DNA of 34,761 bases from Candidatus Fermentibacterota bacterium (lineage in GTDB: Bacteria > JAFGKV01), in contig JAFGKV010000300.1 in NCBI GenBank assembly GCA_016928395.1, positions 1 to 34,761 of the forward strand, in the 5' to 3' direction. Below the pieces are notes generated by a model, which searched no databases, had not been told where the DNA came from, and saw only the letters and a list, made by a program, of their open reading frames with translations. Position numbers and translations under genes: made by a program. Shown one piece after another: positions 1 through 34,761 of this stretch (positions are counted from its first letter, which is position 1; each line of letters opens with the position of its first letter).

Positions 1-108
1 GAATGGCACAGCATCACCATTGTCCGCGATCCTGCCTGCCCGGCGTGCGGCGAGCCGGGAGACAGAGAGGAGGCTCCATGCGCTCACTGCGGTTCATGGG
101 ACCTGTAG
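1..108 (+). CDS. C-terminal end of a ThiF/MoeB/HesA-family E1-like adenylyltransferase (partial, 5' end outside window)
   Basis: Frame 1 is open from the first base and ends at TAG 106-108, giving 35 residues. The tail carries DPACPACG, the typical end of ThiF/MoeB-type enzymes that adenylate the C-terminal glycine of a small sulfur carrier, followed by a second pair, CAHCG. The two CxxC pairs (residues 13/16 and 27/30 of the fragment) look like a zinc site. The next gene encodes a ThiS/MoaD-like carrier and starts inside this one (ATG at 78), so activating enzyme and carrier are probably translationally coupled. Only the tail is visible. The family call rests on that motif and on the neighbour; thiamine, molybdopterin and cysteine routes cannot be told apart. 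Confidence 0.6.
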   Translation, partial: EWHSITIVRDPACPACGEPGDREEAPCAHCGSWDL

Positions 109-305
109 AGCGTCCCGACTCCCTGCGAGTTGCGAGGGCTCTTGAGACTTCTGCGACGGTGACGGAGTTCCTGAGCGGATTGGGGTACGCGGCACGTCAC
201 CAGCACTACCTTCAGGTGAGCTCGCGGGGTCGCAGGCTCGCGCCGCATGATGCCTTGCCCGACGACGGGGAGATCGTGATTGCTCTGCCCATGGGCGGGG
301 GGTGA
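78..305 (+). CDS. ThiS/MoaD-like ubiquitin-fold sulfur carrier protein
   Basis: 75-residue protein ending in GGG. A terminal di-glycine is the hallmark of ThiS/MoaD/CysO carriers, in which it is adenylated by the E1-like partner and converted to a thiocarboxylate. The length fits the family. Start at ATG 78 is chosen because GAGAGGAGG (65-73) lies just upstream and because an earlier start would extend far into the preceding enzyme gene. The 31-bp overlap with the ThiF-like gene is typical of partner genes. The body (residues 20-70) shows the expected alternation of strands and a helix, but no residue decides between thiamine, molybdenum/tungsten cofactor or cysteine biosynthesis. A thiamine gene (thiL) begins at the far end of the window, about 34 kb away, which is weak support for thiamine. 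Confidence 0.65.
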   Translation: MRSLRFMGPVERPDSLRVARALETSATVTEFLSGLGYAARHQHYLQVSSRGRRLAPHDALPDDGEIVIALPMGGG

Positions 306-448
306 GGCGCAGCCTCGGACCCTGGGCACGCGGCTTGCGTTTCTTGTGACGAATGGCATCTTTCGCCACGCGATGAGACATGTCGATGCGCCTCGGGGGG
401 CGTCGCACGTCGACACAGAGATGCGGCAGACTCCGACGGAGGGAAGAG

Positions 449-961
449 ATGAACGACTCATTGAAGCTCGTGACTGAAGGGTTGCTCAAGGCCATGAAGG
501 CCGAACATGACGGCCACTACTTCTACCTCTCTGCAGCGAAGAATACGGAAGACCCTCAGGGCAAGAGCGTATTCGAGATGCTGGCGGATGAAGAGCGCGA
601 ACACATGGAGTTCCTTCGAGCCCAGTACGCATCATACATGGAGACGGGTCACGCGGACACCACGGTGTCGCTGCGGATGAAGAAGCAGCTCACCGGCGAG
701 AGCCCAATCTTCTCGAGTGCCATCAAGAAGAACATCAAGCAGGCCCATTATGAGATGAGCGCGCTCTCCATCGGCATTATGCTGGAGCAGAACTCGGTGT
801 CGTTCTATGAGGCCCAGGCCCGGGCCGTGGACGATGCGGAGGCACGCGATCTGTATACCCAACTGGCGGATTGGGAGCGAGGCCACCTTCATGCATTGAT
901 TCAGCAGGAGAACGCCCTCAAGGTCGACTACTGGCGCGAAGCGGGTTTCGAGCCGTTCTGA
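449..961 (+). CDS. Rubrerythrin-like ferritin-superfamily protein
   Basis: 170-residue four-helix-bundle protein. Diiron ligand candidates are in the expected order: E19 in helix 1, E49-x-x-H52 in helix 2, E113 in helix 3 and E143-x-x-H146 in helix 4. No C-terminal rubredoxin CxxC pairs are present, so it is a stand-alone ferritin-like (erythrin-type) domain rather than full rubrerythrin. Such proteins typically detoxify peroxide or handle iron in anaerobes. ATG 449 is preferred because GGAGGGAAGAG lies directly upstream; an in-frame extension to 380 would add about 23 arginine-rich, non-homologous residues. It is probably a single gene: 143 bp separate it from the sulfur-carrier gene and 145 bp from nqrB. 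The exact reaction is inferred. Confidence 0.8.
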   Translation: MNDSLKLVTEGLLKAMKAEHDGHYFYLSAAKNTEDPQGKSVFEMLADEEREHMEFLRAQYASYMETGHADTTVSLRMKKQLTGESPIFSSAIKKNIKQAHYEMSALSIGIMLEQNSVSFYEAQARAVDDAEARDLYTQLADWERGHLHALIQQENALKVDYWREAGFEPF

Positions 962-1106
962 GCGGGGGTGGTCCGAGCGGTTGTGACGAACGCGAGGGAT
1001 GCGCGCACACGATGGACCCATGGCAAGAACGGCTGCGTGACGTCTGTCATGCCGGCGGGGTTCATGCGGCCTCTGGGCAGGGTTGGATGCCTGCCCCGGC
1101 GGGGAG

Positions 1107-2039
1107 ATGGGCGCTAAGAAACTCCTGCTGAAACAGCCCATGATGCGGGGGGTGCTCTGGGCTCTGCTGCCCGCCTTCGTGTGGACGGTGTATGTCTATG
1201 GCTGGCGCGCCGCGCTTCTGGTCACTCTCACCATGGCCGCGGCGGTGTTGGCCGAGGGAGCGTTTCTGTGGCGCGCAGGCACGCCGGTATCCGAGGCATC
1301 TCTGGTCACCGGCGCATTGCTGGGCATGTCGCTGCCGCCCTTGCTGCCGCTCTGGATGGGCCCGGTGGGTGCCGCGTTCGCCATCGTGTTCGGCAAGATG
1401 GTCTTCGGCGGGTTCGGCATGAACCCGTTCAACCCGGCCATGGTGGGGAGGGCGTTCATCTATCTGGCCTTTCCCGTGGCCATGACCGGGGGATGGGCCT
1501 CGCCCACCGTGGGGATTCCCGGTGGATTTGGCCTCTACTCCCCCGATGCGCTCACCGGCGCGACACCCATGGTGGCCGTGGAGCAGGGTGCGCCAGCGTC
1601 CCATCTGAGCCTGCTGGTGGGTCGTGAAGCCGGCTCGCTGGGCGAGGGCGCGCGTATCTTGCTGGTGCTGGGCGGCGTCTTCCTTTTGGTTAGGAAGTAT
1701 GCCCGCTGGCGGTTTGTGCTCGCGACCTTCTCCGGTGGGGTTGGTCTGGCGACGCTTTTGTGGGCCGCAGGCGTCCAAAACGCTCCGGATCCGCTCTATG
1801 TGATCCTCTCGGGCGGGTTCATCCTGGGTGCTTTCTACATGGCTACCGATCCCATCTCATCGCCCAAGACCATGCCGGGCGCGTGGGTGTATGGGGTGCT
1901 CATCGGTGCGGTCACCGTGGTCATCCGGGTGTTCGGCGCCTTCGCGGAAGGCATGATGTTCGCCATTCTCATCGGGAACATGGCGGGTCCGGTGGTTGAC
2001 TGGTGGGTCACCGACCGGAAGAAGGCGGACAAAGCCTGA
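1107..2039 (+). CDS. nqrB: NqrB/RnfD-family membrane subunit of a sodium-translocating NQR/RNF-type complex (covalent FMN)
   Basis: 310-residue polytopic membrane protein that carries covalently bound FMN and takes part in electron-coupled ion transport. The flavinylation motif is TGAT at residues 150-153, within DALTGATPM, with T153 the expected attachment site. NPFNPAMVGRAF and the C-terminal EGMMFAILIGN are family signatures. The length (about 310) matches RnfD rather than NqrB (about 410), because the long NqrB N-terminal extension is missing, while SLPPLLPLWMG and EGMMFAIL read more like NqrB. ATG 1107 is the first ATG. Its purine stretch GGGGAG sits directly against the start with almost no spacing, and a TTG at 1083 is the alternative. 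It is the first gene of the complex; no nqrA or rnfC precedes it. Its stop overlaps the nqrC start (TGATG). Confidence 0.88.
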   Translation: MGAKKLLLKQPMMRGVLWALLPAFVWTVYVYGWRAALLVTLTMAAAVLAEGAFLWRAGTPVSEASLVTGALLGMSLPPLLPLWMGPVGAAFAIVFGKMVFGGFGMNPFNPAMVGRAFIYLAFPVAMTGGWASPTVGIPGGFGLYSPDALTGATPMVAVEQGAPASHLSLLVGREAGSLGEGARILLVLGGVFLLVRKYARWRFVLATFSGGVGLATLLWAAGVQNAPDPLYVILSGGFILGAFYMATDPISSPKTMPGAWVYGVLIGAVTVVIRVFGAFAEGMMFAILIGNMAGPVVDWWVTDRKKADKA

Positions 2040-2659
2040 TGCCCCGCACGCTCCGCTCCGTGCTGTTCATGGCAACGGTGTGCGCCGTGTGCACGGCCGT
2101 GCCGGCCATGGTCCGCGCGGCCACCTCCCGGAGGGTCGAGGCCCTGGAACGCCTGGCAACGTACCGCAATGTCCTTTCAATCTTGGCCATTCCCGTTGAC
2201 CATGGCCATCCGGCGGCCGTGGAGAGCGTTTTCATCGCATGCGTGCGGGAGCAGGTCATCGGCGGCCGCACCTTCTGGTTCGGTCTGGAGGCGCCTGCCG
2301 TGGGAGTCGTGGCGTTTGCGGTCAGAGGGCCGGGATTCTGGGGGCCCATTCACGGCATCGTCGCGGTGTCCGAGAATGACCATCGCATCGTGGGCATTCT
2401 GTTCACACGCCACGAGGAGACGCCGGGTCTGGGCGGTCGGATACGTGAACCATGGTTCGGCGAGCAGTTCCACGGCATCACGCTGGATCCGCATCGGCAG
2501 GGGCCTCTCGTCAGGCTCATCAGGCAGGGATCCAGGGAACACGCATGGGACGTGGACGCCATCACCGGGGCAACGGAGACGTCCAAGAAGATCCAGAGCC
2601 TGTTCGACAGCGATGTGCGACAGGCGCTCCTGACGCTGTCGGAGGCGGGCCGCTCATGA
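2039..2659 (+). CDS. nqrC: NqrC/RnfG-family FMN-binding subunit
   Basis: 206-residue protein with one N-terminal membrane anchor or signal-like segment (about residues 7-22) and a periplasmic FMN-binding domain. Family marks are GFWGPIHGIVAV, HEETPGLGGRI and DAITGATETS, with T179 the expected covalent FMN site. At 206 residues it is nearer RnfG (about 200) than NqrC (about 260), while the GETPGLGG-like form resembles NqrC. It passes electrons between the other flavin subunits. The start overlaps the nqrB stop by one base (TGATG), and the stop overlaps the nqrD start (ATGA), so translational coupling is very likely. FMN attachment needs an ApbE flavin transferase, which is not in this window. 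Confidence 0.87.
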   Translation: MPRTLRSVLFMATVCAVCTAVPAMVRAATSRRVEALERLATYRNVLSILAIPVDHGHPAAVESVFIACVREQVIGGRTFWFGLEAPAVGVVAFAVRGPGFWGPIHGIVAVSENDHRIVGILFTRHEETPGLGGRIREPWFGEQFHGITLDPHRQGPLVRLIRQGSREHAWDVDAITGATETSKKIQSLFDSDVRQALLTLSEAGRS

Positions 2660-3264
2660 CCTCCCGGCACATCTTCGTGGATGGCGTGTTCCGGCAGAAT
2701 GCCGTATACCGCCAGATTCTGGGCATCTGCTCGACCCTGGCGGTGACGAATCTCCTGAGCAATACGCTGGTCATGAGCCTCGGGCTCGTGTTCGTGACCG
2801 CCATGAGTTCCCTTACGGTGAGCCTTCTGCGCACGGTGACGCCGTCACGCATCAGGATGATGGTGCAGGTGATGATCATCGCCACCTATGTCATAGTGAT
2901 CGACCTCGTGCTCCAGGCATTTCTGCCCGAGATCTCCCGGAGGCTGGGGCCCTATGTCGGTCTCATCATCACCAACTGCATCATCATGGGTCGCGCCGAA
3001 GCCTTTGCCGCCAAGAACCCGCCATGGCCGTCGTTTCTGGATGGTGTGGCCATGGGGTTGGGCTACACCGTGGTACTCATGAGCATCGCGGTGGTGCGCG
3101 AGCTGATGGGCTTCGGCTCGCTGTTCGGGATCACGGTGCTTCCTCCATGGTTCACCCGGTGGACGATCCTCACCATGGCGCCGGGGGCCTTCTTCATGGT
3201 CGGCATCGTGATCTGGGTCATGAATACCCTGGATCCCCCGGGCAGAGCTGGGCAGGCCCGATGA
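2656..3264 (+). CDS. nqrD: NqrD/RnfE-family integral membrane subunit
   Basis: 202-residue polytopic membrane protein. GICSTLAVTN near residue 23 and the run SRIRMMVQVMIIA are closer to NqrD than to RnfE as I know them, and TNCIIMGRAEAFAAKN is shared by both. C25 and C108 correspond to the cysteines that, together with those of NqrE, hold the intramembrane iron-sulfur centre in characterised NQR. The subunit pairs with NqrE in inverted topology to form the ion and electron path across the membrane. ATG 2656 overlaps the nqrC stop; the stop TGA 3262-3264 overlaps the nqrE start. Strong homology and tight packing make this call secure; only the NQR versus RNF label is debatable. Confidence 0.92.
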   Translation: MTSRHIFVDGVFRQNAVYRQILGICSTLAVTNLLSNTLVMSLGLVFVTAMSSLTVSLLRTVTPSRIRMMVQVMIIATYVIVIDLVLQAFLPEISRRLGPYVGLIITNCIIMGRAEAFAAKNPPWPSFLDGVAMGLGYTVVLMSIAVVRELMGFGSLFGITVLPPWFTRWTILTMAPGAFFMVGIVIWVMNTLDPPGRAGQAR

Positions 3265-3857
3265 GTCACGGAACTCTCTCCGCCTTGGTGATCCTGTTCG
3301 CGGCGGTGTTCACGAACAATGTCGTGCTTTCCAACTTCCTGGGTCTGTGCTCGTTTCTCTCGGTGTCCCGCGCGGTCACATCATCCATCGGATTGGGCAT
3401 GGCGGTCACCTTTGTCATGACAACCACCGCGGGTTTGAACTGGCTCGTGTACCACCATGTCTTGGTGCCGCTGGGGTTGGTGTATTTGCGATTCGCCGTG
3501 TTCATCATCGTCATCGCCGCCTTCGTGCAGTTCGTGGAGATGGCGTTGGAGCGGTTGGCGCCGGCGCTCTACTTCGCTCTGGGCATCTTCCTGCCGCTGA
3601 TCACCGTCAACTGCGCGGTGCTGGGGGTCGCCCTGTTCATGATCATCCGCCAGTACAGCTTCCTGGAGTCCGTGGCTTATGGTCTCGGCGGGGGAGTGGG
3701 CTTCTTGGTCGCCATCACAGTGCTGGCGTCGCTGCGCTGGCGAATCAGGAAGAGCAAGGTGCCGCCGGCCCTGCAGGGCGCAGGCATCGCGGTCATCATG
3801 TCAGGGATCATGGCCTTGGGATTTGTGGGCCTCTCCGGGCTGATCACGATCAACTGA
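3261..3857 (+). CDS. nqrE: NqrE/RnfA-family integral membrane subunit
   Basis: 198-residue polytopic membrane protein, the same length as characterised NqrE. LGLCSFLSVS (C30) and LGIFLPLITVNCAVLG (C118) supply the pair of cysteines expected for the membrane iron-sulfur site shared with NqrD. The C-terminus, VPPALQGAGIAVIMSGIMAL, reads like NqrE, whereas the middle (VYLRFAVFIIVIAAFVQF) is RnfA-like, so the protein looks intermediate between the two families. Its start overlaps the nqrD stop (ATGA). Downstream, the tight coupling of the operon breaks: 146 bp of repeat-rich DNA separate it from nqrF. Confidence 0.92.
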   Translation: MSHGTLSALVILFAAVFTNNVVLSNFLGLCSFLSVSRAVTSSIGLGMAVTFVMTTTAGLNWLVYHHVLVPLGLVYLRFAVFIIVIAAFVQFVEMALERLAPALYFALGIFLPLITVNCAVLGVALFMIIRQYSFLESVAYGLGGGVGFLVAITVLASLRWRIRKSKVPPALQGAGIAVIMSGIMALGFVGLSGLITIN

Positions 3858-3860
3858 GGG

Positions 3861-3932
3861 GGACGGATGGACGGAGAAGCGGTATGGAATGGTGGAATAC
3901 TGGAATGATGGACCGATGGGACGGATAGACGG
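3861..3932 (+). repeat. Degenerate tandem repeat with 8-bp period between nqrE and nqrF
   Basis: Units begin every 8 bp at 3861, 3869, 3877, 3885, 3893, 3901, 3909, 3917 and 3925. The first two are GGACGGAT and GGACGGAG. The clearest are TGGAATGG, TGGAATAC and TGGAATGA, and later ones (TGGACCGA, TGGGACGG) decay. The period is not a multiple of three and the stretch lies after the nqrE stop, so it is non-coding. It is strongly purine-rich on the mRNA strand and runs into a G-quadruplex motif. Confidence 0.75.
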
Positions 3933-3948
3933 GCGGGTGGGGGCAGGG
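3931..3948 (+). promoter_or_regulatory. G-quadruplex-type motif upstream of nqrF
   Basis: Four runs of at least three G with loops of 1, 1 and 2 bases (GGGCGGGTGGGGGCAGGG) lie on the coding strand, 56 bp before the nqrF start. The sequence meets the usual intramolecular G-quadruplex rule. A role in tuning nqrF expression relative to nqrBCDE is inference only. Confidence 0.5.
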
Positions 3949-4003
3949 CTGTCCAGGCCTTGTGGTTCGTGGTCTCCATGACCAGTCTTGAGGGTTCCCG
4001 TAC

Positions 4004-5113
4004 ATGACCTCCGTGCTGGTTGCGGTGGGTGCGGTGACTGCCATCGGGGCGGTTTTGGCCGCGCTTCTGGAGATGGCGGGAAAGCTGTTCGCCGACTACG
4101 GCGACGTGACCGTGGATGTCAACGCGGGTTCACGCACTCTCACGGTTGAGGGCGGCGGCCACCTCCTCGGCACATTGCGGGAGCAGGGCATCTTCATCCC
4201 TTCGGCCTGCGGCGGGCGAGGATCGTGTGGCGCCTGCAAGCTGAAGGTCACCGAAGGCGGTGGCCCGGTGCTGCCCACAGAGACGCCCTACCTCTCGGCG
4301 ACGGAGCGTGCAGACGGAGTGCGGATCTCCTGCCAGGTCAAGGTGCGCTCTGATGTGGCCATCTGGATTCCGGAGGAGATCTTTGCAATCCGGTCGTGGA
4401 AGGCGACCCTGGCGGCCATACGGATCCTCAGGCCCGGCATGGTCGAGCTGCGCTGGGAGTTGCCCGCGGGCGAGCGGATCAGGTTCAAGGCCGGCCAGTA
4501 TGCCCAGCTCAAGACAGCCCGCTACGGCAAGGTGAAGGAGGAGGTGTTCCGTTCCTACTCCATCTCCTCCTCTCCCCGTGACGAGCGGGCCGTGGAGTTC
4601 ATCATCGAGCGGGTGGAAGGCGGCATCTGTTCCACGTGGGTGTGTGACCACTTGCAGGTGGGCGACACCGCGGAGATTTCCGGGCCCTACGGCGACTTCG
4701 TGCTGTCCGACACCGACCGGGAGATGATCATGATCGCGGCAGCCTCGGGCATGTCGCCTATCAAGAGCATCCTGCATGCTCTTGAGGAGCAAGGAAGCAC
4801 TCGGAAGGCGACCTTCTTCTTCAGCGCCAGGAACATGGGTGAGCTGTTCCACCTTGACCTGATGAAGCGGTTCGAGGAGACTCTGCCAGGGTTCGCCTTC
4901 GTGCCGACCCTCACGCGGCCCCCGGAGCCCGATGCCTCATGGCCCGGGAAAACCGGACGGGTGCCGGCTCTCATTGCCGAGATGATCGGCGATCGGGTGA
5001 AGGACGCGGAGGCGTATCTATGCGGCGGAGCAGGGCTCATCGATGGCTGCACCGCGGCCCTTTGGGCCATGGGTATGCCGAATGAGCGGATCTTCTACGA
5101 CAAGTTTGAGTAG
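4004..5113 (+). CDS. nqrF: NqrF-type NADH-oxidising subunit ([2Fe-2S] ferredoxin plus FAD/NAD reductase domain)
   Basis: 369-residue electron-entry subunit. Domain order: N-terminal membrane helix (about 3-24), plant-type [2Fe-2S] ferredoxin with C69, C75, C78 and C110, then a ferredoxin-reductase module with the flavin motif RSYS (183-186), the nucleotide-binding segment AAASGMSPIKS and a C-terminal FYDKFE. It is expected to take electrons from NADH and pass them to the flavins of NqrC and NqrB. RNF complexes have no NqrF, so this gene marks the complex as NQR-like even though NqrB and NqrC have RNF-like lengths. The end is more like aromatic-hydroxylase reductases than like Vibrio NqrF. ATG 4004 is preceded by GAGGG at a good distance. 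It lies 146 bp downstream of nqrE. Confidence 0.9.
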   Translation: MTSVLVAVGAVTAIGAVLAALLEMAGKLFADYGDVTVDVNAGSRTLTVEGGGHLLGTLREQGIFIPSACGGRGSCGACKLKVTEGGGPVLPTETPYLSATERADGVRISCQVKVRSDVAIWIPEEIFAIRSWKATLAAIRILRPGMVELRWELPAGERIRFKAGQYAQLKTARYGKVKEEVFRSYSISSSPRDERAVEFIIERVEGGICSTWVCDHLQVGDTAEISGPYGDFVLSDTDREMIMIAAASGMSPIKSILHALEEQGSTRKATFFFSARNMGELFHLDLMKRFEETLPGFAFVPTLTRPPEPDASWPGKTGRVPALIAEMIGDRVKDAEAYLCGGAGLIDGCTAALWAMGMPNERIFYDKFE

Positions 5114-5120
5114 GCAGGCC

Positions 5121-5588
5121 ATGAAACAGACACCCCGGGAACGACGCATAGAGATGCGGATGGAAGAGGGTACACTGGCGCGGGACGGGTTCCTGGGCGA
5201 TGATCCTCTGAGGCTGGACCGGATGGACGTCGACGCGAGGGTCCTGGCGGATGCAGGGATTTCACGGGAGGAGATCGGAGAGGTGCTGCAGGGTTTGTGG
5301 CAGAGGGCCCGGGCTTTGATGGGCGAGGCGTATGAGCCGGTGCCAGGCGTGACGGTAGAAGTTGGAGAAGCCCGGGGCCGAATCCCCTGCCCCTTCGGCC
5401 ATCCAGGGATCTATGCCAAGGGGGTGATGACCATCGAGCATGGGGATCGGGTGCTGCGTGTCTCGCCCCTTTCCATTCACATGATCCGATCCCACGGCTT
5501 CTTCGGCGGCCGAGGCAGCATGTTTCGTATCGAACCCGATGCCGCAGCAGACCTGGTCCGGCGCCTGGCCGCCCCTGCCTGGCAATAG
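5121..5588 (+). CDS. Conserved hypothetical protein next to nqrF
   Basis: 155-residue soluble protein with no signal peptide or membrane segment. Start at ATG 5121, seven bases after the nqrF stop, so it is very probably in the same transcript. Distinctive segments are FLGDDPLRLDRMDVD (24-38), a helix around DAGISREEIGEVLQGLW, IPCPFGHPGIYAKG (88-101) and SIHMIRSHGFFGGRGS (118-133). The pattern of one Cys, several His and glycine-rich turns looks like a conserved family seen in anaerobes, but I cannot name it or its activity. Placement suggests a link to the NQR-like complex (assembly, cofactor insertion or regulation); that is inference. Confidence 0.7.
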   Translation: MKQTPRERRIEMRMEEGTLARDGFLGDDPLRLDRMDVDARVLADAGISREEIGEVLQGLWQRARALMGEAYEPVPGVTVEVGEARGRIPCPFGHPGIYAKGVMTIEHGDRVLRVSPLSIHMIRSHGFFGGRGSMFRIEPDAAADLVRRLAAPAWQ

Positions 5589-5651
5589 CGAGGACTATCC
5601 CAAGGGTTGTTGTCAGTGATTTCCGTGGGCAGACTCTCAGACAGGTGAACG

Positions 5652-5698
5652 CTTTGTTTTTTCAAGTATGTTTGCATTAACTTTGTTTTTTGAAGTAA
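5652..5698 (+). repeat. Pair of 18-bp direct repeats in an AT-rich island
   Basis: Copies at 5652-5669 and 5681-5698 share 16 of 18 bases (CTTTGTTTTTT, then C or G, then AAGTA), and the copies start 29 bp apart. Spacing of nearly three helical turns would suit binding of a regulator on one DNA face, or UP-type elements. Weak promoter-like hexamers (TTGCAT 5672-5677 with GTAAAT 17 bp later) overlap the second copy. Confidence 0.5.
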
Positions 5699-5843
5699 AT
5701 GATTCCTGCCGCGCGCGCCGCGGCGGGCGAGTGCCGAACTCTGGGCAGGAGAGATCGATGCCTTCTCATCGGCTTCGGGCGACGCCCGTACTGCATCCTC
5801 GCGCCGGGGGTGGGGCCGGTGTATTGTGTCGGGATCATTGAGT

Positions 5844-5888
5844 GACGCTCTGCCTGTCGCCGGGGACTACGGCGCCGGGCAGAGCGTC
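5844..5888 (+). promoter_or_regulatory. Strong hairpin in the addB leader
   Basis: An 11-bp perfect stem (GACGCTCTGCC 5844-5854 with its complement 5878-5888) encloses an inner 4-bp stem (GCCG 5859-5862, CGGC 5870-5873). It ends 19 bp before ATG 5908 and is not followed by T residues, so it looks like a leader structure rather than a terminator. Confidence 0.55.
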
Positions 5889-5907
5889 TGGACCGGGTGA
5901 TACGCCT

Positions 5908-8900
5908 ATGGCACGCGATGTTGTTCTGGCCCCGTCCTTTCCGCTCTTGCTCCACCGTCTCGTAGCGCGGGTATGCGCCCACCACCACGATGATCCTCTG
6001 GTGTCTGAGATCATTTTGGTTCCCAATGCGCCCGTGGCTCGTTTCGTCGAATCCGCCCTGGCGGCCGCATCACCTGCTCCGCTGCTCAATGTGCAGGTCA
6101 TTCCCATTCGATGGGCGCCCCAGCGCCTGGCGCCTCGGGATGTCCATATCCCCGAACCCCCGGCGCCGCTTCTGCTGGAGGGCGCGGCTCGCCGCCTGCT
6201 CAGGCGGCATATCCCCGCCATGGCGGTGCTTGACGGCGCCGAGCGGGCTTTGATGGCGACATTCACCGACCTCCTGGATGCCGGGTTCATCGACAAGGAG
6301 ACGGTGAGGGAGTTCGGCGCTTCGCTTTCTGTGGAGGGCCAAGATCGGCAAACCCTGAAGTTGTATGCCCTGTGGCTCGAGCTGCTGACGAAAGCGGGTC
6401 TCGTGCCGGCGCAGATAGCCTTCGCTCGGTCGTCATGGCCAGTTGAAGCCCGGTGGCTGCATGTCTTCGGGTTCCTGCGGGTCGAAGGAGTCCTGGCCGA
6501 CATGATCGACCGATGGGCCCATGCATCCTCTGACATGGATGTCGCCCACTACTTCCCCTGCCACCCTGATGCCCTTTCCGGGAAGCTGTTCGGCTATGAC
6601 TACGTGGCAGGGCATGTGGAGCAGGCCCACCTGCACCATGTTTCCGAGCGTATCCGTGCCCCGGCATACTCCAGTGGTCTATTCCCCGAGATCGATGCGA
6701 TCCTTGTCCGGGATACCCCCGGGGGCAACGCCATGCACGACGTCCGGCTAGACCAGGTGGGGTTCATCGCCGCGGCCGGAGAGGCAGGCGAAGTCGAGGC
6801 AGCGGCCAGGATAGTTGCCGAAGCCCTGGCCGAGCCTTCCCGCACCGTACGCCCCGAGGATCTGGCCGTGCTCGCTTCTGACATTTCACTCTATGAACCC
6901 TTCATCAGATCGATCTTCGCCGAGATGGATCTTCCCGTTCGATGGCTGCACCCCGTGTCCGCCGGGCAACATCCCGCGGTCCGTTGGATGTCCACCCTAC
7001 TGAGTCTACCGCAGGGCGGGTTCTCGGCCGTCTCCGTTCGTGAACTACTGGGCTCACCATTTGTGCGGCTTCCCGCGCCCTGGGACGCGGAAGACTTCAC
7101 CCTCCTCGATGCGAAGCTCCGTGAGATGGGCAGTACACCGCTCGCGGGCGATGAGTGGCGTGCGAGATGGTGCGACAAGCCCGGTGAACCGTGGGCAGAG
7201 TTGGCCGCGGCCTTTGTCGGAGAGCTAAAGGCCAGCTTTGGAGCTCAGTCGTGTGGTGGTTTCGTCGAACTCATGCAGGGCTTTCTCAACCGATGGGTGA
7301 CCCCAAAGATCATCGAGGATGACGGAGTACTGGCGGCGTGGGTGAGAGGAATCGAGTGCCTGAGAGACCTGGATACCCTGGGATATCCTGATGACGAACC
7401 CGCCGGTGACATAGCTCGCGTGTTCTGTCATGATGCACTGGAAGGCGTGTCTCTTCCAGGAGCCCAGCAGGCACGAGGCGTCATGGTGGGCAGCATGTCG
7501 GCGGCATCGGGTATGGCGTTCGATCGGGTGGTGATCATGGGCGCGAACCGAGGGCGGCTCCCACGACAGGCCCGCGAGGATCCGTTGCTGTCCGATGCGG
7601 CGAGATCCCGGATCGCGGCGGATCTTGGATATGGTGTCCCCCTGGCGTCCGATGCTCCCAGACGGGACAAGCTGCTGTTCGTACTCACCATTCTGTCCGC
7701 CCGCGAACGGGCATGGGTGACGTATCAGCATGCCAGTGCGAATGGTGATGCCAAGAGCCCTTCACTGTTCTTCCCTCTCATCTTCGGAGAGCATGCCGAC
7801 CAGGTGATCCAGTTTCACACCGATCGGTCATCGCGGCTTACGCAGATCGTGGAACGGGGGGAGCATCATCTCACCGCGCGGGAGGCAGCACGGCTTATCC
7901 TGGGGGAGGGCGACTCGCGCCGAGTTGGGATGCTGACCTCACTCCTTGGCCAAGCCTTCACCTCGGGCCTTGATCGAGCGCGTGCAGTGCTGCGGGCGCG
8001 GGAAGGCACAGAGGCAACCATCTTTGACGTAGGTGCAGCAGCGCCACGGGACGCGATCGTAGGGGCGTTAGGCTCGACAGGCGCGTGGCGCGATCTCGAC
8101 GCCTGCCCCTTTCGATTCTTCTTGGGGCGGGTCCTGAGGATTCCCGAGCCAGGGGAGACCGCAGGGCTTTGGCAACCGACCATGCTGGACAGGGGGAAAC
8201 TTCTGCACAAGGCACTGGAGATGGCCCTGCTGCCTGGGATTCCCGCAAAGCACCAGTGTCGCCAGCGTGCGCAGGAGGCATGGGAGGCGGCACGAACCTG
8301 GTACCTGTCCGAGCATCGTCACGCCGATCTCCCAGGGTTTGTGGCGCTGGAACTCGATCAGGTGGCGCAGTGGTTTGTGCCGACTCTCGAGGAGGAGATT
8401 CGTTTGGTGGCGCGGCGACGTCAGGCCGTGGGCGAGGGTTTGCGGGTCGGTACCGAGCAGTCGTATGATGGCATGTTGACCCTCGATGGAGAGCGGATCC
8501 CGCTTCGGGTCAGGTTCGATCGGCTCGAGAGCCACCGAGCCGCGGGGAAGTCCGTTCCCCTTAGGATCGTGGACTACAAGCTCCATACCCGCGAGAAGAG
8601 TATTGACCGCGATGCCATCAATCTCCAGGCATTTCTGTATGCGGAGGCGATAGAATCGGCCCAGGGGATTCGACCTGATACCGAGTATGTGGAAATCGTG
8701 CCAGAGTCTCTCCCCGCACAGACGCTGTCCGTCGACGCAACTGACCGCACCGCAAAGGATCTCTTTCGACGAAAGGCGTCGCATCTGCTGAGAAGCGCGC
8801 TGGCGGGCGTCTGGCACCTCCGCGAGGAGCCTGTCACCTGCGCCTACTGCCCCTACTCGCGCGTGTGCCGCCGCTACGATTCCACAATTCTGGGCAAAGC

Positions 8901-9006
8901 GACGAGGCTCCGCCGGGAACATGACGCTGTCCTCAAGGACCTGGACAGGGAACTGACCAAGCGACTCAAACCGACCCTGAGTCAGCGATACGGAGGGGAC
9001 GAGTGA
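5908..9006 (+). CDS. addB: AddB-like helicase/nuclease subunit with Fe-S nuclease domain
   Basis: 1032-residue subunit of an AddAB-type enzyme that processes double-strand DNA ends for recombination. The C-terminal nuclease has a PD-(D/E)XK core: RFD (D871), VDYK (D889, K891) and then QAFLYAE. Four cysteines typical of the AddB/Cas4 [4Fe-4S] clasp are C733 (in ACPFRFF), C978, C981 and C987. The helicase-like N-terminus has no visible Walker A motif, suggesting an inactive helicase fold. The segment near GMAFDRVVIMGANRGRLP matches the AddB/RecC-like core. ATG 5908 is preferred over GTG 5842 because the latter would translate through the 5844-5888 hairpin; GGGTGA lies near 5894. The stop overlaps addA by one base (TGATG). 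Confidence 0.85.
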   Translation: MARDVVLAPSFPLLLHRLVARVCAHHHDDPLVSEIILVPNAPVARFVESALAAASPAPLLNVQVIPIRWAPQRLAPRDVHIPEPPAPLLLEGAARRLLRRHIPAMAVLDGAERALMATFTDLLDAGFIDKETVREFGASLSVEGQDRQTLKLYALWLELLTKAGLVPAQIAFARSSWPVEARWLHVFGFLRVEGVLADMIDRWAHASSDMDVAHYFPCHPDALSGKLFGYDYVAGHVEQAHLHHVSERIRAPAYSSGLFPEIDAILVRDTPGGNAMHDVRLDQVGFIAAAGEAGEVEAAARIVAEALAEPSRTVRPEDLAVLASDISLYEPFIRSIFAEMDLPVRWLHPVSAGQHPAVRWMSTLLSLPQGGFSAVSVRELLGSPFVRLPAPWDAEDFTLLDAKLREMGSTPLAGDEWRARWCDKPGEPWAELAAAFVGELKASFGAQSCGGFVELMQGFLNRWVTPKIIEDDGVLAAWVRGIECLRDLDTLGYPDDEPAGDIARVFCHDALEGVSLPGAQQARGVMVGSMSAASGMAFDRVVIMGANRGRLPRQAREDPLLSDAARSRIAADLGYGVPLASDAPRRDKLLFVLTILSARERAWVTYQHASANGDAKSPSLFFPLIFGEHADQVIQFHTDRSSRLTQIVERGEHHLTAREAARLILGEGDSRRVGMLTSLLGQAFTSGLDRARAVLRAREGTEATIFDVGAAAPRDAIVGALGSTGAWRDLDACPFRFFLGRVLRIPEPGETAGLWQPTMLDRGKLLHKALEMALLPGIPAKHQCRQRAQEAWEAARTWYLSEHRHADLPGFVALELDQVAQWFVPTLEEEIRLVARRRQAVGEGLRVGTEQSYDGMLTLDGERIPLRVRFDRLESHRAAGKSVPLRIVDYKLHTREKSIDRDAINLQAFLYAEAIESAQGIRPDTEYVEIVPESLPAQTLSVDATDRTAKDLFRRKASHLLRSALAGVWHLREEPVTCAYCPYSRVCRRYDSTILGKATRLRREHDAVLKDLDRELTKRLKPTLSQRYGGDE

Positions 9007-12000
9007 TGGGCGCAGGCGCACGCCCGACTGATGCCGCCGAGCGGATCGCCGCAGTGACGACCTTCGACCGCAATGTGATGGTCGTGGCCGGCGCCGGCAC
9101 CGGGAAGACCGCGCTCCTGACGGCTCGGGCTTTGGTCTATCTGCTCGGTGAATCCCATATCCAGCGACCAAAGCGCAACGCGGCCCAGCGGGCCGACGAA
9201 ATCCTGGCCCTGACCTTCACGGAGAAGGCCGCTGCCGAAATGGGCGAACGCCTGGTCGGTTTTCTCGGCGCGCTGTCGCGACCGAACGCCGCTGAAACCC
9301 TGGAGGGACCGCTGGTTGAGCTAGTGTGGGAACCGCTGAGACAGAAGTACGGGCTCTCCGAAGATGAGATCCGGCGGCGTGCCGCCGAGGCGCTGGAGCA
9401 TGTCGAACGCGTCGAGACCTCCACCATCCATGCGTTTTGCTCATCGCTGCTCCACCGCTACCCCTTCCAAGCCGGTGTGTGCCCCACCTTCGAGGTGGAC
9501 ACGGAGGGGGAGCAACTTGATGCCATTCTAACACAGGTCTGGGAAGCGCATGTGCGGGACCAACTCGGCGACCCTGCGGACGTGGCCGATGCGTGGCGAA
9601 CCGTCTTCGGTGCAGGATTGGACTTGCCTACGCTGCAGAAGTTCGTGAGGGCACTGGTCACGTCGCGAGTGCCGACTGAGCTGCTGCTGGAACCTCGAGT
9701 ACTTGTCGGCGATCCCGACGAGCACGCGGCACGGCTTTGCGATGCCCTGCCCGAGCTGGAGAGGGTGGCGGCGACAATCGAGGGATTGGATCTGCCCCCC
9801 AAACTCAGGCTGGGAAGGTGGGCTCGGGTCGCGCTCGCGATGGGTCACGCATATGCATCGCCCGGCGGCCGTGCTGATCCCGAGGTTGTGAATGAATGGG
9901 ACAAGGTTCTGGAGAATGATGTCGAAGGTCTCTTCAACGCCACGACCGCCAAGCGATTGGCTACTCGGGGCATTTCTGAGGAGCAGCTTCAGCCGGGTGT
10001 AGGGATGATCGTGGAACTGGTAGAAGAGGCCAGGGCCTTCACTCCGGTGGAAATGACTGCCGTCCATGAGATATGCGCGCCGATGATTCGGGAAGTGCGG
10101 GAGCGGGCCGCGCGGGAAGGCGCCCTCGGTTTCGAGCAGCTCTTGGTGCACGCCGCGGAGCTGATTGCCTCCAACGCCGCCATTGCGGCCAGGTTACGAG
10201 AACGCTACCGGTGTGTCTTGCTCGACGAGGTCCAGGACACGGATCCGCTGCAGTACGACATCATCAAGCCGTTCCGTGGCCGGGGACACACGCCCTCATG
10301 GGGGACGCATGGCAGCTTCGTGGTGGGCGATCCCAAGCAATCCATCTACCTGTTCCGTGATGCGGACATTGAGGCGTTTCAGGTTCAGACGGATGAGTTG
10401 GCTCAGACGGGTCTCTCCGTCACCATTGACGCCAACTTCCGCTCTGATCCCCGCATCATCACAGTCGCGAATGCGCTCTGTAGCCGTCTCTTCGCCACGG
10501 GAAACCACCCTCGAGAGGTTCAGCCGGCCTACGAACCGCTGACCCCGCATCGCGAATCAGAAGGCGGGGACGTGCCGGTCGAGGTAGTGCGAGTCGAGGT
10601 TCCGGGGCCCAAGGTCAGCAAGGGGGACTGTGCCCGCGCGGAGATCGGTGTGGTGATCGAGCGCCTGCGCGCTTTGCGCGGGCAGTTCGCCTGGCGAGAC
10701 ATGGTGATTCTGGTCCCGACACGGACGGGGATCGACGAACTGCATGGCGCGCTGCAGGAGGCGGGGATTCCCGCGGTGTTCTCGGGAGGCAGGGGCTTCT
10801 ACACGCGGCAGGAGGTGCTGGACACGGTGCATCTGTTGGCGAGCCTGGCGGACCCCAGCGACAAGGGAGCGCTGGTTGCGTTCCTGGGCTCTCCCGCAGG
10901 AGGTGTCGGCAACGATGACCTGTTGGAGCTCTGCGCGGCGGGCCTGGCCGAGGATTTCACCTATCTGGACGTGGCGGCCCTCGACCGACCGGAACAGCAT
11001 CCAGGCCTTGGAGGTCTGGCTTTCGAGGAGCGCCAACGAGTCGCAGGGGTACTGACCGAACTGGCCCGGCTGCATCGTTGCATCAGGGAGTGTGAGACGT
11101 GGGAGGCGTTCCAGGATCTCAGGCAGGCGCTTCCCGTGGTCGAAGCGTGGGGCTTCAGCCGATTCGGCAGGCAGCGGATGGCCAATGTGGACAAGCTTCT
11201 GGACGAAGTCGAGGCCCGGGTTCGGGCCGGATCGAGCCTGGCGACAGTGGTGCGGGAAATGGTGGAGCAGGAGCTGGTGGAGCGGGAAGGAGAGGAGAGT
11301 GCGCTGGCGAGCCCGACGCTGGATGCGGTGACCATCGAGACCATTCACGGTGCCAAGGGCCTGGAGTTCCGAGTCGTGATCCTGGCGAATCTGCTTCGCG
11401 ATATCAAACCGGAGACCGAGAAGAATCTCTATGTCGCCCGGGATTGGACCAGCGGCAGGATCGCAGCTCGGGTGGGAGCGCTGAGAAACCACGCCGCGCG
11501 AGCCTACCACCTCTCCAGATGTCGGAAGAAGGAGGCGGAGATTGCCCGCCTGTTGTATGTCGCGCTGACCCGTGCCAAGAACCGATTGGTCCTCTTCCTT
11601 TATCCCTCTCTCAGAGGCATCACCTATTCGAGCCTGCTAACGAAGGCGTTGGACGAGGCGTGTGCTGCAGGGGAGTTAGAGGACGATAGAGAACTGACCA
11701 TCGCCGCGGGTGGGGAAGCAGGGAGAGAGGAGGCCTTGATGGCACAGCCCCGTCGGCCGGCCGTTCCCCTGGACGCGATCGTCTCGAACATCCGGCAACG
11801 CCGCGAGGCGCGCGCGACTCTTCAGGCACTACCGGCGCGGCTGACGCCGTCATCGGGAGACGAGCCTTATCCACGGAGGGAGCTGCCCGCTGAGGATACG
11901 GAGGCATACCCCGAATCACGGGATAGGGCGTTGCGTTTCGGCGATCTGTGTCACGCCGTGCTCCAACATCTTGATTTGACGCAGCCAGACGAGGATTTGA

Positions 12001-12401
12001 ATCAGGCGCTTGCATCCCCCCTGGCGCAGCGAATCGCAGGGAATCTCTACGGCGAGCTGGTTGATGAGGCGCGAGAGGTCCTCGCGGCCGCGATCCAGGC
12101 GCCTTTCTTCCGCGAGGTTATCCTGGGCGCTGATCAGGCGCTGCGCGAGCTGGCGGTGCTGGAAGATGTGGACGGCGCCACCCTGTCGGGTCGGATCGAT
12201 CTGGCGGCCCGCTCGGGTACTGCATGGATCGTCGTGGACTTCAAGACCGATCGCGAGATTGCCCCGCCCGAGGAACTGCTCGCTCGCTACGGCGGCCAGA
12301 AGGAGGCCTATTCGCGGGTACTCGGCCGGGCTCTCGGGCTTTCCAACGCACCCCGCTTCTTCCTCTACTTCCTTCGTCATTGTGCTGCGGTTGAGTTGTA
12401 G
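9006..12401 (+). CDS. addA: AddA-like UvrD-family helicase/nuclease subunit
   Basis: 1131-residue SF1A helicase fused to a RecB-family nuclease, partner of AddB. Motifs in order: Walker A AGAGTGKT (28-35), LTFTEKAAAEM (Ia), TIHAFC, DEVQDTD (407-413, Walker B), GDPKQSIYLFR (III), NFRSDPRI (IV), IHGAKGLEF (V) and YVALTRAKN (VI). The C-terminal nuclease shows GRID (D1065), VDFK (D1078, K1080) and QKEAYSR. All helicase motifs and nuclease residues appear intact, so the enzyme should be active. ATG 9006 overlaps the addB stop; an in-frame GTG at 9003 is the alternative. AddAB rather than RecBCD is the usual arrangement outside gamma-proteobacteria. Confidence 0.9.
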   Translation: MGAGARPTDAAERIAAVTTFDRNVMVVAGAGTGKTALLTARALVYLLGESHIQRPKRNAAQRADEILALTFTEKAAAEMGERLVGFLGALSRPNAAETLEGPLVELVWEPLRQKYGLSEDEIRRRAAEALEHVERVETSTIHAFCSSLLHRYPFQAGVCPTFEVDTEGEQLDAILTQVWEAHVRDQLGDPADVADAWRTVFGAGLDLPTLQKFVRALVTSRVPTELLLEPRVLVGDPDEHAARLCDALPELERVAATIEGLDLPPKLRLGRWARVALAMGHAYASPGGRADPEVVNEWDKVLENDVEGLFNATTAKRLATRGISEEQLQPGVGMIVELVEEARAFTPVEMTAVHEICAPMIREVRERAAREGALGFEQLLVHAAELIASNAAIAARLRERYRCVLLDEVQDTDPLQYDIIKPFRGRGHTPSWGTHGSFVVGDPKQSIYLFRDADIEAFQVQTDELAQTGLSVTIDANFRSDPRIITVANALCSRLFATGNHPREVQPAYEPLTPHRESEGGDVPVEVVRVEVPGPKVSKGDCARAEIGVVIERLRALRGQFAWRDMVILVPTRTGIDELHGALQEAGIPAVFSGGRGFYTRQEVLDTVHLLASLADPSDKGALVAFLGSPAGGVGNDDLLELCAAGLAEDFTYLDVAALDRPEQHPGLGGLAFEERQRVAGVLTELARLHRCIRECETWEAFQDLRQALPVVEAWGFSRFGRQRMANVDKLLDEVEARVRAGSSLATVVREMVEQELVEREGEESALASPTLDAVTIETIHGAKGLEFRVVILANLLRDIKPETEKNLYVARDWTSGRIAARVGALRNHAARAYHLSRCRKKEAEIARLLYVALTRAKNRLVLFLYPSLRGITYSSLLTKALDEACAAGELEDDRELTIAAGGEAGREEALMAQPRRPAVPLDAIVSNIRQRREARATLQALPARLTPSSGDEPYPRRELPAEDTEAYPESRDRALRFGDLCHAVLQHLDLTQPDEDLNQALASPLAQRIAGNLYGELVDEAREVLAAAIQAPFFREVILGADQALRELAVLEDVDGATLSGRIDLAARSGTAWIVVDFKTDREIAPPEELLARYGGQKEAYSRVLGRALGLSNAPRFFLYFLRHCAAVEL

Positions 12402-12643
12402 AGGCCTCGCTGCGCAAGGCGGTTACGGTTGACGGTACACTTGTCGTAGTCCTGTCGAAGAGTGTCGACTCGCGTCGTGAATTAGTCTCTTCCGTTCTCG
12501 GAGTGATGGCTTCTCTGTCGCGGCTGAGCCCTTGACAGGCCTGAAGCAACCCGGTTGCTTCACTCCGAAGCGTATGCTCGTCGTTGTCAAACGCCGGGCA
12601 GTGCCGGATGCCCCGCTGGTAGGATGTTTCTTCGATTTCGAGC
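12402..12643. other. 242-bp intergenic region between addA and tRNA-Lys
   Basis: No gene is seen. It contains a consensus -35 box TTGACA (12532-12537), a perfect palindrome (12542-12562) and a -10-like TAGGAT (12620-12625) placed 18 bp before the tRNA. No well-spaced -35 box accompanies the latter. Confidence 0.5.
12542..12562. promoter_or_regulatory. Perfect 21-bp palindrome, operator-like, next to TTGACA
   Basis: Arms TGAAGCAACC (12542-12551) and GGTTGCTTCA (12553-12562) are exact reverse complements around one central C. A consensus -35 hexamer lies four bases upstream, so a bound repressor would cover the spacer and -10 region of any promoter using it. As RNA it would form an 8-bp stem with a 5-base loop, but no T-run follows. 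Which gene it would control (tRNA-Lys, the PC4-like gene or an unseen transcript) is not clear. Confidence 0.45.
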
Positions 12644-12716
12644 GGGGGCGTAGCTCAGCAGGCAGAGCAGCAGACTTTTAATCTGACGGTCGCAGGTTCG
12701 ATTCCTGCCGCCCTCA
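12644..12716 (+). tRNA. tRNA-Lys (anticodon UUU)
   Basis: 73 nt cloverleaf. Acceptor stem GGGGGCG (12644-12650) pairs with CGCCCTC (12709-12715) with one G-U pair. D-stem is GCTC/GAGC. The anticodon arm has loop CTTTTAA (12675-12681), giving anticodon TTT. T-arm GCAGG/CCTGC carries the loop TTCGATT. Discriminator base is A (12716). The outermost pair of the anticodon stem is G-A, a mild irregularity. CCA is not encoded, since ATG follows, so a CCA-adding enzyme is required. Confidence 0.95.
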
Positions 12717-12755
12717 TGCGCGCACCGCGAACATTCCGTGTATTGCAGGAGCATT

Positions 12756-13019
12756 ATGTCCATGGATGTGACGGTCAATGAGTTTCAGAAGTCAGCGACC
12801 GAGCGGGTCGTTGCGAAGATCCGGGAGTTTCACGGACGACGGTATGTCGATATCAGAGTACACTACCTCGCGAACATCTCAGATAATACCTATGCCCCTA
12901 CGAAGAAGGGAATCATGCTGTCGCCGGATTTGCTTCCCGAGTTTGCCGACATGGTAGCCAAACTCGTCGAGGCCTGCGGCAGCGATGGTGCATTGAATGG
13001 AGAGCCGGGCGAGCCGTGA
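12756..13019 (+). CDS. PC4/p15-like single-stranded DNA-binding transcriptional coactivator-type protein
   Basis: 87-residue protein whose core, from KIREFHGRRYVDIRVHY (21-37) through YAPTKKGIMLSPDLLPEF (46-63), matches the PC4/Sub1/YdbC fold: strands carrying basic residues, the PTKKGI turn and a C-terminal helix. Bacterial members are small dimeric nucleic-acid binding proteins; their roles (ssDNA binding, transcription or repair) are poorly defined. ATG 12756 lies four bases after AGGAG (12747-12751); ATG 12762 would have a more usual spacing. It starts 40 bp after tRNA-Lys and may be co-transcribed with it. The acidic, glycine-rich tail after residue 74 is probably disordered. Confidence 0.75.
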   Translation: MSMDVTVNEFQKSATERVVAKIREFHGRRYVDIRVHYLANISDNTYAPTKKGIMLSPDLLPEFADMVAKLVEACGSDGALNGEPGEP

Positions 13020-13066
13020 GGACCGCATCTCGTTCGGCCCGTTGTCTGTAGAGTCATCGCCTTCCG

Positions 13067-13085
13067 CGTGCCCGTAGCGGGCACG
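13067..13085 (+). promoter_or_regulatory. Hairpin directly before the ribosome binding site of the GGDEF-like gene
   Basis: Perfect 8-bp stem CGTGCCCG (13067-13074) / CGGGCACG (13078-13085) with loop TAG, followed at once by the purine-rich Shine-Dalgarno region. There is no T-run, so it is more likely a leader hairpin or an mRNA-stabilising or processing element than a terminator of the PC4-like gene. Confidence 0.45.
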
Positions 13086-13105
13086 GGGGGAGAGGGAGGA
13101 TGTCT

Positions 13106-14101
13106 ATGACCCTCGCACAGAGCCCTTCCCGGTCATCGGCAGGAGTCGAGACCCAGCGGCGGCTGCTTACTTTCTTTGCCGCCGGGTCTCTGCTGCCAGT
13201 CCTGCTTTTGGTGTACGTATCGGTGGTGTACCTGGTGCCAGTGGCCCGTCAGGGCGCCACATCCGTGGAGCCCGCCGCCATAGTGATGCTGATCGTCGCC
13301 AGCGTGATTCTCGCGGTCTCGGGGTCCATCCTTATGACGGCGACATCACGGCGTCTGGGCGCCATCGCATCCTCGCTGGCCGATGCGGTTCCCGCGGTTC
13401 CGGGTGTGAAAGCCGACGAACTCGATCAGGCGGAGTCTGCGGCCCGCCGCCTGAAAGGTGTCGTGGAGCATCAGAAGGCGGAGATCCACAATCTCCGCCA
13501 GGAGCAGGCGCAATTGCGGCTGGAACTCAGGCAATTGCGTGACGAGATGCAGCGGTCGATCGATGATCAACCCGTCCCAGGCACGTGGGACATAGACGGG
13601 TGGCAGGGGTACCTCGACCAGGAAGTAGAGAGAGCCCGACGGTATCACCGCCATTTCTGCGTGTTATTCGTCCAGATTCACCGGTTCGCCGAGACGGTGG
13701 CGCACCTTCCCTCAGGTGAACGGGAGGAGATCTCCCGATCCATCACCGAACGCCTGCGTTCATGGATCAGGCTCAGCGACCTGATGGCGGGTTCTCCTCA
13801 GCAGTACTATGTGATGCTGCTACCGGAAACCGAGATCACCGGCGGTCGAAAGGTCGCCGAGCGGCTGGTGGCTCGTCTCTGTGACGGCTCGTTCGTCACC
13901 CGGTCGGCGCTCGAGGGGATATCGTTCGAGTCTTCCGGAGGCATCGCATGTTACCCCAGCGATGCCCGGGACGCCGGGTCCCTGGTGGAGTGTGCGCGAG
14001 CGGCCCTGTCCGCCGCCTGCGCTGAGGGGAACGGCGCCGTGGCGATCTACAACAAGGACGAGAGGAAATCGGGCAACTGGCCCCCCCAGGTCTCGCCTTG
14101 A
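13106..14101 (+). CDS. Membrane protein with a degenerate GGDEF-like domain
   Basis: 331-residue protein: two N-terminal membrane helices (about 19-45 and 57-77), a charged coiled-coil-like linker rich in Q, E, R and L (about 105-150) and a C-terminal domain (about 165-320) with GGDEF-family pattern, including WQGYLDQEVERARRYHRHF and a strand-loop-strand before VMLLPETE. The signature loop reads GSPQQY (229-234) instead of GGDEF, so the acidic metal ligand and catalytic residues are missing and diguanylate cyclase activity is unlikely. A sensing or scaffold role, or GTP/c-di-GMP binding without catalysis, is possible. Start: GGGAGG (13094-13099) is six bases from ATG 13106 but touches ATG 13100, so 13106 is preferred. 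Confidence 0.65.
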   Translation: MTLAQSPSRSSAGVETQRRLLTFFAAGSLLPVLLLVYVSVVYLVPVARQGATSVEPAAIVMLIVASVILAVSGSILMTATSRRLGAIASSLADAVPAVPGVKADELDQAESAARRLKGVVEHQKAEIHNLRQEQAQLRLELRQLRDEMQRSIDDQPVPGTWDIDGWQGYLDQEVERARRYHRHFCVLFVQIHRFAETVAHLPSGEREEISRSITERLRSWIRLSDLMAGSPQQYYVMLLPETEITGGRKVAERLVARLCDGSFVTRSALEGISFESSGGIACYPSDARDAGSLVECARAALSAACAEGNGAVAIYNKDERKSGNWPPQVSP

Positions 14102-14183
14102 GCGCCGGGCGATCGAGCCTCCGACAGGGCGTCATGGTGCCGGTTGCGTCTTTGCGCCCCGGATTACCGCATCACAGGCGCCG

Positions 14184-15398
14184 GTGACTGTCGCCTTACT
14201 TCTGGCTCGACGCTACCTGCATCATCCAGGTGGCCGAAGACGACTGGCGGGATTGGTGTCCGTCGCAGGGGTTGCCGCCGGAGTCATGCTGCTGCTGGTG
14301 GTCATGGCCGTGCTCAACGGGCTGGCTGACGACCTCAAGGCTCGGATCACCAAGACCGAGAGTCATATTCGGATCACCCGAGACGACGGTCTCCCCGTGG
14401 AGATGGATCCTGCGTCAATCATTGCGTTGTGTCGGCCGGACCGCGTGACCGGTATCGCGAGATTCGTGCAGGGGGAACTCCTGATCATCCACCATGGACG
14501 CACGGCGGGAGCGGTGCTGTACGGCGTCGACATGGAGAGCCCCGGCCGCGGAGAGCAGCTGCACTCCATGCTGGAGAAGGCGCGAGGGCTTGACTCGGGT
14601 TCCCACGGTTTGATTCTGGGCGGATTGCTGGCGCAACGCATCTGGGCGATCCCCGGCGACACCGTACTCATCGCCACACCCAAGGAACTCATGCCGCGTC
14701 CCGGTGGCAGGCCACCCCGGCTCATCCGCCGGGTCGTGGATCGCACCTTCTCCTCCGGCCTGCCCGATTTCGACACCTCATTGGCATTCTTGCCCGTGGA
14801 TGAGGCCACGCTTCTGCTGGAAGGCCAGGCTACCCCCGGGGTGGAGGTCTGGCTGCGCGACCCGGCTCAGGCCCCCCTCGTCGCCCGGGCGCTGAAGGCA
14901 GGGATAGACCCATCGGGACCTTTGCGCGTCAGACACTGGGGAGAACTCAACAGGAGCCTGTTCGATGCGTTGCGCATAGAGAAGCTGGCGATGTTTGCCG
15001 TCATGGCCCTGGTCATTCTTATCGCGGGCTTCAATATCACCGGGGGAATTCTTCGCAATGTCGTGGCCCGCCGGGCGGAGATCGCCATGCTCATGACGAT
15101 GGGCTGCACCCGCACGATGATTATGGGCGTGTTCGTGCTGGAGGGTGTGCTCATCGGAGCCGTCGGGGCCATCCTCGGGAGCGGCGCAGGAATGGGATTG
15201 GGCGCCGCCATCGAACGGTTTGGAATCCTCAGGATTCCTGGCGATCTCATGCCTTTCGATGCCCTTCCCCTGGCCATGCGCATGGGAGATCTGGCCTGGG
15301 TGGTGTTCGCAACAGTGCTCATCACCACCGTGAGCGCCGCCTATCCTGCCTACCGGGCCTCCCGGATGGATCCAGTGGCCATTCTCAGGGATCTGTGA
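14184..15398 (+). CDS. LolC/LolE-type ABC transporter permease (MacB/FtsX fold), first copy
   Basis: 404-residue permease. It begins VTVALLLARRYL, as LolC/E proteins begin, followed by membrane helix 1 (about 20-45), a large periplasmic domain (about 50-260) and three C-terminal helices with the FtsX-type segment RRAEIAMLMTMGCTRTMIMG and a final YPAYRASRMDPVAILRDL. LolCE with ATPase LolD release lipoproteins from the inner membrane toward the outer membrane. GTG 14184 is chosen because homology starts there; no good Shine-Dalgarno is visible. No ATPase gene is in the window, so LolD must lie elsewhere if this is a Lol system. A different lipoprotein or lipid exporter is possible. Confidence 0.8.
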   Translation: MTVALLLARRYLHHPGGRRRLAGLVSVAGVAAGVMLLLVVMAVLNGLADDLKARITKTESHIRITRDDGLPVEMDPASIIALCRPDRVTGIARFVQGELLIIHHGRTAGAVLYGVDMESPGRGEQLHSMLEKARGLDSGSHGLILGGLLAQRIWAIPGDTVLIATPKELMPRPGGRPPRLIRRVVDRTFSSGLPDFDTSLAFLPVDEATLLLEGQATPGVEVWLRDPAQAPLVARALKAGIDPSGPLRVRHWGELNRSLFDALRIEKLAMFAVMALVILIAGFNITGGILRNVVARRAEIAMLMTMGCTRTMIMGVFVLEGVLIGAVGAILGSGAGMGLGAAIERFGILRIPGDLMPFDALPLAMRMGDLAWVVFATVLITTVSAAYPAYRASRMDPVAILRDL

Positions 15399-15755
15399 TG
15401 TGGAGGGATTGAGTGACACAGCGGCCGGAGTCAGCGTTCGGGACAACACATTCAGAACACCCCTCACGACATTCGAAACGAGAGAACGGTGAAGAACGGA
15501 AGCGGACAGCAGGCCACGAGGACGACTCGAATGCGGGCGCATGTGGGCATCAGTGTACGTAGGATGTCGCGTGCCCCTTTCTGCTGGCTCTTGGATGCTT
15601 GCTCCTCAGCGTTCTTCCTGGACGCTGCAGCCTCCGAACGACGAGTGGGTGCACCCCTCGGGTTTCCACGGGGTCACCGAATCCGCAGTACCCCTCTGCG
15701 AAGTCGGGAGGGGTGGACTGGGAACTGCGGACCGTTAGAAGACTGAGCAGCTACG
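15399..15755. other. 357-bp gap between the two permease genes, no credible gene
   Basis: Reading frames in the gap are short and show no recognisable protein. It is not a remnant of a LolD ATPase as far as I can see: no Walker A or ABC signature appears in any frame. Its 3' two thirds can fold into consecutive stems (see 15507-15730), so a leader or non-coding RNA is the best reading. Confidence 0.5.
15507..15730 (+). ncRNA. Candidate structured RNA upstream of the second permease gene
   Basis: Successive complementary arms are visible. CAGCAG (15507-15512) pairs with CTGCTG (15581-15586), with CACG/CGTG and CGAC/GTCG inside. CAGCGT (15607-15612) pairs with ACGCTG (15622-15627). CGAG-t-GGGT (15642-15650) pairs with ACCCCTCG (15653-15660). 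A bulged 14-bp stem, 15683-15696 with 15708-15714 plus 15724-15730, follows. The last stem ends 25 bp before ATG 15756. I do not recognise it as RNase P, tmRNA, SRP, T-box or cobalamin riboswitch. Folding is by eye; conservation is unknown. Confidence 0.35.
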
Positions 15756-16958
15756 ATGAATCTCGCTCTGCGCGCCGCTCTACGATTAGGTTTCTCCTCG
15801 ACCGCGAGGCTCTATCGAGTGATCTCACTCCTCTCGGTTGCGGGGATTTGCGTGGCAGTCACCGCTCTCACAGTTGTCCTGGCCGTGATCAACGGGTTTC
15901 GCTCGGAGTTCGCGCGCTCCTTGCTGCGATCCGAACCGCACATCACGGTGCGGGCCATGGGGCGCAGTCTTGGGGCTTCTGACGAGGACGTCACGACGGC
16001 ACTGGAGCGATTGCCCGGTGTGCGCGCGGCCACACCATATCTGCTGCAGGAGGTTCTGGTAGCCAGGGGGCCACGTGTCGCCGGAGGGCTTCTGAGGGGG
16101 GTGCCGCGGAATGGCCCGTTCCCTTCACAGGCGACGGTACGGGAGGGCCATTGGCCCTTGGAGGGGCCTGAAATCGCGATAGGCAAGGAACTGGCGGCTC
16201 GCGTGGGGGTATCGGTGGGCGATAGCGTGGTGCTGGGGACCTTTCTCACCGTCGGCGAGTCGGGCGCACTTTCGGCTCCCAGAGTGCAAGCTTTCCGGGT
16301 CGGCGCCGTGTTGGATCTGGGCGTCTTCCAGTACAACAACTCACTGGCCGTGACCGAGCTAGGGATGGCCCAGGAATTCTACCGAAGCGAGGGTGTAGTG
16401 ACCGGGCTGGAGGTCATGCTGGAAGATCCCCTCAGCGCAGACAACATCGCTCGCGCAGCCACAGAGGCCTTGGGGTATCCCTATTACGCGACGAGTTGGT
16501 ACGAAATGAACGGACCGATGTTCGCCATGCTTTCGTTGCAGAAGCGGGCGCTCTTTCTTATTCTGTCACTGATGATCATTGTGGCGGGTGCGAATGTAGT
16601 GAGCGGCCTGACGGCACTGGTGAGTGCCCGAGGACGCGACATCGGGATCCTCATGGCCATGGGCGTTCGACGACGGGCAATTGCGATGGTGTTCGTACTG
16701 ATCGGTGCCATGCTTGGGCTTGTGGGGCTTGGCTCGGGCCTGGCTCTGGCTTCCGGGCTCATTGCGGTTGCCAATGAAACGGGCCTGGTGCATCTGGCGG
16801 GAGACGTGTATCAGATCGAGAAACTCCCTCTGGAAATCCAAGGGGTCGATCTCGCCGCAATATCCTGCATGACGCTTCTCGTCTCTATGTTCTGCACCCT
16901 TGTGCCGGCAGTGCGGGCAAGCCGGCTCCTTCCCATAGAGATTCTGAGATATGAGTAG
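15756..16958 (+). CDS. LolC/LolE-type ABC transporter permease, second copy
   Basis: 400-residue paralogue of the permease at 14184. It starts MNLALRAALRLGF, has helix 1 around SVAGICVAVTALTVVLAVIN (27-46), a large periplasmic domain (about 50-260) and a C-terminal membrane part with RGRDIGILMAMGVRRRAIAM and VPAVRASRLLPIEILRYE. The two permeases would form a LolC-LolE-like heterodimer powered by a LolD-type ATPase encoded elsewhere. The Shine-Dalgarno before ATG 15756 is weak (GAGCAG), and a long structured stretch precedes it. Its 3' end overlaps the YbbR gene by 8 bp (ATGAGTAG), so those two are coupled. Confidence 0.82.
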   Translation: MNLALRAALRLGFSSTARLYRVISLLSVAGICVAVTALTVVLAVINGFRSEFARSLLRSEPHITVRAMGRSLGASDEDVTTALERLPGVRAATPYLLQEVLVARGPRVAGGLLRGVPRNGPFPSQATVREGHWPLEGPEIAIGKELAARVGVSVGDSVVLGTFLTVGESGALSAPRVQAFRVGAVLDLGVFQYNNSLAVTELGMAQEFYRSEGVVTGLEVMLEDPLSADNIARAATEALGYPYYATSWYEMNGPMFAMLSLQKRALFLILSLMIIVAGANVVSGLTALVSARGRDIGILMAMGVRRRAIAMVFVLIGAMLGLVGLGSGLALASGLIAVANETGLVHLAGDVYQIEKLPLEIQGVDLAAISCMTLLVSMFCTLVPAVRASRLLPIEILRYE

Positions 16959-17907
16959 GTCTGCTCGCCTGCGTGGGTTGTTGTTTCACAACCTCACCCT
17001 GAAGATTAGCTCGCTGGCGCTGGCGACCCTCCTGTGGCTGCACGCCAGCACACTTCACACCTACGAGGACGTACTCTCGGTCAGGCTCACCGTGTCGGGG
17101 ATTCCCGATTCAATGGTGACCTTAACCCCGGTGCCTGAGCGTGCCCGTGTGGCATTTCGGGGGAAGGGTGACCAGTTGTGGTGGTTGTCCCTTCGGCAGC
17201 CTCAGGTGGTGGTCTCCTTGGACGAGCCTCGCCAGGGTGTCACCATGGTGCCCTTGTATCCGGCCAACGTGCGCGTACCCGGGGGTCTCGACGTACAGGT
17301 CACTGATGTCGTGTCGCCGCGCAGCCTTAGGGTCGAGCTGGATGTGCTCACGCGCAAAACCGTACCTGTCGTCGTGGAGACTGCGGGGCTCCCGGCCGCA
17401 GGATATGTCAGGGTCTCCGACGAGATCGAGGTTGAACCTCCTCACGTGACGCTTGAGGGCCCATCCTCGGTGATTGATGACCTCGATCGTGTGCGGTCCG
17501 AGCCGTTGGACGTGGCCAATGCAAAGGGGCTTGTCGCTCGCAAGGTGCGGCTGCTGCTGCCGCCGGCGCCGTTGCTTTCAGCGAGCGTCGAGGCGGTAAC
17601 GGCCCGGGTGCAGTTCGAGCGTCTCGCCCGCCACACGCTTGTCGCCCAGCCGGAAGCCAATCGCGAAGTACCGGAGGGATGGGTGCTGCAGCCGGCCGAG
17701 GTTCGTCTGCATCTCTGGGCACCCGGCAGCCTGGAGGATTCGCTGCACAGCCTCACCCCCGAGCAGCTTGGCGTGTCAGTCACCATACCCCGCACCCCTC
17801 GGGATTCCACAGTGCTGGATATAGCGGTACAACCACCGGGGTGGATTCGGCAGTGCACGGTCGATCCCCCCCGGGTAGTGCTGCAGCGGAGTCCGCCGGG
17901 GTCGTAG
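16951..17907 (+). CDS. YbbR-domain protein (CdaR-like)
   Basis: 318-residue protein with a single N-terminal membrane anchor (LKISSLALATLLWLHAS, about 16-32) and an extracytoplasmic part built of beta-rich repeats, including VRLTVSGIPDSM (45-56), a repeat around VPVVVETAGLPAAGYVRV and VTLEGPSSVIDDLDRVRSE, which are hallmarks of YbbR domains. In Firmicutes YbbR/CdaR regulates the diadenylate cyclase CdaA, and the genes are adjacent. No cdaA is present here; instead the gene overlaps a Lol-like permease by 8 bp, which suggests an envelope-related role. The fold is well supported; the partner is unknown. Confidence 0.75.
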   Translation: MSRSARLRGLLFHNLTLKISSLALATLLWLHASTLHTYEDVLSVRLTVSGIPDSMVTLTPVPERARVAFRGKGDQLWWLSLRQPQVVVSLDEPRQGVTMVPLYPANVRVPGGLDVQVTDVVSPRSLRVELDVLTRKTVPVVVETAGLPAAGYVRVSDEIEVEPPHVTLEGPSSVIDDLDRVRSEPLDVANAKGLVARKVRLLLPPAPLLSASVEAVTARVQFERLARHTLVAQPEANREVPEGWVLQPAEVRLHLWAPGSLEDSLHSLTPEQLGVSVTIPRTPRDSTVLDIAVQPPGWIRQCTVDPPRVVLQRSPPGS

Positions 17908-18003
17908 CTTTGGATCGCTTCTCTACGGCGAAGGTCTGTCCCTCTTCTCCCTGCGCACTACGGGCCAGAGAGGCCTGACTTCGCAGCCACGCCGTACCAC
18001 CTC

Positions 18004-19062
18004 GTGCGATCTCGCCCGTCAAGGCCGCCTTCGGCCCGGTCCCTTTGTGCAATCCACGTGCACTCAACCTATTCTGATGGCACCACCGACATTGGCGAGA
18101 TTGTTGCCGACGCCCATGCGGCGGGAGTCGACGTAGTCATGATCACCGACCACCACACGATGACCGCGACCCGTCACGGGTGGAATGGATGGCATGATGA
18201 TGTCCTGGTCATTGTCGGCTACGAGCACTCCGATCCCCACGATGCGAATCATCTCTTGGTGTTCGGTATGAATGAACCCATGGATCCGACCCTCTCGCCA
18301 CGGCAGTATGTGCACCAGGCGACCGGAGCTGGTGGCATGGTGTTCCTTGCGCACCCTGTGGAATGTCGGGCGCGGCGGGGAAAGATTCGGCCGTACCCGT
18401 GGACAGCCAGTCTGGACCTTCCGTTCCAGGGGGTGGAAGTCTGGAACTTCATGTCATTGTGGGCTGAGCGCTATACGGCACGCCGCGCTCTGCTCAACTA
18501 CGTCATGCCCGGAATCGCCGGGGAGCGACCGGACGACGAGACTTTGGCCTTGTGGGATCGCTGTGCGGAGTCACGCCCTGTGGCTGGCATTGCCGGGCTA
18601 GATGCCCATGTGCTCAAGGTGCCGTGGGGTCCCCTGCGCTTGACGCTGTTTCCCCTTGCACGACTCTTTCGCGGACCGCTCACAATGGTGGAGACGTCGG
18701 CCCCTCTCTCCAGAACGGATGCGCGCGCCGACACTGCCATGCTGCTGGCCCATCTGGCGAGAGGCAACAGCATGATGGGGGTACGCAAATACGGTCCTCT
18801 GGAGGAGATCCTGACCAGGTTCGGCAGTGATCACGGTCAGGTGTGGGGTGAGACCTTCGTAGCGAGGGAACCGGTGGATCTTGTCATGACACTGCCTCGC
18901 CGCGCCTGTGCCAAACTGCTGCGGTCGGGCCGGGTGGTGGCTGAGACACGGGGCAGAACCGTACGCTTCCCCGTGACCGAACCAGGTATCTATAGAGTGG
19001 AGCTTCGTCGCCGCGGCGCAGTCTGGGTCATCACGAATCATCTCAGGGTGACAAGGGGTTGA
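18004..19062 (+). CDS. PHP-domain metal-dependent phosphoesterase
   Basis: About 352 residues. PHP motifs in order: HVHSTYSDGT (18-27), ITDHHT, GYEHS, FLAHP and GLDAH, giving the histidine and aspartate ligands of a trinuclear metal site. The C-terminal beta-rich segment, ending GIYRVELRRRGAVWVITNHLRV, is typical of stand-alone PHP phosphoesterases of the YciV/TrpH class. The substrate (nucleotides, oligonucleotides or phosphosugars) cannot be read from sequence. The frame is open back to 17908, just after the YbbR stop, but holds no ATG; GTG 18004 is the only usual start before the first motif and lacks a clear Shine-Dalgarno, so the N-terminus is uncertain. Confidence 0.8.
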   Translation: MRSRPSRPPSARSLCAIHVHSTYSDGTTDIGEIVADAHAAGVDVVMITDHHTMTATRHGWNGWHDDVLVIVGYEHSDPHDANHLLVFGMNEPMDPTLSPRQYVHQATGAGGMVFLAHPVECRARRGKIRPYPWTASLDLPFQGVEVWNFMSLWAERYTARRALLNYVMPGIAGERPDDETLALWDRCAESRPVAGIAGLDAHVLKVPWGPLRLTLFPLARLFRGPLTMVETSAPLSRTDARADTAMLLAHLARGNSMMGVRKYGPLEEILTRFGSDHGQVWGETFVAREPVDLVMTLPRRACAKLLRSGRVVAETRGRTVRFPVTEPGIYRVELRRRGAVWVITNHLRVTRG

Positions 19063-19078
19063 TTGGGGTGTCTGCCTG

Positions 19079-19095
19079 CCTGCTGCGCCAGCAGG
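19079..19095 (+). terminator. Possible terminator hairpin after the PHP gene
   Basis: Perfect 7-bp stem CCTGCTG/CAGCAGG with a three-base loop, 17 bp after the PHP stop. The following sequence (ACGGCGTTTCATT) has only a short T-run, so it is weak as an intrinsic terminator. Confidence 0.3.
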
Positions 19096-19261
19096 ACGGC
19101 GTTTCATTATCCATTCCTGCCCGCGCAGGGCTGTGGCTACAGTCTTCCGGGCGGATTCATAAGGCGAGCTCTTGGCTTCACTGCGCCTCGTGTCGGTAGT
19201 GCGTCATCCAGGCGCGACGCGCCGAGTTGCGCACCGGGGCGCTGCGGCGTATGTTCGGGCA

Positions 19262-19321
19262 GACAGAGGACATGAGGCGAACTGTATCTTCGAGCCGACG
19301 TGGTTCGCCTGGTCCCCTGTC
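19262..19321 (+). promoter_or_regulatory. Long hairpin in the leader of the VOR/KOR operon
   Basis: GACAGAGGAC (19262-19271) pairs with GTCCCCTGTC (19312-19321) with one A-C mismatch, and AGGCGAAC (19275-19282) pairs perfectly with GTTCGCCT (19303-19310). A 3-by-1 internal loop joins the two stems and a 20-base terminal loop caps them. It ends 40 bp before the ferredoxin start. It could be a riboswitch-like leader, an attenuator or a protein binding site; no known class is recognised. Confidence 0.45.
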
Positions 19322-19361
19322 GTGAAATTTCTGATTCACAATCTGCTGGGAGGTCGTAGCT

Positions 19362-19595
19362 ATGCCGACCGAGGCGTCCACAGTCTCCGAGGTCATCATC
19401 CGGGAGGAAGAGTGCAAGGGATGCCACCGATGCGTGGATGCGTGCCCTGCACACGTCCTCGAGGTGGCGGCGCACTTCAATCTCATGAGCTATCATCCCG
19501 CGCGGTACAAAGGCGAGGGGTGCACGGGGTGCGCGACATGCTTCTACACGTGCCCTGAGCCAGGGGCGATCACCGTAATCCGGCGCCGACGGTAG
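19362..19595 (+). CDS. 2x[4Fe-4S] ferredoxin, delta subunit of 2-oxoacid:ferredoxin oxidoreductase
   Basis: 77-residue ferredoxin with two CxxCxxCxxxCP motifs: [12 protein letters not shown] (about 18-29) and [12 protein letters not shown] (about 54-65). It is the electron-carrying delta subunit of the enzyme encoded by the next two genes, which start 11 bp downstream. ATG 19362 follows GGGAGG at eight bases. The spacing between clusters and the [10 protein letters not shown] tail are typical of VorD/KorD proteins. Confidence 0.85.
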
Positions 19596-19606
19596 GAGGG
19601 AGTGTC

Positions 19607-20659
19607 ATGGCGAAGCAGTTCATCAAAGGCAATGAGGCAGTAGTCAAGGGTGCGATACTGGCGGGCTGCCAGGCGTACTACGGCTACCCGATTACGCCGG
19701 CCAGCGAGATCGCCGAGGCGGCTGCCTACTACCTCCCTCTCCTCGGTCGAACGTTTCTCCAAGCCGAGAGCGAGATAGGCGCCATCAACATGGTGTATGG
19801 CGCTGCATCCGCGGGTATCCGGGTCATGACCGCCTCATCCAGCCCGGGCATCAGCCTCAAGCAGGAAGGCATCAGCTATGCCGCAGGCGCCGAGCTTTCC
19901 TGCGTGGTGGTCGACATCACCCGCGGAGGCCCCGGCTTGGGCAACATCGCCCCGGAGCAGAGCGACTACAATCAGATGGTTAAGGGTGGCGGCCATGGCA
20001 ACTACAAGCTCATCGTGCTGGCGCCCAACTGCGCCCAGGAGATGTGCGATCTCACCATGCATGCTTTCGATCTGGCCGATCGGTATCGTACGCCGGTGGT
20101 CGTCATGGCCGATGGGTTTGTCGGCCAGATGATGGAACCGGTAGAGTTCCCCGCCCCGGTAGTCGACTTGCCACCAAAGCCTTGGGCCACAGCCGGGACC
20201 CCCGAAACCTACAAGAACCTTATCACCTCCATTGACCTGGAACCCGATGACTTAGAGCGGCACATCAACCACCTCTATGCCAAGTACGCCGAGATCGAGG
20301 CCAATGAGGTTCGCTACGAGGAGTACATGGTCGACGACGCGGATCTGGTGTGTATCGGGTTCGGCGTGGTCTCCCGCATTCTTCAGAGCGGCATCGAGCG
20401 GGTCAGGGCCGAGGGCAAGAAGGTCGGGTTGCTGCGGCCTATCACCTTGTGGCCGTTCCCCGAAAAGCGCCTCGCCCGGCTTGCCGACGAAGGGAAGAAG
20501 CTTTTGGTGATGGAGATGAACAAGGGGATGATGGTCGACGATGTCCGCCTGGCTGTGCAGCACCGGGTGCCTGTCGGGTTCTACGGCAGGGTGGGAGGAA
20601 ACGTCCCTTCGGGCCGTGAGGTCTACGATCAGATCATGCTGCATCTGGAGGCTGTGTGA
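19607..20659 (+). CDS. vorB: 2-oxoacid:ferredoxin oxidoreductase alpha subunit (VorB/KorA type)
   Basis: 350-residue alpha subunit. It begins [19 protein letters not shown] and has [12 protein letters not shown] (25-36), the pyrimidine-binding region for TPP, and [18 protein letters not shown], both diagnostic of POR/KOR/VOR alpha chains. The C-terminal domain contains [12 protein letters not shown]. The complex oxidises a branched-chain 2-oxoacid or 2-oxoglutarate to the acyl-CoA and reduces ferredoxin. The compact length (about 350, without a fused gamma domain) is that of VorB. Substrate choice between 2-oxoisovalerate and 2-oxoglutarate cannot be decided from sequence alone. GGAGGGAG precedes the start; the stop overlaps the next gene (TGATG). 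Confidence 0.87.
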
Positions 20660-22098
20660 TGGCCGAGACAATCTTCCGCAAAGCCAAGTCATTCTACGAC
20701 GTGTATGAGCGCAAGGCCGGCGCCAACAAAGACGTCACGCACTATTGCCCCGGCTGCGGGCATGGAATCCTGCACAAGCTTATCGCCGAGGCCATGGACG
20801 ATTTCGACCTCAAGGAGCATACGGTCCTGATCAGCCCAGTGGGCTGCAGCGTGTTTGCCTACTATTACTTTGACTGCGGCAATATCCAGGCCGCCCACGG
20901 GCGGGCTCCAGCAGTGGCCACGGGCGTGAAGCGCACCAATCCGGACAGCGTCGTCATCTCCTACCAGGGTGATGGGGATCTGGCCGGCATCGGTGGCAAT
21001 GAGATACTCCAGGCGGCCAACCGAGGGGAACGCATCAGTGTGTTTTTCGTGAACAATGCCATCTATGGCATGACCGGCGGCCAGATGGCGCCGACGACGC
21101 TGCTGGGCATGCGCACCACCACCAGCCCCCATGGCAGAAGCATCGGTAATGAGGGCTATCCTCTGCATATGTGTGAGCTCATCAGTACACTGGAAGCTCC
21201 GGTCTATGTGGAGCGAGTGTCCCTCACCGACGCCAAACACATCATGCAGGCCCGCAGGGCCGTGCGAAAGGCCCTGAAGGCGCAGATGGAAGGTAAGGGG
21301 TTCACTTTTGTGGAAGCTCTGTCTGCCTGCCCGACGAACTGGAAGGTACCAACCCGGGAAGCCAACCGATGGATCGTCGAGATGATGGAGCCCGTGTTTC
21401 CCATTAAGGTCTTCAAGGATGAAATCGAGACCCGGGAGGTCGTCCCACGCGAGAAGAAGACATACACTCCCCACGAGATCGTCGAGACCCTTGATCTGCC
21501 CACCGGCGACGAGACCGTCAGCTTTGTCAGACCTCCCAATGCCCTGAAGGATCCCGAGATCAAGGTCGCGGGGTTCGGTGGCCAGGGTGTTCTGCTGCTG
21601 GGCCTCGCGTTGGCCCAGGCAGGTATGCGGGCCGGCTATCACGTGACGTGGCTCCCGAGCTATGGCCCCGAAATGCGCGGCGGCACCGCCAATTGCCATG
21701 TGCGGATCGCCGAAGGGCGCATCGGCAGCCCTCTGGTGCACGAGTCCGATGTGCTCATCGCCTTCAATGGGCCGTCTTTGGACAAGTTCGCCTCTCTGGT
21801 CAAGCCGGGTGGTCTGATTCTCTATGATAGCTCACTCATCGACCGCACCATCGAGCGGACCGACGTGAAGGCTCTCGGGCTTCCTTTTACCGAACTCGCG
21901 GACAAGGAGCTTGGCAACGGAAGGGCCTCGAACTTCGTGGCCATGGGCGCGTTCATCGTCGCGTCCCGGGGCGTATTCGATGAACACGTAGTGAAGTCGA
22001 TCCTGCCTTTAGTAATCAAGCGGAAGAACCTGATCGAGCTGAACGAGCGGGCCGTGGCCGCGGGTATGCGGATCGCCCGCGAGGCCTTGGGCTCATAG
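20659..22098 (+). CDS. 2-oxoacid:ferredoxin oxidoreductase, fused beta and gamma subunits
   Basis: 479-residue fusion. Residues 1-270 are the TPP-binding beta chain: HYCPGCGHGI (28-37), ISPVGCSVF (58-66), GDGD (104-107) and FFVNNAIYGMTGGQ (129-142), which binds Mg-TPP. Residues from about 300 onward are the gamma chain: VAGFGGQGVLLLG, PSYGPEMRGGTANC and the last helix IARE. In most bacteria gamma is separate or fused to alpha; a beta-gamma fusion is less usual but keeps all domains. ATG 20659 overlaps the vorB stop; GTG 20656 is an alternative. With the ferredoxin and alpha genes it gives a complete four-domain enzyme in three genes. Confidence 0.87.
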   Translation: MAETIFRKAKSFYDVYERKAGANKDVTHYCPGCGHGILHKLIAEAMDDFDLKEHTVLISPVGCSVFAYYYFDCGNIQAAHGRAPAVATGVKRTNPDSVVISYQGDGDLAGIGGNEILQAANRGERISVFFVNNAIYGMTGGQMAPTTLLGMRTTTSPHGRSIGNEGYPLHMCELISTLEAPVYVERVSLTDAKHIMQARRAVRKALKAQMEGKGFTFVEALSACPTNWKVPTREANRWIVEMMEPVFPIKVFKDEIETREVVPREKKTYTPHEIVETLDLPTGDETVSFVRPPNALKDPEIKVAGFGGQGVLLLGLALAQAGMRAGYHVTWLPSYGPEMRGGTANCHVRIAEGRIGSPLVHESDVLIAFNGPSLDKFASLVKPGGLILYDSSLIDRTIERTDVKALGLPFTELADKELGNGRASNFVAMGAFIVASRGVFDEHVVKSILPLVIKRKNLIELNERAVAAGMRIAREALGS

Positions 22099-22115
22099 GT
22101 TCGGTCGCGAACCCC

Positions 22116-23495
22116 ATGATCAGGCCGGGCGGGAGCCGTCTGCCCCCGCTCGGCCTTGCCGTACTCTCGGCCATTCTGCTACGGGTCGCCATTGTCGCGG
22201 CAACAATGTCAGCCGAGCCGCTGATCGACATGGTCGAGTATCATGACCTGGCCGTATCCATGGTGGAAGGCCGGGGATACGCCACCGCCCAGGGGCCCAC
22301 GGCGTTTCGGGAGCCCCTGTATCCCGCGTTTCTCGCGACGGTCTTCCGGGTGGTCGGCACTCCCAGCGTTCTGGCGGCCCGGCTGGTGCAGGCCGGCCTC
22401 GGGGGGCTCGATGTGGCGCTTACCTATGCAGCAGCGGCCACACTGGGATGGAACGCTGCGGCCCTGCCCGCTGCATGGATCGTGGCCCTGTACCCTGACA
22501 GGATCCTCTATGCCACCTATCTCCACCGCGAAGCGCTGCTGGGACCCTTATGGCTCGTTCAGCTTGTGGCTTTCTCTTTTCTCTGGAGATCGAAGAGTCT
22601 GTGGCCAGCCGTCCTGGCGGGGGCGACCATAGCTGCGGGGGGCCTCTGCAATGCAGTACTCCTGGCGACTTCGGCGGTGTACTCGGCGGTATCGCTTGTC
22701 TCAAGGCATCTCCGCCGTCGGGTCTTGCAGGTAGCGGTGGCGTGGGGTGTCGCCATGGCCCTGGCCTCGCCCTGGGGTTATCGGAATTTGCGGGTGCTGG
22801 GTGCGTGGGTGTGGACCGACACCAAGGGTGGTAATGCCCTGTGGGAAGGCAACAATGAGGGCTGGCTTGAGGGAAACGCGGAAATGGCGATCCGCCAGGC
22901 CCAGTGGGACAGAATGGAGGGGATGTCTGAGGTGGAGGCAGACCGGTATGCTCGTGCCCAGGCGCTTCGCTTTATCCGCGCCCATCCCGATCAGGCGCTC
23001 TATCTCTGGTGGCGCAAGGCTTTGCAGTTCTGGCGATTGGAACTGATGCCCTTCTTCTACTACAAGCAGGGGTACTGGGGGCATCTCCCCGCCGGCGTGC
23101 TAGCGGCGGCGGCAACGATCACCTTGCCGGTTTTTCCCCTGATCGTGTTCGGAGCCGCAGCCGGCGCTGCCGCAACCTGGCGGCAGCAATCCACCCGAGT
23201 AGTCATGGCCCTCGTGGCCGGGCACTGGGCTGCATGCAGCGTGTTCATCGGCGGATTCCGCTACCACTATCCCATCGTGCCCGTTCTGGCGGCCCTGGCT
23301 GTGATCGGATGGCAGGCCCGAGAGCGTATCCGTGGATCAGCCCTGGCGGTCTGGGGCGTGCTGGCCCTGGCATTCGCCCTGAACTTCGTGGATCATGTCG
23401 TGGCCAACTGGGGCCAGGTTCGGGCGATGCTCGGCCGAGGCGGCAAGCTGGAGTACAGCGACACCCGGTCATGGATGAAGAAGGGCCTCTTCTGA
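22116..23495 (+). CDS. Polytopic GT-C-fold glycosyltransferase-like membrane protein (ArnT/PMT type)
   Basis: 459-residue protein with about ten hydrophobic segments. The N-terminal loop, with MVEYHDLAVSMVEGRGY then FREPLYPAFLA, matches family-39-type GT-C enzymes, in which an acidic residue in the first periplasmic loop is catalytic and a polyprenyl-phosphate sugar is the donor. A soluble stretch around residues 230-300 (EGNNEGWLEGN) lies between membrane blocks. It starts 17 bp after the oxidoreductase gene but is functionally unrelated to it and leads the envelope cluster. Acceptor (lipid A, protein or polysaccharide) is unknown. Confidence 0.7.
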   Translation: MIRPGGSRLPPLGLAVLSAILLRVAIVAATMSAEPLIDMVEYHDLAVSMVEGRGYATAQGPTAFREPLYPAFLATVFRVVGTPSVLAARLVQAGLGGLDVALTYAAAATLGWNAAALPAAWIVALYPDRILYATYLHREALLGPLWLVQLVAFSFLWRSKSLWPAVLAGATIAAGGLCNAVLLATSAVYSAVSLVSRHLRRRVLQVAVAWGVAMALASPWGYRNLRVLGAWVWTDTKGGNALWEGNNEGWLEGNAEMAIRQAQWDRMEGMSEVEADRYARAQALRFIRAHPDQALYLWWRKALQFWRLELMPFFYYKQGYWGHLPAGVLAAAATITLPVFPLIVFGAAAGAAATWRQQSTRVVMALVAGHWAACSVFIGGFRYHYPIVPVLAALAVIGWQARERIRGSALAVWGVLALAFALNFVDHVVANWGQVRAMLGRGGKLEYSDTRSWMKKGLF

Positions 23496-23513
23496 TGCGA
23501 CCGCGATTGGCAT

Positions 23514-25223
23514 ATGAGCCATCCCACTAGAGGAATCCCGAGCGCGGCCAGCTGTGCGGTCCTGCCAATGGGCATAGGCGCGGCCATGGGCGTGGGCGTG
23601 GCACGTCTGATCACGTCACTCTCACCTATCACTCGCGACCCATCGCACTACCGGGAGTATGCGGCTCTGAGAAGACTCTCGATGCTGGAATCGGTTCATC
23701 AATGGCAGTTGATCGCCGCGGGCGCCATGGGATGCCTTCTGGTTTGGCTGGGGCTTTCCCTCATCTTTCGGCACCAGGGACGCCGTCTTGGATGGGGCGC
23801 CACCGTGGGTTTGTGTGTGCCGGTCGCGACCGGAGCGGTTTTGCTGGGTGCGGATCCGCTTAGCGAAACCGGCCGGTCCATGGCAGTGGCGGCAGTCGGT
23901 CTGGCCGGGCCAGGCCAGATCATCGCCGGGTTCCTCCTCATGCTCTACCCCCTATGGCTGCGCAGTGCCTGGCGTCCCGGCAGGGGGTTTGTCTGGATCT
24001 GCAGCGTAGCTTTGGCCGTGACGAGCGGGCTGTGGATGGCTCTGGTGCAGGAAGCGACGGGAGATGAACCCTCGTATCTTTTGGCGATGCACTCCCTGGT
24101 GTATGATCATGACTTCGATGTGGCGAACAACCATGCGCGACAGGACTACCGTCATTTCTACCCGACCACGATCCATCACGGGCAACTGCTGCCAACCCTT
24201 CGAGGGGTTACCCTTCCCAAGCACAGCCTGGGCTTGCCGCTGCTGGGCGCAGCAGTCTACAAGCTGGGAGGACGCCTGGGTGTCAGCGTGCTCTGCTCTC
24301 TCATTACGGCCTCCTTTGCCGCCTGTGTCTACCACCTGATGAGGCGACGCGAGATCGCCGTGGCCCTCAGGTGTTGGAGCGTTGTGCTTCTCTGTGCCCC
24401 GCTCGCCCTGTATGCCGGGCAGATCTATCCGAATGCCGCCGCCGGTGTTCTCGTCGTCCTCGCTTTGCTCCTCGCACCCCGTCATGCCGTGGCGGCGGGT
24501 GGAGCTACTGGTCTGATCCCCTGGTTTCATCTGGGCACATTGCCACTGGCCATAGGTGTGTGCGTCGTGGGTCCCCGATCCCGCAAAGGGGCGCTGAGGT
24601 GTCTGGCGGGGGCGCTTCCGTTCTGGGGCGCTCTTGCGGCGATGCACCTCTATTTTTGGGCACGGCTGTTGCCGCCGGCGGGCGCCTACGGGCAGTTCTC
24701 GCCGGCAATGATTCCGGCCGCATTGCCGGGGCTCTTTCTGGATCAGGAGTCGGGTCTGCTGTGGGTGGCCCCTGTGTGGCTGCTCATGCTGATGGGAGTC
24801 GTGGCTCGTCCCCGGGCGATGGTCCGTTCGGAAGGGATCCTCTTGCTGGGATGGCTTCTGTACATATCCACGTTCAACTGGTGGTATGGCGGCTGGTCGC
24901 CCACAGGGCGTTTTCTTCTGCCGGTCTTGGGGCTGATGGCGCTGCGGCTGGGGGAGGGCCTGGAGTACGCGGTTTCTTGGGGGCGCCGGTTGTGGTTGGC
25001 CGGCGGTATGGTTACCATGGTGCTGGTTTCGTTTCCGCTATTTCGGTTCAATGCCCGAGACGGCACCCACGCGGTGCTCGATGCCCTGGGCTCTCCAGGG
25101 AACACGCTGGCTTCCCTACTGCCCAGCCTCGTAACGTTTCGACCCTGGGTGTGGACCGTCTGGGCTTTCGCGCTCATGTTTCTCCTCCTACTGACATGGC
25201 ATCGCGGGCGACAGGCTGTCTAG
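23514..25223 (+). CDS. Large polytopic membrane protein, probable GT-C-fold glycosyltransferase
   Basis: 569-residue protein with about twelve hydrophobic segments. After roughly 180 residues it has GDEPSYLLAMHSLVYDHDFD, which resembles the acidic first-loop motif of GT-C transferases, preceded by an extra N-terminal membrane block of about four helices not usual in the family. STFNWWYGGWSPTGRF near residue 455 is a short loop of the kind seen in membrane transferases of unknown function. No other family name is supported. ATG 23514 begins 19 bp after the previous gene; the 3' end overlaps the SGNH gene by 28 bp, so the three genes are coupled. Confidence 0.62.
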   Translation: MSHPTRGIPSAASCAVLPMGIGAAMGVGVARLITSLSPITRDPSHYREYAALRRLSMLESVHQWQLIAAGAMGCLLVWLGLSLIFRHQGRRLGWGATVGLCVPVATGAVLLGADPLSETGRSMAVAAVGLAGPGQIIAGFLLMLYPLWLRSAWRPGRGFVWICSVALAVTSGLWMALVQEATGDEPSYLLAMHSLVYDHDFDVANNHARQDYRHFYPTTIHHGQLLPTLRGVTLPKHSLGLPLLGAAVYKLGGRLGVSVLCSLITASFAACVYHLMRRREIAVALRCWSVVLLCAPLALYAGQIYPNAAAGVLVVLALLLAPRHAVAAGGATGLIPWFHLGTLPLAIGVCVVGPRSRKGALRCLAGALPFWGALAAMHLYFWARLLPPAGAYGQFSPAMIPAALPGLFLDQESGLLWVAPVWLLMLMGVVARPRAMVRSEGILLLGWLLYISTFNWWYGGWSPTGRFLLPVLGLMALRLGEGLEYAVSWGRRLWLAGGMVTMVLVSFPLFRFNARDGTHAVLDALGSPGNTLASLLPSLVTFRPWVWTVWAFALMFLLLLTWHRGRQAV

Positions 25224-26335
25224 TGTTGGCTGCCGCCGGGCTCGCGCTGGTTGCGGCGGAGCTGGCCGTGCGGGCGGTATCGCCCCAGGCCGTCGGGAGA
25301 GCGCCCGCCATGTATGCCGCGGACAGCGTGTTGATTCATCGGCTCCAACCCATGTTCCAGGGACCGCTGCGATCCGGCGAATATGCGACCAGTGTCACCA
25401 TCAATGATCGCGGATTTCGGGGCGGGCCGTGGCGCCTGGATATGTCGAGGCGGGTCCTTGTGCTGGGTGACTCGTTCACCTTCGGGTACGGGGTGGAAGA
25501 GAGTGAGGCATACCCGGCCGTTCTGGAGCGCCTTAGTGCGCATGAGGGATGCCCGACAGCGGTGTACAATGCCGGCGTTCCCGGGTACGGCACTCTCCAG
25601 GAGAGGGGCATTGCTCCGGGCTTGTTGGCGATGGTGAGACCCCAGATTGTGGTCTTAGGCTTCACCGTGGGCTCGGATCTCTCCGACAACTTGGAGCAGG
25701 GTGTGCGGCCCGAGGCCGGCTACGAGGTTCGTGACGGGTTTCTCGTCCAGAAGGGCACTCCGGGGGGCACATCGTTGCCACTGAAGGCATGGATGCAGGA
25801 GCGGAGTCACCTGTACGTGCTGCTGCAGCGGGCGCGGATCCGCCTGGCCATGCGCGGCGCCCGCGGAGTGCGCAGCACACGCCCATGCGAGCATTTTCTG
25901 GCGGTGGCGCCATGCGGCGATATGGCCGTCGCCTGGGATTTGACAGCCACGGCCCTACGAGACATCGGCGATCTCTGCCACGACTCGGGCGCGCAGCTTA
26001 TCGTGCTGCTCATTCCCCACCCCGTGCAGGTGGATAGTGCGTTGTGGCGCAGTGAACTCGCAGCGTTCGAAGACCCCCAGGCTCTAGGCAGGTTTGTCGT
26101 GCAGGAACGCATAATGGCGCTGTGTGACGAATTGGGAGTGAGCTGCATGGATCCTCTTCCGGCGTTTCGCGGGCGGGCGAGCACGCTGTTCTTTCGGCTT
26201 GATAGGCATCTCACGGCCGATGGGCATGCAGTGCTCGCCAACACGTTTTTCCCCTCGATTCTTACACTACTCCGGGCTTCGCCACACGAAAGTGTTGACA
26301 CAGCTGGTCTGTCCGACGCTAACTGTATGCAATAA
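25196..26335 (+). CDS. SGNH/GDSL-family hydrolase or acyltransferase, membrane-anchored
   Basis: 379 residues. An N-terminal hydrophobic anchor (about 6-28) puts the domain outside the membrane. SGNH blocks: GDSF (91-94, nucleophile S93), NAGVPGYGT (block with the oxyanion glycine and asparagine), and DRHLTADGH (D336, H338) for the catalytic acid and base. These enzymes hydrolyse or transfer O-acyl groups on polysaccharides or lipids. ATG 25196 is inside the end of the preceding gene (28-bp overlap). Together with two GT-C-like proteins this suggests building and acyl decoration of an envelope glycan. The substrate is unknown. Confidence 0.78.
   Translation: MASRATGCLVLAAAGLALVAAELAVRAVSPQAVGRAPAMYAADSVLIHRLQPMFQGPLRSGEYATSVTINDRGFRGGPWRLDMSRRVLVLGDSFTFGYGVEESEAYPAVLERLSAHEGCPTAVYNAGVPGYGTLQERGIAPGLLAMVRPQIVVLGFTVGSDLSDNLEQGVRPEAGYEVRDGFLVQKGTPGGTSLPLKAWMQERSHLYVLLQRARIRLAMRGARGVRSTRPCEHFLAVAPCGDMAVAWDLTATALRDIGDLCHDSGAQLIVLLIPHPVQVDSALWRSELAAFEDPQALGRFVVQERIMALCDELGVSCMDPLPAFRGRASTLFFRLDRHLTADGHAVLANTFFPSILTLLRASPHESVDTAGLSDANCMQ
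26295..26324 (+). promoter_or_regulatory. Possible promoter for the LysM transglycosylase gene
   Basis: A consensus -35 TTGACA (26295-26300) is followed after 18 bp by CTAACT (26319-26324), a weak -10. It sits inside the end of the SGNH gene and would start a short leader before ATG 26356. Confidence 0.3.
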
Positions 26336-26355
26336 GAACTTAATCCGGAGGTGTC

Positions 26356-28707
26356 ATGTTCCGAGTGCTCATCGCCTGCTGTGCAGGAGCGGCCGTTTTG
26401 TTGAGTTGTGGCCATGTCGGCATGTATGGCGGGCAGAATGCTGCCATTGCCGAGGCTGAACTTGACGCGGCGGAAGCACAGCTTGCCCTGGCCCGCGAGC
26501 TGGTTGCTGCAGGCGCTCCCGCAGGCGCGGCATCGGCCTATCGGACGGCGCTGGAGCTTATCGCGGCGGAAGAACTGCCTGAGAAGCTCCAAGGTCGTGC
26601 CGAAGAACTGGCCGAGGCAATTCTCGATGAGTACCATCTGCTCTTGTCGACAATGCCATCGCTGCCTGGCGAGACGCCCGCGTGGGCGGTTATGGCCGAG
26701 ATGGACAGCGCTGCGGTGGATGCAGGCACCTTCGCTCCGCTGGGCGACGGTAGAGCCTATGACATGCCCGTGATCATGAACGACAAGGTTGCCAGGGTCA
26801 TCAGCTATTTTTCCAACAAGGGTAGAAAGCCTCTCACCGTGTGGCTTGAACGGATGGGTATGTATGAAGCCATCATCCGTCCCATCCTTCGTGAACACGG
26901 CCTACCGCAAGACCTGATCTATCTGGCGATGATCGAGAGCGGCTTCAACACCCGGGCCCAGAGCTATGCCCGGGCGGTTGGGCCATGGCAGTTTATCGCG
27001 GGTACCGCGCGGCGGCATGATCTTCGGATTACTCCATGGGTGGACGAACGCCGCGACATCGTGAAATCAACCCATGCGGCATGCCGCTACCTAAAGGCGC
27101 TTTACGAGCAGTTCGGATCATGGGAACTGGCCATGGCAGGCTACAACTGCGGTGAAGGCAAGGTCGAACGGCATGTGAAGCAGTACAAGACCGACGACTA
27201 CTGGAAGCTCCACAGGCTGCCGCGACAGACGAGAGACTATGTGCCGACCTTCATGGGCGCCATGATTATTGCCAAGTCGCCAGGGCAATATGGGTTTTCC
27301 GTCGAACCACTTCCCCTCATGGAGTGGGACGATGTCGAACTGGAGGAATGCACCACCTTGGATGTGGCGGCCCGGTGTGCGGGGACGACGATGGAGGAGA
27401 TGGAGCTTCTGAACGCCGAGTTGCGCCGGGGTTGCACGCCTCCGGATGAGCGGTATGTCCTTCGAGTCCCCAAGGGCAGCGCTGAGCGCTTCAGGGACGA
27501 GTATGCCAAGATACCCGACGAGGAGAAGGCAACCTGGGCCCATCATCGCGTGGTGCGGGGCGAGACCCTTTCACGCATCGCCAGACGGTATGGGACCACC
27601 GTGGACGCCATCAAAGATCTGAACGGACTTCGCAGCACCCACATGATTCGTGAGGGCGCGGAGTTGGTAATCCCCATTCCCCGGGGTGCCGGTGCCGCCC
27701 GGGTCGCCAGTGTGCCGTTCTACCAGCACGGGGACGAGACGACCTACCGCGTCCGCAGAGGAGACACCCTCGGCAGGATAGCCTCGAGATACGGAACCAC
27801 GGTCACACAAATCTGCCGATGGAATGGGCTGACCACGGATTCCGTCATCTATCCCGGCCAGACTGTCCGCCTGTGGCCTTCCGAGGCTGTACCGGCGACA
27901 GAGACCACATCCACGACGCCGTCGGCGCCCCAGACGGGTATGGGCTATGTGGTGAAGCGAGGAGAGACATTGGGCGGGATTGCGCAGCGGCATGGTGTGT
28001 CAATCAATACCCTTCGAGAAGCCAACGGGATTCGGGGGAGCAGGATCTACACCGGCCAGACGCTGCGGATTCCTGGCGTTGAGTCTCCCGCTCCTGACAG
28101 CCCCGAACCCGTGCTGGCCGAGGCGCCGTCTCCACAACTGAATCATGGCGGGCCCTCGGTTTCTGCGCCTGTCGCGTCGTCCAGAGGCGAGGACGGGACG
28201 GGCAAAGTTACCTACACCGTGAAGACGGGCGACAGTCTGGATCGAATCGCCCGGCAGCATGGGACCTCCGTGGAAGCGCTTCGGCAGGCCAATGCCATAA
28301 AGGGAAGCCGGATTTATGCGGGCCAGGTCGTCCTCATACCGGTTGGGGGCGCGGTTGCGGCCCAGCCCGCGGCGTCGTACGTGGTGCGTCGTGGCGATTC
28401 GCTGGCGCGGATCGCCACGAAGTTCGGTGTGACGGTGGATGCCCTCCGGCGCTCCAATGCCCTCCGCGGAACCGTGATTCACCCAGGACAGAAGCTCACC
28501 ATTCCCGCCACCCGTCCGGCTTCAGGCGATCTCATCTACACCGTGCGCCGGGGGGACTCTCTCTCTGCTATCGCGCGGCGATTCGGAGTGACCAGCGGCG
28601 ATATTGCCCAATGGAACGGCATCGCGTCCAACGCCGTCATCTATCCAGGAACCACACTCACCATCCGTGCCTCGCGGGACGCTTCCACCCCGGCCCTGGG
28701 GGGCTGA
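26356..28707 (+). CDS. mltD: MltD-like membrane-bound lytic transglycosylase lipoprotein with six LysM repeats
   Basis: 783 residues. Signal peptide with lipobox LLSC (lipidated C18). Then an alpha-helical linker (about 28-100), an SLT-type transglycosylase domain (about 150-290) with catalytic E194 in YLAMIESGFN followed by AVGPWQFI and AMAGYNCGEG, and six LysM modules starting near 396, 463, 530, 619, 674 and 727, each with the (V/E)RRGDTL-type opening and an (I/V)xxGQxLxIP-like end. The enzyme cleaves peptidoglycan with 1,6-anhydro product formation from the outer or inner membrane. MltD proteins usually have two or three LysM modules, so six is high. ATG 26356 has an excellent GGAGGT seven bases upstream, 20 bp after the SGNH gene. 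Confidence 0.9.
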   Translation: MFRVLIACCAGAAVLLSCGHVGMYGGQNAAIAEAELDAAEAQLALARELVAAGAPAGAASAYRTALELIAAEELPEKLQGRAEELAEAILDEYHLLLSTMPSLPGETPAWAVMAEMDSAAVDAGTFAPLGDGRAYDMPVIMNDKVARVISYFSNKGRKPLTVWLERMGMYEAIIRPILREHGLPQDLIYLAMIESGFNTRAQSYARAVGPWQFIAGTARRHDLRITPWVDERRDIVKSTHAACRYLKALYEQFGSWELAMAGYNCGEGKVERHVKQYKTDDYWKLHRLPRQTRDYVPTFMGAMIIAKSPGQYGFSVEPLPLMEWDDVELEECTTLDVAARCAGTTMEEMELLNAELRRGCTPPDERYVLRVPKGSAERFRDEYAKIPDEEKATWAHHRVVRGETLSRIARRYGTTVDAIKDLNGLRSTHMIREGAELVIPIPRGAGAARVASVPFYQHGDETTYRVRRGDTLGRIASRYGTTVTQICRWNGLTTDSVIYPGQTVRLWPSEAVPATETTSTTPSAPQTGMGYVVKRGETLGGIAQRHGVSINTLREANGIRGSRIYTGQTLRIPGVESPAPDSPEPVLAEAPSPQLNHGGPSVSAPVASSRGEDGTGKVTYTVKTGDSLDRIARQHGTSVEALRQANAIKGSRIYAGQVVLIPVGGAVAAQPAASYVVRRGDSLARIATKFGVTVDALRRSNALRGTVIHPGQKLTIPATRPASGDLIYTVRRGDSLSAIARRFGVTSGDIAQWNGIASNAVIYPGTTLTIRASRDASTPALGG

Positions 28708-28710
28708 GCA

Positions 28711-28732
28711 TGGCCGGCGTTCCCGGCCGGCC
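28711..28732 (+). promoter_or_regulatory. GC-rich hairpin between the transglycosylase and dacB
   Basis: GGCCGG (28712-28717) can pair with either of two CCGGCC copies (28723-28728 or 28727-28732). It begins four bases after the stop codon at 28705-28707 and ends 24 bp before ATG 28757. There is no T-run, so it may separate expression of the two genes only partly. Confidence 0.35.
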
Positions 28733-28756
28733 TTGGGCGGCGTCGTGGAAGTCCTG

Positions 28757-30229
28757 ATGAAGGGTCTTCTCTTGCGTGGCATGTTCCGTCGCCCGCTACG
28801 CCTGGCCACGGCCGGGGCCGTCTTGGCTGCCTTGGCGTGTGCCGGCGCGTGGCCGCGCGGCCGTTCCCACGATGGAGAGTGGCTGCGCCGGCAGGCGGAG
28901 CTCGCCATGGAGCCACTGGTGTCCCAAGGGGCAAGCTGGGGCGCCGTGGTAGTCGAGGAAACGGGGGCGGTGATAATGCGGCACAATGCCGCCGCGCTCT
29001 TTGTTCCCGCCTCCAACCTCAAGGTGGTCACCACCGCATGTGCCCTGGAAAGGTTGGGGCCAGAGCACTGCTTTCTGACCCTTCTGGCGCTAGAAGGAGC
29101 AGTCCGTGGTGACACAGCCTTCGCCGACCTCGTCATCATAGGCGGGGGAGACCCGTCGTTCGCCAGCCGGTACACCGACGGTGGCGTGCTGACGGCCTGG
29201 TGCGACAGTGTTCGGGCGCGGGGCATACGGGTCATCACCGGAGGGGTGTTGGGATGCGCCGACTATTTGCCCCAGGGGACTCCCGGGGTCGGATGGGCGT
29301 GGGATGACCTGGCCTTCGCCTTTTCCGCGCCGACCTCCGGTCTTTGTTTCCGCGACAATGCCGCTGATGTTTCACTCATGCCGACAAGGCCGGGAAATCC
29401 CGTACAGATGACGGTGGAGCCCGTCGGCGCAGCGGGGGATATCTCCTGCACCGCCATCACCGGCGAAGCGGGCGTCGTGAGGTCGCTTCGCCTGCGGTGG
29501 CCGCCGGGGGCCAGGGGTACCGTTCTCTCCGGTGTACTTCCGTGCGATGAACGAGCAGCGATGTTCTCGGTGGCGAGCGCGGAGCCCGCGCGGCTCGCTG
29601 CGGAAGGACTGCGGCGTGTGCTGGAGGCCGGAGGCATCACGGTGCTGGGCGATGCCCGGGCGGGATGCAAAGTCGCGAGGGTCCACCTTGCCTCCCACGT
29701 CTCACCTCCGCTGAGGGAGATCGTCAGCGTGGTCAACCGCATGAGCCAGAATACGTGGGCCGAGCAGCTTCTGCGCATTCTGGGACGGGAGTCCGGCGAC
29801 GGTAGTGTCGAGGCCGGGATCGCAGTCGTCGAGGAGACGCTGGACGGTCTGGGTGTCAGCCGTTCAGGCATGCGCGTGGTCGACGGCAGCGGTCTCTCCC
29901 GGCTTAACTTGGTCTCGCCGTCATTTATGGTGGGATTACTGCTTCGGGCCGGTGAGCGGGCCTGGGGCGAGGACCTGCGGAAGAGCCTTGCCGTTGCGGG
30001 TCAGAGCGGTACTCTAGAGGATCGCATGATCGGGAGCGTTGCCGAGGGCCGAGTCTTGGCCAAAACAGGAACGATGCAGGGATGCCGGAGCCTCTCCGGG
30101 TATGCGACCACGGTGGGCGGCGACGAACTCGTATTCTCCCTCATGGTGAACGGGTATCCCGGCCCTGGGGCCGTCATCGACCGCGCCCTGGATCGTTTCT
30201 GCAGCCTCCTGGTCATGTGTGATCCCTGA
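28757..30229 (+). CDS. dacB: D-alanyl-D-alanine carboxypeptidase / endopeptidase, PBP4 (DacB) family
   Basis: 490 residues. An N-terminal signal segment (about 10-30) exports it. Penicillin-binding motifs are S86-x-x-K89 (in PASNLK), S330-x-N332 (SQN) and K436-T-G438 (KTGT), with a long insertion between the first two, as in PBP4-type enzymes. It trims or cuts peptide crosslinks in peptidoglycan and fits next to the lytic transglycosylase upstream. ATG 28757 has GGAAG about six bases upstream; GTG 28745 is an alternative. All catalytic motifs are intact. The length fits the family (about 480). Confidence 0.9.
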   Translation: MKGLLLRGMFRRPLRLATAGAVLAALACAGAWPRGRSHDGEWLRRQAELAMEPLVSQGASWGAVVVEETGAVIMRHNAAALFVPASNLKVVTTACALERLGPEHCFLTLLALEGAVRGDTAFADLVIIGGGDPSFASRYTDGGVLTAWCDSVRARGIRVITGGVLGCADYLPQGTPGVGWAWDDLAFAFSAPTSGLCFRDNAADVSLMPTRPGNPVQMTVEPVGAAGDISCTAITGEAGVVRSLRLRWPPGARGTVLSGVLPCDERAAMFSVASAEPARLAAEGLRRVLEAGGITVLGDARAGCKVARVHLASHVSPPLREIVSVVNRMSQNTWAEQLLRILGRESGDGSVEAGIAVVEETLDGLGVSRSGMRVVDGSGLSRLNLVSPSFMVGLLLRAGERAWGEDLRKSLAVAGQSGTLEDRMIGSVAEGRVLAKTGTMQGCRSLSGYATTVGGDELVFSLMVNGYPGPGAVIDRALDRFCSLLVMCDP

Positions 30230-30360
30230 GGACCGGCCACGCGCGGGTCAGGATTGGCATCGCGGTGGATATGAGTGCCGATAGGCGACCCGTGGATTCG
30301 ACTACGATATCGAACAGCGGCAACCACAGAGGCAGGGCTCAGGCTGTTCTGTCGGGAGAA

Positions 30361-30379
30361 GTGTGACACTGCATCACAC
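30361..30379. terminator. Hairpin between the convergent dacB and hisS genes
   Basis: Perfect 6-bp stem GTGTGA/TCACAC with a seven-base loop, directly after the hisS stop on the minus strand and about 130 bp after the dacB stop on the plus strand. T-runs are poor on both strands, so terminator function is tentative. Confidence 0.3.
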
Positions 30380-30380
30380 A

Positions 30381-31748
30381 TCACTGTGCACGCAGGTGCA
30401 CAACGGCCTCCTCGAGAGTGAGTTCCTGCTGGGTTCGCGTGCGCAGGTCGCGGAGCGCAACGATGCCGCGGGCGCGCTCGTCCTCGCCTTGGATCAGTAG
30501 GTACGGGATTTCCCTCTGCGCGGCATAGGCGATCTGATGCCGGAACGAGAAACCCTCACCCATGTACAGTTCCGAAGGGATACCGGCACACCTCAGAAGC
30601 GATGCCAGGCCGTACATGCGCGGTCGCTCTTCAGGGTTCAACACTGCCACCACCACCCGGCACACGGATCCGGACGCCGGGAACGCCTGCAAGGTCTGGA
30701 GCACCACTAGGAGGCGGTCGACCCCCATAGAGACTCCAGTGGCGGGAATGCTGCGTCCGAGGAAGTGGCCTATGAGCCCGTCATAGCGGCCTCCACCCAT
30801 GACCGAGCCGAAGCCCTCCTGCCCGATGACAACGGTTTCGAATACGGGGCCGGTGTAGTAATCAAGCCCACGGGCCAGCGAAGGCATGACCCTGACGTAG
30901 TCGGGGTGAGGGAGCGCCGCGCTGGACAGATACTCTAGGATTGAGGAAATCTCCCGAAGCCCCCGCGCCGTTTCGTCGGGACCGTGGAGCAACCTTGAGG
31001 CCTCTTCCATCACCCTGTCGGACGTACCGGAGATGGTCAGGATGCGCTCCACGAGTTCGATCTTCCCCGCCGCGAGTCCAAGCCCGCCTTCAGAGGGAGG
31101 CGCTCCTATCAGAGCCAGCAGCTTCTCAGTTCCGATCTTGTCGTGCTTATCCAACACGCGGAAGAACTCCAGTTGAGCCTCCGGCGCACCCAGGCCCAGA
31201 ACGCGGGCCACGCCTGCCAGCAGGCTTCGTGAGGAAATCCGTATCTCGAAGCCGGGAACACCCAAGGCATCAAGGCTCCGGTAGATGACCTCCACGATTT
31301 CCGCATCGGCGACGGGATCGCTGATTCCTACGGTATCAACGTCGAACTGCAGGAACTGACGGAACCTGCCCCGCTGGGGCCTCTCGCCGCGCCACACGTA
31401 GCCCGACTGGTAGCGTTTGAACGGCATGGGAAGCCGGTCAATGTTGTGGGCCAGATAACGGGCGAGAGACGCCGTTAGTTCGAAGCGCAACGCCAACGCC
31501 GATTCGGGTGTGGGCATCTCGTCCCTGCAGAGCCGGTAGATCTGTTTCTCACCGCCCTCGCCGTGACCCGACACAAGGATCTGGTAGTACTCCACGCAGG
31601 AGGTGTCCAACGGGACGAAACCGTGGGACTCGTAGACCTTGCAGACCGTCTCGATCATCCTCTTCTGGGCTGCAGCCTCCTCAGGGCTGAGGTCTCTGAA
31701 TCCCGAAGGCAGCCGCGGCTCAATGCGTCGTTCAGTACTCTGGATCAT
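30381..31748 (-). CDS. hisS: Histidyl-tRNA synthetase
   Basis: 455-residue class II aminoacyl-tRNA synthetase. Recognised in order: GFRDLSPEEA, motif 2 with GYVWRGERPQRGRFRQFLQFD, the histidine-specific RGLDYYTG, GGGRYDGL and motif 3 near ATGVSMGVDRLL, then the anticodon-binding domain from about residue 355. It charges tRNA-His. Minus-strand ATG at 31748 with GGAGGGAG about eight bases upstream. It follows mgtE by 177 bp on the same strand; a weak hairpin lies between them. Length is in the normal range. Confidence 0.95.
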   Translation of the reverse strand: MIQSTERRIEPRLPSGFRDLSPEEAAAQKRMIETVCKVYESHGFVPLDTSCVEYYQILVSGHGEGGEKQIYRLCRDEMPTPESALALRFELTASLARYLAHNIDRLPMPFKRYQSGYVWRGERPQRGRFRQFLQFDVDTVGISDPVADAEIVEVIYRSLDALGVPGFEIRISSRSLLAGVARVLGLGAPEAQLEFFRVLDKHDKIGTEKLLALIGAPPSEGGLGLAAGKIELVERILTISGTSDRVMEEASRLLHGPDETARGLREISSILEYLSSAALPHPDYVRVMPSLARGLDYYTGPVFETVVIGQEGFGSVMGGGRYDGLIGHFLGRSIPATGVSMGVDRLLVVLQTLQAFPASGSVCRVVVAVLNPEERPRMYGLASLLRCAGIPSELYMGEGFSFRHQIAYAAQREIPYLLIQGEDERARGIVALRDLRTRTQQELTLEEAVVHLRAQ

Positions 31749-31884
31749 GGCAGTGCTCCCTCCATATCATTAACACCCGGCCTGCTGCCGATGGAGACCG
31801 TGCCAGCTCGTGCATGGGTGATTTGCGCTCGTCAGCAACTCGTGTTCTGTCCTCGAACCAGGTTCAGGCATCGAAAGATGCGAA

Positions 31885-31909
31885 GAGAGTCTCGGGACAA
31901 GACACTCTC
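31885..31909 (-). terminator. Possible weak terminator hairpin after mgtE
   Basis: On the minus strand GAGA, a two-base bulge and GTCT pair with AGACTCTC around a seven-base loop. The following TTCGCATCTTTCG has no solid T-run. It sits 17 bp after the mgtE stop and may reduce read-through into hisS. Confidence 0.3.
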
Positions 31910-31925
31910 CCTCGTTCCATAGACT

Positions 31926-33311
31926 TCAGATGCCCAGGAGTATCTTGGCTGTGGTGAAGTAGATCAAGAGCCCCGTGATGTCCACTGCGGTGGTCAGGGC
32001 GGGGCTGGCAACCACCGCCGGGTCGAGTTTGGCGCGGGCCGCCGCCAAAGGCAGTACCGCGCCGATCAGGGTCGAGGTTACCACCTGCAATCCCAACGCA
32101 ATCGCGATGGCGATACCGATTGTCGCCAGAGGGTAGTTCAACGGCATACTGGAACCGCCGCCGAACAGCACTACCCTGCCGAACGCGAGCATACCGAGCA
32201 GCAGCGCGAGCAGAATCGCCACCTGGAACTCCTTGAAGAGGATGCGCAGGGCATCCCTCGGTGCGATCTCTCTGAGTGCCAGCGCCCGAATCACGAGGGT
32301 GGCCGACTGGCTTCCAGTATTGCCTCCCGTATCGGCCACCATGGGCATGAACGCCGCCAGGATAGCGAACTGCATCAGCAGGCCCTCGAAACTCTGGACG
32401 ATGAACCCGGAGACCAGGCCCAGCACCGCCAATGCCGCCACCCACGGCGCGCGGTTCCTGAAATGCACCCAGGGAGGGGTTCGCATATACATCGCTTCCT
32501 CGTGGCTACCGGCGATGGCCATGAATTTCTCCATGTCCTCGGTGTGTTCCTGGGTGATGATGTCGATAGCATCGTCATACGTCACGATTCCCACCAGGGC
32601 ATCAGCGCCATCGATCACGGGCAACGCGAGCAGGTCGTACTTCTGGATCTTGCGCGCTGCATCTTCCTGGTCGTCGTCCACCCGGGCGGACACGGCATCG
32701 CGGTGCATCAGATCACTCACCCTCGCATCCCGCTTGGCGACGATGAGATCCTTGAGAGACACAAAGCCCAGGAGCCGGCGATTCTCATCCACGACATAGG
32801 CGTAGTAGATGGTCTCTCGATCCGGTGCGATCTCCCGGAGGCGCTCTATGGCCTGTGCGGCGGTCAGGTGCGGGCCCAGGGTGGCATAATCCGAGGTCAT
32901 GGCCGCGCCGGCGGTTCCTTCCTCGTACGAGGCCAGACGGCGGATATCCTCCCGTTCCGCCTGGGCCAATGCGGGCAGCACGGCTTCGCGACTATCCTCA
33001 GGCAGGCGCCTGAACAAATCGGCCCGATCATCCGGCGGCATCTCCGTCATCAGGCGAGCAATGTCTTGGCGATGGAGGGTCGCGATTATGTCGGCTTGGA
33101 TATCGTCGGCCATATGGCTGAAGATCTCGGCGCGAAGAGGCAGATCGGCGTGCGTGAGCACGGCCCAGGCATCTTCCTCCGAAAGCGCGGACGCCAACTC
33201 GGCCACGACGGCGGGATGAAGGGTTTCGCAGAAATCACGGAGTGCGTCGGTGTCCCCACCCGCGAGCATCGTGCGGAGCTCGGGGACAAGAAGAGGATTC
33301 TTCATCGTCAT
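31926..33311 (-). CDS. mgtE: MgtE-family magnesium transporter
   Basis: 461 residues. A helical N-domain (about 20-135) with RLPEDSREAVLPAL is followed by tandem CBS domains (about 140-265), which sense intracellular magnesium in the family, and a C-terminal five-helix channel domain with the signature ADTGGNTGSQSATLVIRALALREI. The protein is a dimeric Mg2+ channel. Minus-strand ATG 33311 lies four bases after AGGTGA; a second ATG at 33305 is spaced ten bases. That Shine-Dalgarno is buried in a long hairpin, and a promoter-like pair lies about 250 bp upstream, so the leader may control expression. Confidence 0.93.
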   Translation of the reverse strand: MTMKNPLLVPELRTMLAGGDTDALRDFCETLHPAVVAELASALSEEDAWAVLTHADLPLRAEIFSHMADDIQADIIATLHRQDIARLMTEMPPDDRADLFRRLPEDSREAVLPALAQAEREDIRRLASYEEGTAGAAMTSDYATLGPHLTAAQAIERLREIAPDRETIYYAYVVDENRRLLGFVSLKDLIVAKRDARVSDLMHRDAVSARVDDDQEDAARKIQKYDLLALPVIDGADALVGIVTYDDAIDIITQEHTEDMEKFMAIAGSHEEAMYMRTPPWVHFRNRAPWVAALAVLGLVSGFIVQSFEGLLMQFAILAAFMPMVADTGGNTGSQSATLVIRALALREIAPRDALRILFKEFQVAILLALLLGMLAFGRVVLFGGGSSMPLNYPLATIGIAIAIALGLQVVTSTLIGAVLPLAAARAKLDPAVVASPALTTAVDITGLLIYFTTAKILLGI

Positions 33312-33359
33312 GGTTCACCTCTCTTTCGGCCGCGACGCGGGGGCGGCCGGAGGTGAACC
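33312..33359 (-). promoter_or_regulatory. RBS-sequestering hairpin in the mgtE leader
   Basis: On the mRNA (minus) strand GGTTCACCTC (33359-33350) pairs perfectly with GAGGTGAACC (33321-33312), which contains the Shine-Dalgarno and abuts the ATG. CGGCCGC (33349-33343) pairs with GCGGCCG (33333-33327). A 5-base bulge AAAGA sits on the 3' side and a 9-base loop caps it. The total is 17 bp, very GC-rich. Translation would need this stem opened. Confidence 0.7.
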
Positions 33360-33559
33360 GGCAGGCTATGCTTCGATCGAGCGCCGGCAGTTCACATCAC
33401 CAGCCCCGCAACACAGGCATCGGGGGCCAGAGTCGTCAGTTTTGTGGTTCGTCTCCTGGGTCATCCGGCGGCAACTATGGCCACCATCCGAGTCACCCAC
33501 GGCGATTTCTCCTGTTGGTGTAGGTCGTGAGCGCTCCCCGCGCTCGTAAGGGTCGCGAC

Positions 33560-33588
33560 ATAGTACACAGCACACCCCCCGAGGGCAA
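33560..33588 (-). promoter_or_regulatory. Candidate promoter for mgtE
   Basis: On the minus strand TTGCCC (33588-33583), a 17-bp spacer and TACTAT (33565-33560) resemble a sigma-70 promoter (4 of 6 bases in each hexamer). Initiation about 7 bp further on would give a leader of roughly 240 nt before the mgtE start. Confidence 0.45.
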
Positions 33589-33693
33589 CCCCGAGATGGC
33601 GTCTCAGCGGCTCCCATCCGCGTCGTATAATCCGCCTTGCTACGGCGGTCGCAGATCATCCTTGTCCGTCGCGGGCTGGTGTCGTGGTGGTCT

Positions 33694-33719
33694 CAGGGCC
33701 ACGTCACCACGTGGCCTTG
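33694..33719. promoter_or_regulatory. Strong 11-bp hairpin with tetraloop
   Basis: GGCCACGT (33697-33704) and ACGTGGCC (33709-33716) pair perfectly around CACC, extended by G-T, A-T and C-G pairs to 33694 and 33719. The following TGTCCC is not a T-run. Orientation and function are unclear: it could act as a leader structure for the FGE-like gene or as an inverted-repeat binding site. Confidence 0.4.
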
Positions 33720-33812
33720 TCCCACGGTCTGCGCGGATAGCCTGAGCCCAGGAAGATGGGCCGACGCGGAACAAGGACGATTAGGCCAGGTGTTTCATGG
33801 TAGATCAGACCC

Positions 33813-34625
33813 TTGTGCGCGGGCATCTCCCCGCGTACGGCACCCGAGGTTCTCGGGGTGGGCGGGGTTGACTTGGTCTCGCACCCCACCCCTACCCTTG
33901 CCATCTTGACTGCGAAGTGCGTGGCAAGGACAGAGATCGGGAAGAGTTCGCGCTCACCGTGGCCCATGGCCGTGACGGTGGGTTCCTTCGTCATGTCTAC
34001 GTATGAAGTGACCCAGGCTGAGTATCAGGATGTCATGGGCACGAATCCATCGCACTTCCCTGGGGCAGAGCGGCCGGTGGAGCGGGTGACATGGTGGAAT
34101 GCGGCCTTGTTCTGCAACGCACTGAGTGTGCGGGAGGGCCTCACCGCCTTCTACAACGATGGCGATCTGACCGCCCAGGGAGACACGGTACGCATGGATT
34201 GGAGTGCAGACGGGTATCGACTTCCCACGGAAGCGGAGTGGGAGTATGCGTGCCGCGCCGGGACGACCACTGATTTCTACAGCGGCAGTCAATCATCGTC
34301 TCGCCATGATCAGAACATGGATCTGATTGGGTGGTACTGGTTCAACTCAGAATGGAGTCCGCAGGATGTGGGGCAGAAGCTGCCGAACGCCTTCGGTGTG
34401 TACGACATGAGTGGAAACGTGGCGGAGTGGTGTAATGATCGCTTCGGAGCCTACTCAGCCGAGAGTCAGACCGATCCCCATGGCCCCACGTTCGGCGCGA
34501 GCCGACTCACGCGGGGAGGGAGTTGGTACAACTACCCCCAGGTCTGCCGCTCGGCCAATCGCGACCAGTACCATCCCAGCCAGGCCTACTACACGGTGGG
34601 CTTCCGCCTCGCGCGGAGGCAATGA
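33813..34625 (+). CDS. SUMF1/FGE-sulfatase-fold protein with abnormal N-terminus
   Basis: From SFVMSTYEVTQAEY through GTNPSHFPG, RPVERVTWW, GYRLPTEAEWEYACR, FGVYDMSGNVAEWC, RGGSWYN and GFRLARR this is a formylglycine-generating-enzyme-fold domain. The catalytic cysteine pair of true FGE is absent: near the end only one Cys occurs, in VCRSANR. So it is probably a structural or binding member rather than a sulfatase activator. The usual lead-in (GGTFxMGS-like strand) is replaced by TEIGKSS, and no signal peptide is visible. Start is uncertain: TTG 33813 opens the frame, while the first ATG, 33966, would cut into the domain. An upstream frameshift or truncation is possible. Confidence 0.68.
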   Translation: MCAGISPRTAPEVLGVGGVDLVSHPTPTLAILTAKCVARTEIGKSSRSPWPMAVTVGSFVMSTYEVTQAEYQDVMGTNPSHFPGAERPVERVTWWNAALFCNALSVREGLTAFYNDGDLTAQGDTVRMDWSADGYRLPTEAEWEYACRAGTTTDFYSGSQSSSRHDQNMDLIGWYWFNSEWSPQDVGQKLPNAFGVYDMSGNVAEWCNDRFGAYSAESQTDPHGPTFGASRLTRGGSWYNYPQVCRSANRDQYHPSQAYYTVGFRLARRQ

Positions 34626-34678
34626 AGCCGGCCTGCGCACCGCATCGGCGTCGCAGTCGGTTTATGGGAGGATGAGAC

Positions 34679-34761
34679 ATGGAGACCGCGCATACCCATA
34701 CCGTTGTAGACCTCGGCGAATTCGGGCTCATCGAGAGGATAGCGCCGGGCTGCATCGTTGC
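34679..34761 (+). CDS. thiL: N-terminus of thiamine-monophosphate kinase ThiL (partial, 3' end outside window)
   Basis: The frame starts at ATG 34679, seven bases after GGGAGG (34666-34671), and is open to the window end. Residues 11-22, DLGEFGLIERIA, are the characteristic start of ThiL, which phosphorylates thiamine monophosphate to the diphosphate used by TPP enzymes such as the oxidoreductase in this window. Only 27 full codons are visible, so the call rests on that motif. Confidence 0.75.
   Translation, partial: METAHTHTVVDLGEFGLIERIAPGCIV

Follow-up and report, generated by a model that had tools for sequence, protein, structure and literature searches.

Acidic upstream reading frames and a Shine-Dalgarno-sequestering hairpin precede mgtE and mgtA genes and probably form a ribosome-sensing attenuator of Mg2+ uptake

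The mgtE gene on a 34,761-nt contig of a Candidatus Fermentibacterota bacterium (GCA_016928395.1, JAFGKV010000300.1; the whole analyzed stretch is denoted as the window) is preceded by a short upstream open reading frame (uORF) and by a hairpin that sequesters the mgtE Shine-Dalgarno (SD) sequence, and among the leaders compared the two elements are linked, in fixed order and spacing, to Mg2+ transporter genes. Judging from these sequences, the leader is probably a translational attenuator for Mg2+ uptake that combines a ribosome-sensing leader peptide with the SD-sequestering hairpin. The translating ribosome is the likely sensor, because the acidic uORF stops 6 nt short of the hairpin, travels with it, and also precedes MgtA-type pumps. 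With a confidence only somewhat above even, we propose that these peptides (MSDSDGSHSC...[D/E][D/E]PGPR...) represent an old and widespread class of Mg2+-sensing leader peptides, which would act via ribosome instability and SD-hairpin switching on two unrelated transporter families in about ten phyla. In enteric bacteria, acidic leader peptides that are very short have already been demonstrated to sense Mg2+. If this is true, nascent-chain Mg2+ sensing would be general rather than an enterobacterial speciality, and the presence of a distinct peptide family before both MgtE and MgtA makes it testable whether ribosome stability serves as a widespread bacterial Mg2+ gauge.

Hairpin over the mgtE Shine-Dalgarno sequence

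The mRNA from 33359 to 33309 on the minus strand reads GGUUCACCUC CGGCCGC-CCCCGCGUC-GCGGCCG AAAGA GAGGUGAACC AUG. The outer stem of 10 bp (GGUUCACCUC/GAGGUGAACC) abuts the AUG at 33311 and holds the SD of mgtE (GAGG) in its 3' arm, and past a 5-nt bulge (AAAGA) on the 3' side lies an inner stem of 7 bp (CGGCCGC/GCGGCCG) closed by a 9-nt loop. When the 71-nt piece containing the hairpin was folded, its energy was -31.3 kcal/mol compared with -19.0 ± 2.8 kcal/mol for 200 dinucleotide shuffles (z -4.4), none of which equalled it, and the optimal fold of the 361-nt leader retained the hairpin. The first-pass annotation, which described a 17-bp hairpin locking the SD up to the ATG, was exact in this respect. 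It had also seen no M-box in the leader, and this was borne out by Rfam covariance models, which gave no match to the M-box (ykoK leader) over the whole window at the gathering score. Neither the M-box nor the mgtA leader Mg2+ sensor matched in 33290-33800 even at E-values up to 10, and searches of the window leader and seven relatives at gathering and permissive E-values returned nothing relevant. The coordinates of all features are collected in Table 1.

Table 1. Features of the mgtE leader in the window
Feature	Position	Strand	Basis
mgtE, 461-aa Mg2+ channel/transporter	31926..33311	minus	Pfam MgtE_N, CBS pair, MgtE domain
Sequestering hairpin	33359-33312	minus	10 + 7 bp, 5-nt bulge
Inner 3' arm GCGGCCG + bulge AAAGA + strand C = GAGGTGAACC with mgtE SD	33312..33333	minus	fold, covariation
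Strand B: hairpin 5' arm (GGTTCACCTC + CGGCCGC)	33343..33359	minus	fold, covariation
uORF/leader peptide, 44 codons + TAG, GTG start: MGDSDGGHSCRRMTQETNHKTDDSGPRCLCCGAGDVNCRRSIEA	33366..33500	minus	conserved position in most close mgtE relatives
Strand A: uORF part holding GTGAAC (33395-33390), SD-arm copy predicted to pair with the 5' arm; putative anti-sequestrator	33382..33409	minus	duplex -21.7 kcal/mol
Internal acidic-proline motif DDSGPR ([D/E][D/E]PGPR in relatives), proposed ribosome-destabilising site 2	33420..33437	minus	alignments A2, A3
uORF N-terminal acidic codons (Asp3, Ser4, Asp5), proposed ribosome-destabilising site 1	33486..33494	minus	acidity counts in relatives
uORF SD (AGGAGA)	33508..33513	minus	sequence; anti-SD duplex -7.4 kcal/mol
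Possible promoter: -35 TTGCCC (33588-33583), 17-nt spacer, -10 TACTAT (33565-33560)	33560..33588	minus	by eye, weak

For comparison, we assembled 148 mgtE leaders from named genomes and whole-genome searches and inspected the sequence preceding each mgtE start. The stretch between the uORF stop and the mgtE start folded with a median z of -3.2 in the 46 uORF-bearing leaders (70% below -2), whereas the median was +0.3 in 82 control mgtE leaders (7% below -2). In an alignment of 26 leaders, 87.5% of the cells of a 16-pair structure were paired and both sides had changed in 11 of the 16 pairs, compared with a shuffled mean of 4.8 and with none of 500 shuffles as high; while these counts used the structure named from the window fold and hence lean towards it, the slid controls do not pair, as pairing fell to 36-51% when one arm was moved by 1-3 columns. 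RNAalifold run on a MAFFT alignment recovered only the outer stem (9 pairs), because loop lengths vary. The hairpin usually starts 5-12 nt past the uORF stop, a distance that is near-constant in most leaders. Among the leaders compared, compensatory changes preserve the hairpin in close mgtE relatives of about ten phylum-level groups, and distant mgtE genes lack it. The pairing of strands B and C is therefore strongly supported by covariation in orthologous leaders, the lack of which had been named in advance as evidence against a switch.

The hairpin element occurs in a single copy in its own genome, and the idea that it is a dispersed operator or a repeat element was rejected on this ground. 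The arm word GGTTCACCTC by itself has 30 genomic occurrences, compared with 6 of the reversed control, an excess that probably reflects SD-plus-spacer sequence. On the other side of the leader, a formylglycine-generating-enzyme-like (FGE-sulfatase) protein is encoded divergently from mgtE at 33813-34625 on the plus strand.

Acidic upstream ORF before mgtE and mgtA

Most of the leader, whose length of about 240 nt had been given in the first-pass annotation, is a conserved uORF that the annotation had missed. In the window, the uORF runs on the minus strand from a GTG at 33500 to a TAG at 33366, 6 nt ahead of the hairpin. A short ORF with its own SD is found before nearly all mgtE genes whose products are at least 51% identical to that of the window; in these relatives, it starts about 150-210 nt and usually stops about 50-85 nt before mgtE, and its length across the leaders is about 30-46 codons. 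Examples of the peptides are MSDSDGSHSCQHMTQKSTQNEVDEPGPRWFGFVVCDLSGRRSLQT (L049, a deltaproteobacterial MAG), MSDSDDSHSRPDMIRESASERTEDHPAPRRLSHAARNVNGCLRA (L042, Fermentibacter) and MNDDDGPCACLLTIIDTLTKKFTGPRLSGAIPVLVNTPRPLTR (L059). They share an acidic N-terminus with the consensus MSDSDGSHSC, where Asp is most often at positions 3 and 5, and in the alignments many carry an acidic-proline run, [D/E][D/E]PGPR, near codons 22-28; the acidic runs themselves are short (Asp-x-Asp).

The initial selection of uORFs had used acidity as a criterion, and it was repeated without it, so that the uORFs counted here were picked by SD strength, start codon and stop position irrespective of acidity. At least two Asp or Glu residues at positions 2-6 were present in 29 of 58 close-MgtE leaders and in 0 of 52 distant ones (Fisher p 1.8e-10, a nominal value as related leaders are non-independent). 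The pN/pS ratios support coding in L048-L050 (0.13-0.43) and L062/L066 (0.35) but are about 1 or higher in other pairs, and protein-level constraint is patchy. Within the uORF, constraint seems to be stronger at the start, in the acidic parts and at the stop than elsewhere. As such, the case for the uORF rests on its position, start, stop, SD, acidity and a blind profile search, and not on dN/dS.

Two kinds of variant were observed. Upstream of position 2501 in L041, a uORF with MNNSDGSHSCQ at its N-terminus lacks an in-frame stop ahead of mgtE and enters the gene out of frame, through either genuine variation or an error in the sequence. At the spirochaete loci L156, L160, L161, L163 and L167, MgtE is 45-47% identical and the shorter uORFs start with MEDG, MDDG or MEGG; they may represent another branch of this system.

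The possible promoter of the window matches the consensus at 8 of 12 positions, which is below the scanner threshold, and it would put the transcription start near 33553, making the leader length of about 240 nt plausible. Among 46 leaders, 13 have a consensus-like sigma-70 promoter in the 140 nt upstream of the uORF, compared with 4.8 expected. The leader is thus probably transcribed from well upstream, as far as these motifs indicate. Transcription starting inside the hairpin, which would remove the upstream arm and had been named as another ground against the switch, seems unlikely given the uORFs and the sigma-70-like promoters upstream in relatives.

In the blind search, a profile of 23 uORF peptides was run against six-frame translations of 395 Desulfobacterota genomes with neighbours ignored. 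Among 16 matches below 2e-4, nine lay at mgtE, six lay upstream of Mg2+ P-type ATPases and one was false; the profile had included some of the nine mgtE peptides and none of the six mgtA peptides. The six mgtA-linked matches (L188, L191, L197, L198, L199, L201) are in genomes other than those with the mgtE matches, and their downstream ATPases are best matched by NCBIfam TIGR01524, with four full-length copies scoring 1071-1085 against a cut-off of 611. When a further sample of 376 genomes was searched with the profile plus the mgtA peptides, one new strong match was obtained (L219), before an mgtE 66% identical to that of the window. All matches below 1e-6 in both genome samples precede an Mg2+ transporter gene. 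MgtA and MgtE are unrelated proteins and have only Mg2+ transport in common. As for the rejected candidates, the L200 match has an internal stop within an apparent infB and was taken as false, and L220 from the 376-genome sample is a weak match inside a long frame that was taken as chance. The profile found no second copy of the uORF in the window's own genome.

The order in the mgtA leaders is the uORF, the same hairpin, a small second ORF and then mgtA, and the hairpin was kept in all six when they were folded. By reading, the stop of the second ORF overlaps the mgtA ATG as ATGA in L188, L191 and L198, and it lies about 17 nt before the mgtA ATG in L197. In the mgtA leaders, the target of the hairpin would be the small second ORF, which terminates at or close to the beginning of mgtA. 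Although well conserved in L199 and L201, the hairpin is not followed there by an obvious ATG after the SD arm, and an ATT start or a role at the level of transcription is possible. The second ORF of L188 and L191 opens like MgtE (MKNPFIVPGF and VKNKHPLFIP; weak match with E 0.013 for L188), resembling a leftover MgtE N-terminus. Given this resemblance, mgtA may have come to lie behind an old mgtE leader, and translation may be handed on by coupling.

Proposed switch and alternative explanations

To release the SD, strand B would need another partner than the SD arm C, and such a partner is predicted within the uORF. A copy of the SD arm is often situated towards the 3' end of the uORF, in frame and at 24-36 nt from the stop codon, as GTG AAC in the window, L042, L056, L058, L059, L071, L125 and L129 and as GTGAAT in L053 and L133; in L046, where arm B has AGTCAC, the uORF has GTGATT and by eye the pairing is retained. 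With the reservation that the leaders in these tests are not independent, uORFs paired better with their own B than with swapped partners (mean -15.2 vs -14.0 kcal/mol; permutation p 0.0005) and better than after synonymous recoding (mean z -0.83, Fisher p 2e-6). SD-arm hexamers numbered 10 in the last 45 nt of the uORF against 4.3 expected, and 5 against 5.1 expected further upstream. The cost of opening the SD was 8.5 kcal/mol on average in 20 leaders when A was free and 12.8 kcal/mol when A was covered, and the corresponding values in the window were 7.3 and 12.8 kcal/mol. The advantage of A:B pairing is little or absent in some leaders (L048-L050, L060, L061 and L063). Considering these results, there is moderate support that segment A can replace the SD arm C as the partner of B.

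Based on the two pairings, the attenuator would work as follows. At low Mg2+, the early acidic codons and the later acidic-proline run, both of which lie upstream of strand A, would make ribosomes drop off through intrinsic ribosome destabilisation. The abandoned A, with its freed GTGAAC, would then pair with B, the mgtE SD would be exposed and MgtE would be made. When Mg2+ is ample, the ribosome would read through, cover A until B:C pairs and stop 6 nt before the hairpin, and mgtE would be off. High Mg2+ has been reported to counteract the ribosome destabilisation caused by early acidic nascent chains (PMC9718836), and two acidic residues are not always sufficient for destabilisation (PMC11282234). 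We infer the sensing, the drop-off and the sign; a switch that is on at low Mg2+ suits an importer.

The near-constant distance of 5-12 nt between the uORF stop and the hairpin means that a terminating ribosome would touch the base of the stem, and coupling of the opposite sign is conceivable on that ground: a ribosome finishing the uORF would melt the hairpin base and aid the mgtE start, and drop-off would lower MgtE. We regard this as unlikely, since it yields less importer at low Mg2+, the SD core is deep in the stem, the A copy of the SD arm is left unexplained, and the mgtL and corL leaders repress upon efficient uORF translation (PMC11552253). A true riboswitch, where the leader RNA binds Mg2+ or another ligand and moves the hairpin, with the uORF as a passenger or an additional input, is rather improbable. 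Although a Thioalkalivibrio 'mgtE motif' candidate with the SD and AUG at the stem base has been classed so (PMC11109978), the Rfam aptamers are unmatched in the window leader and seven relatives, conservation upstream of the hairpin is of the reading-frame type (start, acidic N-terminus, stop), and the peptide profile alone retrieves the elements.

The uORF might also stall in response to a signal other than Mg2+, such as drugs that target the ribosome, charged tRNA (Pro, Cys, Asp), or the activity of EF-P or EttA. Ribosome pausing can also be caused by PGP motifs and acidic codons, and Salmonella mgtP senses charged tRNA-Pro (PMC8092293), but the downstream genes here are Mg2+ transporters of two unrelated families and the most conserved part of the uORF is acidic rather than a run of a single codon, and we consider such sensing quite improbable. 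That the long GC-rich inverted repeat beside the start codon is a palindromic DNA operator or an RNA thermometer is hardly credible, as the arm sequence drifts yet keeps its complementarity to an SD arm that also changes, a 5-nt bulge and a loop of variable length make the hairpin asymmetric, a stem of -31 kcal/mol is too stable for a thermometer, and the linked uORF is explained by neither. From the earlier proposal of a new translational switch, the locking of the SD without an M-box holds up by fold, leader comparison and covariation, whereas the kinds of switch put forward with it (a Mg2+-sensing RNA, a thermometer or a trans-acting factor) are not the best reading, given the conserved acidic uORF that travels with the hairpin and also precedes MgtA-type pumps.

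Comparison with known leaders and taxonomic spread

The proposed ribosome-sensing attenuator shares features with the mgtL and mgtQ systems, namely an SD-bearing uORF before a Mg2+ transporter gene and acidic residues, together with prolines, among its first ~30 codons. As in mgtQ-mgtB of Salmonella, early Asp/Glu codons in the uORF are combined with a stem-locked transporter SD, an alternative stem and action at the level of translation, both of which are predicted for the present leaders (PMC8092293); the Asp2/Glu5 codons of the 8-codon mgtQ favour the alternative stem that frees the mgtB SD (PMC8092293). While mgtQ is located inside an operon (mgtC-mgtB) and has been reported from a few proteobacteria (PMC8092293), the present uORFs of about 30-46 codons stand in a true 5' leader of mgtE (and mgtA) in about ten phylum-level groups. 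In mgtL-mgtA of E. coli and Salmonella, acidic and proline codons are likewise near the uORF start and low-Mg2+ ribosome destabilisation, which is inferred for the present leaders, raises the transporter (PMC11282234, PMC11552253), with the EPDP of MgtL destabilising ribosomes at low Mg2+ in enterics (PMC11282234). However, mgtL acts by Rho-dependent transcription termination, whereas the present leaders appear to target the SD of the next gene. The peptides of mgtQ and mgtL have no recognisable sequence relation to those described here. The present leaders likely work like mgtQ/mgtL, with a peptide that is different and longer, a different transporter and a much broader distribution.

Translation of the uORF would be inverse to Mg2+ transporter expression, as in the corL-corA leader (PMC11552253), although corL is Rho-based and has few acidic or proline codons, unlike the present leaders (PMC11552253). 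The mycobacterial translational M-box resembles them in Mg2+-related leader control of Mg2+ genes and in a conserved small ORF (PMC12810186); the M-box (ykoK leader) is, however, an ion-binding aptamer, unmatched here, and the mycobacterial small ORF is the regulated target and not the proposed sensor (PMC12810186). In a 2024 survey, the 'mgtE motif' riboswitch candidate SRC-65-1, with 32 representatives in Thioalkalivibrio only, is placed before mgtE and has a covarying stem whose base holds the SD and AUG, as in the present leaders; it is called a riboswitch there, and the text mentions no uORF (PMC11109978). Compared by description only, it may be the same kind of element, and the acidic-uORF model offers a different reading of this orphan candidate. 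Among the open-access papers searched, we found no description of the uORFs of these leaders.

The uORF-bearing records, with the taxon labels of MAGs taken as named, include Planctomycetota, Fermentibacter, UBP14, deltaproteobacteria, Spirochaetes and Aminicenantes, as well as a clostridial MAG, Hyd24-12, Marinimicrobia, Hydrogenedentota and Ozemobacter. When G000 was compared with G001 and G002, the mgtE of the window was missing from the same-genus genome (82% complete), and the same-family genome had only a 32% identical mgtE, with 70-75% identical copies in other phyla; transfer of the window mgtE along with its leader may account for this pattern. The Phycisphaerales contig L040 carries a fluoride riboswitch (Rfam E 2e-11) at 1328-1395, which is about 1.1 kb ahead of its mgtE.
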